A stretch of DNA of 64,000 nucleotides from Halanaerobium kushneri (GTDB taxonomy: Bacteria; Bacillota; Halanaerobiia; Halanaerobiales; Halanaerobiaceae). Positions 1-64,000 of this stretch are shown here, one piece after another. The notes below the pieces were generated by a model, which worked only from the letters and a program-made list of their open reading frames with translations, made no database searches and was not told where the DNA came from. The stretch's first letter is position 1, and every line of letters begins with the position of its first letter. The translations under genes and the position numbers were made by a program. The stretch is from the NCBI RefSeq assembly GCF_900156285.1, contig NZ_FTNC01000010.1:1-64000 (forward strand), written 5' to 3'.

Positions 1-278
1 TCTACCCATTTATCTACATAGACTTTACCACATCTGGAGCAGAACCTACTTTTACAGCTGAAGCTGACAATATGCTCTTCACCACAGTCCAGGCATTTAT
101 ATTTAGCATAACCATTTTCTGGTTTACCACATTCCATTGATTTTTCTACCTGGTCAATTACATGATTTAACATATCAGCAGGCACTCTACCTGGAAGATG
201 TTCTATCTTAAACTCTTCCCAGTGATCATTCAATATTGTTTTAACTTTAATATGATTTCTTCTTTGTTTTGGGCTCAT
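1..278 (-). CDS. IS91-type transposase, N-terminal part (continues beyond window)
   Basis: The minus-strand reading frame opens with ATG at 276-278 after an AGAAGGA ribosome binding site and stays open for 92 codons to the window edge. The visible protein has a zinc-ribbon pattern, CLDCG at about residues 65-69 and then FCSRCGK at about 82-88, which matches the N-terminal zinc-binding domain of IS91-family HUH (Y2) transposases. The catalytic HUH and tyrosine motifs would lie outside the window, so activity cannot be judged. The gene lies directly downstream of a riboswitch leader on the same strand, so the element has probably inserted there. The family call rests on the zinc-finger block only. 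Confidence 0.75.
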   Translation of the reverse strand, partial: MSPKQRRNHIKVKTILNDHWEEFKIEHLPGRVPADMLNHVIDQVEKSMECGKPENGYAKYKCLDCGEEHIVSFSCKSRFCSRCGKVYVDKWV

Positions 279-340
279 AATATTTTTATCCTTCTACAAA
301 GTTATCCACATTCCTGCAAAAGCATAATTTCCTATATAAT

Positions 341-399
341 AAAAATAGCCCAGGTAGGAAGACTCTACATTCAATGAGTAGAACCTCCCCGCCTGGGCT
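341..399 (-). terminator. Riboswitch-controlled intrinsic terminator
   Basis: On the minus strand AGCCCAGG (392-399) pairs with CCTGGGCT (347-354), with further pairing of GGAGG with CTTCC and of TCTAC with GTAGA, followed by a T-tract (341-345). The upstream arm is also the 3' end of the ykkC-type aptamer, so terminator and aptamer folding exclude each other. That is the layout of an expression platform in which ligand binding allows read-through. Confidence 0.8.
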
Positions 400-524
400 T
401 TTATCCCTTCGGTGTGATATATCCATACCTGTACCGCTCGGACCAGCCAGTATATTTAGAATAAATCCTAAACAGAATAAATTAGACTATAAATTATCCC
501 TCTAATACTGCGGAAACCTAGGTA
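384..524 (-). promoter_or_regulatory. ykkC-class aptamer, probable PRPP riboswitch
   Basis: The minus strand carries the conserved blocks of the ykkC family in order: CTAGGTTTCCG (511-521), CTGGTCCGAG, ACACCG and GGGATAAAAGCCC, ending in GGGGAGG at 384-390. The family contains guanidine, ppGpp and PRPP subclasses. The PRPP subclass is inferred because the aptamer follows a guanine aptamer in tandem, an arrangement described for PRPP riboswitches that control purine synthesis. PRPP binding would be expected to prevent the overlapping terminator and turn expression on. The specificity nucleotides were not checked against a model. Confidence 0.8.
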
Positions 525-530
525 CACTTC

Positions 531-598
531 CCTCATAGTCGAACAATTTACGGTGTCCGGTAGAGACTTGTGGGCCATATTCCCACTATTATATGAGG
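531..598 (-). promoter_or_regulatory. Guanine (purine) riboswitch aptamer
   Basis: The minus strand shows P1 pairing CCTCATA (592-598) with TATGAGG (531-537) around the conserved purine-riboswitch core, with TATAAT after P1, ATATGG in the P2 region, TCTACC in J2/3 and CCGTAAA in P3. The specificity base equivalent to position 74 is C (plus-strand G at 538), which in this family selects guanine or hypoxanthine, not adenine. It lies six bases upstream of the ykkC-type aptamer and about 20 nt after the promoter start site. Guanine would be expected to repress. Confidence 0.92.
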
Positions 599-628
599 TA
601 CAAATTTAATTTTTGACTTTACAACTCA

Positions 629-657
629 ATCTTAACAGATGGAATTTTTAAAGTCAA
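629..657 (-). promoter_or_regulatory. Sigma-A promoter of the tandem riboswitch leader
   Basis: The minus strand has TTGACT (652-657), a 17-bp spacer and TAAGAT (629-634). Transcription would start near 622, just before the guanine aptamer, so the leader is an active transcription unit and not an orphan RNA fragment. Confidence 0.8.
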
Positions 658-697
658 GCGGGATTAAAATGTCTTATTATTCAGAAAGAACATTAAC

Positions 698-1915
698 TTA
701 TTGTATTTCTACACTCTCATTAACAATATCTCCATCTTCGATCTTCCAGATACCGATTGCTCCCATACTGTCTCCTACGTCATTAAAGATAACCGGACCA
801 GATGCTCCTTCATAGCGTATTTTCTCTCCAGCTGCAATTAGATCTTTAGCCTTGTTCCATTCATTAATATTGACTACCATTCCATCTTCCGCCAAGACTT
901 CATTAATCGCATCTCTAATGGCTGGACCTTCTGTACTACCGGCTTTTTCAATAGCTAAAGCCAGAACAAAGGTAGCATCAAAACTGGTATCAATATAGGG
1001 TTTAGGTGGAATCTCACCAAACTCTTCTTCGTAAAGTTCAGTAAATAATTCCGGCCCGTTTCCACCAGGCATAGAAGTTGGTGCGGTACCATACATTCCT
1101 TCTAAATACTGTTCCACACCTTCAGTAATTTCGGGAGCTTTAAGTCCATCAGTAAAAATAAATTTATTAAAATAACCATTTTCTAGAGCCTGTCTGATAA
1201 TTGTAATTCCACCATCATCAGTATAAGCAATTAGTAATAATGCATCAGGATTTTCGGAAGCAGCCTCCATCAGTTCACTTCTATATGATACTTTATTTGG
1301 TTCAAAAGCAATAGAGGCAGTCACTTCTCCTCCTCTTTTTTCAAACTGTTCGATTACTGCATCATTTAAACCCTGACCATAATCATTATTAACATAGATT
1401 ATCGCCAGCTTATCATTGTTTAAATCTGCTGCCAGGTTTCCTGCAACTACTCCCTGTAAACTATCTGAAGGTACTGTTCTAAATACATAGCCGTTATCCT
1501 CTAAAGTAGTCAGTACCGGGGAAGTAGAAGATGGTGAAATCAAAACTGTCTCACCAGGAACTGCAACACTCTCAGCAACTGGTATTGTAACACCACTTGA
1601 TAAGGCTCCTACAATTGCATTAATTCCATTTACAGACACCAATTTCTGGGCTCCATCAACACCAGCCTGAGGGTTAGTTTGAGTGTCAACATTGACAAGT
1701 TCCAGTTCTTTTCCACCCAGCAGTCCCCCCTGCTCATTAATAATTTTTTGGGCCAGCAGAGTCCCGTTCCGGGTAAACTGACCATAGGAAGCAAGTCCAC
1801 CTGTAAGCGGCATTAAAGTACCAATTTTAACAGTCTCCTGAGCAAAAACACCACTAACAGTCAGTGACAGAAACAACATAACCAGCATTGTGATAAATAT
1901 TTTCTTTTTAAACAT
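698..1915 (-). CDS. livK: Branched-chain amino acid ABC transporter substrate-binding protein
   Basis: This 405-residue protein belongs to the type I periplasmic-binding (Leu/Ile/Val receptor) family. A signal peptide covers about residues 1-25 with cleavage expected after VFA. The mature protein begins with the family's VKIGTLMPLTGG block and has the typical two-lobed length. ATG 1915 has a TGAGGAGG ribosome binding site. It is the last gene of the liv operon, 70 bp after livM. It would deliver leucine, isoleucine, valine or a related amino acid to LivHM; the exact ligand cannot be read from sequence. Because livH is broken, this receptor may have no working permease in this cluster. Confidence 0.9.
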   Translation of the reverse strand: MFKKKIFITMLVMLFLSLTVSGVFAQETVKIGTLMPLTGGLASYGQFTRNGTLLAQKIINEQGGLLGGKELELVNVDTQTNPQAGVDGAQKLVSVNGINAIVGALSSGVTIPVAESVAVPGETVLISPSSTSPVLTTLEDNGYVFRTVPSDSLQGVVAGNLAADLNNDKLAIIYVNNDYGQGLNDAVIEQFEKRGGEVTASIAFEPNKVSYRSELMEAASENPDALLLIAYTDDGGITIIRQALENGYFNKFIFTDGLKAPEITEGVEQYLEGMYGTAPTSMPGGNGPELFTELYEEEFGEIPPKPYIDTSFDATFVLALAIEKAGSTEGPAIRDAINEVLAEDGMVVNINEWNKAKDLIAAGEKIRYEGASGPVIFNDVGDSMGAIGIWKIEDGDIVNESVEIQ

Positions 1916-1985
1916 TATTTTTCCTCCTCATTTTCTCGCTACTCATATTTAAAATACTCAATTAAGAGTAAAATTATTAACTAAT

Positions 1986-2939
1986 TTATTTGCTATTAGC
2001 AGTTGATTTACTGCTATATTTCTTTTCACCAAATAACCCCTGTGGCCGACTCAAAAGTATAACTTCTAAAAAGATACCAATCAAAATCACTCTAACAGCA
2101 GCGGCCTGAGTTGTATAAGCAGCCGGAAGCATTCCTGTTAAAAATTCAGTTCCGGTCCAGATTCCCCAGGTTAAAAAAGCTCCAATAATAGAACCAAAGT
2201 TATTGGCACTGCCACCAATGATCAGCATTATCCAGACTAAAAATGTAGCCTGCATCGGTCTAAAGGCCTCCGGTGAAATAAAGGAAGTAAAGTGAGCATA
2301 AAGTGCGCCTCCAACTCCCATCATAAAAGCACCTAAAATAAAAGCTTCCATTCGATAACGAACCACATTCTTCCCGGCAGCTTTAACTACTTCTTCGTCT
2401 TCTCTAATTGCTCGTAAAACTCTGCCCCAGGGAGAATTTATTCCTTTTTCACTTAAATAATAAAAAATAGCAATGACTATAATCACAATCAAAAGAAAAA
2501 ACAAATTGTAATTTGAACCAAAAACACCGGCCAGCGGTTTAGGAATAGCCGAGATACCTCTAACTCCATTACTCAACCAGGCCTCATTTTTAATTACCAG
2601 CCTAATTATCTCAGCAATACCAATGGTTGCAATCCCAAGATAATCTTCTCGCAAACGAATTGTTGGGATCCCCACCACCAGTGCCAGTATGGAAGCTACA
2701 ATACCAGCAGCCAGCAAGCCTATAACAAAAGGCATCCCAAAGCCTCCAAGATGATCAGGAGATGGAGCTTTAGTCATGATTGCCGAAGTATAGGCACCAA
2801 CTGCCCAAAATCCAGCAATTCCAATATTAAAAAGCCCGGCAAAACCACGCTGAATATTTAAGGCCAAGGTCATTATTGCATAAATACCGACAAAGATTAA
2901 AAAGAAAACAAGATATGAAAAAATACCAGCCAAAGTCAT
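1986..2939 (-). CDS. livM: Branched-chain amino acid ABC transporter permease LivM
   Basis: The protein has 317 residues and about eight to ten hydrophobic segments. It carries the LivM-type central block with IRLREDYLGIATIGI near residue 95 and the EAA-like loop GRVLRAIREDEE near residue 172, where the ATPases dock. The start ATG at 2939 follows GAAGGTG and lies four bases after the stop of the livH 3' fragment. It is the second membrane subunit of the transporter and would pair with LivH. The reading frame is intact and of normal length. Confidence 0.9.
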   Translation of the reverse strand: MTLAGIFSYLVFFLIFVGIYAIMTLALNIQRGFAGLFNIGIAGFWAVGAYTSAIMTKAPSPDHLGGFGMPFVIGLLAAGIVASILALVVGIPTIRLREDYLGIATIGIAEIIRLVIKNEAWLSNGVRGISAIPKPLAGVFGSNYNLFFLLIVIIVIAIFYYLSEKGINSPWGRVLRAIREDEEVVKAAGKNVVRYRMEAFILGAFMMGVGGALYAHFTSFISPEAFRPMQATFLVWIMLIIGGSANNFGSIIGAFLTWGIWTGTEFLTGMLPAAYTTQAAAVRVILIGIFLEVILLSRPQGLFGEKKYSSKSTANSK

Positions 2940-2943
2940 ATTT

Positions 2944-3878
2944 TTACACCTTCTTTCCCATTAAACCAGAAGGCCTGATTATTAACATTAAAATCATAAT
3001 TGTAAAAGCAACTGCAGGTTTATAAGCTGCAGAAATAATCAAAGTTGACATTTCCTGAGAAATTCCAATCACCAGGCCACCAAACATCGCTCCATATGGA
3101 CTTCCTATTCCACCCAAGATAACCGCTGCAAATAATGGGAGTAATAAATTCCAGCCCATTACCGGTGTCAAATGGGTATCAAAAGCGAGTAAAATCCCGG
3201 CTGCTGCTGTAAGAACTCCACTCATTGCCCAGGTCCAGATAATTACTCTCTCCGTATTAATTCCTGTTATCTGAGCTAAATCAATGTTATCAGCCATAGC
3301 CCTCATTGCCAATTTACTTGATAAAGTAGTTGAGGGTGATGAACATAAGCTAAATCAATGTTATCAGCCATAGCCCTCATTGCCTTGCCCAGTTTTGTTT
3401 TACTTAAAAATAAATGGACTGCAATGACAAGTGATAAGGCCAAAATTAAAATTATGATCTGATTTTGTTTTATTCTCAATAAGCCATCACCTATAATTAT
3501 TGGCATCTGAATTGCCTTCTCGTAAAATTTATTCTGAGGTCCCCAGACTAATAAAACAAAATTTCTAATTATTAGAGCTGCTCCCACAGAAGAAATCATT
3601 ACGATAACAGAATCTCTTTTCCTTAGATGTCTATATAAAATAAAATTTAAGAGTACTGCTGTTCCTGCAGTAAAAACTGCAGCTAAAACAAAAGCCAGCC
3701 AAAAAGGTAGGGCTAGCTGTACCTTAAATAAAAAAGCAAAATAAGCTCCAAGAGTCATTAAATCCCCATGGGCAAAATGTCCAAACTTTAAAATTCCATA
3801 AATCAAAGACAATCCAATTGCACCAAGGGCAATAATCGACCCCAGTATTACTCCATTCAAAAACAGCTGTGCGACCAT
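2944..3878 (-). pseudogene. livH: Branched-chain amino acid ABC permease LivH, split by a 74-bp insertion
   Basis: The 5' part (3303-3878, 191 codons, ATG after GGGAGGA) gives a normal LivH sequence up to the docking loop KAMRAMADNIDLA, then 14 unrelated residues and a TGA stop. The 3' part (2944-3312) repeats MRAMADNIDLA in another frame and continues as normal LivH to the end. Removing 74 bp would restore one frame of about 286 residues, the usual LivH length. The break falls at the cytoplasmic loop that contacts LivG and LivF, so neither half should work alone. The 3' part could only be translated from a TTG at 3312 with no clear ribosome binding site. A sequencing or assembly error remains possible. 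Confidence 0.8.
3274..3384. repeat. 37-bp direct repeat with 37-bp spacer inside livH
   Basis: Positions 3274-3310 and 3348-3384 are identical over 37 bp. Between them lie 37 bp (3311-3347) that are foreign to LivH and contain a small TACTT/AAGTA inverted repeat. The copy offset is 74 bp, which is not a multiple of three, and this causes the livH frameshift. Confidence 0.9.
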
Positions 3879-3882
3879 AGAC

Positions 3883-4581
3883 TTATCCTCCCAAAAAGAG
3901 CTGCGCTACTTCTTCATTCTCAAGTAAGCCTCGCCCACTATCCTCATATTTTTTTTCACCTGCTGCCAGAACATATCCTCTATCTGACATCGCCAGTGCT
4001 TTTTTCGCATTCTGTTCCACCATTAAAATCGAAACACCAGTTTTGTTTATCTCTTCTACCTTTTCCAAAATAAGATCAATATACATTGGTGCCAGACCTG
4101 CTGTCGGTTCATCCAGAAGCAAAAGTTTCGGTTCTATAACTAAAGCCCGACCAAAAGCCACCATCTGTCGCTGTCCCCCACTTAAAGTTCCTGCTTTTTT
4201 CTTCCTTTTCTCTACCAGTGGTGGAAAAAGATTATAAATCAAATCAAACCTTGCTTGAAGTTTTTTCTTTGAAACATAGGCACCCAGTTCCAGATTTTCT
4301 TCTACAGTCAGGGTAGGAAAAACATTATCAGTTTGCGGTACAAACGACAATCCTTTTTTAATCATTTGATCAGTAGTGATTTTTGTTAGGTCACTATTCA
4401 GATAATTTATTTGGCCACCCATAATATCAACAAGAGAAAAAATGGATTTTAACAGAGTGGACTTTCCAGAACCATTTGGACCAACAATTGAAACAATTTC
4501 TCCTTCATTTACTTCCAGAGAAATACCGTGGATGATTTCTATCTCACCATAACCGGCATAAATTTCATTAATACTTAACAA
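3883..4581 (-). CDS. livF: Branched-chain amino acid ABC transporter ATPase LivF
   Basis: This ABC ATPase has Walker A GPNGSGKS at residues 34-41, signature LSGGQ at 133-137 and Walker B LLLLDE at 153-158. Its short length (232 residues) and the ending EVAQLFLGG are typical of LivF. The start is placed at TTG 4581, eight bases after AAGGAG; a GTG at 4590 directly touches that ribosome binding site and is less likely. The binding site overlaps the livG stop, so the two ATPases are coupled. It would power transport together with LivG. Confidence 0.88.
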   Translation of the reverse strand: MLSINEIYAGYGEIEIIHGISLEVNEGEIVSIVGPNGSGKSTLLKSIFSLVDIMGGQINYLNSDLTKITTDQMIKKGLSFVPQTDNVFPTLTVEENLELGAYVSKKKLQARFDLIYNLFPPLVEKRKKKAGTLSGGQRQMVAFGRALVIEPKLLLLDEPTAGLAPMYIDLILEKVEEINKTGVSILMVEQNAKKALAMSDRGYVLAAGEKKYEDSGRGLLENEEVAQLFLGG

Positions 4582-4593
4582 TAAGACCACTCC

Positions 4594-5352
4594 TTAAGCC
4601 GTTTTCTCTCCCAAATAGGCTTCTAACACCTTCGGATTAGTTTTAATTTCAGCAGGTGTCCCCTCAACTAAATGCTTGCCATCATTCATTACAATTACTC
4701 GATCACAAATATTCATAATCAGATCCATATTGTGTTCAATTAAAAGAATGGTTTTTCCTCTTTCTTTTAATTTTATAATGTTTTCAGCAATTTTATTCAA
4801 TAAGGTAGGGTTAACGCCAGCTCCAGGTTCGTCAAGTAAAATCAGTTCCGGTTCTGCCATTAAAGCTCTGCCTAATTCAAGCAGTTTTTTCTGGCCACCC
4901 GATAGATTAACAGCCATCTCATCAGACAGATGCTCCAGTTCCAGAAATTCAAGAGTCTGATAAGCCTTAGCTTCATTTTCTTTTTCTTCACTATCTACTT
5001 TACTTCCTCTAAACCAGCTGTTCCAGATATTCTCACCACTCTGGCCTGAAGGAACAAGCATCAAATTCTCAAGAACAGTCATTTTCTTTAAAGTTTTGGG
5101 AATCTGAAAGGTTCTTGCTAGGCCAAGCCGAGCAATCTTGTGGGGAGCAAAGTTATTAACTTTCTGCTCTGAAAAATATACTTCTCCCTGATCCAGTTTT
5201 AAAGAACCAGCAATTAAATTAAACATCGTAGTTTTACCAGCTCCATTTGGTCCAATTAGTCCAGTTATAGTATTCTTTTCCACTTCAAAAGAACATTCGT
5301 CTACTGCCCTGAATCCACTGAACTCTTTTACTGCACTTTCTACTTTTAACAT
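4594..5352 (-). CDS. livG: Branched-chain amino acid ABC transporter ATPase LivG
   Basis: The 252-residue ABC ATPase has Walker A GPNGAGKT at residues 34-41, signature LSGGQ at 150-154 and Walker B LILLDE at 170-175. It has the LivG feature GAGVNP after Walker B and ends with EIKTNPKVLEAYLGE, the usual LivG tail. The start is ATG 5352 because AAAGGAG lies seven bases upstream; a TTG at 5376 lies upstream of that site. It is the first gene of the liv operon, behind a strong promoter at 5407-5435. A livF-type ATPase follows at once. Confidence 0.9.
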   Translation of the reverse strand: MLKVESAVKEFSGFRAVDECSFEVEKNTITGLIGPNGAGKTTMFNLIAGSLKLDQGEVYFSEQKVNNFAPHKIARLGLARTFQIPKTLKKMTVLENLMLVPSGQSGENIWNSWFRGSKVDSEEKENEAKAYQTLEFLELEHLSDEMAVNLSGGQKKLLELGRALMAEPELILLDEPGAGVNPTLLNKIAENIIKLKERGKTILLIEHNMDLIMNICDRVIVMNDGKHLVEGTPAEIKTNPKVLEAYLGEKTA

Positions 5353-5406
5353 AAAAGCACACTCCTTTCTACTCAATTCGCATTAGCTTTATGTTAATTT
5401 GTATTA

Positions 5407-5435
5407 ATCTTAATCCTTTTTTTGTAAGGTGTCAA
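5407..5435 (-). promoter_or_regulatory. Promoter of the liv operon
   Basis: The minus strand has TTGACA (5430-5435), a 17-bp spacer and TAAGAT (5407-5412), about 55 bp before livG. Just upstream is an inverted repeat CCCAGTTACAATGGG (5450-5464), a possible regulator site; that role is speculation. Confidence 0.75.
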
Positions 5436-5570
5436 GTAGCCCAGTTACAATGGGAGCTTTAATCCCCTTATACAGGTATACAATAGTAATTAATAATCTA
5501 TATTTTAAAAGAATTGCTGAACCATAATTGCAATTTTAATTAATCTGCTTGTTAAATTAAATATCATTAA

Positions 5571-5595
5571 ACCCCTGCCGATTAAAAGCAGGGGT
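5571..5595 (-). terminator. Terminator of the betaine-binding protein gene
   Basis: ACCCCTGC (5571-5578) pairs with GCAGGGGT (5588-5595). The hairpin lies 54 bp downstream of the minus-strand gene at 5649-6530. The T-tract is short, so termination may be moderate. Confidence 0.65.
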
Positions 5596-5648
5596 GTTAA
5601 ATTAAATAACTAAATTTTTAGTTTATATTGGTTTATTAAGAATATAAG

Positions 5649-6530
5649 TTATTCAGAAACAACAACCGGATTGGTCCAGCCTCTGGCTTTTTCTTTATTT
5701 TCTTCAACCCATTTTTTTGCAGCTGCTTCCTTCTCCATTCCATCTTCAATCCAGGCCATAACCTGACCTACTTCGTCAGTAGTCATTCTAAAGTCATGAA
5801 AGAAACTTACTACTTCTGGGTGCTTCTGGGCTAACTGAGGATGATGGAAGGTATAGACATTTTCTTTAGATCCATAAACATTCTCAGGATCTTCTAAAAA
5901 CTTTAGATCAAATTTAGCAAATTTATAATGAGGTCTCCAACCAGTTACAACTATCCATTCTTCTTTTTTAATAGCACTTTCTAAAGATCCTACCATCGCC
6001 GGACCACTGCTGGTTAGAAGTTCAAAATCTAAATCATATTCTTTAATTGCCTCTCTGGTAGCTTTCATCACTCCTGCTCCAGGTTCAATCCCGGTTATTT
6101 TACCATCAAATTTATCCCGATACTTGTTTAACTCTTCTACAGAATCAATGTCAACATATTCCGGAACTACAAGCCCAATTTTGGCACCTTTATAGTTAGG
6201 TCCTGTTTTAATAATTTCTTCCTGGTAGCGTTCAACATAATTTTTGTGAGTCAGGGGGAGCCAGACTCCCATAAAAGCATCGATATCACCTTCAGCTAAA
6301 GCAGCATAAATCGGACCCACTCCCACCATTGTTGTTTCAACATTATAATCCATTATATCTTCTAAAACCACTTTAGCAACCTGAGTTTCCGCAACTGTTC
6401 CTGCCCAATTAACATAACCAAGTTTTACTGTCTGATCCTGAGCCTGTGTCTCCTCCGGCAGTAAAGCCATCCCAGCTATGAGCAGTGTTATAATAATTAA
6501 TGAAGCAAAAATTGTTCTAATTCTTTCCAT
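5649..6530 (-). CDS. Glycine betaine/proline ABC transporter substrate-binding protein (OpuAC/ProX type)
   Basis: This 293-residue protein has an OpuAC-type binding domain after a signal peptide ending near ETQAQ. Aromatic residues expected for quaternary-amine binding are visible (YVNWAG near the start of the mature protein, GVWLPLTHKNY and TGWRPHYKF). ATG 6530 has GAGGAGG nine bases upstream; a longer frame from 6569 lacks a site. It has its own promoter and terminator, and no permease or ATPase gene is adjacent, so it must work with a transporter encoded elsewhere. Betaine uptake fits a halophile, but carnitine, choline or proline betaine are equally possible ligands. Confidence 0.85.
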   Translation of the reverse strand: MERIRTIFASLIIITLLIAGMALLPEETQAQDQTVKLGYVNWAGTVAETQVAKVVLEDIMDYNVETTMVGVGPIYAALAEGDIDAFMGVWLPLTHKNYVERYQEEIIKTGPNYKGAKIGLVVPEYVDIDSVEELNKYRDKFDGKITGIEPGAGVMKATREAIKEYDLDFELLTSSGPAMVGSLESAIKKEEWIVVTGWRPHYKFAKFDLKFLEDPENVYGSKENVYTFHHPQLAQKHPEVVSFFHDFRMTTDEVGQVMAWIEDGMEKEAAAKKWVEENKEKARGWTNPVVVSE

Positions 6531-6670
6531 AAGCAAAAACCTCCTCAAAATTTTAATCTTTTTAAGCATTTTTGAGCATTTTTAACTTTGTATAAGGTTG
6601 AACTATGTTTAGAAAAGATTTATTCTTTCAGAGAATAAATTGCTTCTATTTACTCCAGTTACCATAATTT

Positions 6671-6698
6671 ATTATAACAAACCTTAAGATTATATCAA
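6671..6698 (-). promoter_or_regulatory. Promoter of the betaine-binding protein gene
   Basis: The minus strand has TTGATA (6693-6698), a 16-bp spacer and a perfect TATAAT (6671-6676). The transcript would have a leader of about 130 nt before ATG 6530; no known riboswitch fold was recognised in it. Confidence 0.7.
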
Positions 6699-6762
6699 GT
6701 AAAAGTCAGAGATCAGATCTTTTATAAAATACAAATTTTAATAAATCAAAATTTGAGCAAAA

Positions 6763-8811
6763 TTAATCTGAATATTTAATTTCACTGCCCATTTTAATAT
6801 TTTTGATTAATTTCTTTAAACTATTAATTATCTGAACCAGCCCTTCAGACTGCTGATCAATTTCCTGAATTTCTTTTAACTGGTCTTTACTTTGAAGCTG
6901 AGCTTTAGCCGACAAGTTAGTATTCTCTTGCGAAATTTTAGAAATATTACCCATGTTTTTTAAAATGTTTTTAATATTTTTATCAGCATCTTCCGCTGAA
7001 TTATATGATTTATCTATCGCCTGATTTACATTGTCCAGTGATTTTCTGATCTGTAAATAGCTTTGGGTATTTTTGCTAACCGTCTTAATCCCCGTATTTA
7101 ATTCCTCTTTACCTGCTGCCATATTTTCTCCAGCTTTATGAGTTTCAGATTTAATCTCTCTAATCAATTTAGAAATTCTTTCTGCTGAATCTCTTGACTC
7201 TTCGGATAATTCTCTGATTTCTTCTGCAACTACTGAAAAACCTCTCCCAGCCTGCCCTGCCCGGGCTGCCTCGATAGAAGCATTTAAAGCAAGCAGGTTT
7301 GTTTGTTTAGAAATTCCATTAATCACATCTAAAATATTATCAATATCATCTGAAAGAGAAATTAAAGCTGAAATATCTTCAGAAACCATCTCTATTTTTT
7401 CTTTTATAACCAGCATCTGCTTTTTTACATCCTCTATACTTTCTCTACCTTCTTCAGTACTCTTATTCATTAAAACTGAACTTTCACTTAAAAGATCATT
7501 ATTATTTTTTAATTTTTTAATATCTTCAGCAAGCAGCATTGTTTTTTGATGAATCTCTTCAATATTATTTTCCTGAATATCTGCTCCTTCTTTAACCCGA
7601 ACAAATACTTCCTGATTTTCCTGAGTAGAAAGCATAATTTCTGAAGTAGCAGAATTAATGCTGTCAGAAGAAATTAATAATTCTTCTGACAGCTGCTCAA
7701 CATTTTTTAATATTAGACTAATTTTTCTTAACAAATTTTGAAAACCGGAGGACAGTTTACCTATTTCATCCTGCCTGTTTAGGTCTAATTTAAGCTCAAA
7801 ATTACCTTTTTCAGCTTTATCCAATTCCTGTTCAAGAAATAAAATCGGCTTAATTAAAGTCTTACGGATAAAAACAAATAAAAGCAGCACAAGCATTATC
7901 AGAATTACAAATGCAGAAGTAATAACAGTATTTCTAATCTTATTCATTAAACTATAAGCCTGAGAACTGGGAACCTGGGCCAGCAATGCCCCATTTATTT
8001 TATCTATTTTAACATATGACAAAAGAAATTCTTCGTTTTCATAATTAATTGTCTTAATTTCTTTACTTACTAATAATTCTTCCATATTAAGGTGCTCACT
8101 CATATCAATCCTGTTTTTTAATAATCCCTGATCAGTATGTGCTATAACTTTTCCGCTGCTATCTGTCAGATAAACAAACCCCGCTTCTCCGATCTGCCAG
8201 CTTATAATTTCACTTAAGTTTGTTGTAGAAATATTAGCTGCCACAATTCCAATAAAATTATCAGAATAATCGCGTACAGGTCTGACAGCTGTAATTGTCA
8301 ATCTATCTCCACTGATATCAGAATGAGTAGCTGTCCAGAAAGTTTCCTTTTTTTCTCTAGCCTTAGCGAGCCATTCTTCTTTTTGAGAAAAATTATAATC
8401 AATACTTTCCCCTTCAGATAAAACTGTATAACTTCCATCTGCTCCTAAATAAAACATTGTGCTAAAGTAATCATAGTTTTCCATCTCTTCTCTAAATTTA
8501 CGCTTTGCTACCAGCTCAGCCTGATTATTTGAACGCAGTCCATAATCTTCTGCTACCCTGCTGAGTGATTTTTCTGAGCCAAGAAAAAATTTGCTGCTTT
8601 CTTTTTTTATTAATTCCACAATATCTAAGTTATTTTGATGTGTTTCTTCCTTTAACCCCTTAGTTATTTCAGAGTTAATAATATAGCCGAGAGAAAAAAG
8701 AGAAATACTTACCACAATAATTACTACAGCAATTAATTTGAAATTGATGCTATGTATATACTTGTTTAATTTAAAGTCTTTTTTTAGCCACCTAAAATTA
8801 ATCTTAATCAT
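6763..8811 (-). CDS. Methyl-accepting chemotaxis protein with dCache sensor
   Basis: The 682-residue receptor has a cytoplasmic N-tail, a membrane segment at about 24-46, an extracellular dCache-like sensor to about 295, a second membrane segment at 296-316, a HAMP domain (about 317-370) and a long coiled-coil signalling region. The highly conserved hairpin tip [17 protein letters not shown] lies at about 503-519 and would bind CheA and CheW. The ligand is unknown. ATG 8811 directly abuts AGAGGAG, an unusually short spacing, and no better in-frame start is visible. It lies 33 bp after the HD-GYP gene, probably in one operon, which would link chemotaxis and cyclic-di-GMP signalling. Confidence 0.92.
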
Positions 8812-8844
8812 CTCCTCTATTTATATTTATGTTTCAGAGAAAAA

Positions 8845-9441
8845 TCAGCTCATAGAGCTAGAGCAAATTAAATCAATAAACTTTTCTACTACCAGGGGAT
8901 CAAACTGACTGCCAGCTGATTTCTTAAGTTCATTAATAATCTCTGCATCTGTCATTGCATCTCTATAATTCCTACCATATTTCATTACATCATAGGCATC
9001 TACAACAGCAATTATTCTGGCAATCAAAGGTATTGCTTCTCCCTCTATTCCCAAAGGATAACCACTTCCATTCCACCATTCGTGATGGGTTAAAATTCCT
9101 TCAGCAACATTAATTAAATTTAGCGAATTATAGGCCATCTGAAATCCGACCATTGGATGTTCTTTAATTTTAATCCACTCTTTATTATTAAGAGGTCCGT
9201 TTTTATTCAAAATTTCTTTATCTATAATGCTTTTACCTAAATCATGCAGTTCAGCTAAAAACAAAAGATCTCTTATATCCGGACGCGAAAGTTCCATTGC
9301 TGCTGCCAGTTTTAAAGCAGGTCGTTTTAATCTCTGACTGTGTTTATAAGTCTCTGGATCAGAATTTTTAATTATTTTTTTCAGTATTCCTGCATAATTG
9401 TAATCATACTTTAAGTTTTTTGCATAATTTATGTTTTGCAT
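8845..9441 (-). CDS. HD-GYP domain protein, probable cyclic-di-GMP phosphodiesterase
   Basis: The start is ATG 9441, because AGGAGG lies 11 bases upstream; this gives 198 residues. The protein is a single HD-type phosphohydrolase domain with HDLGK at 66-70, the conserved His at 95, HHE at 119-121 and GSGYP at 125-129, then IPLIARIIAVVDAYD. The HHE and GYP motifs identify the HD-GYP branch, which hydrolyses cyclic-di-GMP. It overlaps the upstream diguanylate cyclase gene by 38 bp, so one mRNA encodes both a maker and a probable breaker of the signal. Activity is inferred from motifs. Confidence 0.82.
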   Translation of the reverse strand: MQNINYAKNLKYDYNYAGILKKIIKNSDPETYKHSQRLKRPALKLAAAMELSRPDIRDLLFLAELHDLGKSIIDKEILNKNGPLNNKEWIKIKEHPMVGFQMAYNSLNLINVAEGILTHHEWWNGSGYPLGIEGEAIPLIARIIAVVDAYDVMKYGRNYRDAMTDAEIINELKKSAGSQFDPLVVEKFIDLICSSSMS

Positions 9442-10411
9442 TATTCTTTTTTTGCCTCCTATTTTTAAAGTAATTACTTCCAGGTTTTTCTTTGACAATT
9501 TTTTTGAGTTCAGCTGCTCTGTCACTGACTTCAACATGGCTTTCTATTTTTTTAAATTCGTTTGTCACAATAGCTATTGAAACTGAAGTTAAGGGACAGT
9601 TTACTATCTCATGCTGACGGTTATAACAAATAAAATGGCCTTTTTCTAAATCTTCCGGTTTGAAATATTTTTTAATTCCTTTATCAAAAGAATCTATAAT
9701 TTTATCTGCTACCTTTTCATCATTTTTAGTTTCAATAATTACCACAAAATCATCTCCACCAACATGACCCACAAATGCATTTTCTGAAACTTTAAGTGCC
9801 GATCTCTTTAATACTTCTGCCGTGAATTGAAGAACTTCATCTCCTTTTTGATAGCCATAGTTATCATTGTAAGCTTTAAAATTGTCCAGATCTATATACA
9901 ATAAAGAGAACTTTTTTTCTTCATCTATCGCTTCTTCAATTTCCATTTTAATAGAATTGTTACCAGGAAGTCCTGTTAAAGGATTGGCATCTCGAGCTTC
10001 TTTAACTTTTAACTCAGAAACTTCTACTAATAAATCTTTAATTGAAATTGTTGAATAATAATCATTATTTTGAGTAACTATTACAGAATCATAAATATTT
10101 TCCTGAGATCTCTCTGTAACAAGTTTTGAAACCTCAAAAATACTCTGATTATAGTCTATAATTAAGGGGTTGGAGTCCATTACTTCTATAATACTCTTCT
10201 GCATATATAAGTTATAACCAAATCTGCTGCCCAAACGATAAAATAATTTATCTCTCATTACTAAACCAATAGGTTTAGATTTATCCAGTACAACTATACT
10301 CTGAATATTATTTTCATTAAAAATATTAACCAGAACTTTTGTTTTTGCATTTTTAGATGTAGTAAAGCCATTATTTTTTTCTGAAAGCAGACCCACTTTA
10401 TCTAATCTCAA
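9404..10411 (-). CDS. CBS-pair GGDEF protein, probable diguanylate cyclase
   Basis: The first about 135 residues resemble a CBS pair, a nucleotide-sensing module, and the rest is a GGDEF domain with metal-binding YIDLDNF near residue 173 and the active loop as GGDDF (218-222). GGDDF departs from the consensus but keeps both acidic positions, so activity is plausible. No RxxD inhibitory site precedes it. The start is TTG 10411, six bases after GAGGTG; a longer frame from TTG 10432 lies before that site. It is the first gene of an operon with the HD-GYP and chemoreceptor genes. Confidence 0.8.
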   Translation of the reverse strand: MRLDKVGLLSEKNNGFTTSKNAKTKVLVNIFNENNIQSIVVLDKSKPIGLVMRDKLFYRLGSRFGYNLYMQKSIIEVMDSNPLIIDYNQSIFEVSKLVTERSQENIYDSVIVTQNNDYYSTISIKDLLVEVSELKVKEARDANPLTGLPGNNSIKMEIEEAIDEEKKFSLLYIDLDNFKAYNDNYGYQKGDEVLQFTAEVLKRSALKVSENAFVGHVGGDDFVVIIETKNDEKVADKIIDSFDKGIKKYFKPEDLEKGHFICYNRQHEIVNCPLTSVSIAIVTNEFKKIESHVEVSDRAAELKKIVKEKPGSNYFKNRRQKKNNAKHKLCKKLKV

Positions 10412-10520
10412 ACTTATCACCTCTCTAGACAATATTTACATATTTACATAATATCATTTCTTAGTTTCCAGACTGTAAATTTTAGATTAACATCTGGTAA
10501 ACAATTATCAGTAAATGTTT

Positions 10521-10550
10521 TTGAATATTTAAATAAATATCTGTTATAAT
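10521..10550 (+). promoter_or_regulatory. Promoter of the sugar dehydrogenase gene
   Basis: TTGAAT (10521-10526), an 18-bp spacer and a perfect TATAAT (10545-10550) precede the plus-strand gene at 10602 in the divergent gap with the GGDEF gene. Confidence 0.65.
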
Positions 10551-10601
10551 TAGTTATAGATTAGTCTTAGTTTATAGGTTAAGGGAGGTATTAAATAAAT
10601 T

Positions 10602-11753
10602 ATGAGAAAAATATTGATCTTTATATTTAGTCTTTTCTTTTTAATCCTTTTAACTTTTTCAATTCAGGCAGAAATAAGAGTAGGCGAGTTTCCGCAAAAT
10701 ATAGATGACGAATATCTTCAATCACCAGACAATATAAATGTTGAAACCTGGCAGCAGAATTTAAATGTCCCTTGGGAGCTGGTTTTTTTGCCAGAAAGCA
10801 ATAGAGCTTTAGTTACAGAAAGAGGGGGAAGAGTTCTTGAAGTCATTGAGGGAGAACTTCAACCGGAAAGTTATCTAACGATAGATATTGTTTCCAGAGG
10901 TGAAGGTGGACTGCTGGGGATGGCCCATCACCCTGATTTTTCAGAACATCCCTATATCTATTTAATGTACACCTACACTTCTGATTCAGGTGAACAGTAT
11001 AATAGAGTTTCCCGCTTTAAAGACCAAAGTACTCAGGCTGGAGAGGAAGAAATAATAATCGATCAAATACCTGCTGGAAATTATCATGATGGAGGCAGAA
11101 TAGCTTTTGGCCCTGATGATATGCTTTATATAACAACTGGAGATACTTTTAACAGAGAAATTGCCCAGGATTTAAATAATCTTGGTGGAAAAATCCTGCG
11201 TCTAACTCCAACAGGTGAAATACCTGAAGATAATCCATTTAATAATTCACCTGTTTACAGTCTTGGCCACCGCAATCCTCAGGGACTGGCCTGGCATCCG
11301 GAAACAGGAGATCTTTTTATATCTGATCACGGACCTTCTGGTGAAGATGGTCTGAGGGCAAAGGACAGAGTTAAAGTTGTAGAAGCCGGCAGCAACTTTG
11401 GCTGGCCGGATAAGATAGGATATTTTGAAAACAGTGAATATGCTAACCCATTAATTATGTGGGAAAATGCCGTTCCTCCTTCTGGTATGATCTTTTATCA
11501 GGGATATTTATATCTTGGAACACTGCGCAGTCAATCCTTAGTCAGAATCTCTTTGAAAATAGAAAATAATAATTATTCAGTTAAAAAGATTGAACATCTA
11601 TTCAATGATGGCAGAGGTGATTCTATCTATGGAAGAATTAGGACTGCAGTTGTTGGACCTGATGGTTATTTATACTTTTTGACAAATAATCGTGACGGCA
11701 GAGGTAGTCCTCGCGAAAATGATGACAAAATTTTAAGGTTCAAATTAGATTAG
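10602..11753 (+). CDS. Secreted PQQ-dependent aldose dehydrogenase-like protein
   Basis: The 383-residue protein has an N-terminal signal peptide (about 1-24) followed by a six-bladed beta-propeller of the soluble glucose dehydrogenase (YliI/Asd-like) family. Family blocks are visible: NVPWELVFLP, GGLLGMAHHPDF, YHDGGRIAFGPDDMLYITTGD in parts, and LGHRNPQGLAWHPETG. These enzymes oxidise aldoses using PQQ and calcium. No PQQ biosynthesis genes are in the window, so cofactor supply and true activity are open; the propeller may have another role. The gene is monocistronic or co-transcribed with the unknown gene 127 bp downstream. Confidence 0.85.
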   Translation: MRKILIFIFSLFFLILLTFSIQAEIRVGEFPQNIDDEYLQSPDNINVETWQQNLNVPWELVFLPESNRALVTERGGRVLEVIEGELQPESYLTIDIVSRGEGGLLGMAHHPDFSEHPYIYLMYTYTSDSGEQYNRVSRFKDQSTQAGEEEIIIDQIPAGNYHDGGRIAFGPDDMLYITTGDTFNREIAQDLNNLGGKILRLTPTGEIPEDNPFNNSPVYSLGHRNPQGLAWHPETGDLFISDHGPSGEDGLRAKDRVKVVEAGSNFGWPDKIGYFENSEYANPLIMWENAVPPSGMIFYQGYLYLGTLRSQSLVRISLKIENNNYSVKKIEHLFNDGRGDSIYGRIRTAVVGPDGYLYFLTNNRDGRGSPRENDDKILRFKLD

Positions 11754-11880
11754 TTTGTTAAATTTATTAATCAGATTTATCAGAATAATTTTATTTAGAC
11801 ATATTTGACTCGACTTTAATAATTCTAAAATATTATTTTTATTAATTAAAATCTGTAATCTTTAAACTGGAGGTTATAAA

Positions 11881-13014
11881 ATGTCTTCACAATTGAAAAA
11901 AGCTATTATTGATCATGACCTGGACAAAGTAGAATCTTTTCTAGAAGAATTAAAACAACAGGAAAACTTTTCTCTTGCTTCACTTATTAATGATTTACTG
12001 GAACTAATGTTAATGGAATGCAGTCTTCGTTATGGTTCTTTCCACTTTGTCAAAATGAGCCTCTTTTTAAGAGAGTTTTCTTTAAAAAATTATTTTTCTC
12101 GTCAGACAGAGTTGAAAATTGCCAGAGTAGTACTGCTTGGTCTAGCTGAAAGACACTTTATTAATCTTGAAGCAAATAACGGTGGTTATAAAGAAGAAAA
12201 GATAAATCAAAAAACCTATGACAAGCTTAATGAAGAAATAAATCAGGGGAATACTCACAATGCTTTTTACTATGCTCTTGGAATTTTAGAAAAAGAACCT
12301 GAAAAGTTAAAAGAATTTCTTTTAAATCTGGGTATGGAAAGAATACCAGATAGTCTGGGCCACAGCGTCAGCTGCTTTTTCCCGGTAATGAGGGATATTG
12401 TTAGTCACTCACAGGATATTTCTGCAACTGCCATTTTAAGCTATGTTATGTACCTCAGCCGCTACAGCTATCAGAATAAATATAATTCCAGTCAGCCAGA
12501 ACGAAAAGATCTATCTCAAACCGAGTTGGAAGATCTGGGCTTAAAGGCAGCCTCTGGTAGCGGAATAGTTAATCTGCACCACATGATAACCTACTATACA
12601 TTTTCGATGCTGGAAGATGGCTCCTTTTATCAGCAGCTTCCACCTTATAGCATCTTAGAAAACTATTTTGGTAATAAGAATATTGATCAGTCAAGATTAG
12701 AACTAGCTGAAGTAAATAATGAAAAAACTGAAGTTGCGGAAAACTATCAGCAGTTTAAGGATAATTTTTCTCTAGATAATTATCAGGTTAACTTAAGTTT
12801 TCTCTTCAGCAGTTTAGATAACAACTATCAGGAAACGGTAAATTATCTCCACAGTTTATATGCTGAATACTATAATTCACACTGGAATCCTCATTATTAT
12901 ACTGGTCTCTATTGTGCTCTAGGTATTTATAAGTCTAAAAAAATTGCTGATAAAAAGGTAAAGAAAATGGCTGTTATTCAGGCAGTAGAATATTTTGCAA
13001 GTAACGTTCTTTAA
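11881..13014 (+). CDS. Uncharacterised protein, 377 residues
   Basis: I do not recognise this family. ATG 11881 has GGAGGT six bases upstream. There is no signal peptide or membrane segment, so it should be cytosolic. It looks largely alpha-helical; the centre is rich in aromatic and histidine residues (LHHMITYYTFSMLE at about 237-250, and HWNPHYYTG near 338), which could form a metal or haem pocket, but this is only a suggestion. It follows the sugar dehydrogenase on the same strand and ends before a strong two-way terminator. Confidence 0.75.
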   Translation: MSSQLKKAIIDHDLDKVESFLEELKQQENFSLASLINDLLELMLMECSLRYGSFHFVKMSLFLREFSLKNYFSRQTELKIARVVLLGLAERHFINLEANNGGYKEEKINQKTYDKLNEEINQGNTHNAFYYALGILEKEPEKLKEFLLNLGMERIPDSLGHSVSCFFPVMRDIVSHSQDISATAILSYVMYLSRYSYQNKYNSSQPERKDLSQTELEDLGLKAASGSGIVNLHHMITYYTFSMLEDGSFYQQLPPYSILENYFGNKNIDQSRLELAEVNNEKTEVAENYQQFKDNFSLDNYQVNLSFLFSSLDNNYQETVNYLHSLYAEYYNSHWNPHYYTGLYCALGIYKSKKIADKKVKKMAVIQAVEYFASNVL

Positions 13015-13061
13015 AAAATAGAATTTCTAGTTTATAACATCAAATAATTAATAATAAGCTA

Positions 13062-13098
13062 AAAAGCCTTCTTTTATTTATTATAAAAGAAGGCTTTT
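13062..13098. terminator. Bidirectional terminator between convergent genes
   Basis: AAAAGCCTTCTTTTAT pairs with ATAAAAGAAGGCTTTT, with A/T tracts on both sides. It serves the unknown gene (plus) and the GH13 operon (minus). Confidence 0.85.
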
Positions 13099-13103
13099 CG
13101 ATT

Positions 13104-14795
13104 TTATTCAACCTCCAGAACCAGAGTTTCAAAAGGTCTAAAATTGTATTTTATTTTATCTCTATCTGACTTCAGTCTCTCTTTACTATCAGGATAATTA
13201 CTCAAAATTAACTTCTTTAATTTATAATTCAGCTCTAACTCTATATTTTCATCTCTAAAATTAGCGATAACCATTATCTTTTTATCATCTTTTATTCTTA
13301 AATAAGCCATAAAATCCTGGTTTTTCTCCAGAATTTCTTCGTATTTACCATCAATCAAATTTTTAGAATAGCCACTTTCTTTTCGGAGCCTAATTAAATC
13401 CTGATAAAAATAATATAAAGAATCAGGATCAGCAAGTACATTTTTAACATTTATATCTTTATAATTCGAGTTGACCTTAAGCCAGGGCTCAGCAGAACTA
13501 AAACCTGCATTTTTACTGTCATCCCACTGCATAGGTGTCCTGCTGTTATCTCTACTTCTATTCCAGACAGCTTTCAGAACCTCATCTTCTTGATGACCAT
13601 TCTCTAAAGCCATCTTATATTTTCCAATCGAAGCTGCATCATTATAGTCTTCAATTGACTCATATTTAACATTGGTCATTCCAATTTCCTGGCCCTGATA
13701 AATAAAGGGAACCCCCCGCATTAGCATAAAGACTGCAGCCAGCATTTTTGCTGAATAACGGTTAATATTTTCTTCCGCTAAATATTTATTCAAACAGCGC
13801 GGCTGATCATGATTTTCTAAAAATAAAGCCACCCGACTGTCCTCATCATATGTCTGCTGAATTTGATTAAAAATCTTTTTTAATTTCATTAAGTTCCATT
13901 CTTTTTCCCGCATCCAGTTGCTGTCAGGTCTCATTACCAGATCAGTATGTCTAAAATCAAAGATAAAATCAAAAGGACCTCCTTCTCCAACAAATTCTTT
14001 CATTCTTTCACTTTTATCAGGATATATTTCTGCAACTGTCACAATTTTATAATTAGAAAATGTTTCTTGATTAAGCTCATTTAAATAAGCAAGTATTCCT
14101 TCTTTGTTGGCAGTCAGAGAATGAATTTCAGCCAGCCCATCTTCTCCATCTGGTGTCAGATTTTTATATTCACCTTTTTTGATAAAACTAATAGCATCAA
14201 CTCTAAAGCCTGCCAGCCCTTTATCAAGCCACCAGTTAACCATCTTATATAATTCCTGACGCAGTTCTTGATTCTCCCAGTTTAAATCAGGCTGTTCCTC
14301 TGCAAAAGTATGGAGATAATACTGCTCAGTCTGCTGATCAAAAGTCCAGGCAGAACCTCCAAAAACAGAGCGCCAGTTTGTCGGAGGACCACCATTTTCA
14401 GCTGGATCTTTCCAGATATACCAATCTCTTTTAGGATTATCTTTAGATTTTTTTGATTCTTTAAACCACTGATGCTGATCAGAGCTGTGGTTAATCACTA
14501 AATCCATCATAATTCCAATATCCCTTTTTTTAGCTTCAGCAATTAATTTATCCATATCTGCCATTGTTCCAAACTGTTCTCCAATAGCATAATAATCAGC
14601 TATATCATAACCATTATCCTCCATCGGAGAACTGTAAACTGGACTCAACCAGATGATATCAATTCCCAGTTCAGCTAAATAATCAAGCTTTTCTATTATA
14701 CCTGGAAGATCACCGATTCCGTCCCCATTACTGTCATTAAAACTTTTTGGATAAACCTGATAAATAACTTTGTCATGCCACCACTTTTTTTCCAT
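13104..14795 (-). CDS. GH13 alpha-glucosidase (oligo-1,6-glucosidase / trehalose-6-phosphate hydrolase type)
   Basis: The 563-residue enzyme is a full-length GH13 family glucosidase. The catalytic residues are visible: nucleophile Asp200 in GFRVDAISF, acid/base Glu256 in TVAEIYP and the transition-state Asp330 in LENHDQPR; the N-terminal block QVYPKSFNDSNGDGIGDL (residues 13-30) is typical. There is no signal peptide, so it acts on imported sugars. It ends the ABC sugar operon (16644-17909, 15668-16552, 14832-15668), which would bring in an alpha-glucoside such as isomaltose, sucrose or trehalose. The exact substrate cannot be fixed from sequence. Confidence 0.9.
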   Translation of the reverse strand: MEKKWWHDKVIYQVYPKSFNDSNGDGIGDLPGIIEKLDYLAELGIDIIWLSPVYSSPMEDNGYDIADYYAIGEQFGTMADMDKLIAEAKKRDIGIMMDLVINHSSDQHQWFKESKKSKDNPKRDWYIWKDPAENGGPPTNWRSVFGGSAWTFDQQTEQYYLHTFAEEQPDLNWENQELRQELYKMVNWWLDKGLAGFRVDAISFIKKGEYKNLTPDGEDGLAEIHSLTANKEGILAYLNELNQETFSNYKIVTVAEIYPDKSERMKEFVGEGGPFDFIFDFRHTDLVMRPDSNWMREKEWNLMKLKKIFNQIQQTYDEDSRVALFLENHDQPRCLNKYLAEENINRYSAKMLAAVFMLMRGVPFIYQGQEIGMTNVKYESIEDYNDAASIGKYKMALENGHQEDEVLKAVWNRSRDNSRTPMQWDDSKNAGFSSAEPWLKVNSNYKDINVKNVLADPDSLYYFYQDLIRLRKESGYSKNLIDGKYEEILEKNQDFMAYLRIKDDKKIMVIANFRDENIELELNYKLKKLILSNYPDSKERLKSDRDKIKYNFRPFETLVLEVE

Positions 14796-14831
14796 ATATA
14801 ATCACCCTTATTTACTTATAATTTTTATAGT

Positions 14832-15668
14832 CTATTTTCCTGCTCCTTCAATTACTCCACTTATTATCTTATCCTGCATTGAAATATAGAATATTATTAC
14901 CGGTATAATAGCCAGAATCAGTGCTGCCATTGCCTGGCCATAATTTGATGTATATTGACCGAAAAAGTAAAAAGTTGATAAGGGAATAGTCCGCATACTT
15001 TTAGATATTAAAACCAAAGAAGGTAAGAGAAAGTCATTCCAGATCCAGAGTACATCTAAAATTGCAATGGTTGCAGTCACTGGTTTTAAAATCGGAAAAA
15101 TGATTTTCCAGAAAACCTGTAATTTTGTGGCTCCATCTATCTTAGCTGCTTCTTCTAATTCCAGGGGTATATTTTTAATAAAACCGTGGTACATAAATGT
15201 TGCCAGGCTGACTCCAAAGCCAAGATAATAAACAGCAAGTAATAAGCGGCTATTTAACATATTAAATGATCCGTAAATATTGACAAAGGGAATCATTAAT
15301 GCCTGAAATGGTATAATCATTGAAGCTACCAGAATCATAAAAATTATTTTATTGATCTTCCAGTCCCATCTCACTAAAAAGTAAGCAAGCATTGAAGAAA
15401 ATACAATAATTAAAAATAAAGATGCTGTAGTGATAATAAAAGAGTTAGTTATCGCCGAGGGATAGCCCATTGTATTAAAGGCATTGATAAAATTATCAAA
15501 GTTAATACTTTTAGGTAAAGCAATAGGATTACTTAAAATCTCCATTTTAGCTTTAAAAGAATTTATCAGCACTAAAAAGAAAGGGAAAATATAAAATAAA
15601 AATAAGAGAGTAGAGATAATCATTAAAGGTATATTACTTTTTTTTAGTTCTTTTAGCTTTGCTTTCAT
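14832..15668 (-). CDS. Sugar ABC transporter permease, MalG/GanQ type
   Basis: The 278-residue membrane protein has six predicted helices and the EAA loop EEAAKIDGATKLQVFWKI at about 172-189, which docks the ATPase. Its ATG overlaps the stop codon of the upstream permease by one base (TAATG), which indicates translational coupling. It forms the channel with the gene at 15668-16552. No ATPase is encoded in the operon, so a shared MsmX/MsiK-like ATPase is expected elsewhere, as is usual in Firmicutes. Confidence 0.9.
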   Translation of the reverse strand: MKAKLKELKKSNIPLMIISTLLFLFYIFPFFLVLINSFKAKMEILSNPIALPKSINFDNFINAFNTMGYPSAITNSFIITTASLFLIIVFSSMLAYFLVRWDWKINKIIFMILVASMIIPFQALMIPFVNIYGSFNMLNSRLLLAVYYLGFGVSLATFMYHGFIKNIPLELEEAAKIDGATKLQVFWKIIFPILKPVTATIAILDVLWIWNDFLLPSLVLISKSMRTIPLSTFYFFGQYTSNYGQAMAALILAIIPVIIFYISMQDKIISGVIEGAGK

Positions 15669-16552
15669 TATGCTTCAACCTCCATCTTTTTCATTATTGA
15701 AACCTGTGAGACAGCAATTACTGCCACTATCACAAATAAGATAAATGCTTTTGCCTGCCCTGAACCAAAGTTCTGACTTAAAAAGGCGTCATTATAAATA
15801 TGAAGAGTAATTAACTCAGTCATTTTAAATGGTCCACCATTTGTAAGTGATATATTGATATCAAAAACCATAAAACTTCTCTGCAGGGTTAAAAATAAAC
15901 TGATAGTAAATGAGGGAATCATCAACGGCAGTTTTATCTTAAGCAGCTTCTGAAGGCCTCCTGCTCCATCTATAGAAGCAGCTTCCATCACTGATTTAGG
16001 TAATCCCATTAGACCAGCAATGTAAATCAGCATCATATAACCTGAATTCTTCCAAACCCCTACAATAACCAAAGCCCAGAAAGCTTTATTCGGATCAACC
16101 AGCCAGGATTCGCTTAAAAAGGGAATCTGCATAAACTCACCTGCATGGATTAAAATTCTGCTGAAAACAAACTGCCAGATAAATCCTAAAATAACTCCAC
16201 CGATTAAGTTTGGAGTGAAAAAACCTGCTCTAAAAAAATTTTTAGCCTTTATTTTACTGGTTACTATTAAAGCCAGAGTAAAAGCTAAAACATTGGTAAT
16301 AATAACTGAATAAACCACATATTTAAAAGTTAATTTTAAAGAATTCCAAAAATCAGGATCACTAAAAGCTACCCGATAGTTTTCTAAACCAGTAAAATTA
16401 ATTGTCTGTCCAAAACCTGTCCAGTCAGTAAAGGTCATCATTAAACCAAAGATAAAGGGGATTCCCACAACAGCAAAGAAAACTAATAGAGGTATCATAG
16501 CAAAAATTGAAAAAGATTTTAATTTGGCTAAAAAGGTATTATCATTATACAT
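15668..16552 (-). CDS. Sugar ABC transporter permease, MalF/UgpA type
   Basis: The 294-residue permease has six membrane helices and an EAA loop with MEAASIDGAGGLQKLLKIKLP at about 189-208. The start ATG 16552 follows CAGGGAG. It pairs with the MalG-type subunit that overlaps its stop codon. It is separated from the binding-protein gene by a stable hairpin (16606-16632). The first helix block FAMIPLLVFFAVVGIPFIFG is typical of the CUT1 class, which takes oligosaccharides. Confidence 0.9.
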   Translation of the reverse strand: MYNDNTFLAKLKSFSIFAMIPLLVFFAVVGIPFIFGLMMTFTDWTGFGQTINFTGLENYRVAFSDPDFWNSLKLTFKYVVYSVIITNVLAFTLALIVTSKIKAKNFFRAGFFTPNLIGGVILGFIWQFVFSRILIHAGEFMQIPFLSESWLVDPNKAFWALVIVGVWKNSGYMMLIYIAGLMGLPKSVMEAASIDGAGGLQKLLKIKLPLMIPSFTISLFLTLQRSFMVFDINISLTNGGPFKMTELITLHIYNDAFLSQNFGSGQAKAFILFVIVAVIAVSQVSIMKKMEVEA

Positions 16553-16605
16553 TATCTCACTCCCTGTTAGGTTGTTCTAAATTCAATTAAATTGAATTGA
16601 TTTTT

Positions 16606-16632
16606 AAGGCTGCAGGCTTTGACTGCAGCCTT
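16606..16632 (-). other. Intercistronic hairpin between binding-protein and permease genes
   Basis: AAGGCTGCAG (16606-16615) pairs with CTGCAGCCTT (16623-16632). On the coding (minus) strand no T-tract follows, so it is unlikely to stop all transcription; it more likely protects the 3' end of the abundant binding-protein message. Confidence 0.6.
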
Positions 16633-16643
16633 TTATTTTACTT

Positions 16644-17909
16644 TTATTCTTGCCAGAGATTCATAAACTCTTCTGCTAACTGTTCTTTATCAGAATATCC
16701 AGCCAGATATTTCTGTAAGGATGATCCCATTTCTGGAAAATATCCGGAAGGATAATAATTATTCATCCATTCTAAAGTATTTCCCTTGTTCATGTATTCT
16801 ATAATCGAATTAGAAAGATTGTCCTGTGGTGAAATCTCAAAATTATCAAAGGCAGGTATGAAATTCAACTGATTGATATAGTAGTCCTGACCTGTCTCTG
16901 AAGTAACCAACCAGGTTAAGAATTCTTTTGCTGCCTCCTGCTCAGCTTCTGTAGACTGAGATTTATCAATAACCCAGTATGAAGGTACACCTACTGATAT
17001 TTTGTTATTTCCATAATCATCAGGATTATTGCTGATTGGATAAGGTAAAAATCCATATTCAGCCTCTGCATTAACTTCATTTAACTGAGGTAGAGCCCAG
17101 TTGCCCATAAACCAGAAGGCGGCCTCTCCATTTGCTAATTCCATTACTGCATCATCATAAGTTGGAGATAATGGTGAACTCTGATGAAGATTATATTCTT
17201 TAATTAAATCAAATGTTTTTAACCAACCATCAAATTGTTTATTATTTACCAGATCTACTTCTCCCTTTTTCATTGAATCCAAAAATTGATGTCTTTTACT
17301 GCTTTCAGCTGATTGGGTTGTGAACATTATATTTGTTAGATGTGCTCCTAAAGACCAGTCCATTGGTGAGAGTGTTACTGGAGCAACTCCATCGGCAGCT
17401 TTAATTTCTTTAAATACTTCTTCCAGCTCTTTTCTGGTATTTACCTTGCTAATATCGTAGTCTGAGCCAAATACATCTTCTATAACATCTTTATTGTAAA
17501 TTAAACCAAAAGCTTCTACTGTTAGTGGAAGAGCGACTAATTTGTCATTATAAGTATAGGCAGTACCTTCAACTAAATAATCAGCAATTTTCATATCACT
17601 TAGGTCGAGCAGCCTGTCACCAAATTCATCTATTTCTCCACCCATATTAATTATTGTTGCAGCATTACCAGATGAATACATAGCAGTCATTTTCTGATAG
17701 GCATTCTGTCCGGCGAGGGGAATTAACTCGAGATTAATATCATCCTTCTCCTGATTAAACTTCCCTACCATTTCTTCTAATTGTTTTGCAACCTCCGGTT
17801 TTCCTATTAAAAGCTGAATCTCTGTCACATCATCCTGAGCCATAACTCCTGCATTAATTGAAAAAACTAAAGCTAAAACTAATACTACCATTGATAATTT
17901 TTTTAACAT
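16644..17909 (-). CDS. Sugar ABC transporter substrate-binding protein (CUT1 class)
   Basis: The 421-residue extracellular binding protein has a signal peptide of about 24 residues ending GVMAQ. There is no lipobox cysteine at the cleavage site, which is unusual for a Gram-positive type receptor but normal for a double-membrane Halanaerobium-like cell. It belongs to the MalE-like family and is rich in aromatic residues expected to stack on sugars (AFWFMGNWALP). AGGAGG precedes ATG 17909. It is the first gene of the operon whose promoter carries a LacI-type operator at 18006-18027, and it would feed the two permeases and the GH13 enzyme downstream. Confidence 0.9.
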   Translation of the reverse strand: MLKKLSMVVLVLALVFSINAGVMAQDDVTEIQLLIGKPEVAKQLEEMVGKFNQEKDDINLELIPLAGQNAYQKMTAMYSSGNAATIINMGGEIDEFGDRLLDLSDMKIADYLVEGTAYTYNDKLVALPLTVEAFGLIYNKDVIEDVFGSDYDISKVNTRKELEEVFKEIKAADGVAPVTLSPMDWSLGAHLTNIMFTTQSAESSKRHQFLDSMKKGEVDLVNNKQFDGWLKTFDLIKEYNLHQSSPLSPTYDDAVMELANGEAAFWFMGNWALPQLNEVNAEAEYGFLPYPISNNPDDYGNNKISVGVPSYWVIDKSQSTEAEQEAAKEFLTWLVTSETGQDYYINQLNFIPAFDNFEISPQDNLSNSIIEYMNKGNTLEWMNNYYPSGYFPEMGSSLQKYLAGYSDKEQLAEEFMNLWQE

Positions 17910-17997
17910 TTATATTCCTCCTAGATATTTTTTAATCCCTTAATTATTTAATCCCCAATAATAATTCAACTTTTCTTTTTACCACCACCTCTCAATG

Positions 17998-18027
17998 ATT
18001 ATAAATGTATGAAACGCTTTACATAAA
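17998..18027 (-). promoter_or_regulatory. LacI-type operator in the promoter of the alpha-glucoside ABC operon
   Basis: A 22-bp site (18006-18027, minus-strand core ATGTAAAGCGTTTCAT) lies just upstream of a perfect TATAAT (17998-18003, minus). It therefore covers the spacer and -35 region, where a bound repressor blocks polymerase. The same 22 bp occur at 20213-20234 in front of the two LacI genes. Confidence 0.8.
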
Positions 18028-18037
18028 CTTTAAAATA

Positions 18038-19195
18038 TTAAACTGACTCCCTTAAAAGTATCTGATGCTCAAATAAATATTCATCTTTTTCCAATTTTTG
18101 TCCTTTAATTAATCTCAAAAGCAGTTCTACTGATTTTTTTCCTATTTCAAAATACGGCTGATCAACTGTACTTAGTTCCGGAACTGAATCCTTCGAAATA
18201 TCTATATTATCAATACCGATTAAAGCGATATCTTCTGGTATTTTTAAATTTATATCCTGAGCATAGCGCATGGCTCCTAAAGCCATCTCATCATTTGCTG
18301 CAAATACTGCTTCTGGCACTGAATAATTTTCAATAATTCTTTTTAAAGCCTGATAGCCACTATCTAAATCGTATTCTCCTTTTTGTACGAAACCTTCTTT
18401 AATCTCCAGATCCAGATCTGTCATTGCCTTTTCATAGGCTAGAAGTCGACTTGATTTATGTTCCTCAAGAGGAGATCCACTGATAAAGGCGATCTTTCTG
18501 TAATTATTTTTATAAAGTAGATTTACTACCTCATAAGCCATCTGATAGTTGTTAATATTAAGATTTGGTATTGTTAAATTTTCATGGTTTCTGTCTCTAA
18601 AAATTTGTATTAAAGGAAGATCAAAGTTCTTAATTAACTCTTCTTCTTTTTTATTATATTCTCCACTGATAAAGATCAGTCCGTCTGCTCTCCTTCTCTC
18701 TAAAATATTAAAGAAATTCTCCAAACGAGAGTATTTAGAAGCATAATTAAAAATTAATAGATCAAGATTATTCTGATCAGCTATCTTTTCTATTGCTCTT
18801 AAAGTCCTTCCAAAAACTGTGTTTAGAATATCGGGAATAATAACCCCAATTAAATTTGTCTGTTTTTTTCTTAAGTTTCTGGCATTAACATTTGGAGTAT
18901 AGCCTAAACTCTTAATTGAGTCCAAAACTTTTTCTTTAACTTCTTCAGATACATATGCATCTCCATTTATCACCCGGGAAACTGTGGCTGTTGAAACTTC
19001 TGCTGCTTGAGCAACATCCTTGATTCCCGGCTGAGAAGATTTTTTCTTTTTATTTTTGTAATATCCGAGTTCTTTTATTTTTTGCTTAATTATTTTTTCT
19101 TTAGCAGCAGAAACATTTCCCTTATTATTTATCACTCTAGAAACTGTCGCTGTCGATACTTCTGCAGCTTCTGCTATATCTTTAATTGTTACCAT
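18038..19195 (-). CDS. LacI-family regulator with two tandem HTH domains
   Basis: The start is ATG 19195, five bases after AAGGTGA, giving 385 residues. The protein begins with one LacI-type helix-turn-helix (about 3-47, with VSTATVSRVIN), a lysine-rich linker (KNKKKKSSQ), then a second complete helix-turn-helix (about 57-103, again VSTATVSRVIN) with the normal hinge NARNLRKKQ, then the sugar-binding core (LIGVIIPD onward). Ordinary LacI proteins of about 330 residues have one such domain. It follows another LacI gene after about 20 bp and precedes the alpha-glucoside operon, which it probably controls. The two domains could grip an extended or double site. Confidence 0.88.
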   Translation of the reverse strand: MVTIKDIAEAAEVSTATVSRVINNKGNVSAAKEKIIKQKIKELGYYKNKKKKSSQPGIKDVAQAAEVSTATVSRVINGDAYVSEEVKEKVLDSIKSLGYTPNVNARNLRKKQTNLIGVIIPDILNTVFGRTLRAIEKIADQNNLDLLIFNYASKYSRLENFFNILERRRADGLIFISGEYNKKEEELIKNFDLPLIQIFRDRNHENLTIPNLNINNYQMAYEVVNLLYKNNYRKIAFISGSPLEEHKSSRLLAYEKAMTDLDLEIKEGFVQKGEYDLDSGYQALKRIIENYSVPEAVFAANDEMALGAMRYAQDINLKIPEDIALIGIDNIDISKDSVPELSTVDQPYFEIGKKSVELLLRLIKGQKLEKDEYLFEHQILLRESV

Positions 19196-19214
19196 TTTAA
19201 TCACCTTTTTCAAA

Positions 19215-20195
19215 TCACTTTGTTGATTCTCTGACTATCAGCTGATGTTCAAGAACAACATCTTTAAGCTTTAGTTCTTTTTGAGCAATCAATTCAATCA
19301 GCATCTCTGCCAGTTTTGTCCCTATTTCATTAAGTGGATGACTGATAGTCGTCAGACGCGGATTAGTGAAACTAGCATATCGGATATTATTAAAACCTGC
19401 AACTGAAATATCTGCCGGTATCTGAACTCCATTTTTCTGCAGATAATTCATTAATTCAATTGCAATCTGATCTCTGCTGACAAAAACCGCATCAATCTCT
19501 TCTTTCCTTTCTAAAATATAGCCAAAAGTTTTATCTTTGTCCTGCTCCAGTTCTATTATCTGATCTTCCCCTACTTTTAAACCATTCTTTTTATGAGAAT
19601 CGAAAAAAGCATTTTTCATTATCTCTTTTAAATGCTTATTTTGATAAGTATTAAGAAATGAAATATTTTCCTGCTTTCTCAGCAAATAAGAATTCATCTC
19701 ATAAACTGCTTTATAAAAATCTATCCCAGCTGAGGGAAAAGATTTTTTTTGCTGAAAATTTGCAAATTGAACAACTGGAAATTCACATTTAGATAAAATA
19801 TCATAATATTTGTCAGGTAAATTTTCTGAGATGTAAATTAAACCATCGACCCTTCGCTGCTGCAGGATTCTAATAGTTTTATCAATAAAATCTTCTTTTT
19901 CTATTTCATTAAATAAGATTACATTATAATTATTATTATCAGCCTCATTTTCAATAACTGCTGCCAGTTGATCATAAAATGGATCCGAAATATCTGGCAT
20001 CACAAGTGCTATCAGCTTTGTTTCATCTCTTCTTAAATAGCGGGCATTCATATCCGGTTTGTAATTCAATTTCTCCATGGCTGCAATTACTTTCTTTTTA
20101 GTTTCTTCCCTTACAATTTCTTGATTATTTAATACTCTAGAAACTGTACTTTTAGAAACACCGGCTAATTTAGCAACATCATTTATATTTGTCAT
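19215..20195 (-). CDS. LacI-family transcriptional regulator
   Basis: The 326-residue regulator has an N-terminal helix-turn-helix (INDVAKLAGVSKSTVSRVLN at 4-23), a hinge with NARYLRRDE and a sugar-binding periplasmic-protein-like core starting at LIALVMPDISDP. ATG 20195 follows AAAGGTGAT. It is the first gene of a two-LacI operon and its own promoter carries the operator found again at the ABC operon, so it is probably autoregulated. Which of the two LacI proteins binds that operator cannot be told from sequence. Confidence 0.9.
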   Translation of the reverse strand: MTNINDVAKLAGVSKSTVSRVLNNQEIVREETKKKVIAAMEKLNYKPDMNARYLRRDETKLIALVMPDISDPFYDQLAAVIENEADNNNYNVILFNEIEKEDFIDKTIRILQQRRVDGLIYISENLPDKYYDILSKCEFPVVQFANFQQKKSFPSAGIDFYKAVYEMNSYLLRKQENISFLNTYQNKHLKEIMKNAFFDSHKKNGLKVGEDQIIELEQDKDKTFGYILERKEEIDAVFVSRDQIAIELMNYLQKNGVQIPADISVAGFNNIRYASFTNPRLTTISHPLNEIGTKLAEMLIELIAQKELKLKDVVLEHQLIVRESTK

Positions 20196-20212
20196 AACTA
20201 TTTATCACCTTT

Positions 20213-20262
20213 TGTATGAAACGCTTTACATAAAGTATAAACTTAAATTTGTCTTTTGTCAA
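20213..20262 (-). promoter_or_regulatory. Promoter and LacI-type operator of the double-LacI operon
   Basis: The minus strand has TTGACA (20257-20262), a 17-bp spacer and TATACT (20234-20239). The 22-bp operator at 20213-20234 lies right after the -10 over the start site and is identical to the one at 18006-18027. Confidence 0.85.
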
Positions 20263-20350
20263 GTGATTATTCAGATTTTTTTGTTATTTAGCAAATTTAA
20301 TGACCTCAGGTGATAATAATAAATTTTTAATGCAGTTTTACTTTTCAATT

Positions 20351-20380
20351 TTGACATCTGTTAGTTAGATATGATATATT
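20351..20380 (+). promoter_or_regulatory. Promoter of larE
   Basis: TTGACA (20351-20356), an 18-bp spacer and TATATT (20375-20380) lie about 64 bp before the TTG start at 20444. Confidence 0.6.
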
Positions 20381-20443
20381 TTTATTAATACTATAGATTT
20401 ATTCGGTTTTATTGTTATGTCATTACTCAGGAGGTTAAATAAA

Positions 20444-21259
20444 TTGGAAAAGTTAAAAAATAAATTTTTAAAGCTTAAGGAAATATTAAAAGAGCTTGAT
20501 TCAGCTGCCATCGCCTTTTCTGGAGGTGTAGATAGTACTTTTTTACTGAAAGCAGCTTTAGAAGTTCTGGGAAAAGATAATGTGCTTGCTGTGACTTCAT
20601 GTGCAGAAACTTATCCTTCCGAAGAGGAAGAAGAAGCAAAAAAACTTGCTCAGGATATGGGAGCTGAACATCATTTAATTTACACTACAGAATTAGATAA
20701 TGAAAGCTTTGTCAAAAATGATCAAAAAAGATGTTATTACTGTAAAAAAGAACTCTTTTCTGAAGTTATTAAAGTGGCTGAAGAAAAAGGGTTTAATTAT
20801 GTTTTGGATGGTTCTAACTTTGATGATCATCTTCATGATTACCGTCCAGGAATGCAGGCAGCCAGAGAAATGGAAGTTAAAAGCCCGCTTAAAGAAGCTG
20901 AAATGACAAAAGATGATATCAGAGCTTTATCTAAAGAATATAATTTGCCCACCTGGAATAAACCTGCTTTTGCCTGTCTTTCTTCTCGTTTTCCCTATGG
21001 TGATCAGATCACTATAAATAAATTGGAAATGGTGGACAGAGCAGAAAAATTTATGAGAAAGATGAACATCAATCAATTCAGAGTTCGTCATCATGACCAA
21101 AATACTGCAAGAATTGAGGTTCTTCCTGAAGATCTACCCTTAATGTTAGAAAAACGGGATAAACTGCTCTCCAAATTTAAAGATATTGGTTATACATATG
21201 TGACTCTTGATTTAGAAGGATATAGAAGCGGCAGTATGAATGAAGTTCTGGAGGGATAG
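20444..21259 (+). CDS. larE: LarE-family ATP-dependent sulfur transferase
   Basis: The start is TTG 20444, nine bases after AGGAGG; a longer frame from ATG 20417 would include that site. The 271-residue protein has the PP-loop SGGVDS at 26-31, which adenylates the substrate. A cysteine in PAFACLSSR (about residue 178) matches the sacrificial cysteine of LarE, which donates its sulfur to build the nickel-pincer cofactor of lactate racemase. A CYYC pair at 97-100 is also present. No larB, larC or larA gene is in the window, so the partner enzyme is unknown. Confidence 0.88.
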   Translation: MEKLKNKFLKLKEILKELDSAAIAFSGGVDSTFLLKAALEVLGKDNVLAVTSCAETYPSEEEEEAKKLAQDMGAEHHLIYTTELDNESFVKNDQKRCYYCKKELFSEVIKVAEEKGFNYVLDGSNFDDHLHDYRPGMQAAREMEVKSPLKEAEMTKDDIRALSKEYNLPTWNKPAFACLSSRFPYGDQITINKLEMVDRAEKFMRKMNINQFRVRHHDQNTARIEVLPEDLPLMLEKRDKLLSKFKDIGYTYVTLDLEGYRSGSMNEVLEG

Positions 21260-21285
21260 TTCTGGGGTTAGTTTTTATTATTAAT

Positions 21286-21338
21286 AAAAAAATCCCAAAA
21301 GCACTTTACTATTCAGCTAAAAGTAAAGAACTTTTGGG
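21286..21338. terminator. Terminator between larE and the merR operon
   Basis: CCCAAAAG (21294-21301) pairs with CTTTTGGG (21331-21338), with inner pairing CTTTAC/GTAAAG. A seven-base A-tract (21286-21292) makes it a strong terminator on the minus strand. A near copy with a different inner stem is at 46143-46195. Confidence 0.8.
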
Positions 21339-21377
21339 TAATTAAAAGAATAATATCAGCATGTTAATTTAACAATT

Positions 21378-21782
21378 TTAACTTACCTCAGCCATAAACT
21401 CTTCTCTTGACATCAAATCCTCTTCTGCGTCTAAAATTTCTTTTTCATAAACATTAATCTTATAATCCAATCGCTCCAGTGTTTCCTGAAGCTCATCTAT
21501 TTTATCAGCAAGTTTATCTCTCTCTTTTGTCAGGAGTTCTTTTCTGGCTTTAACTGTAGAATCACCCTGCCGATATAATTCTATATATTCTTTTAAAGTA
21601 TCAATGTGGAGACCAGCACTGCGCATACATTTAATAAATGCTATCCAGCCACAGTCCTCTTCTCTATAATCACGGTTACCACTGCTGTTGCGTCTTATTT
21701 CTGGAATCAAACCAATTCTTTCATAATAGCGAAGAGTATCTTTTGTTAAATCAAAACGTTCACTAACTTCTGAAATCTGCAT
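21378..21782 (-). CDS. MerR-family regulator, AdhR/NmlR-like
   Basis: The 134-residue protein has a winged HTH at the N-terminus (ISEVSERFDLTKDTLRYYER at 3-22) and a long coiled coil after residue 80. The block FIKCMRSAGL at about 49-58, with its single cysteine, is typical of AdhR-like regulators, which respond to aldehydes and other electrophiles. It is the last gene of the operon MFS-CMD-aldo/keto reductase-merR. MerR proteins activate promoters with 19-bp spacers; such promoters with a GTTAAC dyad precede its own operon and other clusters in this window. The inducing compound is unknown. Confidence 0.88.
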   Translation of the reverse strand: MQISEVSERFDLTKDTLRYYERIGLIPEIRRNSSGNRDYREEDCGWIAFIKCMRSAGLHIDTLKEYIELYRQGDSTVKARKELLTKERDKLADKIDELQETLERLDYKINVYEKEILDAEEDLMSREEFMAEVS

Positions 21783-21829
21783 TATATTTCACCTCTTTTA
21801 AACTGTCTATTTTAAACTAAACCCTAAAA

Positions 21830-22816
21830 CTATTCAAATTCATCAAACAATACTTCAGCACGGTCAGTAGCTGGGGCCGGTGTTGGTGAAAGCTCAGAGA
21901 TTTCTTTTCTCATTTCAGCAGACATTTCAAATTCTGCCGCTGCCAGAGAGTCCTTTAACTGTTCTAAATTACGACCAGCAATAATTGGAGCTGTAACTGC
22001 AGGATTGGATTTAACCCAGGCGACAGCAAGTGTAACTGGGTGAACATTCTTATCAGCTGCATATTGAGTAAATTTCTCTGCTACCTCATAATTTATTTTG
22101 TCGTGATAGCGAGCAGAATAACGCTCCTGATCAACCAGTCTTCCTTTGGCTGGCTTTTTATCTACTCCATATTTACCTGTCAGCAGACCACCACCTAGAG
22201 GACTGTAAGAGATAACTCCAAGATTATGAGCTTCTGCCAGGGGCAGTATTTCGGTTTCTGCCTGACGTTTAGCAAGATTATACATTGGCTGAATAAGCTC
22301 AAATCTGGCCAGAGATTCCTTAGCTGAAATCCCCAGAGCAGTTGCTATCTGCCAGGCTGCCCAGTTACTTACTGCAGGATAGAGGATTTTGCCATCTTTC
22401 TGCAGCTGGTCAAGAGCTCTTAAAGTTTCTTCAATTGGGGTGTTCTGATCAAACATATGCACAAAATAGAAGTCAATATAATCAGTACCAAGTCTTTTTA
22501 AGCTGCCTTCTACTTCTCTAATAATATTGCGCCTGCTTGCTCCCATAGCATTAAGATCTTTAGACATTGGATAAAACATTTTGGTAGTTAGTATAATTTC
22601 TTCTCGCTTATCTTCTGAAATACATTCTCCCAGTATCTCTTCTGATTTACCACCACTGTAGACGTTCGCAGTATCAAAAAAATTGATTCCAACTTCTCTG
22701 CTTGCTCTATACATTTCTTTAGCAGTTTCTTTATCAGCATCTCCACCAAATGACATTGTTCCCAGACATAAATCAGAAACCTTAATACCTGTTCTACCTA
22801 CTGTAGTATAATTCAT
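21830..22816 (-). CDS. Aldo/keto reductase
   Basis: The 328-residue protein is a TIM-barrel aldo/keto reductase of the YhdN/Tas-like group, with the catalytic tetrad visible as Asp in FFDTANVY, Tyr in the same block, Lys in ILTTKMF and His in YFVHMFDQ. NADPH binding is expected from GRNLEQLKDSL near the C-terminus. AAGGAGG precedes ATG 22816. It would reduce aldehydes or ketones in the cytosol. Its place in a MerR/AdhR-type operon suggests carbonyl detoxification. Confidence 0.9.
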   Translation of the reverse strand: MNYTTVGRTGIKVSDLCLGTMSFGGDADKETAKEMYRASREVGINFFDTANVYSGGKSEEILGECISEDKREEIILTTKMFYPMSKDLNAMGASRRNIIREVEGSLKRLGTDYIDFYFVHMFDQNTPIEETLRALDQLQKDGKILYPAVSNWAAWQIATALGISAKESLARFELIQPMYNLAKRQAETEILPLAEAHNLGVISYSPLGGGLLTGKYGVDKKPAKGRLVDQERYSARYHDKINYEVAEKFTQYAADKNVHPVTLAVAWVKSNPAVTAPIIAGRNLEQLKDSLAAAEFEMSAEMRKEISELSPTPAPATDRAEVLFDEFE

Positions 22817-22870
22817 AATTACCTCCTTATAATTTTAAAACACTTTAATAATCTTAGTCATTAAACTGAA

Positions 22871-23632
22871 TTAGCCTTCTTCAGGAATTATTTCGTTTAC
22901 ACAACTTAAAGCATTTAAAGTTCTGGGATATCCAATGTAGGGAAGCAGCTGGGTTAAGACACTTAAAAGAGTTTCTTTGCCATTACCAACACTCTGATTA
23001 CCTCTAACATGTCCCTTAATCTGTGATTCACAGCCTCCAAGAGCTGCCAGCATAGCAAAAGTTATCATTTCTCTTTCTTTTAAATCAAGTCCATTCCGGG
23101 TGTAATAATCTCCAAAACAATTTGCTGATAGATAGTTCTGAATGTGTTTTTGGTTTTCTGGAGCTCCCTGATGCATTTTATCAATTACATCACCAAAAAT
23201 AGACTTCTGAACGTTAAGCCCCTTATCAAATCTTGTCTCCTGATCTGTAGTTGACTGTCCTTTTAAAGGTAGTTCTATTCCTTCTTCTCTAAATATTTCA
23301 TTAGTGATTTTTAAAAAGTCATAGCTTTTAGCCATCCCAACGTAGGCAGTGGACTGATAAACTACTTCTTTAATCTTAACAGCTGTTACTCCAGCATTAA
23401 GAGCAGCCTTTAGCATTAGCTTATATTCTCCCTGAGTCTGAGCAGCAATTAAAGCTGCCAGAATTGACAACATTCTCTCTTCTTCAGTTAAATTTCCATA
23501 TTCCAGCACTTCATCAAAAGCAAAATTATCATATATCTCCATCATCTCCGGATCTGTATTTCTAAGTTCAGACTGATAATTTTCACCAAAAAGTTTTTTT
23601 AGTTCCTTTTCCGCTTTTTCTGTAATATTCAT
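22871..23632 (-). CDS. Carboxymuconolactone decarboxylase-family protein (two domains)
   Basis: The 253-residue protein has two CMD domains, residues about 40-110 and 140-235. The second carries GGCESQIKGHVRGN, the Cys-x5-His arrangement of this family. AhpD-type CxxC is absent, so a peroxidase role is not supported. Genes of this type lie next to AdhR-like regulators in other Firmicutes, but their reaction is not settled. It sits between the MFS and aldo/keto reductase genes in the same operon. A secreted relative is at 44577-45329. Confidence 0.85.
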   Translation of the reverse strand: MNITEKAEKELKKLFGENYQSELRNTDPEMMEIYDNFAFDEVLEYGNLTEEERMLSILAALIAAQTQGEYKLMLKAALNAGVTAVKIKEVVYQSTAYVGMAKSYDFLKITNEIFREEGIELPLKGQSTTDQETRFDKGLNVQKSIFGDVIDKMHQGAPENQKHIQNYLSANCFGDYYTRNGLDLKEREMITFAMLAALGGCESQIKGHVRGNQSVGNGKETLLSVLTQLLPYIGYPRTLNALSCVNEIIPEEG

Positions 23633-23652
23633 TTATATTTCCTCCTTTTAAA

Positions 23653-24867
23653 TCATGCTGCCCGCTGTTCTTCTTTTTCACCATTATCCTTTCCATGCAC
23701 AAAGTAATATAAAGCCATGGCTGAAATAACTATAACTGACATGGTCAGATAGAGACCGCGGAAACCCACTAATGGAATCAGCATTCCTAAAAAGAATGGC
23801 CCCATTCCAATCCCCATCTCTGAAATTGAGATAAATGTCGAGGTAGCTATTCCCATCCTGTGTTCCGGAACTAATTTAATGGCAATTGCCTGACCACAGG
23901 AGGCAAATGTTCCAAAACCGATACCCATAAAAACTGCAGCTGCTAAAATTGTAAAACTGTTATGTGCCTGACTAATAATAATTAAACCAAAAGCAAAGCT
24001 TAAAAAGGCCGGATACATAACAAGATTTTCTCCTTTGGAATCAAACCAGCGCCCGGTTATTGGTCTGGAAATCAGCATTGCTACCGAATAAACAATAAAA
24101 AACACACTACCTGCCCTGACTAGATTAACCTCATTTACATAAGAGGAAAGAAAACTTATAATACTTGCATAAGCAAAAAATGTCATTAAACCAACTACTG
24201 CCAGAGGCAGTACTTTAACTTCAAATAACTTATTTAGCTTAAAACTTGTCATCTCTGCTATCTGTTCCGAGCTAAGTTCTACCTCAGGAACTTTAAGAAA
24301 TAATGTAGCAAAAAATCCTGCCACAAGCAAGATGCTACTTATTAATAATATAATAGAAAAACTGCTGTAATCATAAAGATATATCCCCAGTGATGGTCCT
24401 ATGGCTGAGGCAAGAGTTATACTTAAATTAAAGTAACTCATTCCCTCTCCCCTTCTTGAACTGGGAATAATACCTGCAGCAATTGTCATTGCAGATGTGG
24501 TGGCTATTCCAAAACCAATACCATGGATTATTCTAATAATAAATAAGAGAATTAGATTTTCGGCTCCAAAGTACAAAGCTGTTGCAAACAAATAAAAAAT
24601 AATACCAGCTAAAAACATCCGTTTTCTTCCCACATATTCTATAAATTTCCCTGAAAAAACACGAGCAGTAAGAGCTGCCAGCATAAAAATTCCTGCAGCC
24701 AGTCCAGCAGAACTGCTTGAAGCACCTAAATTATCTACTGAATGCATTGCTATTATTGCCATTAACTGATAATAAACCAGCATTACAATAAACATAATCA
24801 TCGAATTAATTAAAAACTCTTTAGTCCATAGCTTATTTTTATTGATTTTTTCATCATCCTTCCTCAA
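23653..24867 (-). CDS. MFS transporter
   Basis: The 404-residue protein has about 12 membrane helices and the MFS loop motif GKFIEYVGRKRMF near residue 73, repeated as GRWFDSKGE in the second half. It resembles drug or metabolite exporters. It is first in the merR operon, so it may export a toxic carbonyl compound. The start is uncertain: TTG 24867 lacks a good site, and GAGGAAGGATG lies just inside the frame; a start nearer ATG 24810 would remove only part of the hydrophilic tail. Substrate is unknown. Confidence 0.85.
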   Translation of the reverse strand: MRKDDEKINKNKLWTKEFLINSMIMFIVMLVYYQLMAIIAMHSVDNLGASSSSAGLAAGIFMLAALTARVFSGKFIEYVGRKRMFLAGIIFYLFATALYFGAENLILLFIIRIIHGIGFGIATTSAMTIAAGIIPSSRRGEGMSYFNLSITLASAIGPSLGIYLYDYSSFSIILLISSILLVAGFFATLFLKVPEVELSSEQIAEMTSFKLNKLFEVKVLPLAVVGLMTFFAYASIISFLSSYVNEVNLVRAGSVFFIVYSVAMLISRPITGRWFDSKGENLVMYPAFLSFAFGLIIISQAHNSFTILAAAVFMGIGFGTFASCGQAIAIKLVPEHRMGIATSTFISISEMGIGMGPFFLGMLIPLVGFRGLYLTMSVIVISAMALYYFVHGKDNGEKEEQRAA

Positions 24868-24968
24868 AAACTCTACACTTCAAAGGAAAAACCTTTATTA
24901 ATAACTCTATACTTTCTAAAATTTAACTTTAAAATATAAATAATAACAATTATTTAATTCTATAAATA

Positions 24969-24999
24969 ATTATAAGACCTTAAGTTAACTCCAGGTCAA
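24969..24999 (-). promoter_or_regulatory. MerR-type promoter of the MFS-CMD-AKR-merR operon
   Basis: The minus strand has TTGACC (24994-24999), a 19-bp spacer and TATAAT (24969-24974). The spacer carries the dyad GGAGTTAACTTAAGG. A 19-bp spacer with a centred dyad is the hallmark of MerR-activated promoters. The rest of the 316-bp gap (24868-25183) holds the terminator at 25104-25135 and nothing else recognised. Confidence 0.85.
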
Positions 25000-25103
25000 A
25001 TCTTTTTTTACCCAATTTTATTTTACCATTTCAGTTTTAATATTACCAATACTTATTAGTTATTGTTTATGATGCTTAAATAGTATACTTTAGCTATAAA
25101 TAA

Positions 25104-25135
25104 AACTCTATTGCCTGTTTCACAACAATAGAGTT
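25104..25135 (-). terminator. Terminator of the GH127/ABC operon
   Basis: AACTCTATTG (25104-25113) pairs with CAATAGAGTT (25126-25135); on the minus strand TTTTATTT follows. It lies about 50 bp after the last permease gene. Confidence 0.75.
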
Positions 25136-25183
25136 AAAATTTATTAGATATATATTATTATTTTTAAATTAAAACCTCTTTAT

Positions 25184-26020
25184 TTAATCTAGAGATCCAC
25201 TTGTCAGTCCCGAAACTATTCCCTTTTGAGCAACAAAGACTAAAATTATCATTGGTAAAACCATTGTTACACCAAGGGTACTAATTAATTCCCAGGGTCT
25301 ACCATAGGGAGTTCTAGCCTGAAAAATTTCGGTAATACTAACCGTAAGTGTTTTTGCTTTAATTGAAGAACTAAAAACAAGAGGATAAAGCAAATTATTC
25401 CAGGCATTGATAAAATTAATGATTGTTACAGTTACTAACGAAGGTTTCATTGCCGGAATTACAATATAAAATAAGACCTGTGGTAAGGTGGCACCATCAA
25501 CTATTGCTGCTTCTTCGATCTCAACAGGAACTCTTTTAACAAAAGTAACTAAAACCCAGACAGAAAAAGGAATTAATACACTTCCCATTACTAAAATAAG
25601 TCCTCTAATTGTATCTATCATATTAAAGTTTCTGAGTATCTGAAATAGTGGAACAACTGTTACAATTTCAGGAATAGCCATTGTTAATACCAGGGCAAAT
25701 AATAAAATATTGCTCCCGGGAATTTCAATTCTGGCAAATCCATAAGCTGCCAGAAAACTTAAAATAACTGAAACCAAAACTGCTCCAACGGAAAATATCA
25801 TGGAATTAGTTAAGTATGATAAAAAAGGTACCTGTGATGCTAGATTAATAAAATTATCAAAAGTAAAATCCGGAAAATAATTGGGAGGAACACTAAACAA
25901 TTGTGTTCTAGGGGTTAATGCAGTTAAAAATAACCAATATATTGGAACAAGTATAATAAATACAAAAACTGAAATTCCAAAATACAAAAGTATTTTATTA
26001 CGGGTTTTCTGAGACTTCAT
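25184..26020 (-). CDS. Sugar ABC transporter permease, MalG type
   Basis: The 278-residue protein has six predicted helices and an EAA loop EEAAIVDGATLPQVLFYIV at about 172-190. ATG 26020 follows TAGGAGG, and it lies 26 bp after the MalF-type gene. It is the last gene of the operon LacI-GH127-binding protein-permease-permease. With no ATPase in the operon, it presumably uses a shared one. The likely cargo is an arabinose-containing oligosaccharide, inferred from GH127. Confidence 0.9.
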   Translation of the reverse strand: MKSQKTRNKILLYFGISVFVFIILVPIYWLFLTALTPRTQLFSVPPNYFPDFTFDNFINLASQVPFLSYLTNSMIFSVGAVLVSVILSFLAAYGFARIEIPGSNILLFALVLTMAIPEIVTVVPLFQILRNFNMIDTIRGLILVMGSVLIPFSVWVLVTFVKRVPVEIEEAAIVDGATLPQVLFYIVIPAMKPSLVTVTIINFINAWNNLLYPLVFSSSIKAKTLTVSITEIFQARTPYGRPWELISTLGVTMVLPMIILVFVAQKGIVSGLTSGSLD

Positions 26021-26046
26021 CTTAAGTCCTCCTAATTCTTTTAATT

Positions 26047-26934
26047 TTATGAAGTAAATTCAAATTTTCTATATAAATATAAAGCTATTGAACTTATAAC
26101 GGCTACAATTAATAATAGATATACACTCAATGCTGAAGCTCTACCCCAGTTAAACCATTGCATACCCAGCTGATAAATTCTATAAGCAATCACTGTAGTT
26201 GAACTTCCAGGCCCCCCTTGAGTTAAACCTAAAATTATATCAATATTTGCTATCTGCCAAATTATATTAAAAAGACCTAATGTTACAATTGTAGAACTGC
26301 TTGCTGGTAAAGTAATATTTAAAAATCTCTGAAACCAGTTAGCCCCATCAATTTTAGCTGCTTCATATAATTCTTCAGGAATACTTTGAAGTCCAGCCAG
26401 TAAGACTATTGCCATAAAAGGAGTATTTCTCCAGACATTTAATAATATTAGTGATCCTCTGGCCAGAAAAGAGTCAATCAAAAATTGAACTTCCTTACCA
26501 CTTAAACGGAAAACCCAGTCAGTTATTAACCCGTAATCAGCATTTAGCATCCATCTAAATACATAGCCACTTACAATTACAGGGATTACCCAGGGCAAAA
26601 GATTTAAAGTCCTGACAATTTTTCTCCCAATAAATTTGGTATTTAATAAATTGGCAACAACCATTCCCAATACTAACTGCATAATCACCGAAATGGTAAT
26701 AAAAGCTAAAGTAAAACCAATAACATCAATTATTGTTTGATCATTTAGTAAAGAAGTATAATTATTTAGACCAATATAACGGTGAACCTGTTCCATCAAA
26801 TTATGATCAAAAAAACTTAAATATATTGTTCTAAAGATTGGATATAACGAAGTTGAAAATCTTAGTAAAACCGCTGGTCCAACTAAAATAGCAAAAATCA
26901 AATATTTCTTTAATTTACTGTAATTCGTAAACAA
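26047..26934 (-). CDS. Sugar ABC transporter permease, MalF type
   Basis: The start is TTG 26934, about seven bases after GGGAGGG, giving 295 residues; a GTG at 26949 overlaps the ribosome binding site. Six membrane helices and the EAA loop EELYEAAKIDGANWFQRF (about 187-204) identify a CUT1-class permease. It forms a pair with the MalG-type gene downstream. A hairpin at 26968-26994 lies between it and the binding-protein gene. Confidence 0.9.
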   Translation of the reverse strand: MFTNYSKLKKYLIFAILVGPAVLLRFSTSLYPIFRTIYLSFFDHNLMEQVHRYIGLNNYTSLLNDQTIIDVIGFTLAFITISVIMQLVLGMVVANLLNTKFIGRKIVRTLNLLPWVIPVIVSGYVFRWMLNADYGLITDWVFRLSGKEVQFLIDSFLARGSLILLNVWRNTPFMAIVLLAGLQSIPEELYEAAKIDGANWFQRFLNITLPASSSTIVTLGLFNIIWQIANIDIILGLTQGGPGSSTTVIAYRIYQLGMQWFNWGRASALSVYLLLIVAVISSIALYLYRKFEFTS

Positions 26935-26967
26935 TTTTATCCCTCCCACTTAAAAATATTGATATCC

Positions 26968-26994
26968 CCCGAAGCATAAATGATCTGCTTCGGG
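26968..26994 (-). other. Intercistronic hairpin between binding-protein and permease genes
   Basis: CCCGAAGCA (26968-26976) pairs with TGCTTCGGG (26986-26994), without a T-tract on the coding strand. Its position matches that of the hairpin at 16606-16632 in the other sugar operon. Confidence 0.6.
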
Positions 26995-27014
26995 AGGATA
27001 ATCATTATCTAAAG

Positions 27015-28265
27015 TTATTCTTCAAGTGCCTGCATCTGCTGCTGTCCTCTTTCAATTACCTCATCTAACGAGATTTGATTGGTCAAATAAGCTGAAGAAA
27101 GTTCTTCTACTATGCTTGATGCCTGTCTAAAATTAGGATGGAAAGGACGTGAAGATATTACACCTGCGTCAGAATATTTCTTTAGATTTGAAGCAAGTCT
27201 GCTTTCTTCAACATTAATTTCCTCCATTATAGAATGTCTGGGGCTTAAAAACCAGGTATTCATTTCAGCTAGTTTAGGTGCATTTTCGACTGAAGTCATA
27301 AATTCTATAAATGTCTTAGCTGCATCAATTTTATCTGATGTATTTGGTATTGCCCATCCCCAGGAAGCTACAAAAGTACTTCTGCTTTCTGGTCCTTTAG
27401 GAGGTAAAGCAACTCCAACTTTATCATCACTGTACCAGTCTTCCTGTGCTTCCTGATAATCAAAGAAGTAAGGCCACATTCTCATCATAGCAACTCTATC
27501 ATTTACAAAGTCATTATTAACCTGGTCAAAGTCCTTATTTAAGGCAGAACTTGGGAAAATTTCATACTCATAGATCATGTCATGAATAAACTTTAAAGCT
27601 TCTCTTAGTTCTGGGCCAAAATCAAAAGGATTTCCCCCAGCCTGCTGGGTTAAATAAGAAACATAAACTCCCAGATAGCCGCCTTTTGCCAGACCATCAG
27701 AGAATGCATACATTTCATCTGTTGTTAACTCTTTCCCTACTTCTATCATTTCTTCCCAACTTTGAGGAACTTCCAGTCCTTTTTCTTCTAAGATATCTTT
27801 ACGGTAGAAGAAATACTGAGTTTCATAGTTATGAGGAATTCTAAAAAGTTCACCCTCATATCTATTCCAGGTATCTACCATCTCTAACATGCCAGGTGTC
27901 CAGTCATCCCAGAATTCTTCGTCATAAATCGGATCAAGATCCACCAACCAGCCTGAGCGTGAAAAGTTAATGGCTGCATCATCTTCTAAATCAATTACAT
28001 CATATGGAGTTTGACCACCAAGAATTGAGCTTGTCATCTGAGAAATAAATTCTGGAGGTGAACCCGGTCTTGTAGTAACTGTTACTTCTATCCCGGTCTT
28101 TTCTGTAAAATTAAGTTCTTCCAGTGCTCTTTTTGTAGGTTCTACAGCCCAACCACCAACACCAACAACTAATTCATCAGCCGCAAAAGTTACCAGATTA
28201 ACCGAGACCAATAAAATAGCTAAAACAACTAAAGTTACTAAAAACTTGCCTTTTCTTTTAAACAT
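27015..28265 (-). CDS. Sugar ABC transporter substrate-binding protein
   Basis: The 416-residue secreted binding protein has a signal peptide ending near VTFAA and then ELVVGVGGWAVEPTKRAL. It belongs to the bacterial extracellular solute-binding family 1 of CUT1 importers. Two adjacent ATGs (28266-28268 and 28263-28265) follow GGAGGG; the second has the better spacing. It is transcribed behind the GH127 gene and feeds the two permeases. The ligand is probably a plant-derived arabinose oligomer, by context only. Confidence 0.88.
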   Translation of the reverse strand: MFKRKGKFLVTLVVLAILLVSVNLVTFAADELVVGVGGWAVEPTKRALEELNFTEKTGIEVTVTTRPGSPPEFISQMTSSILGGQTPYDVIDLEDDAAINFSRSGWLVDLDPIYDEEFWDDWTPGMLEMVDTWNRYEGELFRIPHNYETQYFFYRKDILEEKGLEVPQSWEEMIEVGKELTTDEMYAFSDGLAKGGYLGVYVSYLTQQAGGNPFDFGPELREALKFIHDMIYEYEIFPSSALNKDFDQVNNDFVNDRVAMMRMWPYFFDYQEAQEDWYSDDKVGVALPPKGPESRSTFVASWGWAIPNTSDKIDAAKTFIEFMTSVENAPKLAEMNTWFLSPRHSIMEEINVEESRLASNLKKYSDAGVISSRPFHPNFRQASSIVEELSSAYLTNQISLDEVIERGQQQMQALEE

Positions 28266-28378
28266 CATTACCCTCCTTAAGTTTTTATTACATCAATTAT
28301 CTCAACCCTTAATTCCTGTTATTTATCCCTCCCTCTTTAAATTAATTTGTTTTAGAATTGATAATAATCTTCTAAAAC

Positions 28379-30334
28379 TTATTTATTATATTCTCGTAAC
28401 CAGACCCTCATTTGGCCTGGATCACGGTGATCCCAGAGATAATAAGGAACTGCTTTAAATTTTAATTCCTCATAAACTACTTCTCTTTTTTCTATATATA
28501 ATTTATTTTCCCAGTTAGAATGTTTTTCGGTAAATGCTTTTCCCTCTAAATAATTAAATCCGTCAAGATCAGCGTCATATTTAACTTTAATTTGAGAATC
28601 ACCAGGAATGATAATTTCATCTAGAGAAACATTATTATCTACCTCTTCTAAACAGTAAACTAGAGGACCTCTTATCAAAGCAAAATGATTTCTGTTCTCC
28701 TTGACTGCCGGATGAGATTTTACCCTTTTTACCGGCATTTCAAATACTATTTTTAATTGATCATTATCTTTCCAGTTCCTATCTATAATTAAATAATTAT
28801 TTTTAACTTTTACTCTCTGTTCTCTACCATTCACAAAAACATCAGCTCCATCAGCCCAATCCGGAAAACGAATATTAAGCTTGAAATCAAAACTCGTTTC
28901 CAAACTGATTTTATAATTCATAGTACTGTCCCAGGGATAATTTGAGTTTTGCAGTAAAGTAACTTTATGTCCCATTATTTCAGCATTTAATTTACTGGAA
29001 ATAAATAAATTAACAAATATATTTTTTTCTTTTTGTAAAAAAATATATTTCTGTAATGAAGCAAGTAATCTTGCAATATTTGGAGGACAGCAAGAGACAT
29101 GGAACCAGCCTTTGCGGTGATGATCTCCATCACTGGCCAGTGGATTAACATAAAAGAATTTATCACCACTTAATGCTACACCCGAAAGCAAACCATTATA
29201 CAGAATTCTTTCAATTAAATCTGCAAACTTAGCGTCTTTCTTTAATTTTAGCAGGCGGTGATTCCACATTATACTGCCAACTGCTGCACAGGATTCTGCA
29301 TATGCACTTTTATTTGGAAGATCATAATTTTCTGTAAAGCCTTCAAAATCATGAGTAGAACCGATACCACCAGTAATATACATCTTCTTTTTAGTCATGT
29401 TATGCCATAAATTTTCTAAGGCTTTTAAAAGTGACTTCTCGCCTGTTTCTAAAACAATATCAGTAACCGCAGAATATAAATACATTGCCCGAACTGCATG
29501 TCCTTTAATTTCATTTTGTTCTCTAACCGGCAGATGGTCCTGGGCATAACTTCCATCATATTTATTATTCTCATCTAAAAAAAATTCCTGATAATACTTA
29601 CTCATCGTAAAATTGTCAAAGTTCTCAATATTCTGTTCAAAATTTATTCCAGCTACATTGCTTAGATTTTCAACTTCTTTTTTAAAATAATGCTTCCCTC
29701 TATTATTAATAAAATATTCCGATAGTTTTAAATAATTATCATTTTCTGTTACTCTATATAGTTCTACCAAAGCTAATTCAATTTCTTCGTGTCCAGGAAC
29801 TCCTTTGTGTTCAGATAGTCTAAATTTTGCATCAATTAAATCTGCAAATTTACAGGCTATATCTAATAACTTTCTTTTCCCGGTAGCCCTATAATTAGCT
29901 GCTGCTGCCTGAAATAAGTGGCCTGCACAATATAATTCATGCATCATTCCAAGGTTTGTCCATTTCTTATCGGGTTCTTCTAAAATAAAATAAGTATTTA
30001 GATAGCCATTATCTTCCTGAGCCTCTGCCAAAAGTTCAACTACATCTTCTACCCTTTTAGAAAGTTTTAGATCATTTATATTAGCAAGAGTATAACTCGC
30101 AGCTTCCAGCCATTTATATACATCAGAATCATTAAAAAACATTCCGTAAAAATTACCAGTTTCCAGACCGGCTGCTTTTTTGAAATTTTCTAATCTTCCT
30201 GTCTTTACTAGCTGTTGATATTGATGTTTCAGAGTTACAGTATGATTTTTTTCCAAACGTCGATTCCAAAACTGGTCATCAATTCTTACATCTTTCAGAG
30301 AAACTTCTTTTAATATTTTTTCTTTATTTTTCAT
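28379..30334 (-). CDS. GH127 beta-L-arabinofuranosidase
   Basis: The 651-residue protein matches the GH127 (formerly DUF1680) family in length and motifs. The zinc site of this family is visible: Glu347 and Cys349 in YAESCAAVG, and Cys415-Cys416 in HVSCCPPNIAR; one of these cysteines is the catalytic nucleophile. No signal peptide is present, so it cleaves imported sugars. AAGGAGG precedes ATG 30334. It lies between a LacI gene and ABC uptake genes, with a 20-bp perfect palindrome directly upstream. It would release L-arabinose from beta-arabinofuranosides such as those of plant hydroxyproline-rich glycoproteins. Confidence 0.9.
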   Translation of the reverse strand: MKNKEKILKEVSLKDVRIDDQFWNRRLEKNHTVTLKHQYQQLVKTGRLENFKKAAGLETGNFYGMFFNDSDVYKWLEAASYTLANINDLKLSKRVEDVVELLAEAQEDNGYLNTYFILEEPDKKWTNLGMMHELYCAGHLFQAAAANYRATGKRKLLDIACKFADLIDAKFRLSEHKGVPGHEEIELALVELYRVTENDNYLKLSEYFINNRGKHYFKKEVENLSNVAGINFEQNIENFDNFTMSKYYQEFFLDENNKYDGSYAQDHLPVREQNEIKGHAVRAMYLYSAVTDIVLETGEKSLLKALENLWHNMTKKKMYITGGIGSTHDFEGFTENYDLPNKSAYAESCAAVGSIMWNHRLLKLKKDAKFADLIERILYNGLLSGVALSGDKFFYVNPLASDGDHHRKGWFHVSCCPPNIARLLASLQKYIFLQKEKNIFVNLFISSKLNAEIMGHKVTLLQNSNYPWDSTMNYKISLETSFDFKLNIRFPDWADGADVFVNGREQRVKVKNNYLIIDRNWKDNDQLKIVFEMPVKRVKSHPAVKENRNHFALIRGPLVYCLEEVDNNVSLDEIIIPGDSQIKVKYDADLDGFNYLEGKAFTEKHSNWENKLYIEKREVVYEELKFKAVPYYLWDHRDPGQMRVWLREYNK

Positions 30335-30350
30335 TAATAACCTCCTTAAT

Positions 30351-30370
30351 TTATTTAATCGATTAAATAA
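30351..30370. promoter_or_regulatory. LacI operator upstream of GH127
   Basis: A perfect 20-bp palindrome, TTATTTAATCGATTAAATAA, lies 17 bp before the GH127 start and just downstream of a minus-strand TATAAT (30379-30384). Sixteen of these bases recur at 31453-31468 before the LacI gene. Confidence 0.82.
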
Positions 30371-30400
30371 AGTTTAAAATTATATTTTTGAAATATTAAT

Positions 30401-31441
30401 TTATTTAATTATACCGCTTACTGAATCCCTTTCAATTAAACTACACTCTATTTTGCAGGGATTTTCTTTAATTTTATAGCCATTAATTAAATCTATTAAC
30501 ATTTTAGTTGCTTTTTCTCCCATTTTATTTAAAGGGAGATCTATTGTTGTCAGCTTAGGCTTAAAAAAATGACTAAATTCTCTATTATCAAAGCCAATTA
30601 CTGATAAATCATTAGGAACCTGATATCCCATTGAACTAACACCATCTATTACCCCAACAGCCATTAAATCATTAAAGGCAAAAACTGCTGTAGGAGGATT
30701 TTCACTCTTTAATAATTCCTTGCTTAAATTAAAACCAGTATCATATTCCCAGTTACCTGTTCTAATCAATGCTGGATCTAAATTTAAATTATTATCAATT
30801 AAAGCCTGCTGATAACCCTGCAGCCTTTCGTGAGAAGGCCTGGAATTAATCATACCACTAATTACAGCGATTCGCTTATGACCAAGACTAATTAAGTGAC
30901 TGGTTGCCCTATACGATGCTAATTTATCATTATAATTAACAGAATAAGTATCCTCTTTTGAACTATAACAATAAGTATAAACAACGGGCTTATCAATATT
31001 ATTAATTATACCGCTTACATCTCTTGGATGTTCTCCGATATATATAATCCCATCAATTTGTCTGGTTAATAAAACGTCAATTGTTTCGTTGATTTCTGCA
31101 GAATACTGAGCTGCCTTTTCAAAAGAGTTTCCAATTTTTTTATTTAAGCGCAAATTACTTAAAATAATATGAAAACCATGCTCTTCAACATATCTATTAA
31201 TTCCATCTATAATTTGTGGGGAATTAAAAACAGTCATATCTTCTACTATTACTCCAATAGTATTTGTTTTATTTGTCCGCAAGCTTTTAGCTATATTATT
31301 TCTCTTATAGTTCATTTCATCAACAATTTTGAGTACTTTTTCTCTTGTTGCTTTGCTTATTTGAGCACTATCATTTAAAACATAAGAAACTGTAGCTGTA
31401 GATACACCAGCTTTTTCTGCAATATCTTTTATAGTTGCCAT
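30401..31441 (-). CDS. LacI-family regulator of the GH127 operon
   Basis: The 346-residue regulator has an N-terminal helix-turn-helix (IKDIAEKAGVSTATVSYVLN at 4-23), a hinge with AKSLRTNKT and a periplasmic-binding-like effector core beginning IGVIVEDM. ATG 31441 follows AAGGAG. It is first in the operon with GH127 and the ABC importer, and TTAATCGATTAA operators lie upstream of it and of GH127. It is expected to repress the operon until an arabinose-type sugar is present. Confidence 0.9.
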   Translation of the reverse strand: MATIKDIAEKAGVSTATVSYVLNDSAQISKATREKVLKIVDEMNYKRNNIAKSLRTNKTNTIGVIVEDMTVFNSPQIIDGINRYVEEHGFHIILSNLRLNKKIGNSFEKAAQYSAEINETIDVLLTRQIDGIIYIGEHPRDVSGIINNIDKPVVYTYCYSSKEDTYSVNYNDKLASYRATSHLISLGHKRIAVISGMINSRPSHERLQGYQQALIDNNLNLDPALIRTGNWEYDTGFNLSKELLKSENPPTAVFAFNDLMAVGVIDGVSSMGYQVPNDLSVIGFDNREFSHFFKPKLTTIDLPLNKMGEKATKMLIDLINGYKIKENPCKIECSLIERDSVSGIIK

Positions 31442-31452
31442 TATAATTCTCC

Positions 31453-31468
31453 TTAATCGATTAAATAA
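31453..31468. promoter_or_regulatory. LacI operator upstream of the regulator gene
   Basis: The palindrome TTAATCGATTAA (31453-31464) with the same right flank AATAA as at 30351-30370 lies 12 bp before the LacI start, touching its ribosome binding site. This suggests autoregulation. Confidence 0.75.
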
Positions 31469-31577
31469 GCTCTGTTATATATATTAAAGACAATTTAAAG
31501 AATTCCTTCTTTTTTTTAAAAGAAATTTATTTTTTTGAGAAATTAGAACTTTTTTATATACAAATAACTTTAATATA

Positions 31578-32465
31578 TTATTTTATAAATGTCAAATACT
31601 CATTTTTTATCAAATCTATAAATGCAGACGCAGTGGAATTAAAAATCTGTTTGTTTTTCCAGATAAAAACACAGGAAGAATTTAACTCCGGAGATAATGG
31701 TCTAAAACATATTTTATTACTCTGACCAATTTTAATTGAACTTTCGAGAGCCAGTGCATACCCGAGACCGCTTTCTACCATCGTAAGAGCATTATATATC
31801 AAGTTATAGGTAGCTATAAAATTAAGTTCAGAAAAAGAACCAGCAAAAAAATTAGCCATTTTGTTTTCAATAATAGATCGTCTGCTGATAATTAAATTTT
31901 CATCAATTAAATCTTCAGCTTTGATTACTTTTCTTGCAGCTAAGGGATCATCTTTTAAAAGAAGTATCCCCCACTGCTCTTTTTCTTCTAATTCTATTGA
32001 GTAATATTTTTCTGTATCTACTGGATTAATTAACAGACCAATGTCAAGAAGTCCTTTATCAACTTTTTCCTTAATATCACTTGCATTTCCAGTAAATAAA
32101 TCAAATTTAACTCTTGGATATTTACTGTGAAATTTTTTTATTAACCTGGAAAGCACCTGAGAAGTCATTACTGACTCTCCACTACCTATAGAAACCTGAC
32201 CTGTTACCAGATCAGAAGTGATTTCACTCTCTGTTTTATTTACTAAAGATATTATTTCCTCTGCTCTTTTAACAAGCAATCTTCCAGCTTCTGTTAATTT
32301 GATTTCTCTTTTACCTCTCACAATTAGCTGGGTATCCAATTCTTCTTCAAGCTGCTTTAACTGCCTGCTTAAAGTCGGCTGAGTAATATGCAGAGTTTCT
32401 GCCGCCCGTGTTATATTTCCTTCCCTCACAACTGTTAAAAAATAACGCAGTACTCTTATTTTCAT
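31578..32465 (-). CDS. LysR-family transcriptional regulator
   Basis: The 295-residue protein starts with the LysR helix-turn-helix (VLRYFLTVVREGNITRAAET at 5-24, then ITQPTLSRQLKQLE) and continues with a LysR substrate-binding domain. TGGAGG precedes ATG 32465. It lies downstream of, and on the same strand as, the decayed alcohol dehydrogenase/leuA remnants. LysR genes often sit beside their targets, so it may once have controlled these; its present target is unknown. Confidence 0.88.
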   Translation of the reverse strand: MKIRVLRYFLTVVREGNITRAAETLHITQPTLSRQLKQLEEELDTQLIVRGKREIKLTEAGRLLVKRAEEIISLVNKTESEITSDLVTGQVSIGSGESVMTSQVLSRLIKKFHSKYPRVKFDLFTGNASDIKEKVDKGLLDIGLLINPVDTEKYYSIELEEKEQWGILLLKDDPLAARKVIKAEDLIDENLIISRRSIIENKMANFFAGSFSELNFIATYNLIYNALTMVESGLGYALALESSIKIGQSNKICFRPLSPELNSSCVFIWKNKQIFNSTASAFIDLIKNEYLTFIK

Positions 32466-32541
32466 CTTTTTACCTCCAGACGAAATTATAAGTTTAAAAA
32501 TAGATCATATAAATTTCAATAATAAAAGCAATTTATAATTT

Positions 32542-32694
32542 TTAAGCTGATATCATATTATTTACAGCACTGAAGAGAGCTTTAACAGAAGATGTCATAA
32601 TATCAGTTTCGATTCCACAACCCCAGTAAATACTGTCGTCTTCGGCTGTAATTCCTACATAAGATATAGCTTTTGATTCAGAACCTATTTCCGG
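32542..32694 (-). pseudogene. leuA-like C-terminal remnant (2-isopropylmalate synthase family)
   Basis: This stretch has no start codon but reads open to TAA at 32542-32544 and encodes KAISYVGITAEDDSIYWGCG followed by IETDIMTSSVKALFSAVNNM. The pattern ..IYxGxGI.TDI..SS.KAL.SA.N.. is the end of the leucine-sensing C-terminal domain of LeuA-type synthases. It joins the end of the alcohol dehydrogenase remnant in another frame at about 32690. The rest of the gene is absent, so this looks like a deletion junction. The family call is by recognition of about 45 residues only. Confidence 0.6.
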
Positions 32695-33003
32695 AGCATG
32701 CTGTCTTTAAAATATCCAGTATTTCTTCCTCTGTTAGTTTTTTATAGCCGCCAAGAATAACTGTAGAATTCGCAATCTTAGGCAGCATTTCTTCTGTTGC
32801 TCCAAGTTCTTTTAAATTAAGAACTATACCGCAGTCTCTGGCAAATTCTTCTAAAGCATCAATACCAGCAATAGTAGAACTCCACATCAGATTACTTCTT
32901 GCTTCATAATCTTCAGGATCCTTCACTGCAGCTCTGGCGCTATTAATAATAGAACGGAGTAATCCTTCAAGTTGTTGGGTTTTGATATGTGAAATCAATA
33001 TTC
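32678..33003 (-). pseudogene. Iron-containing alcohol dehydrogenase, decayed remnant
   Basis: ATG 33003, with a GAGGAG site, encodes MNIDFTYQNPTT, the usual N-terminus of butanol-type iron alcohol dehydrogenases, and then stops. In another frame the region continues as QQLEGLLRSIINSARAAV, DYEARSNLMWSSTIAG and, after a second internal loss, LNLKELGATEEMLPKIA and LTEEEILDILKTAC, the family's C-terminus. About 110 codons remain of about 390, and the iron-binding histidine block is missing. The gene lies at the end of the cupin/cyclophilin cluster and was probably once its third enzyme. Confidence 0.78.
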
Positions 33004-33025
33004 ATTTTTCCAACTCCTCATTTTT

Positions 33026-33574
33026 TCATTTTAATTCTTTTTTTATTTGGTATCTTTCTATTTTAATTATACCCGATAAAGAAGCAATATTTTCGCCACC
33101 AGAAACAACCTTACCCAGTTCATATAACCCTGATGCTGAACCGAAATCACCATAGAACATAATTACGTCTCCCCAGGGCGCATAATATCCCAGTGTACCA
33201 TCTTTGGCGTCGGCAGCTGGAGTATCGGATACATCAAGTTTATTCTCTGGATAAAAAATCTTTTCATTATTACTATAATTTTCTACCTCAATAGTCATTG
33301 GGAGCTGTTCATAGAGTGATCTGGCAGCTGTACTTTCATTTAATTTAAATACTATAGTTTTTCCATCTGACTCAACTCGAATACCCATCTTAATCTCTTC
33401 CTCCTCATTAGTTAATGAAACTTCTTTACTTTCTCCACTTAGCTGCTCATCTTTTGTAATTCTCTGCTGAGCATGGACTTTCTGATTAAGACCTACCTCA
33501 GTAAATCCAGCTAATAAAATCACAGCAGCTGCAATTAACAAAAATAGATTTGAATTTCTAAACATTTTTAGCAT
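33026..33574 (-). CDS. Secreted cyclophilin-like protein
   Basis: The 182-residue protein has a signal peptide (about 1-35, ending KVHA) followed by a cyclophilin-like domain of the DUF3830/YP_-type found in anaerobe reductase clusters: MGIRVESDGKTIVFKLNES, AARSLYEQLPMTIEVENYSN in parts, YYAPWGDVIMFYGDFG and YELGKVVSG. These small beta-barrels are related to peptidyl-prolyl isomerases, but proline isomerase activity is not established for them. It lies 28 bp after the cupin gene, so both share the MerR-type promoter at 34130-34160. Confidence 0.78.
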   Translation of the reverse strand: MLKMFRNSNLFLLIAAAVILLAGFTEVGLNQKVHAQQRITKDEQLSGESKEVSLTNEEEEIKMGIRVESDGKTIVFKLNESTAARSLYEQLPMTIEVENYSNNEKIFYPENKLDVSDTPAADAKDGTLGYYAPWGDVIMFYGDFGSASGLYELGKVVSGGENIASLSGIIKIERYQIKKELK

Positions 33575-33601
33575 ATCAAATCACCCACTTTATTATTTTT
33601 C

Positions 33602-34039
33602 TTATTTCAAATTATTATATTCTTCATCACTTACAGGCTCACACCACTCATTGCCTGTATCTTCTCCAGGGACACCAAAAGCAAGATGACTGAACCAGGA
33701 ATCTGCCTTTGCTCCATGCCAGTGTTTCACCCCGGTAGGTATAGTGATTACCATACCTGGTTCAAGACTTACTGGCTCTTCTCCTTCTTCCTGATACCAT
33801 CCACTTCCAGCTGTACAGATTAAAATCTGTTCTCCACCTTTTGTCCCGTGATGGATATGCCAGTTATTTCTACACCCTGGTTCAAAAGTGATATTTGCTA
33901 TAAAAACTGGGTCTTTTCCGTACTCTGTCAGCGGATTTAAAAAAGACTCCCCGATAAAATACTCAGCAAACATTGAATTTTCCTGACCTTTGCCAAAAGT
34001 ATTTTCTTTATTAAATTCTTCTTCATTCATAATTTTCAT
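33602..34039 (-). CDS. Cupin-domain protein
   Basis: The 145-residue protein is a single small cupin. Motif 1 is HIHHGTKGGEQILICTAG in residues about 62-79, and motif 2 is PTGVKHWHGA near 106, giving four histidines and a glutamate for metal binding. AGGAGG lies upstream of ATG 34039. It resembles the cupins found next to carboxymuconolactone decarboxylase and aldo/keto reductase genes. It is the first gene after a MerR-type promoter. Its reaction is not known. Confidence 0.85.
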   Translation of the reverse strand: MKIMNEEEFNKENTFGKGQENSMFAEYFIGESFLNPLTEYGKDPVFIANITFEPGCRNNWHIHHGTKGGEQILICTAGSGWYQEEGEEPVSLEPGMVITIPTGVKHWHGAKADSWFSHLAFGVPGEDTGNEWCEPVSDEEYNNLK

Positions 34040-34129
34040 AATTAAATTTATCCTCCTTTAAATACTTACCTTTTTCTAATATCGTTAATATTTAGATCCA
34101 AAACTTCTACTTGACCTGTCTATAAAATA

Positions 34130-34160
34130 ATCATATCACCTGGAGTTAACTTCATGTCAA
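34130..34160 (-). promoter_or_regulatory. MerR-type promoter of the cupin-cyclophilin genes
   Basis: The minus strand has a perfect TTGACA (34155-34160), a 19-bp spacer with the dyad GAAGTTAACTCCAGG and TATGAT (34130-34135). It lies in the gap after the aldo/keto reductase stop at 34167. Confidence 0.85.
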
Positions 34161-34166
34161 TTATTT

Positions 34167-35084
34167 TTAACGGAAGATAGAAGCAATTCTTTGAAAAATA
34201 TATGAAATAATTGATTTCAAATTAAATCCTCCACCATAAACAGGCATTATACTGGCAGCACCATAATCTTCAATTTCTTTCAGATTTTTTAAAATTTCCA
34301 TATCTTCTTTAGAAATAATAAAATCAACTTCTGAGTTATTTTTAATATGCTCCGGATTTTCACTTTTTGGCAGAGGCAGAAGTCCTAGCTGAAGGTCATA
34401 ACGAATACATAACTGTGGTACTGAAACACCATATTTTTCTGCCATTTCTACTATTTTTTCATTTTTAAATAATTCGCCGTGTCCAATTGGCGAATAAGCC
34501 TCTACAAGTATATCTTTATTCTGTGTATATTCGATCAGTTCTTCTGGTGTATTGCTTATATGGGCCAGTATCTGATTTACCATCGGTTTAACTGAACAGT
34601 TCTCAATAATGTTATCAATATCTGTTTTGTTAAAATTTGAAAGCCCAATTGCTCTTAACTTTCCATTCTTATATGCATCTTCAAGAGCTCTCCATGCTTC
34701 CCGATTTCCTTCCAGATAACGATCATCACCACCAAATTTTGACCACGGTTGAGGACTATGAATTATCATTAGGTCAATGTAATCCAATTTCATTTTTTTC
34801 AATGACTCATCAATTGAAGATACTGCCTCTTGATATGACTTTATACCTGCATCAAGTTTTGTAGTCACAAAAATTTCTTCTCTTTTAACTCCACAGTTTC
34901 TAATTCCTTCGCCAACTCCACTTTCATTACGATATGCCTGAGCTGTATCAATATGACGATAACCAATTTTCACAGCTTCTTTAACTACCCCTGCTGCATC
35001 TTTATTGCTGATAAACCAGGTCCCAAGTCCTAATTTAGGAATTTCAACTCCATTAGAAAGAGTATAGTTCTCATCTAAAACCAT
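34167..35084 (-). CDS. Aldo/keto reductase (paralogue 1)
   Basis: The start is ATG 35084, eight bases after AAAGGAG, giving 305 residues. It is an AKR5-type (2,5-diketogluconate/methylglyoxal reductase-like) enzyme with LGLGTWF, the tetrad residues in HIDTAQAYRNE and TTKLD, and DLMIIHSP. It is closely related to 41451-42314, including the N-terminus ENYTLSNGVEIPKLGLG. Its C-terminus is extended beyond PVYGG by about 20 residues ending SYIFQRIASIFR, absent from the paralogue, perhaps after loss of the original stop. It follows the esterase gene behind a MerR-type promoter. Confidence 0.88.
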   Translation of the reverse strand: MVLDENYTLSNGVEIPKLGLGTWFISNKDAAGVVKEAVKIGYRHIDTAQAYRNESGVGEGIRNCGVKREEIFVTTKLDAGIKSYQEAVSSIDESLKKMKLDYIDLMIIHSPQPWSKFGGDDRYLEGNREAWRALEDAYKNGKLRAIGLSNFNKTDIDNIIENCSVKPMVNQILAHISNTPEELIEYTQNKDILVEAYSPIGHGELFKNEKIVEMAEKYGVSVPQLCIRYDLQLGLLPLPKSENPEHIKNNSEVDFIISKEDMEILKNLKEIEDYGAASIMPVYGGGFNLKSIISYIFQRIASIFR

Positions 35085-35167
35085 AAATATTCTCTCCTTT
35101 CTCCATTCTAAAGACAAATGGAATCAGAGAATAGATATACACCCTGCTCCCATTTATCATAGATATC

Positions 35168-36190
35168 TTAGATATTACCTTTAAAGAATGTTTCCAGTTT
35201 ATCAAATGGTATTACATCTATTCTGTCATATAGATCTACATGATTTGCTCCTGGAACTACATATAATTCTTTTGGCTCTGCAGCCTGTTCATAAACACTT
35301 TCACTGAAATAATTTGAATGTGCATTTTCACCTATAACAAATAATATTGGTCGCGGTGAAATATCGTCAACATAACTTAATAGTGGAAAATTCATAAATG
35401 CCATCTGACTCACTTTAGTAAAGGCTCCGATTGAATTTGGATGAAATCCACGTTCAGTTGCATAATAATCAAAGAACTCTGCTGCCACAGGATTGAGTCC
35501 TTCTGGAACTTCAGGTACGGGCTCATTAGGGAATTGACCACTCAATTCTGCCCCTCCACTCTCAAAATCTTCCCAGCGCTGCTGTGAAAATTCTGCCAGA
35601 GTTTGATCTCTTCTTTCTTCAGTCATTGTTTCTCCCAGTCCATCACGAATATATCTGCTTATATCATACATACTAGCTGTTGCTACAGCTTTAATTCTTT
35701 TATCAACCTGAGCTGCAGTTAGAGCAAAACCACCACTGCCGCAAATACCAACAGCACCTATTCTTTCTCTATCAACATAAGGAACTGTTCCTAAAAAGTC
35801 TACTCCAGCACTGAAGTCTTCTACAAAGAAATCAGGAGATGAAGTATGTCTTGGTTCCCCACCGCTCTCACCATTAAAAGATGGGTCAAATGCCAGTACT
35901 ACAAATCCTCGCTGTGCCAGCTGATTTGCATAGACTCCAGGACCCTGTTCTTTAACTCCTCCATATGGAGGTCCAATAACTAAAGCCGGATGATCTTCAG
36001 ACATATCTAAGTCCTTTGATCGGTATAAATCTGCAGCAATTGTAATATTATATCTGTTCTTATAATTTACACTTGTCCTGGTTACCTGGTCACTTAACTC
36101 AAATGTGTAATAATCTGTTGAATCTGCAAAAGCATTCCCAGCAAAAATCAATAACAGCGCCATAACCATCAAAACAATAGTTTTTTTCAT
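35168..36190 (-). CDS. Secreted alpha/beta hydrolase (dienelactone hydrolase/esterase-like)
   Basis: The 340-residue protein has a signal peptide of about 22 residues (ending NAFA) and an alpha/beta hydrolase fold. The nucleophile elbow is GICGSGG at about residue 148, with Cys before Gly-Ser; the oxyanion region is GPPYGGVKEQG; the acid and His are probably in ISPRPILFVIGE and GANHVDLYD. It is first behind the MerR-type promoter at 36257-36287, with an aldo/keto reductase 84 bp downstream. It may cleave esters or lactones outside the cytoplasm; the substrate is unknown. Confidence 0.85.
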   Translation of the reverse strand: MKKTIVLMVMALLLIFAGNAFADSTDYYTFELSDQVTRTSVNYKNRYNITIAADLYRSKDLDMSEDHPALVIGPPYGGVKEQGPGVYANQLAQRGFVVLAFDPSFNGESGGEPRHTSSPDFFVEDFSAGVDFLGTVPYVDRERIGAVGICGSGGFALTAAQVDKRIKAVATASMYDISRYIRDGLGETMTEERRDQTLAEFSQQRWEDFESGGAELSGQFPNEPVPEVPEGLNPVAAEFFDYYATERGFHPNSIGAFTKVSQMAFMNFPLLSYVDDISPRPILFVIGENAHSNYFSESVYEQAAEPKELYVVPGANHVDLYDRIDVIPFDKLETFFKGNI

Positions 36191-36256
36191 CTTTTACACC
36201 TTCCTTTTCTTATTTAATTATTTTAAAAACCTTTAAATATCGAAGTTCTTAAATTT

Positions 36257-36287
36257 ACTATACCACTTTAAGTTAACTCTAAGTCAA
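36257..36287 (-). promoter_or_regulatory. MerR-type promoter of the hydrolase-aldo/keto reductase genes
   Basis: The minus strand has TTGACT (36282-36287), a 19-bp spacer containing TAGAGTTAACTTAAAG and TATAGT (36257-36262), 67 bp before ATG 36190. Confidence 0.85.
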
Positions 36288-36401
36288 ATACATTTTGTTA
36301 TTTTTTAATATTTATTCCTAATAATCTGACCTCTTATCATTTTGAGCACATACTTAGTTTATTATATATCTTAACTTAGTGTACTATAAATTTTGAGAAT
36401 T

Positions 36402-37319
36402 TCATAAACTATTTTTTCTAGAATTAACTTTTCTATATTTAGAAGGTGATAAGTCATTATGCTTTTTAAACATCCTGCCAAAATGAGATAAAGTATTAAA
36501 ACCTACTGCTTCACTAATTTCGGTAATGTTTAAATCAGATTCTTTAAGTAGTTTTTTAGCCTCTTTTAATCGGATCAGGTTTAAGTACTCTATAAAAGAA
36601 AATCCACTTATCTCTTTAAATTTAGTACTTAAATAACAGGGGTTTAAAGAAAATCTATCAGCAGTTGAGCCTAAACTAATCTCATTTTCGTAGTTTTGCC
36701 CAATATATTTTGCAATATCCGAAATTGTTTTATGAAGTGAACTTGTATGTTTAAAATCTCTATTTTCACTTTTCCTGATCTTTTTTATCCTGTAAAGAAG
36801 TTCTGCCAGCATAATTTTTAAGTGGAATTCATTTTCTTTTTTACTATCACTAGTTATTTGATCAGTCATAATCTGCTGGCTATTATTTTTAACCGCTAAC
36901 TTAAAGCTGTTATATTCAGCCAGTAATTTTAATAATAGCTGCTTTATAATTTCCTGATTTTTAATATCCAGGCTAATAATATTACTCTGATGCTGGAAAA
37001 TAGAAAATAAATCTATCATCTTTTCGGGATTAAACAAACTGCTAATATATTCTTCTTTAAAATAAATCATAATTTTTTCATGCTGGAAACCATTGGCATT
37101 TGAAGTGTGATGGAGAGCATTTTTATTTATCAATACAAGATCCCCACTTCTAACATGATAACTTCTATCTTTAATAAAATAGTATCTTTCGCCACTGAGA
37201 AGGTAATATAATTCATAATGATTATGATAATGTCGATTTTCCATTTCATAAGATTCTTTAAATTTTTGTTTCTGGATCCAAAATGATTTATCCTCCATAG
37301 GATCATATAACTCTTTCAC
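36402..37319 (-). CDS. AraC-family regulator with cupin sensor
   Basis: The 305-residue regulator has an N-terminal cupin-type sugar sensor (HYHNHYELYYLLSGERYYF at about 30-48, HHTSN near 76) and two C-terminal helix-turn-helix motifs (FSLNPCYLSTKFKEISG and ITEISEAVGFNTLSHFGRMF). GTG 37319 follows GGGGTGG. It is divergent from beta-glucuronidase across a 252-bp gap, so it is the likely activator of that gene. No clear operator repeat was found in the gap. Confidence 0.9.
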   Translation of the reverse strand: MKELYDPMEDKSFWIQKQKFKESYEMENRHYHNHYELYYLLSGERYYFIKDRSYHVRSGDLVLINKNALHHTSNANGFQHEKIMIYFKEEYISSLFNPEKMIDLFSIFQHQSNIISLDIKNQEIIKQLLLKLLAEYNSFKLAVKNNSQQIMTDQITSDSKKENEFHLKIMLAELLYRIKKIRKSENRDFKHTSSLHKTISDIAKYIGQNYENEISLGSTADRFSLNPCYLSTKFKEISGFSFIEYLNLIRLKEAKKLLKESDLNITEISEAVGFNTLSHFGRMFKKHNDLSPSKYRKVNSRKNSL

Positions 37320-37571
37320 AAAACCACCCCTAAATTTATGCAGAAAAATTACTTAATATTATCTTAATATGTTAATACTATGCATATATTTATCTTACAG
37401 TTTAAAAAGAAAGATTTCAACTCATTAAATTCCACATTTCTAAAAATATGCGGAATAATCTCTTAATAACTAAAAAAATACAGAGATTTTCTGCTTATAT
37501 TTATGATAAAATAAAATTGAGTAAATATTTTAGGACTTTTATTGATTTAAATTATTTAGGGAGGTATTGAT

Positions 37572-39329
37572 GTGATAAGATTATTTGACCGTCATCAGTT
37601 TAGAAAACAAAAAGAACTTACAGGTTTATGGGATTTTTCTCCTATTGACAGCAAAAAAGAATGGCCGGAAGACTATAACTATCAATTAAATGTACCAGGC
37701 TGCTGGGAAACACATCCGGATCTTTTGAATTATAGAGGTCTGGGAGTATACAGGAAAAAAATTAATGTTTCTGAAAAAACTAACCTGCGCCTAGTTTTTA
37801 AGGGAGTCAGTCATACTGCAGATGTTTTTTTTGATGGAGAAAAGGTTGCTCACCATTATAATGCTTATACTCCTTTTACTGCAATTGTAAAGGATGTCGA
37901 AGCAGGTGAACATGAGTTAAAAGTCAGGGTAGATAATTCTTTTTCTAAAGAATCTGCTCTGCACACTCCAAATGATTACTATACTTATGGTGGTCTGATC
38001 AGAGCAGTTGCTGTAGAAGAAATCAATGATGCTTATATAAAAAGAATAGAATGCACATCTTATCAGGAAGACGGCAGCTGGAAAGCTCAGGTGGCAGTAG
38101 TTTTAGAAAATCTGAGTGAAAAAGCTTTAAAGTTTAAAGTTGAGGCTGAACTGAATAAGCAGAACTTAGATTTTGCAGAAGTTGAAATTGATGGAATGAG
38201 CCAGCATAAACTCGAAAAAGAATTTTCTTTCCCGGAAGTAGAAAGCTGGTCTTCAGAAAACCCAAGTCTTTATTTATTAAAGACCCGCCTTTATTTAGCT
38301 AATCAATCTTCAGGGCAGGGAAGCAGCTCAGAAGATAAGATTCAGCTAATTGATGATCTAATAGAAAGAGTAGGTTTTAGAGAAATTAAAGTTGAGGGAA
38401 CTAAGCTGCTGTTGAACAACGAAGAAATTGAACTGCTTGGTTTTAACCGGCATGAAGACCATCCAATGGTTGGTGCATCATTTCCTTTTTCTTTAATGAA
38501 AAAAGATCTGGATCTACTGGAAGATATGGGATCAAACACTGTTCGTACTTCTCACTATCCTAATGATGAGTTGTTTCTTGATCTCTGTGATGAAAGAGGA
38601 ATTTTTGTCTGGGAAGAAAACCATGCCCGTGGACTTAGTTTAGAACAGATGTTAAATCCCAATTTTGACAGACAGTGCGAAGATTGTAATCGAGAAATGG
38701 TGCAGAATCACATTAATCATCCTTCAATTGTAATCTGGGGAATTTTAAATGAGTGTGCCAGTGCTGCTGAAGAAGGAAGAGAAATTTATAAAAAGCAATT
38801 TGAACAAATTAAAAAAATGGATCAGAGCCGCCCTTTAACTTTTGCTACCAGAGAACACTTTAAAGATATCTGCCTTGACCTTGTTGATATTGTATCTTTA
38901 AATATCTATACTGGCTGGTATGACTGGTTTTCAGATGACGTGGCTGACTACTACCAGCGGGAAAAGAAGTGGATAGATAAAAATGGAGGAGCTAATAAAC
39001 CAATAATCATCAGTGAGTTTGGAGCCGGAGCAATTTATGGTTTCCGTGAACCCGGTCGAGTTAAGTGGACTGAGGAAAGACAGCAGGATCTTTTAGATGA
39101 ACTTATCTCCTATTATCTGGACCAGGAAGAGATTGTAGGTACTTTGATCTGGCAGTTTGCCGACTGTAAAGTTAGTGAAGACGGTATCCCGGGAGAACCT
39201 GGCACTGCAGGTACAGCCTGGTTCCATACCAGACCACGCAGTAAAAATAACAAAGGTATCGTAGATGAATACCGCAGACCAAAACTTGCCTATGAGACTG
39301 TTAAAAAGCTTTTTAGAGATAGAGACTAA
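37572..39329 (+). CDS. uidA: Beta-glucuronidase (GH2)
   Basis: The 585-residue enzyme has the GH2 sugar-binding, immunoglobulin-like and TIM-barrel domains. Acid/base Glu394 follows Asn in GILNECAS and the nucleophile is Glu482 in IISEFGAG. The N-x-K motif (Asn559-Asn-Lys561), which binds the glucuronate carboxylate, supports glucuronidase over galactosidase. GTG 37572 lies six bases after GGAGGT. There is no signal peptide, so it acts on imported glucuronides. No transporter is adjacent. A divergent AraC gene probably controls it. Confidence 0.92.
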   Translation: MIRLFDRHQFRKQKELTGLWDFSPIDSKKEWPEDYNYQLNVPGCWETHPDLLNYRGLGVYRKKINVSEKTNLRLVFKGVSHTADVFFDGEKVAHHYNAYTPFTAIVKDVEAGEHELKVRVDNSFSKESALHTPNDYYTYGGLIRAVAVEEINDAYIKRIECTSYQEDGSWKAQVAVVLENLSEKALKFKVEAELNKQNLDFAEVEIDGMSQHKLEKEFSFPEVESWSSENPSLYLLKTRLYLANQSSGQGSSSEDKIQLIDDLIERVGFREIKVEGTKLLLNNEEIELLGFNRHEDHPMVGASFPFSLMKKDLDLLEDMGSNTVRTSHYPNDELFLDLCDERGIFVWEENHARGLSLEQMLNPNFDRQCEDCNREMVQNHINHPSIVIWGILNECASAAEEGREIYKKQFEQIKKMDQSRPLTFATREHFKDICLDLVDIVSLNIYTGWYDWFSDDVADYYQREKKWIDKNGGANKPIIISEFGAGAIYGFREPGRVKWTEERQQDLLDELISYYLDQEEIVGTLIWQFADCKVSEDGIPGEPGTAGTAWFHTRPRSKNNKGIVDEYRRPKLAYETVKKLFRDRD

Positions 39330-39379
39330 ATATATTTTTAAAAGCTTATCTGTAACTATTAATCTATTATGACAGGCAA

Positions 39380-39410
39380 AAGGCACGTATAAATTATTTA
39401 TACGTGCCTT
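39380..39410. terminator. Bidirectional terminator after uidA
   Basis: AAGGCACGTATAAA (39380-39393) pairs with TTTATACGTGCCTT (39397-39410). It separates convergent uidA and the permease gene. Confidence 0.85.
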
Positions 39411-39441
39411 TCCTGGCTTAAAAATAATTAAAAAAATCACT

Positions 39442-40362
39442 TCAAAATATATTTACCACTAAACCTGTAACAAGTGCAAATAAAATATTATATGCTAAAT
39501 ACATAATAAATTTATTAGCACCAAGGACAATTTTAACCGCTCCAAGATTGGTAAGTTTTGTTGCTGGCCCGGTTATCATAAAAGAAGCTGCTGCTCCAAT
39601 ACTCATTCCACTGTGCAGCCACTGCATTAAAAGCGGGATAGTTCCACCACCACAAAAATAAAGTGGTACACCAAGTGTTGCTGCCATTAAAACACCAAAG
39701 CCTTCATTACTCCCAAAAAGATTTACAAAGGAATTTTCCGGTACATAACGCTGAAACATTGCTGTAAGCAAAATCCCGAAGAAAAAATATAAGCCGGTTG
39801 CTTTTACATTTCGACCAAAGTTTTTTAAAAATCGAAACAGGGAATTAGGATCTGTATCTCGATTCCTGGCTTCTCCAAAACTTGAAAAATCAAAAAATGA
39901 TTTATCTCTATAAAAAATATAGACAAGTAATCCTGCAGTAATCCCTGCCAGAAAAGCAGAAATAATGCGAATAAAAAAAGCATTATTTCCCAGAGCCATA
40001 CTGTATACTATAAGCTGTGGATTAAGCAGAATAGAAGAAATCATAAAAGCAGCCAGCCAATCATCTCTCATTCCTTTTTCCGAAAAAGAAGCGGCAATTG
40101 GAATGGTACCGTACATACAGAGAGGTGAGGCAATCCCTAATATACAGGCTGGTACAATACCAAATAATCCCCATTTCCTGGACTGCATATTTGAAAGCAA
40201 AAGCTGTATCTTCCCTTTGCCAAATACTGAGACTAGAGATCCAATCATCATCCCGATAATCCAGTAGGGGAAAATCTGTTCTAATAGTACAGTAAAGTAG
40301 TACCAGAGATAAATAAATTCACGCTGTAATATATCAAATATGGGATCACCTCCTTTACTCAA
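39442..40362 (-). CDS. Permease of the DUF318/ArsP_1 family
   Basis: The 306-residue protein has about eight membrane helices and two related halves with PLCMYGTIPIAASF and PLYFCGGGTIPLLMQW, the glycine/proline/cysteine motifs of the YraQ/ArsP family. Relatives export organoarsenicals or metal ions, or are of unknown role, so substrate cannot be named. The start is uncertain: TTG 40362 precedes AAAGGAGGTGAT, after which no standard start occurs soon; initiation could use TTG with the weaker TAAGG or a rare ATA codon. Confidence 0.8.
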   Translation of the reverse strand: MSKGGDPIFDILQREFIYLWYYFTVLLEQIFPYWIIGMMIGSLVSVFGKGKIQLLLSNMQSRKWGLFGIVPACILGIASPLCMYGTIPIAASFSEKGMRDDWLAAFMISSILLNPQLIVYSMALGNNAFFIRIISAFLAGITAGLLVYIFYRDKSFFDFSSFGEARNRDTDPNSLFRFLKNFGRNVKATGLYFFFGILLTAMFQRYVPENSFVNLFGSNEGFGVLMAATLGVPLYFCGGGTIPLLMQWLHSGMSIGAAASFMITGPATKLTNLGAVKIVLGANKFIMYLAYNILFALVTGLVVNIF

Positions 40363-40394
40363 TAATTACCTTACTTTCAATTTAACTATTAATC

Positions 40395-41408
40395 TTAATT
40401 GTCAATTGAAACCAGCCTATAATTACGTCTTCCCAGGTTAATTTCAGCAGCATGTTCCAGAATATGAGTTCCGTTTCTGGATTCTATTCTCTCAACCACT
40501 GATCCACCATCTGGTGCAGCATAAATTAAATCAACACTTGCCTGATCCAGGGCAACAGGATCAAGCGAAGCTAAAATACCAATGTCATGCATATCCGGTT
40601 CTGCAGGATTTGCAACACAATCACAGTCAACTGAAATATTATTGACTACATTGATATAAAGTATATTGTTTCCATTATCCAGATAATCAGAAACAGACTT
40701 TGCTGCTTCTGCCATAGATTCTGTAAAAACATCAACAGGGGTATTCCAGCCAATTCCTGATCTTTCAGCACCACCAGTATGAATCAGAGATTTTCCTTCA
40801 GAAGATGCAATTCCAATTGCAGTATTCTTTAAAGCACCACCAAATCCACCCATGGCATGTCCTTTAAAATGAGAAAGGATCAGGAAGGAATCATAATTGT
40901 CAAAATGCGACCCTACCAGATTTGTCTGCAGATGGCTTCCTCCCTGAACTGGAATCTCCATTCCTCCATCAGCATCCATAATGTCAACTTCAGCAATTTC
41001 TGTATAACCGCGATCTCTAGCAACCTGCATATGCATAGCTGTGCTGGCGCGATTACCACCATAAGCAGTATTGCTCTCAACTATAGTTCCATCTACCGTT
41101 TGAATAAGTTCTTCTATAAAATCTGGCCTGAGATGATTACTGGCTTCTCCTTCACCAGTATGCAGCTTTACCGCTACATTTCCAACAGGAGTACGACCTA
41201 AAGCTTCATAAGCTGCCATCAAACCTGCTGGACTAATATCTGTAGTCATATAAACAGCAGGTGCAGCTTCTGAAACTACAAGATGTTCTAGCTCTCCAAA
41301 TTCCGGCAGTATTGATTGTAAAGATTCCTGTGTAATTACCTCAGCAGATACTGGGACTGTTAGAAAAATTAACAGCCCCACCAGCAAACAAATAACTTCC
41401 TTTCTCAT
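40395..41408 (-). CDS. Secreted DUF362-domain protein
   Basis: The 337-residue protein is a DUF362 domain, with GNVAVKLHTGE, ESNTAYGGNR, LSHFKGHAMGGFGGALKN in residues about 183-200, and DPVALDQASVDLIY. Most relatives carry a C-terminal 4Fe-4S ferredoxin domain; here there is none and instead a signal peptide (about 1-22, ending VSA) is present. Two CDCV-type cysteines near residue 264 remain. It is thus a soluble exported form of unknown function. AAAAGGAG precedes ATG 41408, and an aldo/keto reductase gene lies just upstream. Confidence 0.82.
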   Translation of the reverse strand: MRKEVICLLVGLLIFLTVPVSAEVITQESLQSILPEFGELEHLVVSEAAPAVYMTTDISPAGLMAAYEALGRTPVGNVAVKLHTGEGEASNHLRPDFIEELIQTVDGTIVESNTAYGGNRASTAMHMQVARDRGYTEIAEVDIMDADGGMEIPVQGGSHLQTNLVGSHFDNYDSFLILSHFKGHAMGGFGGALKNTAIGIASSEGKSLIHTGGAERSGIGWNTPVDVFTESMAEAAKSVSDYLDNGNNILYINVVNNISVDCDCVANPAEPDMHDIGILASLDPVALDQASVDLIYAAPDGGSVVERIESRNGTHILEHAAEINLGRRNYRLVSIDN

Positions 41409-41450
41409 TTATCAACACTCCTTTTTGTCTTTTCTGCTTATTTAATCATC

Positions 41451-42314
41451 CTAGTCTAATTCTCCTCCATATACCGGGAACATACTGGCATCTTCATAAT
41501 CTATATTTTCTATTCCTTTTAAAACTTCCATATCTTCTTCAGAGATAGTAAAATCAAGCTCAGCATTACTTTTAATATGATCCGGGTTTCCACTCTTAGG
41601 TAAAGGTAAAAGTCCCAGCTGTAAGTCATAGCGAATACCAAGCTGTGGTACAGAAACATCATATTTTTCTGCGATTTCTACAACCTGATCCTTATTAAAT
41701 AATTTTCCATGTCCAATTGGAGAATAAGCTTCAACAAGAATTCCCTTATCCTGAGTATAGTTAATTAGTTCTTCTGGAGTATTACCAATATGAGCCAGTA
41801 TCTGATTTACCATCGGTTTTACAGAGCAGGATTCAAGAATGTTATCGATATCTTCCTCTTCAAAGTTAGAAAGTCCAATTGCCTTGACTTTTCCAGCTTC
41901 ATATGCATCTTCAAGTGCTCTCCATACTTCCTGGTTGCCTTCCAGATAATGATCATCACCATGGAACTCTTTCCAGGGCTTTGGACTGTGAATAATCATC
42001 ATGTCAATATAATCCAGTTCCATTTTTTCAAGTGTTTCATCAATTGAGGCAGCTGCTTCATCATAGCTTTTCAATTCTGCAGCAATTTTTGAAGTCACAA
42101 AAATATCTTCTCTTTTCACACCAGATTCTCTAATACCTTTTCCAACTCCACTTTCATTTTGATATGCCTGAGCTGTATCAATATGACGATAACCAATTTC
42201 TATAGCTGATTTAACTGTCTCCACAACATCATCATTGTCAATAAGCCATGTTCCTAAACCTAACTTCGGAATTTCCACACCATTAGCTAAAGTATAGTTT
42301 TCATTTAAAATCAT
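41451..42314 (-). CDS. Aldo/keto reductase (paralogue 2)
   Basis: The start is ATG 42314, after AAAAGGAG, giving 287 residues. The protein is a close paralogue of the enzyme at 34167-35084, with the same N-terminus ENYTLANGVEIPKLGLG, the tetrad in HIDTAQAYQNE and SKIA, and DMMIIHSPKPW. It ends normally at PVYGGELD. The pair probably arose by duplication in this region. It lies between PatB and DUF362 genes. It would reduce small aldehydes or ketones with NADPH. Confidence 0.88.
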   Translation of the reverse strand: MILNENYTLANGVEIPKLGLGTWLIDNDDVVETVKSAIEIGYRHIDTAQAYQNESGVGKGIRESGVKREDIFVTSKIAAELKSYDEAAASIDETLEKMELDYIDMMIIHSPKPWKEFHGDDHYLEGNQEVWRALEDAYEAGKVKAIGLSNFEEEDIDNILESCSVKPMVNQILAHIGNTPEELINYTQDKGILVEAYSPIGHGKLFNKDQVVEIAEKYDVSVPQLGIRYDLQLGLLPLPKSGNPDHIKSNAELDFTISEEDMEVLKGIENIDYEDASMFPVYGGELD

Positions 42315-42413
42315 AAATAACATCTCCTTTTTGAGTATTTTATCTAATCCCATAATTATTAAGCTAACTCTTATAGGGATAAATTAAAATTTACAATTAT
42401 TAATAATTGATTA

Positions 42414-43580
42414 CTAAACATTCTTATATAGTTTCACAGCTCTTTTAAAACGCTGCAGCCCATCTTTTAATCTTTCTCTAGGACAGGCTATATTCATTCT
42501 GACAAATTTCCTTCCATCTCCACCATAAATTTTTCCTGCTGAAAGATACAGACCAGTTTCAGCTCGAATAAAGTCACATAATTCTTCTGTATCCTGAGTA
42601 ATAGAACTGCAGTCTATCCACAGTAAATAAGTTGCATGTGCAGGCAGCAGGTATAAATCTGGAAGTTCTTTTTCTAAAAAATCACCTGCTATTTTTTTAT
42701 TTTCTTTCAGATAAATGCGTAATTGATTCAGCCATTCTTCTCCAGATTCAAAGGCTGCTACAGCAGCTTCCACAGCAAAAACGTTCGGTTCAGCAACCTC
42801 ATCTGTATTTAAACCCCTATCCACCCTGTGGCGCAGAGCCTGATCCGGCACGACTACAGCTGCTGTATGAATTCCTGCCAGATTAAAAGCTTTCGATGGA
42901 GCAAGACAGCTAACACTGTTCTTTCTGCATTTTTCCGAAACTGAAGCAAAGGGAATATACTCATATTCCGGATCTGTCAGATCACAGTGTATCTCATCTG
43001 ATAGAACAATAACATTATTCTCATAACAGAGTTCACCTATTCTGGCAAGTGTTTCTCTATCCCAGATCCTTCCAATAGGATTATGTGGATTACAGAGTAT
43101 CATCATTTTGGTTTCAGGATCAGATAGTTTTTCTTCCAGATCTTCAAAATCAACTTTATATTCTTTTCCATCAAATATTAATTTATTTTCCAGTACATGT
43201 CTGCCATTATTGACTATAGAGTTAAAGAATATATTATAAACTGGAGTCTGAACTACAACATTTTCTGCTACTGTTGTCAATTTTCTGATCACACTTGAAA
43301 TAGCAGGCACAACTCCAGTAGAAAAAATTAGCCAATCTTTTTCAATCTTAAAATTATGTCTCCTATCCCACCAGCTGCTGACAGCCTGATACCACTCGTC
43401 AGGTACAATTGTATAACCATAAATTCCTTTTGCGACCTTTTTTTGAATAGCCTCAGTAATCTCTGGTGCTGTCTGAAAATCCATATCTGCTACCCACATT
43501 GGAAGTTCATCTTCTTTTACATTCCACTTTAAAGAATTACTTCCTCTGCGGTCAGTCATTTTCGAAAAGTCATAACTCAT
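42414..43580 (-). CDS. patB: PatB/MalY-type aminotransferase (cystathionine beta-lyase)
   Basis: The 388-residue class I/II aminotransferase-fold protein has the MalY/PatB signatures: MWVADMDFQTAPEI near residue 29, NPHNPIGRIW near 165, SDEIHCDL near 196 and the PLP lysine in APSKAFNLAG near 232. Members are C-S lyases that split cystathionine or cysteine. GAAGGAG precedes ATG 43580, which overlaps the stop of the DUF3737 gene by 4 bp (ATGA), so the two are translated together. Confidence 0.9.
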   Translation of the reverse strand: MSYDFSKMTDRRGSNSLKWNVKEDELPMWVADMDFQTAPEITEAIQKKVAKGIYGYTIVPDEWYQAVSSWWDRRHNFKIEKDWLIFSTGVVPAISSVIRKLTTVAENVVVQTPVYNIFFNSIVNNGRHVLENKLIFDGKEYKVDFEDLEEKLSDPETKMMILCNPHNPIGRIWDRETLARIGELCYENNVIVLSDEIHCDLTDPEYEYIPFASVSEKCRKNSVSCLAPSKAFNLAGIHTAAVVVPDQALRHRVDRGLNTDEVAEPNVFAVEAAVAAFESGEEWLNQLRIYLKENKKIAGDFLEKELPDLYLLPAHATYLLWIDCSSITQDTEELCDFIRAETGLYLSAGKIYGGDGRKFVRMNIACPRERLKDGLQRFKRAVKLYKNV

Positions 43581-44470
43581 ACTTTAACTCCTTCTAATAT
43601 ATCTAATTCGATCTCTTCCTTAAAATTTCCTTTATCAGCTGTAATTATTTCTGTCTTTTCTGGATCAATCTCCTTTTCATCCATAATCACTTCCCCAATT
43701 GCCTTTGCTTTAATAGTACCACCAAGTGGATTTTTTATGCTTTCAATTTTTGTACTCACATCTACCTCGACAGTTGAATATTCAAAAGCAAGATTGGTAT
43801 TTAATAAACGACAGTTTTCTAACTTCAGGTTTTCAACATAACAAAAACCCTGTAAACTCTCAATAGTACAGTTAACAAAAGTAATATTCTTAGAATTCCA
43901 GGCTATATATTCACCTGAGATAAAAGAATCATAAACTGTGACATCTTCACAATTCCAGAATGCATCTTTTGAAAGCATTTTGGCATTTCTGATTTCAATA
44001 TTCTTACAGCTATCAAAGGAATAGTTGCCAACTAGATCAAAATTTTTGATATCAAGGTCATTACTATTCATGGCAAAGTAATCACCCTTAGCTGTTACAT
44101 TATCTAATTTGATTCTATCACAGTTCCATAAAGTTTCTTCAGCTTCCGGAATTGTTACATTTTCTAATTTGATATCACTGGAACGCCTGAATGTTTTTGG
44201 GGCTCGAATAGTACTGTTTTTAATAGTGATATCATTTGAATACCAGATACCTGCCCGTGCCATTTCAAAAAGAGTGCTGTTTTCAATCTCTACCTTATCA
44301 CTATACCACAGAGGGTATTTCCATTTAAACAAATCATTTTTTAATTTTAAATTACTGCTTTCTTTAAGAGGAGATTCTCCATCAGCAAAGGTTGAATATG
44401 ATATTTCTAAATCCTGACTTCCAAATAGGGATCTCTCTCCTTTAAACATCTTTTCTTTTATTTCTTTCAT
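43577..44470 (-). CDS. DUF3737 beta-helix protein
   Basis: The start is ATG 44470, after TAGGAGA, giving 297 residues. The protein is a DUF3737 member: a right-handed beta-helix of repeated short strands such as SNDITIKNSTI, CKNIEIRNAKM and SKNITFVNCTI. No signal peptide is present. The function of the family is unknown; it commonly sits next to PatB/MalY-type genes, as here, where the genes overlap by four bases. A carbohydrate-binding or scaffolding role is possible but not shown. Confidence 0.85.
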   Translation of the reverse strand: MKEIKEKMFKGERSLFGSQDLEISYSTFADGESPLKESSNLKLKNDLFKWKYPLWYSDKVEIENSTLFEMARAGIWYSNDITIKNSTIRAPKTFRRSSDIKLENVTIPEAEETLWNCDRIKLDNVTAKGDYFAMNSNDLDIKNFDLVGNYSFDSCKNIEIRNAKMLSKDAFWNCEDVTVYDSFISGEYIAWNSKNITFVNCTIESLQGFCYVENLKLENCRLLNTNLAFEYSTVEVDVSTKIESIKNPLGGTIKAKAIGEVIMDEKEIDPEKTEIITADKGNFKEEIELDILEGVKV

Positions 44471-44526
44471 TACTTTCTCTCCTAACTGTTGCATTGAACT
44501 ATATTTATATCAGTGAACTAATATTT

Positions 44527-44558
44527 AGGCAGGCATTAATTATTTTTTATACCTGCCT
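44527..44558 (-). terminator. Terminator of the secreted CMD gene
   Basis: AGGCAGG (44527-44533) pairs with CCTGCCT (44552-44558). It lies 20 bp downstream of the stop at 44577. Confidence 0.7.
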
Positions 44559-44576
44559 ATTTATTAATTTTTATAT

Positions 44577-45329
44577 TTATTGATTTATCCGACTTAAGAA
44601 CTGGCTTAAAATTTCTCCAGCATTATCTGCTTCTTTCTGTCCTACTCTGGCTTCAATTGTAGATACTATCCCTTTAAGTTCCTCCGGAGTTACTCCTGTA
44701 TTAAAAGCCATGAAGAAATGTGACTGCAGCTGAGAATTAACTCCGTTCATACTTGCAAGAGCTGAAACAGTAACAATTTCTCGGGTTTTATAATCCAGAA
44801 TATCGCGGCCAAAGAGGTCACCAAATAAATGTCCTTTTAAAAACTTGTCCATAGCAGGAGCAAATTCGTAATCAAAAGGACGCCCTACTAATTCAGTCTG
44901 AACTTCTCTTCCCAGCTCAAAACTACTTTTATCTTCTGGTAATGGACTTGCTGTTTCTCCAGCTTCATCGTTAACTCCCCTTGCTTCTCTTGCTTCCAGA
45001 ACAGATTGTAAAGTACCTAAAGCATTTAAACTGCGTGGGAATCCTGCATAAGCATAGACATGAACTAATACTTCCTTTATTTCATTAACAGTCAGCCCAA
45101 CATCTAATCCTTCATTTAATACTGTTCTCAGATTTTCTAAATTACCACTGGCTGCAAAAGAAGAAATCAGTACAATTTTCTGCTGTTTGGAATTCAACTC
45201 TCCTACCTCTAAATCTATTTTTTTAGCACCCTCACTCTCACTTTCCTGAGCAACAGCTACCCCACCTACAAAAATCATCATTGATCCAAGCAGAAAAAAT
45301 GCTAAAAGTATTGTTATTATTTTTCCCAT
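44577..45329 (-). CDS. Secreted carboxymuconolactone decarboxylase-family protein
   Basis: The start is ATG 45329, nine bases after AAAGGA, giving 250 residues. A signal peptide (about 1-27, ending GVAVA) precedes two CMD domains (about 45-105 and 145-240). It is related to the cytosolic protein at 22871-23632, sharing AYAGFPRSLNALGTLQ-like and FGDLFGRDILDYKTREIVT-like blocks, but the second-domain cysteine is replaced (MNGVNSQLQSH). Loss of that cysteine makes classical chemistry doubtful. It follows the truncated flavodoxin gene, probably on the same transcript. Confidence 0.82.
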   Translation of the reverse strand: MGKIITILLAFFLLGSMMIFVGGVAVAQESESEGAKKIDLEVGELNSKQQKIVLISSFAASGNLENLRTVLNEGLDVGLTVNEIKEVLVHVYAYAGFPRSLNALGTLQSVLEAREARGVNDEAGETASPLPEDKSSFELGREVQTELVGRPFDYEFAPAMDKFLKGHLFGDLFGRDILDYKTREIVTVSALASMNGVNSQLQSHFFMAFNTGVTPEELKGIVSTIEARVGQKEADNAGEILSQFLSRINQ

Positions 45330-45438
45330 TATATTCATTCCTTTCAATTTTATTTTTGATATCTACAAAAATCTTTTAAGCAATTTTCTATTTTTATAAT
45401 ATTGCTATTTATAAATAACTGATACACATTCATTTAAT

Positions 45439-45879
45439 TTAATAATTTATATTAAGGTCCTTCAACCACTGCAGTAAATCTGGTCTCGCTGTTTCTACAT
45501 AAGGTCGATAAACATTAAATTCTTCTCGAATATCAGCCTCACTTAAAATCCTATTTAAATCTCTGATACTTCTTCCTATTCCACCTGTTCCATGAGTACA
45601 AAAAGGAACTACAATCTTGTCAGAAAAATCATGATTATCTAAAAATGTTAAGACAGGCATTGGTAGTGTCGACCACCAATTGGGGTAACCCAGGAAAATG
45701 ATATCATAATCTGCTATACTGTCTAGATTATTGCTTAATTCAGGTCTTGCATTATCTGCAAGTTCATCAGCAGCTCTTTCCAGGCATATATCATAATTAC
45801 TGGAGTAGAGATCCTCTACTACTATTTTAAATACATCTCCTCCTGTTTCTTCTTCAATATGCTGGGCCAGTAATCTCAT
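45439..45879 (-). CDS. Flavodoxin-like protein, truncated at the N-terminus
   Basis: The 146-residue frame matches flavodoxins of the Flavodoxin_4 type from RLLAQHIEEETGGDVF onward, with FLGYPNWWSTLPMPVLTFL and CTHGTGGIGRSI. The family's first strand and the FMN phosphate loop (S/T-x-S/T-G-N-T) should precede RLLAQ, but an in-frame TAA lies nine bases upstream of the ATG and no such sequence is found in other frames. About 17-20 residues are missing, so FMN binding is doubtful. It lies after MerR-type sites and before the secreted CMD gene. It may be a pseudogene. Confidence 0.7.
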   Translation of the reverse strand: MRLLAQHIEEETGGDVFKIVVEDLYSSNYDICLERAADELADNARPELSNNLDSIADYDIIFLGYPNWWSTLPMPVLTFLDNHDFSDKIVVPFCTHGTGGIGRSIRDLNRILSEADIREEFNVYRPYVETARPDLLQWLKDLNINY

Positions 45880-45920
45880 TTTTTAGTCACCATTTCTTTA
45901 ACTATTATTAGTTATCTGAC

Positions 45921-45951
45921 ATAAAAACACTTTAAGTTAACTCCAGGTGGA
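45921..45951 (-). promoter_or_regulatory. Degenerate MerR-type operator before the flavodoxin
   Basis: The minus strand carries CTGGAGTTAACTTAAAGTG, the same dyad as the active-looking sites, but the flanking hexamers are TCCACC and TTTTAT, poor promoter elements. It may bind the regulator without being a promoter. Confidence 0.6.
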
Positions 45952-46079
45952 ATAACTTTTTATCTACTTTAATTTTAACAATTAAAGCTATGCATTACTA
46001 ATACTTATTTGTAATCGTTAAAAATACTTAAAAAGCATATTTGGTTTGAATTCAATTCTTTTATTATTTCTTATTTAAC

Positions 46080-46110
46080 AGCTTAACACTTTAAGTTAAC
46101 TCAAGGTCAA
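46080..46110 (-). promoter_or_regulatory. MerR-type promoter upstream of the flavodoxin/CMD genes
   Basis: The minus strand has TTGACC (46105-46110), a 19-bp spacer with TTGAGTTAACTTAAAG and TAAGCT (46080-46085). It lies about 200 bp before ATG 45879, with the second dyad between. The 352-bp gap 45880-46231 otherwise holds only the terminator at 46143-46195. Confidence 0.72.
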
Positions 46111-46142
46111 GCTATTTTTGAAAATAATTTTTAAAATTGCAT

Positions 46143-46195
46143 AAAAAAATCCCAAAAGTCCTTCATAATTTAATCAGCAATGAAGTTCTTTTGGG
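46143..46195 (-). terminator. Terminator of the epimerase gene
   Basis: CCCAAAAG (46151-46158) pairs with CTTTTGGG (46188-46195), with inner CTTCAT/ATGAAG pairing; a seven-base A-tract (46143-46149) gives the minus-strand T-run. The outer stem is the same as at 21286-21338. Confidence 0.8.
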
Positions 46196-46231
46196 AAAAT
46201 AGTTTTATATAAATTTATATTTTATTATAAT

Positions 46232-47191
46232 TTATTTTTCTATATTAATAACGTCTCTTTCCAGATAACTTTTAATGCTTATTTCTACAGTTTCTCTGGT
46301 TGAATATTGAGGCTGATAGTCAATTAACTGTTTTGCATTCTCAATTGAGAAAAATCCGCTTCTGGCCAGATGATAGTAACTCTGTTCAGTCTGTTCTTCA
46401 TCATCTATATAATCACACCATTTTCCCCAGTCTAAAAAGTCAATATCTGCTTCCTGACCAAAAAATTCGTACATAGCCTTTGCATAACCATATAAAGTGA
46501 AGGAATCTTCAGCAACTGCATGAAAGCTTTCTCCTAAAGCCTGATTTCTGTGAGTAATAGCCTTAAAAAACATCTGAGCAACATCAGCAGCATGGACATG
46601 ATGCAGAGTCTCCATTCCGAAATTGGGCAGATGAATTTTTTCTCCCCGGGCAATCTTTTCAAATACTTCTGGATCTATATTACCAAAGGGACTAATAATT
46701 AACCAGCCTGGGCCAGAAATTTGTCCGGGCATAATAATTGTTGCCGGGAAATCATTTCTGCGATATTCTTCTTTTAAGTACTGCTCACTGTGAAATTTAT
46801 TTAAGCCGTAATTATCCAGAGCTTCTTTTTTAACGGTATTTGGATCAGCTGCCAGTAACTCTGTTCTTCCGTGAGCCCAAATAGATGAGCAAAATAAATA
46901 ATGTGATAAATTTGTCCCTTTTAAAGCTTCTACCATTTCCTTTGTCTCTTCTAAGTGAAAATTAATTAAATCAACAACAATATCGGCATCCATTGCAGCA
47001 ATTTCTGCCGCAAAATCATCCTCCTGATCCCTGTCCATAAAAACCTGCTCGACTTTATCCCAGGCTTTATCCTCAACATAAGGATCACTTTTACCTCGAG
47101 AAATATTTATAACTTGATGTCCGGCCTTAACTAAATCTGGAATAAGATAGGAACCAATGTGACCACTACCACCGATAACTATAGTTTTCAT
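46232..47191 (-). CDS. NAD-dependent epimerase/dehydratase-family protein
   Basis: The 319-residue extended short-chain dehydrogenase has the Rossmann motif GGSGHIGSYL at 7-16 and the active-site YGLNK (Tyr-x3-Lys) near residue 128, with serines in LFCSSIWAHG. AGGGGAA precedes ATG 47191. Relatives modify sugar nucleotides or reduce small carbonyls; the substrate cannot be named. It lies upstream of the flavodoxin cluster, separated by a terminator. Confidence 0.87.
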   Translation of the reverse strand: MKTIVIGGSGHIGSYLIPDLVKAGHQVINISRGKSDPYVEDKAWDKVEQVFMDRDQEDDFAAEIAAMDADIVVDLINFHLEETKEMVEALKGTNLSHYLFCSSIWAHGRTELLAADPNTVKKEALDNYGLNKFHSEQYLKEEYRRNDFPATIIMPGQISGPGWLIISPFGNIDPEVFEKIARGEKIHLPNFGMETLHHVHAADVAQMFFKAITHRNQALGESFHAVAEDSFTLYGYAKAMYEFFGQEADIDFLDWGKWCDYIDDEEQTEQSYYHLARSGFFSIENAKQLIDYQPQYSTRETVEISIKSYLERDVINIEK

Positions 47192-47353
47192 AGATTATTC
47201 CCCTCTCTTTAATTAAAAGTGTTTCTGTACCAAATTACTGCTCTGGATTATAATAAATGCTCTAAAGTATATTTAGTCAGAAATTTCATTTAATTTAATT
47301 ATAACAGAGACAGAGAATTTAGTTAAATTTTAAAAAATAAAACAACTCTTTTA

Positions 47354-48589
47354 TTATAAACAGCACTTCTTATACTTCTTCCCACTACCACAGGGACAGG
47401 GATCATTACGCCCCACATCCCATTTTTCTTTGTGAATTTTCTGCAGCTCTTTTTTCATGACAATTGGTGATTTCCTCTGTTTAACCAGCTGAGCTAATTT
47501 TTTCATAAACGGATCTATATAAGCAAAAAATAGCTTATATCCCTCACAGAGGTAATTGAGTTTGTATTTATCACCTGTATCTATAATCCTATTTTTAGGA
47601 CAACCACCATTACAGATAAATCGGTAGTCACATTCAATACACTTTTGATTTAACTCTTTTCTTTTATCTCTGCCAAATTCCTGCTGCTGATTAGAGTTCA
47701 TCATTTCTAAAATGCTTTTATCATTAATATTACCCAATTTGTATTCAGTCTCAACAAAATGATCACAGGAATATAAATCTCCATTATACTCCATTACTGG
47801 CCCCTTACCACATTCCTTACTAAATACACATAAATTGGTTCCAAAACCTGACCAGGCTGATACTGCCTCTTCAAATATCTGCACATAAACATCTCCGAGA
47901 TCATTAACCCACTCATTGAAAACTTTAATTAAAAACTTTCCGTAAGCTTCTGCTTTTACTGATCGGGAAGATATATCCCCGTTTTCATCCATTTCTACTA
48001 TCGGAATAAACTGAATAAAATCAGCTTCTATATCTCTAAAAAAATTATAAACTTCTTCTGGTTTTTTCGAATTAACATTATTAACTACTGCCAGAATATT
48101 ATATTCTACACCATATTCTTTTAACTTTTTTATTCCGGCCATCACTTTTTGATGTGTTCCTTCAGCTTTTTTATCTTTTCTGTATCTATTATGCAATTCT
48201 GCTGGTCCGTCTAGACTTACCCCCACCAGAAAATTATTTTCCTTTAAAAACTGTGCCCACTGATTATCAATTAAAACTGCATTAGTCTGAATTGAATTTT
48301 CTATCTTCCAGCCTTCAGGTGCATATTTTTTCTGTAATTCAACTGCTTTTTGGAAGAACTCCAGGCCTCTCAAGGTTGGTTCTCCGCCCTGCCAGCCGAA
48401 ATTTACCACCGGACCAGGCTGAGCCTCTAAATACTGTTTAATATATTTTTCCAGAGTCTCTTCTGACATCTGAAAATTATCTGTATTTGAATAAAGTTCT
48501 GTTTTTTTAAGATAATAGCAGTATTCACAGTCTAAATTACAGATTGGACCTGCAGGAAAAACCATTACATTGAAATATTTACTAAACAT
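47354..48589 (-). CDS. Radical SAM/SPASM anaerobic sulfatase-maturase-type enzyme with SEC-C tail
   Basis: The 411-residue protein has the radical SAM cluster motif CNLDCEYC (Cys17, Cys21, Cys24), NFGWQGGEPTLRGL near 83, and a SPASM region with CxxC-rich blocks (CGKGPVMEYNGDLYSCDHFV, then CIECDYRFICNGGCPKNR) for two further iron-sulfur clusters. This matches anSME, which converts Cys or Ser of sulfatases to formylglycine. The last about 20 residues are a SEC-C zinc motif, NDPCPCGSGKKYKKCC. No sulfatase gene is in the window, so the client is unknown. CAGGAG precedes ATG 48589. Confidence 0.88.
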   Translation of the reverse strand: MFSKYFNVMVFPAGPICNLDCEYCYYLKKTELYSNTDNFQMSEETLEKYIKQYLEAQPGPVVNFGWQGGEPTLRGLEFFQKAVELQKKYAPEGWKIENSIQTNAVLIDNQWAQFLKENNFLVGVSLDGPAELHNRYRKDKKAEGTHQKVMAGIKKLKEYGVEYNILAVVNNVNSKKPEEVYNFFRDIEADFIQFIPIVEMDENGDISSRSVKAEAYGKFLIKVFNEWVNDLGDVYVQIFEEAVSAWSGFGTNLCVFSKECGKGPVMEYNGDLYSCDHFVETEYKLGNINDKSILEMMNSNQQQEFGRDKRKELNQKCIECDYRFICNGGCPKNRIIDTGDKYKLNYLCEGYKLFFAYIDPFMKKLAQLVKQRKSPIVMKKELQKIHKEKWDVGRNDPCPCGSGKKYKKCCL

Positions 48590-48608
48590 TTTAAAGCTCC
48601 TGATAAAA

Positions 48609-49686
48609 TCATTTTCTGTTTCTGGAATTATTTATTCCGATAGATTTTCTATATTTAGCTATAGTTCTTCTATTAATATCAACTTTATACTTATTAATCA
48701 GGACTTCTGCAAGATCACTGTCAGTTAAAGGACTTTTTTTATCCTCCCCTGCTATTCCCTTACTTATAATTGCCTTAATACTGACCGATGAAAGATCTCC
48801 AATCCCACTATTAAAAAATATCTTTAAACTAAATGTCCCATGTGGAGTCTGCATATATTTCCCGGTTCTTGCTCTACTTACAGTTGACTCATGCATTTCA
48901 ATTTCCTCTGCTATGTCCTCCATTGTCATAACATGTAAATATTCTAAACCCTTATCAAAAAATTCTTTTTGTTTTTCTACTATAGCTTCTGCAATTTTTT
49001 TGATTGTTTCTCTTCTTTTAACAATACTTTTTATTAACCAGATTGCAGCCTGATGTTTTTGCTTCAAATATTCCTAACATTCCTGATCCTCTGAATTTTT
49101 AAGTAAGTTGTAATAATAATTGTTTATTTTTAAAGTTGGAGAAAATTTTTCTTTATAAATTATCTTATATTTATTATCTGCTTTTTTCACAACTATATAA
49201 GGATCAACATAATCAACCTTATTTTCGAGAGAATTCAGTTCAGTAAAATCAATATCAAGAGTCTTAATTTTATTATAAATTTCTTCAATTTCAGCTAAAC
49301 TGAAAGAAAATAATTCAGCAATAACTTCCAGTTCAAGAGTAAGCTTCCCCTTTTCATTAAAACTACCAATAATAAATTTTCCTGCTTCAATTTCATTTTC
49401 ATTCAAAACTTCAAATAATTGATTTTCTAATGATTCATAGAAGCCAGGCTTATAAGAAATAAATTTTTCATATTCTATTCTGTCTTTAGTTACAGAAGAA
49501 TTATAACTCTTATTTTACTGTTATAATCTTCTAATCTTTCAAGTAAGGGATTTTCCTGTATTTCCTTGTCTATAAATTCACTTAATTCTAAAGTGCTTTA
49601 TTGTAATATTTCAATTGCCATCTTTAACTGTGGGTTAAAATAACTTCCTGTTTTTGCTCTAAATTGATATTATAATCTAAATTCAT
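48609..49686 (-). pseudogene. rpoN: RNA polymerase sigma-54 factor, decayed
   Basis: ATG 49686, after AGGGGAT, opens with MNLDYNINLEQKQEVILT, the sigma-54 region I start. One C is missing near 49632-49634, shifting the frame from ..LT to PQLKMAIEILQ, which then meets TAA at 49598-49600 before STLELSEFIDKEIQENPLLE. Further shifts follow, and the core-binding region is shortened (IKTLDI joined to DYVDPYIVV). An in-frame TAG (49074-49076) separates the 3' part, which keeps WLIKSIVKRRETI and the RpoN box RRTIAKYRKSIGI. Only about 359 codons remain of about 450. Several independent defects argue against sequencing error. Confidence 0.88.
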
Positions 49687-49733
49687 ATAAATCCCCTTTT
49701 AATTATAAAGGATTAAACCAAAAACAAAGTAAT

Positions 49734-51063
49734 GTACAATAAGTTGTGTAAATTAAATATCGATACTTTTTTAAAATAAAAAAAGAGGAATCCTTCTTTA
49801 AGTGGTTGAATATATTTATCGACGAAAATAAAAAATCAAACCACTAGGAGGACTCCTCATGAAAAGTATAACTGATAACCCCAATAATGGTCAAGGTAAT
49901 TTTGACGATATGATCAATGATTTGATCAAAAATTTTATCGAAAAGCTTCTTAAAGGTGAATTAACTGAATTTCTTAATTACGATAAATATGATTCTGCTG
50001 GTAAGAACTCTGGTAATAGCCGCAATGGCAACTATTCTCGTAATTTCCAAACTAAATACGGTGTCATTGAAAAACTAGAAGTCCCAAGAGACAGAAATAA
50101 TGATTTTCAAACTGCTCTTTTTGAGCCATATAAACGCCGTGATGACTGGTTAGAACAGACTGTAATCCAGATGTATGCCAGAGGTCTATCTACTCGTGAT
50201 ATAGCTAATTTGATTGAGCAAATGTATGGTCAAAAATACAGTGCTACCAGTGTCAGCAATCTGACAGATATAGCAGTTAAAGAAATTGAGCAGTGGAAAA
50301 ACAGACCCTTAGAAAAACGCTATAGTGTGCTCTTCATTGATGCTCTAAGCATCAAGATTCGACGAGAACATGTTGGTAATGAATCAGCATATATCATCAT
50401 TGGAATCAATGAAGAAGGCTATAGAGAGATTCTGGACTTCTACATTGGTGTAACAGAATCAGCTGCACTCTGGGAAGAAGTACTGATGAACCTGAAATCC
50501 AGAGGCGTAGAACAAGTGCTTCTGGGTGTTATGGATGGCCTACCAGGATTAACTGACTCATTCCTGAAAGTATATCCAAAAGCTGATGTTCAACGCTGTG
50601 TAGTTCACAAGGTTCGCAATACTCTTCATAAGGTTAAAAAGAAACATACAGATGAAATTGTTACAGATCTTAAGAAAATTTACAAAGCTCCCAGCATAGA
50701 GTTTGCAGAGCAGGCCTTAAATGATTTCAGCTCAAAGTGGGATAAACTCTATCCTCGCTTAGCTCAAAGCTGGTTTGAAGATAAAGATGAACTATTTACT
50801 TTTTATAAATATCCCGATAGTATTCGGAAGTCAATTTATACAACTAACTGGATCGAAAGAGCCAATAAAGAAATCAGAAAAAGACTTAAAACAATGAATA
50901 GTTTACCAAATGAAAAGGCAGCAGAAAAAATACTATATCTTAAAATCTTAGACTATAATTCTAAGTGGTCAGAACGAAGACTAAAGGGATTTTTAGCTGC
51001 TAGAGATAAACTAATTCAACTATTTGAAGAAAGATATTAATTTATTTACACAAAATACTTGAC
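49734..51063 (+). mobile_element. IS256-family insertion sequence
   Basis: One transposase gene is flanked by imperfect inverted repeats. The inner blocks TTGTGTAAAT (49744-49753) and ATTTACACAA (51044-51053) are exact; the outer ten bases match only in part, so the ends are approximate. No matching target duplication was found next to these ends. The left end lies about 48 bp upstream of the decayed rpoN start. Confidence 0.75.
49859..51040 (+). CDS. IS256-family transposase
   Basis: The 393-residue transposase is full length (IS256 family about 390-400). The DDE catalytic residues are Asp161 in LFIDAL, Asp226 in GVMDGLPG and Glu333 in WIERANKEIRKR; the family's CVVHKVRN follows the second Asp. 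AGGAGG with a CTCCTC complement precedes ATG 49859, so the start could be hidden in a hairpin, a common brake on transposase synthesis. The frame is intact, so the element may be active. Confidence 0.95.
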   Translation: MKSITDNPNNGQGNFDDMINDLIKNFIEKLLKGELTEFLNYDKYDSAGKNSGNSRNGNYSRNFQTKYGVIEKLEVPRDRNNDFQTALFEPYKRRDDWLEQTVIQMYARGLSTRDIANLIEQMYGQKYSATSVSNLTDIAVKEIEQWKNRPLEKRYSVLFIDALSIKIRREHVGNESAYIIIGINEEGYREILDFYIGVTESAALWEEVLMNLKSRGVEQVLLGVMDGLPGLTDSFLKVYPKADVQRCVVHKVRNTLHKVKKKHTDEIVTDLKKIYKAPSIEFAEQALNDFSSKWDKLYPRLAQSWFEDKDELFTFYKYPDSIRKSIYTTNWIERANKEIRKRLKTMNSLPNEKAAEKILYLKILDYNSKWSERRLKGFLAARDKLIQLFEERY

Positions 51064-51336
51064 GTTACCCCAAACAAATCCCCGCCTCATTAATTATCAT
51101 CGACTACTTATAATTATAAGTAGGTTAAAATTAAAATGCAAACTCTATTTATTTTAGATAGTAAAATTCGCTTTAAATAAACACTTTTTATATAGAACGC
51201 AAAAGAGATTTATATATACGTATTGAGTTATAAATTATCATTATTAAAATATATCAGTTCTTCGCTAATTAACAAGGTCTCTTGATTATACAAACAAAAA
51301 AAGCTTCCCTTCAAACTAATCTTAGGAGAAGCTTTT
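51064..51336 (-). terminator. Gene-free stretch with palindrome and terminator
   Basis: Between the IS256 end and the permease gene no coding frame is recognised. A 20-bp perfect palindrome CTACTTATAATTATAAGTAG lies at 51104-51123. The terminator of the ubi/ABC operon is AAAAGCTTC (51299-51307) pairing with GAAGCTTTT (51328-51336), with a T-tract on the minus strand. Confidence 0.75.
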
Positions 51337-51355
51337 ATCTTCAATCTTTTTAATT

Positions 51356-52111
51356 TTATACCTTATTTTCAGGATCATTTAAAAATATCCAGGGACAAAA
51401 AATTCTTTCCACAAAATCAACAAATAAAAATAAGATCAGTCCTAAAAAACTTAAGGCCATTATTCCTGCAAACATTTCACTGTAATTCACTCTTGTCCAG
51501 GTATCCATGATAAAAAAACCCAAGCCTTCAAACGTTGCAAAAGTTTCTGTAAAAAATAAGACAGCTACAGCAGTTCCTAAACTTATACGAATTGCTGTAA
51601 ATACTCTGGGTAAAGAAGCAGGTAAAATAAGGTGCCAGAATAACTGTGTTTTGGAAACTCCCAAAGATTTTACAGATAATATTAGTTCTGGGTCAATAGA
51701 CTTTGCCGCATCTCTTGTATGAACCAGAATCTGAAAAAAGACTATAATTGCTATTAAAAAAACTTTGGACAGATCTCCAAGCCCAAAAAACAATAAAACT
51801 ATTGGAAGAAAGGCAATCTTGGGTACTGGATAAGCAAGATAAATAAATGGAGATAAATACTTATCAAGAGATTTAAACCTACCAATTATTAAACCAAATG
51901 GGACTGCAATTATCAAAGCACTGCCTACACCAAAAATAATCCTTTTCAAACTGGCAAGCATATGAAATAATAATTCAGATTTTAGTTCTACAACTGCCTC
52001 AAATACCTCAATAGGAAGAGGTAAGATTTTACTACTGATAATTAAAGCAGCCAGCCACCATAAAAACACAACAATAATTAGCGATAACAGATACTTCAAA
52101 ACTTTATTCAT
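51356..52111 (-). CDS. ABC transporter permease, SsuC/TauC type
   Basis: The 251-residue permease has five to six helices and the EAA loop RDAAKSIDPELILSVKSLGVSK near residue 135 typical of nitrate/sulfonate/taurine-class importers. The start is ATG 52111 after GGTGAT; a GTG at 52123 overlaps that site. It is the last gene of the operon ubiD-ubiA-ubiX-binding protein-permease and a terminator follows, so no ATPase gene is present. It must borrow an ATPase or have lost it. Confidence 0.88.
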   Translation of the reverse strand: MNKVLKYLLSLIIVVFLWWLAALIISSKILPLPIEVFEAVVELKSELLFHMLASLKRIIFGVGSALIIAVPFGLIIGRFKSLDKYLSPFIYLAYPVPKIAFLPIVLLFFGLGDLSKVFLIAIIVFFQILVHTRDAAKSIDPELILSVKSLGVSKTQLFWHLILPASLPRVFTAIRISLGTAVAVLFFTETFATFEGLGFFIMDTWTRVNYSEMFAGIMALSFLGLILFLFVDFVERIFCPWIFLNDPENKV

Positions 52112-52192
52112 AATGATCACCAACTTTAAGCAGGGAACCAGCTTTTTTAATTAATTTAAACAATCCAATCCCCCTTAATAAAATACAAATAA

Positions 52193-53107
52193 CTATTCAA
52201 CAAAACCTTTTTCAATAAGATCCTGATATGTATATTGCCCTTCAATTAAATCTTTTTTCTCCATCCAATTTATCACTAATTGAACAGTACTTTCCTGAGG
52301 TAAATGCGGTTTGTCATACTCTGGAAATACAAAGCTTTCTTTTACTTCTTCTGGAAATCCTGCTTTATTAATCAGCAGATCACGATAGCTGTCAGATTTA
52401 TTATTTAGAAGTTCCACCGCTTTTGAATAAGCAGCATAAAAATCTCTAATTTCTTTCTCCTTTTTTTCTAGTGCCTCATCTTTGAAAAGCATAATTCCGG
52501 GTGCCTCTCCTAATTCTGTACTTTCTCCAATTTTATTGGCTCCGTTCTTTATTAAAACACTTGCTAAAGGTTCAGGTAAACAGGCTGCTTTAACCTTTCC
52601 TTCTTCAAGCATCTGAAGCCTAACCGGTATTTTAGGAATAGCAATTTTTGCAATTTCCTCATCCTCTAAACCATTACTTTTTAAAAGTCTATCAGTTATG
52701 TATTCAATTATTGTATTTGATGAAATAGCTATTTCAACATTCTTTAGATCTTCATAACTTTTTATATTAGAGTTTTTCCCTGATAAAAGAACATATCTAC
52801 CATTTGTAAGTGACGTTATTTTAACATTCCGCCCATTATCAACAGAAAATAAAACTGCCAGTACATCAGAGATTGCTCCATCTATGGCCCCTGCCTGTAA
52901 GGCACTATCTCTTTCAATAGGATTATGAAAACTAACAATCTCTATTTCTGATCCAGTTTCAGAGAAAAGCCCTTCTTCCTGAGCTACAATTAAAGGTATC
53001 GAATCTGCGTCTGGTAATATTCCAACCTTTAAAGCTGCAGCAGCCGGATAAGTAATTATAACTAGTAAAATAAAAATAATAAAACTCATATTTAAAATTT
53101 TCTTCAT
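52193..53107 (-). CDS. ABC transporter substrate-binding protein, NMT1/THI5-like
   Basis: The start is ATG 53107, nine bases after AGGAGG, giving 304 residues. A signal peptide (about 1-25, ending YPAAA) precedes LKVGILPDADSIPLIVAQEEGLF, split here as LKVGILPDADS and PLIVAQEEGLF, the opening of the NMT1/SsuA-like fold. Such proteins bind small organic anions, sulfonates or pyrimidines. Its place directly after ubiX suggests an aromatic acid or a prenyl-acceptor precursor as ligand; this is inference from context. Confidence 0.85.
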   Translation of the reverse strand: MKKILNMSFIIFILLVIITYPAAAALKVGILPDADSIPLIVAQEEGLFSETGSEIEIVSFHNPIERDSALQAGAIDGAISDVLAVLFSVDNGRNVKITSLTNGRYVLLSGKNSNIKSYEDLKNVEIAISSNTIIEYITDRLLKSNGLEDEEIAKIAIPKIPVRLQMLEEGKVKAACLPEPLASVLIKNGANKIGESTELGEAPGIMLFKDEALEKKEKEIRDFYAAYSKAVELLNNKSDSYRDLLINKAGFPEEVKESFVFPEYDKPHLPQESTVQLVINWMEKKDLIEGQYTYQDLIEKGFVE

Positions 53108-53146
53108 TTTTGTATTCCTCCTAATAATATATTTATCCATTAATAT

Positions 53147-53755
53147 CTATTTAGATCCATTCCACTTTTTATATAGTGAATGGTTAATTCCAAGATGTTC
53201 TAAAACTCTTCCTACTAAAAAATCTGCCAGATTAGATATGGAAGCAGGCTTTTGATAGAATGCAGGCATAGCAGGAATAATATCTACACCCAGTCGACTT
53301 AATTTTAATAGATTCTCTAAATGAATCTGGTTTAATGGAGTTTCTCGGGGAACTATTATAACTTTTTTCTTTTCTTTTAACATCACATCAAATGCTCTCT
53401 CAATTAGATTTGTTGATACCCCCTGAGCAAAACGAGCTGCACTTCCCATTGTACAGGGTATTACAACCATCACATCAGCTGCATTTGATCCACTGGCTGC
53501 AGATGCATTAAATTTATCTACTTCTGCAATTGTTATTAAATCAGGATTAGGAATATTCCATTCTTCTATAATATATTTAAAAATCTTGTCATTATTCTCC
53601 GGAAATTTAGAACTAAGCTCATGTTTCAAAACTTCTTTACCAGGATTACTAATAATTATTGTCTGTTGATTACCAAAGTTATTAATTATTTCAATAAATT
53701 TCTTAGCATAAAGAGCCCCACTGGCTCCAGTAATAGCTGTCAGTATTTTTTTCAT
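53147..53755 (-). CDS. ubiX: UbiX-type flavin prenyltransferase
   Basis: The 202-residue protein has the UbiX fold: ITGASGALYAKKF near residue 8 for FMN, VIPCTMGSAARFAQGVSTNL in two parts near 98-117, and VPRETPLNQIHLENLLKL near 130. UbiX makes prenylated FMN, the cofactor of UbiD decarboxylases, and ubiD lies in the same operon. CAGGAGG precedes ATG 53755. It lies 30 bp after ubiA. Confidence 0.93.
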   Translation of the reverse strand: MKKILTAITGASGALYAKKFIEIINNFGNQQTIIISNPGKEVLKHELSSKFPENNDKIFKYIIEEWNIPNPDLITIAEVDKFNASAASGSNAADVMVVIPCTMGSAARFAQGVSTNLIERAFDVMLKEKKKVIIVPRETPLNQIHLENLLKLSRLGVDIIPAMPAFYQKPASISNLADFLVGRVLEHLGINHSLYKKWNGSK

Positions 53756-53784
53756 CTATTTTTTCCTCCTGAAATTTTAAAATA

Positions 53785-54648
53785 TTAAAGTAAAATATCT
53801 ATTGCTCCCCCTAAAAAAAGAAGAGGACTTATTATCTGATTAATACTATAAGAAGCTATCTTAACCTGGCTTAGATCATCAGGACTTACAAGACGATGTT
53901 CATAAATCAAAAGAAACGTTACTAAAATTACTGCTATTAAATAAACAAATCCTAGATCAGGGAAAAAATATACTAAAGAAAACATTATTATAACAGTTAA
54001 AAAATGTAACCCTCCTGCAATTTTAAGAGCTTTTTTAATCCCAAATTTAGCGGGAATAGATCTGATAGAATTTTCTCTATCAAAATCATAATCCTGAGTT
54101 GCATAAATAATATCAAAACCAGCAACCCATAAAGCATGAATTGAAGCCAGCATAACTGATCCCAGGGTTAAGCTGCCTGTAACAGCAATCCAACTCCCTA
54201 ATGGTGCCAGAGCAACTGCTGCTCCCAAAACTAAATGGCAGGCCCAGGTGAAACGCTTGGTATAAGAATAAAACAACACAAATAAAACAGCCAGCGGCAT
54301 TAACTTTACAGCTATTGGATCTAAATTAAGTGCAGCAAGCAAAAGTAAAATAAAACAAAAAACTGTCAGTAAAAAAGTTTCTTTTTTACTCACTTTACCC
54401 ACCGGAATTTCTCTATCTTTTGTTCTTGGATTTAATTTATCAATCTTATAATCTGCAACTCTATTCCAGGCATTAGCACCATTCCTGGCCCCAATCATTG
54501 CAACTGTTATCCAAAAAAAATTATTTAAAGATGGCCAGCCACCAGAAGCTAAAAACAAAGCAAAATAGGCAAAAGGAAGGGCAAAAATTGTGTGTTCAAA
54601 CATAACTAGTGAAGAATAATCACTAATCTTCTTTCCAACTGATTCCAT
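53785..54648 (-). CDS. ubiA: UbiA-family prenyltransferase
   Basis: The start is ATG 54648, about eight bases after AGGTGG, which makes it overlap ubiD by 26 bp; it has 287 residues and about eight or nine membrane helices. The two aspartate-rich motifs are NAWNRVADYKIDK near 60 (DxxxD for polyprenyl diphosphate) and DIIYATQDYDFDRE near 183. UbiA enzymes attach a polyprenyl tail to 4-hydroxybenzoate or a naphthoate. With UbiD and UbiX next to it, a quinone-like product is suggested. Confidence 0.92.
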   Translation of the reverse strand: MESVGKKISDYSSLVMFEHTIFALPFAYFALFLASGGWPSLNNFFWITVAMIGARNGANAWNRVADYKIDKLNPRTKDREIPVGKVSKKETFLLTVFCFILLLLAALNLDPIAVKLMPLAVLFVLFYSYTKRFTWACHLVLGAAVALAPLGSWIAVTGSLTLGSVMLASIHALWVAGFDIIYATQDYDFDRENSIRSIPAKFGIKKALKIAGGLHFLTVIIMFSLVYFFPDLGFVYLIAVILVTFLLIYEHRLVSPDDLSQVKIASYSINQIISPLLFLGGAIDILL

Positions 54649-56077
54649 ACTCATCCCACCTCTTATCGACAAGATCTTTTATATTATCACTCATTTCGAT
54701 TTCTGGCGGCCACTCCCTTGTATGCCCTTCTTCCGGCCATGCTTTTGTAGCATCAATTCCCATTTTATTTCCAATTCTGGCTCTGGGTGAAGCATGATCA
54801 AGAGCATCAAGTGGACCTTCAACGATTTCAACATCTCGCCCGGCATCAATATTATTAAAAACCTTCCAGGCAACTGTTGATAAATCATGTACATCAACAT
54901 CACTATCAACTATAATGATCATTTTTGTGTACATCATCTGTCCCATTCCCCAGAGTGCATGCATTACCTTTTTGGCCTGACCGGGATAACTTTTATCAAT
55001 AGATATTATCGCACAGTTATGGAAAACCCCCTCTAAAGGCAGGTTCATATCAACTACTTCTGGCAGAGTCATTTTTAAAAGCGGAAGAAAAATCCGCTCT
55101 GTAGCTTTAGCAATATAACAATCTTCCATTGGTGGCTTACCCACAATCGTTGCATTATAAATAGCATTTTTGCGGTGGGTAATTGTTTTAACGTGAAAGG
55201 CCGGATAATCATCTGCAAGAGAATAATATCCAGTGTGATCACCAAAAGGACCTTCTCTTCTTAGTTCTTCTGGATCAACATAACCCTCCAGAATAATTTC
55301 AGCATTAGCAGGAACTTTTAGGTCCACAGTTTTACATTTTACCATTTCAACAGGTTTTTTTCTTAAAAATCCTGAAAATATCATTTCATCAATCTGAGCT
55401 GGCAGTGGTGCAGTTGAAGAATAGATAGTTGCAGGATCAGCTCCAATTGCCACTGCGACTTCCATTTTTTTGTTTTCATTTAAGTAATTCCTGTAATTTG
55501 CTGCTCCATCTTTATGAATATGCCAGTGCATTCCAGTAGTATCCTTGTCGTAAACCTGCATTCTATACATTCCCATATTCTGCTGTCCTGTTTTTAAATT
55601 TTTTGTAAAAATAAGGGGTAGAGTAAAAAATTTACCACCATCTTTCGGCCAACACTTTAAAACAGGAAGCTCTGCCAGATCAACATCTGTTTTTATAACT
55701 TCCTGACAGGGAGCGTTTTTAACAGTCACTGGAAAAAAATCGCTGACTTCTTTTAAAAGCGGAATAGTTTTCAGTTTATCAAATATATTTTCTGGCACTG
55801 GGGTATTTAAATATTCTTCTATCCTATCAGCAATTTGATCTAAATTTTCTACTCCAAGAGCCAGTTCCATTCTTTTATATGAACCAAAAGCATTAATTAA
55901 AACCGGCATATCTGAATTTTTGACATTCTCAAAAAGCAGTGCTGGACCATTCTGCTTTACTACTCTATCAGCAATTTCGGTTATTTCTAAATCAGAATCA
56001 ACTTCAGTTTTAATTCTGATTAATTCATCATTTTTTTCAAGCACTTTAATAAAATCACTAAGACTTTCAAAACTCAT
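54623..56077 (-). CDS. ubiD: UbiD-family decarboxylase
   Basis: The 484-residue protein is a full-length UbiD decarboxylase. The N-terminal SLSDFIKVLEKNDELIRI is typical; the metal/prFMN region includes MHWHIHKDGAANYR near 182 and EGPFGDHTGYYS near 275, which holds the catalytic Glu-Arg-Glu network. It would remove the carboxyl group from an aromatic acid or prenylated intermediate using prenylated FMN from UbiX. AGAGGTG precedes ATG 56077. It is the first gene of the operon; in an anaerobe it may serve the futalosine menaquinone route or aromatic acid metabolism. Confidence 0.93.
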   Translation of the reverse strand: MSFESLSDFIKVLEKNDELIRIKTEVDSDLEITEIADRVVKQNGPALLFENVKNSDMPVLINAFGSYKRMELALGVENLDQIADRIEEYLNTPVPENIFDKLKTIPLLKEVSDFFPVTVKNAPCQEVIKTDVDLAELPVLKCWPKDGGKFFTLPLIFTKNLKTGQQNMGMYRMQVYDKDTTGMHWHIHKDGAANYRNYLNENKKMEVAVAIGADPATIYSSTAPLPAQIDEMIFSGFLRKKPVEMVKCKTVDLKVPANAEIILEGYVDPEELRREGPFGDHTGYYSLADDYPAFHVKTITHRKNAIYNATIVGKPPMEDCYIAKATERIFLPLLKMTLPEVVDMNLPLEGVFHNCAIISIDKSYPGQAKKVMHALWGMGQMMYTKMIIIVDSDVDVHDLSTVAWKVFNNIDAGRDVEIVEGPLDALDHASPRARIGNKMGIDATKAWPEEGHTREWPPEIEMSDNIKDLVDKRWDEYGISWKED

Positions 56078-56200
56078 AAATACTACACCTCTTATTCTAA
56101 TAAATTTTTTATTTAACTACAGATTATGATATTTTTTTCACGTATATTACTAGATTCAATATAAATTTTGTTTTTCCTACCTAAAAATAGAAAAAGCCTC

Positions 56201-56235
56201 AAAAAGATTCTATTTCTTTAAATATAAATCTTTTT
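56201..56235 (-). terminator. Terminator of the GGDEF gene
   Basis: AAAAAGATT (56201-56209) pairs with AATCTTTTT (56227-56235), downstream of the gene ending at 56268. The stem is AT-rich, so strength is uncertain. Confidence 0.55.
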
Positions 56236-56267
56236 AAGACTTTGAAATATTATACAAAGTTATTTAG

Positions 56268-57770
56268 TTAAAAACTTATCTCTATATCTTTTTTCTCTCT
56301 TTTGGCTTTATACATTGCAGAATCGGCATCTTTAATTAAAGCTTCAAGTTCCTGACTATCATCTGGATAAAAACTAACACCGGCACTAACATTAATAAAA
56401 ATTTCTTCTCCGTTCACAATTAATGGCTTTTTAAGTTCTTTGATGAGTCTTTTAGTTACCTTAATTATTTTATCTTTAGAACTTAAATCAGCCAGAGCAA
56501 TAACAAATTCGTCTCCACCCATTCTAGCTTTTAAGTCTTTTTCTTTTAAATTATTTTCCATTCTAAAAGCAATATTTTTCAAAACCTGATCTCCGATATC
56601 ATGGCCATGATTATCATTAATTGTTTTGAATTTATCAATATCAATAAAAACAAGTCCAATATTATTCCCAGCAAAATCAGCTTTCTCTTTTAATTTTTTA
56701 AATTCTTCTACAAAATATTTTCTATTTGCTAAACCAGTTAGTTTGTCATGATAAGCTTGATGTTCAAATCGCTTTAGCAAGTAAACTACAATAGCTATAA
56801 AACTGGCAAATAATGCTGCCAGTAGAACTATGTTAACTGCAAATAAATTTCTGTGACCGCTTATTTCTTCTCGCATAACCTGATCATTATATACGATTCC
56901 TACTACATAAGAATTCCATCCCTGCTCAGTTTTTTTATCACTAACTAAAGCCGGAAAAAAGCGATAACTATAATGAACACCAGCTATTTCCTTTGAATTT
57001 TCTTGAAGTGAATTGTTGAGCACAGCCTCTCTTGCCAATTCTTCTTCAAACTCAGGTACATCTGGATTTAAATAAGGCTTTTTACTGTTTCTGAGTTTTG
57101 CTACCTGGTGATTAACAGGCTCTACACTGTAAAAAGCAATGTCTTCTACCAACTCATATTCTTCTGTTAAAGCAGTAGCATCTTTAAAGAGATTCAAACT
57201 ATGAAAAGAGGGGTACTGATCTTCAATACTAACACTGAGCTCAAATAAATATTGATTATCTGGACTTGGCATATAACTATACTTCTTGATTTCTCCAGCT
57301 TGAGTAGAAATATCAATTCTATCGACTTCAAATTTATCGCCTGCCATTCTTTCTCTTAAAATAGTGGCAAAACTCCCAAATTTAGAGAAGTCAAGACCTA
57401 GATCTTCCTCATAAGTGGTTTTTATAATTTTTAAATCTTTATTTACAATATATATATCATAGCCACCAAAATTATTCTGCACCCTATCTAAATCCCAGTT
57501 CATTACCTCTGGATTTTCCCGATATTTTGCCACCAGCTGCTCAGAATATTCCTCCATCTCCCCATTTAACTGCTGCTCGGCAATTTTATAAGCATTATTA
57601 ATATAATTGACAGTCTGCAAAATATTTTTCTCGACCAGCTGCTGCTGACTGTTATATTTACTCTCTACTACTTCTCTAATATTGGTATATTGAGTTGAAA
57701 AAATATAAATCATGATCAGGGCCAGAAGTATTATTATTATGTACTTAAATCTACTCAGTAATTTTTCCAC
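56268..57770 (-). CDS. Membrane GGDEF diguanylate cyclase with extracytoplasmic sensor
   Basis: The 500-residue protein has a membrane segment at about 9-27, an extracytoplasmic sensor of about 280 residues (dCache-like, with coiled coil at the start), a second membrane segment at about 312-335 and a C-terminal GGDEF domain. The active loop RMGGDEFVIAL is intact, with FIDIDKFKTIND for metal. The inhibitory RxxD site reads KEKD, so feedback inhibition is probably lost. GTG 57770 follows AGGAGG. It should make cyclic-di-GMP in response to an external signal. It is alone between two operons. Confidence 0.9.
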   Translation of the reverse strand: MEKLLSRFKYIIIILLALIMIYIFSTQYTNIREVVESKYNSQQQLVEKNILQTVNYINNAYKIAEQQLNGEMEEYSEQLVAKYRENPEVMNWDLDRVQNNFGGYDIYIVNKDLKIIKTTYEEDLGLDFSKFGSFATILRERMAGDKFEVDRIDISTQAGEIKKYSYMPSPDNQYLFELSVSIEDQYPSFHSLNLFKDATALTEEYELVEDIAFYSVEPVNHQVAKLRNSKKPYLNPDVPEFEEELAREAVLNNSLQENSKEIAGVHYSYRFFPALVSDKKTEQGWNSYVVGIVYNDQVMREEISGHRNLFAVNIVLLAALFASFIAIVVYLLKRFEHQAYHDKLTGLANRKYFVEEFKKLKEKADFAGNNIGLVFIDIDKFKTINDNHGHDIGDQVLKNIAFRMENNLKEKDLKARMGGDEFVIALADLSSKDKIIKVTKRLIKELKKPLIVNGEEIFINVSAGVSFYPDDSQELEALIKDADSAMYKAKREKKDIEISF

Positions 57771-57883
57771 CAGTTCCCCTCCTACATATGCTAATTTTCC
57801 CGACTTTTCTTCTTAAAATAAAAAAAGTAAATAAAATCAATCATTTTACTATATTATAACATAAAAACAGAAAAAAGGCAGCC

Positions 57884-57935
57884 AAAAAAATAAGGTACCA
57901 GCCGCTCTGAAAAATAATCCAGGTGCTGATACCTT
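57884..57935 (-). terminator. Terminator of the his operon
   Basis: AAGGTACCAGC (57892-57902) pairs with GCTGATACCTT (57925-57935), and on the minus strand a seven-T run (57884-57890) follows. It lies 70 bp after hisIE. Confidence 0.85.
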
Positions 57936-58004
57936 CACTTTTTAGGCAAAATTATATTTTAACCAAATAGAAAATCTTAGCTTATAATCAGTTAAATATA
58001 AAAT

Positions 58005-58694
58005 TTATTTATGTCTTTTTTTAAGTTCTTTTCGAATCTGAGCTGGGTTAATCCCTCTTTCTGCAAGCAGAACCAGCATGTGATAAACTAAATCTGCTGT
58101 TTCAAAGATCAGTTCATCATCTGGCTCATTTTTAGAAGCAATTATCACCTCTGCAGATTCTTCCCCTACTTTCTTTAAAATTTTATCTATTCCCTCTTCA
58201 AAAAGATAGGTAGTATATGAACCTTCTGGCATTTCTTCTTTACGACTTAAAATTAAGTCATATAAAAAATCAATAACCTGATCTTCCTCAAATTCATCTG
58301 TGATATTCTCTATCTGCTCTTCAAAAACAGACGATTTTTCTTCATTACTAATATTTTCTGCAATTTTCCTATAAAAACAGGAAGTCTTACCTGTATGGCA
58401 GGCAGGGCCAGCTGGCTCTACCATAAAGAGAATAGTATCCTGATCACAGTCATAAAATATCTCTTTAATCTTTTGAGTATTACCTGAGGTCTCTCCCTTA
58501 TGCCATATCTCCTGACGTGAGCGGCTGTAAAAAACTGTTTCCTCTTTTTCCAGACTGAGCTTAAGTGTTTCTTCATTTACATAGGCAACCATCAGCACAT
58601 CTTTTGTTTTATAATCCTGAACAACAGCAGGCATTAACCCCTGCTCATTATATTTAAAATCAATCTCATCTAAATTATCGATTATTTCTAACAC
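58005..58694 (-). CDS. hisI: Bifunctional phosphoribosyl-AMP cyclohydrolase/phosphoribosyl-ATP pyrophosphatase
   Basis: The 229-residue fusion has HisI at about 1-115, with the zinc cysteines in DCDQDTILF and [11 protein letters not shown], and HisE at about 140-229, with [12 protein letters not shown] and [14 protein letters not shown]. The two parts catalyse steps 2 and 3 of histidine synthesis. GTG 58694 is the likely start. It is the last gene of the his operon, 90 bp after hisF. Confidence 0.95.
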
Positions 58695-58784
58695 TCAACC
58701 ACCATATCCTTTCTGATAAACAACTTAGAGTCTATTAATATCCTTAATATACTCTCATCTCATTTATTTTAAACAAATATTTTA

Positions 58785-59558
58785 TTATTTATTTTCTTCA
58801 ATTCTGACTGGTATTTCAGCTTTTTCTAATTCTTTTTTAACATCCTTTATTGCTATCTCTCCAAAATGAAAAATAGAAGCTGCCAGAGCTGCATCTGCCC
58901 CAGTTTTAGTAAATACATCTTTAAAATGCTGAATATTACCTGCTCCACCTGAAGCTATAACCGGGATATTTACTGCTTCAGTTACAGCTTTAAGCATCTC
59001 CAGATCAAAACCATCTTTAGTACCATCAGCATTAATACTTGTCAGTAAAATTTCTCCTGCACCAAGCTCTTCCAATTCTTTAACCCATTCAATTAAATCA
59101 ATACCTGTCTCTTTACTGCCACCATGAACAAAAATTTCCCAGCCTTCTCCGTTTTCTCTTTTGGCTGCATCAACAGCTCCAACTATACACTGAGAACCGA
59201 ATATCTTTGCTCCCTCTCTAACCAGCTCTGGATTTTTAACTGCAGCTGAATTAACCGAAACTTTATCAGCTCCAGCCCGGAGAATAAACTGCATATCTTC
59301 TACTGTTCTGATTCCTCCTCCTACAGTAAGAGGAATAAAAACCTGTGCTGCCACCTTTTCCACCAGTTGAGCCAGAGTCTTACGCTTTTCTTTAGTTGCT
59401 GTAATGTCAAGGAAAACAAGTTCGTCTGCACCCAGATCATTATATTCTTTAGCAGATTCTACCGGATCTCCAGCATCTATTAAGTCAACAAAGTTTACCC
59501 CTTTAACAACTCTACCGTCTTTAATATCAAGACAGGGAATAATTCTTTTTTTAAGCAT
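58785..59558 (-). CDS. hisF: Imidazole glycerol phosphate synthase cyclase subunit HisF
   Basis: The start is ATG 59558, six bases after AGGTG, which overlaps the hisA end; this gives 257 residues. The (beta/alpha)8 barrel has the catalytic Asp in [18 protein letters not shown] (residues 6-23) and a second Asp in [11 protein letters not shown] and [12 protein letters not shown]-like blocks. It takes ammonia from HisH and closes the imidazole ring. The upstream GTG at 59567 lies within the ribosome binding site. Confidence 0.96.
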
Positions 59559-60279
59559 TTTCTTCACCTAACCTTGCTAAAACTTCTTTTAAATCAACTT
59601 TATCCTGGTAAATAGCCTGACCTGTAATTGATCCATAAAAGTTTTCTGCAGCCAGATCATATAAATCCTGATTAGAACTTATTCCACCTGAAGCAATAAT
59701 CTTTAAATCAGTCTCAGCTTTTAATTTCCTTAAACCCTTAAAATCTGGGCCGCTGAGCATGCCATCACGCCCAATATCAGTATATAGTATGTATTTTACT
59801 CCTAATTCTTCCATCTCTCTGGCAAAGTCGAGCATATCTTTTTCACTTGCTTCCAGCCAGCCTGAAGTTGCCACCTTACCATCTCTGGCATCAATACTGA
59901 CCAGAATGCTCTCTGCTCCAAATTCTTCTATTATTTCTGCCAGCAGTTCAGGATTTTTGACAGCCAGAGTCCCAATAATTACTCTCTTGACTCCCAGATC
60001 AAGCAGACGCTTAACATCTTCTTTTTTTCTAATTCCTCCACCTGTCTGAATCTTAAGCTCAGTTTCTGCTGCTATCTGCTTAATTACAGCAAAGTTTTGA
60101 CTTTCTCCCTGAGAAGCTCCATCCAAATCGACCAGATGCAGCCATTTTGCACCTTTTTCTACAAATTCTTTAGCAACTGCCAGTGGATCCTGGCTGTAAA
60201 CTGTTTTCCGATCGAAATCTCCCTGTTTTAATCTGACTACCTCACCTGCTTTTAAGTCAATTGCCGGTAATACTATCAT
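59551..60279 (-). CDS. hisA: ProFAR isomerase HisA
   Basis: The 242-residue (beta/alpha)8 barrel has the catalytic Asp in [14 protein letters not shown] and the second in [12 protein letters not shown], with phosphate loops GGGIR and ASGGISS. It isomerises ProFAR to PRFAR in step 4. ATG 60279 directly follows the hisH stop, and its end overlaps hisF, showing tight operon packing. Confidence 0.96.
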
Positions 60280-60885
60280 CTATAACAACTCCCTAAAATT
60301 CTTCAAAAGCTGGATCCCATTATCTCCACTTTTTTCTGGATGGAACTGGAATCCAATTACATTATCCTTTTTAACTACTGCCGGAACTGTAGTACCATAC
60401 CCAACTGTAGCCAGTACATCTTCTGTTACCTGATCAAGCTGATAGGAATGAACAAAATAAAAATGAGGACTTTCAGGCAGCCCTTTAAATAAGGGATCAT
60501 CTTTTATAATCTCCAGCTGGTTCCAGCCCATATGTGGAATTTTATAGTGGCTGTCCATTTTAACAACATTACCTTTTAAAAGCCCAAGCCCGGAAGTTTT
60601 TTGATCTTCATAACCCCATTCAAATAATAGCTGCATTCCCAGACAGATACCTAAAAATGGCTTTCCTGTTGCTACAAATTGATCAATAAAATCTATAAAT
60701 TCATCTTTTTTTAACCTCTCCATAGCTCCGGGAAAAGCACCTACTCCCGGTAAAACTAAAGCATCATATTTTTTTATTTCTTCTTTTTTACCAGTTTCCA
60801 GAATAACTGTTTCTTCTCCCACAAACTCCAGTGCTTTTTGAATACTATTTAAATTGCCTGCTCCATAATCAATTATTGCTATCAC
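60280..60885 (-). CDS. hisH: Imidazole glycerol phosphate synthase glutaminase subunit HisH
   Basis: The 201-residue class I glutamine amidotransferase has the nucleophile Cys in GICLGMQLLFE near residue 79 and the His/Glu pair in FQFHPEKSG near the end, with the HisH oxyanion block PGVGAFPGAM. It supplies ammonia to HisF. It is flush with hisB and hisA (no gaps). Confidence 0.96.
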   Translation of the reverse strand: MIAIIDYGAGNLNSIQKALEFVGEETVILETGKKEEIKKYDALVLPGVGAFPGAMERLKKDEFIDFIDQFVATGKPFLGICLGMQLLFEWGYEDQKTSGLGLLKGNVVKMDSHYKIPHMGWNQLEIIKDDPLFKGLPESPHFYFVHSYQLDQVTEDVLATVGYGTTVPAVVKKDNVIGFQFHPEKSGDNGIQLLKNFRELL

Positions 60886-61473
60886 TTAAAGCACACCCTT
60901 TGTGGAAGGAATTTTATCTGATTCAATCTGGACTGCATCCTTTAAAGCTCTGGCCAGCGCCTTAAAGACTGCCTCAACCTGATGGTGACAATTATCACCA
61001 TGCAGAATCTCCAGATGAAGGGTAATCCCGGCATTAAAAGCAAAGGCCCGCATAAACTCTACCACCATTTCTGAGGGAAAATCTCCCACCATCTCTCTTG
61101 AAAAAGGTAAATCTGTATATAGATAGGGGCGGCCACTGATATCAACAACTGCTCTGACTAAAGTCTCATCCAGAGGAACTAAAGCACTGCTAAAGCGGCT
61201 AATTCCTTTTTTATCTCCCAGAGCCTGAGCAAAAGCTCTACCAAGAGCAATCCCGGTATCTTCTATTGTATGATGCTGATCAATATGAAGGTCCCCTTTT
61301 ACCGAAAGCTCTAAATCAATATCACCATGACGGGCAATCTGATCCAGCATATGATCAAAAAAACCAACACCTGTTTTGATATCACTTCTACCTTCTCCAT
61401 CCAGATTAACACTGGCAATAATCTCAGTTTCTTTAGTTTTACGCTGTTCCACTGCTACCCGATCTCTACTCAT
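60886..61473 (-). CDS. hisB: Imidazoleglycerol-phosphate dehydratase HisB
   Basis: The 195-residue protein is a monofunctional HisB dehydratase, with the manganese-binding GFFDHMLDQIARHG near 37, DQHHTIEDTGIALG near 69 and GDNCHHQVEAVFKA near 159. It dehydrates IGP in step 6. The separate phosphatase domain seen in enterobacterial HisB is absent, so histidinol phosphatase must be encoded elsewhere. Confidence 0.96.
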   Translation of the reverse strand: MSRDRVAVEQRKTKETEIIASVNLDGEGRSDIKTGVGFFDHMLDQIARHGDIDLELSVKGDLHIDQHHTIEDTGIALGRAFAQALGDKKGISRFSSALVPLDETLVRAVVDISGRPYLYTDLPFSREMVGDFPSEMVVEFMRAFAFNAGITLHLEILHGDNCHHQVEAVFKALARALKDAVQIESDKIPSTKGVL

Positions 61474-61485
61474 TATAAATCACTC

Positions 61486-62592
61486 CTAATTTTTCGCTTT
61501 AAATTCTTCAAAAGCTTTGAGTACAGCTTTATTTTCTTCCCGACTGCCAATAGTAATTCTAATTGCTGCCGGTTCTTTACTATAAGATCTAATTTTAATT
61601 CCCTGCTGATTTAAAATGTTTTTAAACTCTTTAGTTTTTTCTCCCTCAATATAAATGAAATTAGCCATTGAAGGATAAAGCCGCCATCCCTGATATTGAT
61701 TTAATTTCTGATACATCTTCTGCCTCTCGCTTTTGATTAAATTAATTCTTTCTTTTATAATATCATTATTTTCAAGGATTAAACAAGCCAGAATATCAGT
61801 TAGGCTATTTAAATTGTATGGTTTCAAAACTTTTTCTAATTCTTCAACCAGCACCTTATTCCCATATAAATAACCAAAACGAATACCGGCCAATCCAAAT
61901 GCCTTGGAGAAAGTCCTGGTTACTGCCAGATTGGGATGATTTTCAACTTCAGGCATCAAATCAAAGTCATTAAAGTCAGCATAGGCCTCGTCAATGATCA
62001 GCGGTCCCGAAAAATAATTTGCTAAACTTAAGATCATTTCTCTAGAAATAATTTCCCCGGTGGGATTATTGGGAGAACAGAGAAAAATTAGCTTGGGCTC
62101 AAACTCATCAATTTTAGCCTTTAAATTTTCAAATGTAAAATCATCATTCAGCGGTACTTCTTTATATTTACCGCCACTTAATTCTGTAAAATACTGATAC
62201 ATTGAAAATGTAGGTGCCTGAGATAAAACCACATCTCCTGGTTCGACAAAAGTTCTTATTAACATATCCAGTAACTCGTCAGAACCATTACCGACAATTA
62301 TTTCTCCTGTACTTACCTCTTTATTTAATTCCTGACTCAAATAACTGGCCAGTGTCTGCTGCAGACGCTCAGAATAAATTTCCGGATATCGGTTAATATC
62401 ATGCTGATCAAATTCTTCTTTAAATTTCTCCTTAATTTCTACCGGCAGATCAAAAGGAGATTCATTACCAGATAAATTTATCTTTACCTCAAAATTATCC
62501 ACCTCTCCTCTATATGGAGATATCGCCCTAACTTCAGGCCTCAACAGCTCTTTTAAATCCTCTTCCTTCTTATTTAAATTATTACTGCTCAT
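61486..62592 (-). CDS. hisC: Histidinol-phosphate aminotransferase HisC
   Basis: The 368-residue class I/II aminotransferase has LSGNESPFDLP near 32, FLCSPNNPTGEI near 168, IDEAYADF near 199 and the PLP lysine in TRTFSKAFGLAGIR near 225. It makes L-histidinol phosphate in step 7. It lies 12 bp before hisB and 68 bp after hisD. Confidence 0.94.
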   Translation of the reverse strand: MSSNNLNKKEEDLKELLRPEVRAISPYRGEVDNFEVKINLSGNESPFDLPVEIKEKFKEEFDQHDINRYPEIYSERLQQTLASYLSQELNKEVSTGEIIVGNGSDELLDMLIRTFVEPGDVVLSQAPTFSMYQYFTELSGGKYKEVPLNDDFTFENLKAKIDEFEPKLIFLCSPNNPTGEIISREMILSLANYFSGPLIIDEAYADFNDFDLMPEVENHPNLAVTRTFSKAFGLAGIRFGYLYGNKVLVEELEKVLKPYNLNSLTDILACLILENNDIIKERINLIKSERQKMYQKLNQYQGWRLYPSMANFIYIEGEKTKEFKNILNQQGIKIRSYSKEPAAIRITIGSREENKAVLKAFEEFKAKN

Positions 62593-62660
62593 TATTTCCT
62601 CCTTTAATATTGCTGGTTCAGGATTGAATGTAGCTTTTACCTAAGTTTGAATCTTAAATT

Positions 62661-63965
62661 TTATTGATCCTGCTTTCTTATTTTTATCGAATTGGCATGA
62701 GCATCAAGACCTTCTCCTTCTGCCAGACAGATTACATCATCACTTGCTTCCTTAAGTGCCTCTTTACTGTAGTGAATAAAACCAGAATATTTAACAAAGT
62801 CACGCACAGATAACGGAGAAAAGAATCGGGCTGTGGAATTAGTCGGCAGAACATGATTGGGCCCTGCATAATAGTCACCAATTGGCTCCGGTGTATATTC
62901 CCCCAAAAAAATTGAACCTGCATTTTCTACCGCCGGCAGCAGTTCAAATGGATTTTTGACTGCTAATTCTAAGTGCTCTGGTGCTACCAGATTAATCATT
63001 TCTAAAGCTGCCTCCTGATTTACGACCTCAATCATCAGACCAAAATTCTCCAGTGATTCTTTGATAATATCCTTTTTACTCATTTCTTTAATCTGCTTTT
63101 CCAATTCCTCCTTCACTTTTTCTATTAACTCTGGAGCATCTGTAACCAAAATTGAAGAAGCAAGCGGATCATGCTCAGCCTGGCTCATTAAGTCAGCAGC
63201 AATATAGGCCGGGTTAGAATCTTTTTCTGCCATGATCATAATCTCACTTGGTCCTGCAATCATATCAATTTTAACCTGGCCAAAAACCAGTTCTTTGGCC
63301 ATTGAAACATAAATGTTGCCTGGACCAACAATAATGTCAACTCCCGGAATAGTCTCTGTTCCATAGGCTGCAGCTGCAACTGCCTGAGCCCCTCCAATTT
63401 TAAAAATCCTATCTACTCCAGCAATTTTTGCTGCTGCCAGAATTACTGGACTTACTTTACCTTCTTTGTCTGGAGGGGTAAGCATAATTATTTCTTCCAC
63501 TCCTGCAACTTTAGCTGGAATTACAGTCATCAACACAGATGAAGGATAGGCAGCTCTACCGCCAGGAACATAGACGCCTGCTCTTTTGAGAGGCTGACAG
63601 ATCTGTCCGGTTATAATCCCTGGTTTTTTCTGTTTCTGCCAGGATTTATCTTTCTGTTCAGCATGAAAATCCTTAATATTTGCTGCCGCATTTTTTAAAG
63701 CTTTTATAAAATCTTGATCTACTTCTTTCAGAGCAGCTTCAATTTCCGCCTCTTTTACCTCCAGCTCTGAAGCTTCAAAGTCTACCCCATCAAAGCGAGA
63801 AGTATATTCTAAAACTGCCAGGTCTCCATTTTTTTGCACATTCTTTAAAATCCCTGCTGCAGTCTCTCTATATTTAGCCAGATTATCACCGGAACGACTG
63901 TCTAAAAGTTCTTTAACCTGTTCAACATTTTTACGACCATTGCTAATTTTTTTTAACTTAAGCAT
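62661..63965 (-). CDS. hisD: Histidinol dehydrogenase HisD
   Basis: The start is ATG 63965, eight bases after GGGGA, giving 434 residues; a longer frame to 63980 is less likely. Conserved blocks include PLKRAGVYVPGGRAAYPSS in parts near 116-134, GPGNIYVSMAKELVFG near 215, the zinc-site SQAEHDPLASS near 256 and NLVAPEHLEL near 318 with the catalytic Glu-His. It oxidises histidinol to histidine in the last step. Its start overlaps the end of the preceding gene by eight bases. Confidence 0.95.
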   Translation of the reverse strand: MLKLKKISNGRKNVEQVKELLDSRSGDNLAKYRETAAGILKNVQKNGDLAVLEYTSRFDGVDFEASELEVKEAEIEAALKEVDQDFIKALKNAAANIKDFHAEQKDKSWQKQKKPGIITGQICQPLKRAGVYVPGGRAAYPSSVLMTVIPAKVAGVEEIIMLTPPDKEGKVSPVILAAAKIAGVDRIFKIGGAQAVAAAAYGTETIPGVDIIVGPGNIYVSMAKELVFGQVKIDMIAGPSEIMIMAEKDSNPAYIAADLMSQAEHDPLASSILVTDAPELIEKVKEELEKQIKEMSKKDIIKESLENFGLMIEVVNQEAALEMINLVAPEHLELAVKNPFELLPAVENAGSIFLGEYTPEPIGDYYAGPNHVLPTNSTARFFSPLSVRDFVKYSGFIHYSKEALKEASDDVICLAEGEGLDAHANSIKIRKQDQ

Positions 63966-64000
63966 TACTATCATCCCCACTGACTACTTCGTCTAAAGCT
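63958..64000 (-). CDS. C-terminal end of the gene upstream of hisD (probably hisG), cut by window edge
   Basis: The minus strand reads ALDEVVSGDDSNA and a TAA stop at 63958-63960, overlapping hisD. By position in a Firmicute his operon this should be hisG, ATP phosphoribosyltransferase. Thirteen residues are too few to prove it. Confidence 0.45.
   Translation of the reverse strand, partial: ALDEVVSGDDSNA

Follow-up and report, generated by a model that had tools for sequence, protein, structure and literature searches.

An IS91-family element behind the terminator of a predicted guanine-PRPP riboswitch in Halanaerobium kushneri, and the preference of its relatives for intrinsic terminators

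Leader anatomy and class of the second aptamer

The window (the whole stretch of 64,000 nucleotides from Halanaerobium kushneri that was analysed) is the start of contig C7. Near its left end it carries a regulatory leader and, behind it, the 5' part of an IS91-family element, all on the minus strand. The leader starts with a sigma-A-type promoter at 629-657 (TTGACT-17-TAAGAT), which matches the consensus at 9 of 12 positions and has an extended TG before the -10 motif. It is followed by a guanine (purine) aptamer at 516-616, detected with RF00167 at 82.6 bits (cutoff 37 bits). This aptamer forms a three-way junction with the conserved core; positions 598-592 pair with 537-531 in P1, and C538 takes the place of C74. 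All three stems (P1, P2 and P3) persist in 22 orthologues, where changes on both sides of P2 and P3 preserve the pairing. The second aptamer, predicted to belong to ykkC subtype 2b (PRPP), lies at 376-530, and its P1 loop is long (about 510-450). A spacer of 5 nt separates the two P1 stems; for tandem guanine-PRPP arrays, spacers of 5-7 nt were reported (PMC5912903). The leader closes with an intrinsic terminator at 341-398 (arms 398-378 and 368-348, T-run 345-341, MFE -31.3 kcal/mol), which is also kept in the 22 orthologues. Its 5' arm doubles as the 3' end of the second aptamer, with the letters AGCCCAGGCGGGGAGG belonging to both. Compared with chance, the RNA fold of the leader has a z-score of -3.2. 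Rfam matches in the window to FinP, IS009 and T-box were weak, well under the cutoff, and were rejected as identities. Genes of a branched-chain amino acid ABC transporter are located at 698-5376, upstream of the riboswitch and on the same strand.

For the second aptamer, the positions which discriminate the ykkC classes were compared. Position 49 is a pyrimidine in PRPP aptamers and an adenosine in guanidine-I aptamers, while G96 is conserved in PRPP aptamers and lost from ppGpp aptamers (PMC6031431). The equivalent of C49 is C436, inside CCGAGCGG, which is a pyrimidine as expected for PRPP by the criterion of PMC6031431. The equivalent of G96 is G393, which was located 22 nt after A415 (A74), taking the loop length of T. 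mathranii, and is invariant in 22 orthologues. G385, the equivalent of G104, agrees with a PRPP aptamer as well (criteria of PMC6031431). The core from ACACCGAAGGG to GGCGGGGAGG is letter-identical in 22 of 22 orthologues. In all 22, a pairing between GUACC (525-521) and GGUAC (435-431) can form; it hardly varies and is a candidate for the P0 helix, which pairs the aptamer ends in the crystal structure. As further evidence for the class, orthologues run into purD.

Guanidine-I (RF00442) was rejected for this aptamer, with 23.8 bits in the window against a cutoff of 63 and with diagnostic bases which also disagree. The score is low because the long P1 loop breaks the model; orthologues with a short loop reach 47-58 bits, still < 63. 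The first-pass annotation, made from the sequence alone, had proposed a tandem guanine-PRPP riboswitch and had counted an Rfam match to guanidine-I, or no match at all, against it. Nominally this applies, as the Rfam scan of the window reported no PRPP family for the second aptamer. It fails as a refutation, however, since there was no PRPP family that the aptamer could have matched, and since the diagnostic bases fit PRPP. Judged by these bases, the second aptamer is predicted to be of the PRPP type (ykkC-2b). The remaining description given there, i.e., a promoter, a C74-type guanine aptamer, a ykkC-class aptamer and a terminator sharing an arm with it, all on the minus strand, holds including the coordinates, and the tandem identity is borne out by the RF00167 score together with the PRPP-diagnostic bases.

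The element and the probably displaced purine operon

The IS91 family comprises rolling-circle (HUH) insertion sequences. The 5' part of such an element occupies 1-339 on the minus strand and runs off the contig start, with its outer end TTATATAGGAAATTATGC at about 339-320. The same end sequence is found at 6 other sites of the genome, and identity stops at the end. The element end at 339 is about 9 nt past the hairpin, which agrees with the earlier claim of an insertion directly after the terminator. An IS91-type transposase start at 278, likewise claimed before, was confirmed: the ATG at 278 opens a reading frame (3-278, minus strand) which encodes the N-terminal zinc-binding domain (PF14319, 63.9 bits) and is cut by the contig end, and full copies elsewhere in the genus score 303.7 bits with NF033538 (IS91 transposase) and 132 bits with PF04986. 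A ribosome-binding site (GAAGGA) precedes the ATG by about 10 nt, and 60 nt separate the element end from the ATG. The promoter scan gave no sigma-70-like site between the terminator and the transposase ATG. Both the zinc-binding and the Y2_Tnp domain are present, as read from a closely similar full-length copy of another Halanaerobium (L077), and the HUH motif reads NPHVHAL with H170 and H172 invariant. Complete copies in the genus measure about 1.65 kb and encode an IS91-family transposase of 437-438 AA. The copy on C7 is identical to the copy on contig C36 over 340 bases; therefore, the insertion at the riboswitch is likely recent.

Insertion next to GAAC/GTTC and the lack of a target duplication are traits of the IS91 family. 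At every IS 3' end seen, GTTC is present; it may belong to the target or to the element, and the same letters occur in the nearest empty site (in genome G003). Against this site, which is the nearest empty one and not the exact empty allele, no target duplication is visible. The 3' end also carries a terminator-like hairpin. Inside the 5' end by 24 nt, at 302-310 on the plus strand, a DnaA-box consensus TTATCCACA is found, the sole such site in the 64 kb window. Of 10 related elements (L135-L143 among them) that were identified through protein similarity and independently of the end pattern, 9 have a DnaA box or a one-base variant of it 23-25 nt inward from the end. Speculatively, this box may link transposition to replication.

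Tandem guanine-PRPP riboswitches are known as leaders of genes for de novo purine synthesis (Sherlock et al. 2018, PMC5912903). The same leader as in the window is present across the order Halanaerobiales. In relatives without the IS, the tandem riboswitch runs directly into purD, which is the first gene in 12 of the 12 relatives inspected. It is followed by purK and, where the stretch was read long enough (most relatives), by purE and purB; in the relative G025, no purK ORF is listed and purE is next after purD. Genes in the relatives were named by similarity to the copies in H. kushneri. Small palindromes of the GGTACCTGGTACC type were observed between the riboswitch terminator and purD in some relatives (L065, L066, L067, L069, L070).

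In H. kushneri, contig C8 carries purD-purK-purE-purB-purC-purF intact at its start (purF read in part). Positions 1-94 of C8 are the 3' end of the same IS, ending in ...GTAGGGTGGCCGTCAGGCCATTTTGTTC, after which the purD leader follows. Base 1 of contig C7 already falls within the transposase, so that the window does not include the far side of the IS. The gene order in all relatives therefore puts the IS between C7 and C8, i.e., most likely between the riboswitch and the purine operon, with the C7-C8 join taken from synteny. The assembly breaks inside the IS repeat and the transposase of this copy may be broken, because no contig spans it. With this join, the pur genes do lie directly beyond the IS 3' end, as had been anticipated. 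The silencing of these genes which had also been considered is not borne out, since the whole operon is intact and possibly reached by read-through or from a local promoter. In the spacer before purD, the promoter scan scored no better than for shuffled sequences.

The element and its relatives lie mostly behind intrinsic terminators

In H. kushneri, 7 element 5' ends were found. At each of them identity between copies stops at the T-run, and a different intrinsic terminator stands ahead, mostly that of an ordinary gene. The idea of a transposon driven by nucleotide status, put forward in the first-pass annotation, is thus to be regarded as mostly coincidence. For the junctions in the genus, a hairpin was scored when it ended 4-14 nt before the element, and window positions matched for T-richness were used as controls. 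A hairpin score ≥ 8 was reached at 17 of 18 distinct junctions vs. 10% of the T-matched positions (p = 2e-12); for random positions the value is 3.5%. The distance between hairpin base and element is narrow (5-13 nt).

A pattern search with the end motif plus TGTGGATAA in 398 genomes resulted in 57 matches in 19 genomes and in none for the reversed pattern; it was built on one end motif and, hence, is not an unbiased sample of IS91. In 51 further flanks, which include a few near-duplicates between related genomes, 73% had a hairpin score ≥ 9 compared to 9% of T-matched upstream positions (p = 8e-16). About a quarter of the pattern-found sites are without a clear hairpin. Relatives from other Bacillota (Fictibacillus, Bacillus, Moorella, Evansella and Peribacillus), which were identified through protein similarity, with transposases 48-55% identical and the end motif TTTAGGAAATTAT, were also behind a hairpin and T-run in 8 of 8 cases tested. 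In a Yersinia IS91 copy (about 30% identity, a single case), no hairpin with T-run was found. Non-autonomous copies of about 100-300 nt have both IS ends and show the same site choice (L250-L255; genomes G039, G169, G007 and G302). In G025, a complete genome of the order, tandem copies were observed, every one of them preceded by the 3' hairpin of another element (L082, L085).

Several targets are terminators of known leaders. The H. kushneri copy on contig C50 is directly behind a SAM riboswitch terminator (76.7 bits; L096, 150-249), whose formerly controlled gene was not identified. A copy in another Halanaerobium is directly behind a T-box terminator (98.8 bits). In G169, a single contig contains a T-box, its terminator, a non-autonomous copy of 102 nt and then ilvD (named from sequence). 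In G160, the element follows a cobalamin leader, and in G007 a short copy stands behind a terminator which is located about 100 nt past a cobalamin aptamer. The T-box copy of G004 and pheA, which is located behind a right end on another contig, plausibly form one pair. Altogether, known leader terminators make up about 6 of some 75 junctions examined, only one of them guanine-PRPP; therefore, riboswitches as such are not what the element seeks. It has no particular link to this riboswitch or to nucleotide metabolism.

Two observations concern further leaders. On contig C45 of G169 (L238, 46-424), a short copy is placed inside a T-box leader, upstream of the antiterminator and not behind a terminator. 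At the end of contig C33 (L095, 6122-6377), a hairpin follows a second guanine riboswitch and the sequence stops in the T-run of this hairpin, as if another IS copy followed; among the IS right-end contigs, no partner with an obvious purine gene was found for it.

Copies behind terminators could in principle result from survival instead of target choice, namely when insertion into T-rich DNA is random and copies persist only behind terminators, where harm is small. Most copies are indeed intergenic and behind gene 3' ends, and T-rich flanks are universal. However, such hairpins occur at only 6-10% of the T-matched control positions, and the narrow range of distances between hairpin and element also speaks against a filter of this kind. 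Furthermore, copies between a switch and its regulated genes (riboswitch, T-box and cobalamin leaders) are not harmless, and tandem copies are found behind the 3' hairpin of another copy. We therefore consider such a selection filter improbable. An even smaller probability is given to an element which evolved to put its transposase under purine/PRPP control. The transposase directly downstream of an intact two-input riboswitch, as well as the SAM, T-box and cobalamin leaders among the targets, would fit this assumption, but it is largely refuted by the small share of known leaders given above, with a single guanine-PRPP case and with ordinary terminators or unclear sites at the other junctions.

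Lastly, the terminator might be a protective 5' terminator brought along by the IS, as in the 'mobile attenuators' (PMC2965389). Some IS do carry their own 5' terminators, and two Cetobacterium relatives have one hairpin in common upstream of the transposase, which looks IS-borne, unlike in Halanaerobium. Here, in contrast, each copy has a different hairpin, which refutes this origin for Halanaerobium. In addition, inter-copy identity ends at the T-run, and relatives without the IS have the riboswitch terminator, too. Of all explanations, an IS-borne terminator is the one to which we assign hardly any probability.

Proposed mechanism and comparison with known systems

Our preferred reading, which we consider quite probable, is an ordinary pur-operon leader hit by a terminator-homing IS91 clade of the Bacillota, whose transposase is expressed mainly via read-through. 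The RNA would be an ordinary leader, a guanine-PRPP IMPLY gate in front of the Halanaerobium purD-K-E-B-C-F operon. The target recognized by the element would be the hairpin with its T-run. The 5' end of the element (TTTAGG/TATAGGAAATTAT, with the DnaA box 24 nt inward) would be joined to this T-run in the orientation of transcription, whereupon the host terminator would be left whole. The transposase presumably has no own promoter, or a weak one at best, and would be reached mainly by read-through of the host terminator. This read-through would be constant and low at most sites, and ligand-dependent at riboswitch and T-box terminators. For the guanine-PRPP switch, known riboswitch logic (PMC5912903) suggests a read-through into the transposase which depends on guanine and PRPP, such that transposase mRNA should increase with high PRPP or low guanine and be low when guanine is the only ligand. 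The purine operon behind the element of about 1.65 kb would be transcribed via read-through past the IS 3' hairpin or from a weak local promoter. Metabolite-gated transposase expression is plausible as a by-product of the insertion site. In members from Bacilli, TAAAAT is found about 17-18 nt after the end motif; these may have their own promoter, and the read-through model would be weakened thereby.

More tentatively, and rated as somewhat less probable than its opposite, the principle could be extended to a Bacillota-wide IS91 clade which, together with its short derivatives, targets the terminator hairpin and T-run, with leader copies being metabolite-gated and rewiring the operons which they separate. 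The terminator-homing clade is the general and more interesting finding and appears to be unreported before: a literature search run without most subscription journals gave no previous description of an IS91 clade that homes to intrinsic terminators. It would represent a DNA transposon which seemingly targets a class of regulatory hairpins and not a sequence, in parallel to group IIC introns. Such insertions explain how riboswitch-controlled operons get cut off from their switches, and they provide natural test cases for whether transposase expression follows metabolite levels. They also call for caution, as a terminator upstream of a transposase gene need not be the transposon's own.

Compared to the tandem guanine-PRPP riboswitch (PMC5912903), the leader has the same guanine aptamer, 5 nt spacer, predicted ykkC-2b aptamer and shared terminator, whereas here an IS91-family element most likely separates the terminator from purD. 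With the IS91 family, the element shares a transposase that combines a zinc-binding with a Y2_Tnp domain; the GTTC seen at 3' ends and the lack of a visible target duplication may be further common traits. It differs in its proposed homing to a terminator hairpin and T-run, in the DnaA box of its 5' end and in its short non-autonomous copies. Group IIC introns choose a position directly behind a stem-loop, which belongs either to a Rho-independent terminator or to an attC site (PMC7923331). Their site choice is alike, but they are retroelement ribozymes with an unrelated machinery and not DNA transposases. IS elements targeting REP sequences (IS621, IS1397, ISPsy8) choose palindromic intergenic DNA (PMC1525189); their target, however, is a specific repeat sequence and not a diversity of terminators, and their transposases belong to other families. 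Mobile attenuators are terminators upstream of bacterial transposase genes and were explained as IS-borne (PMC2965389), whereas in Halanaerobium the terminator is the host's and different at each copy.
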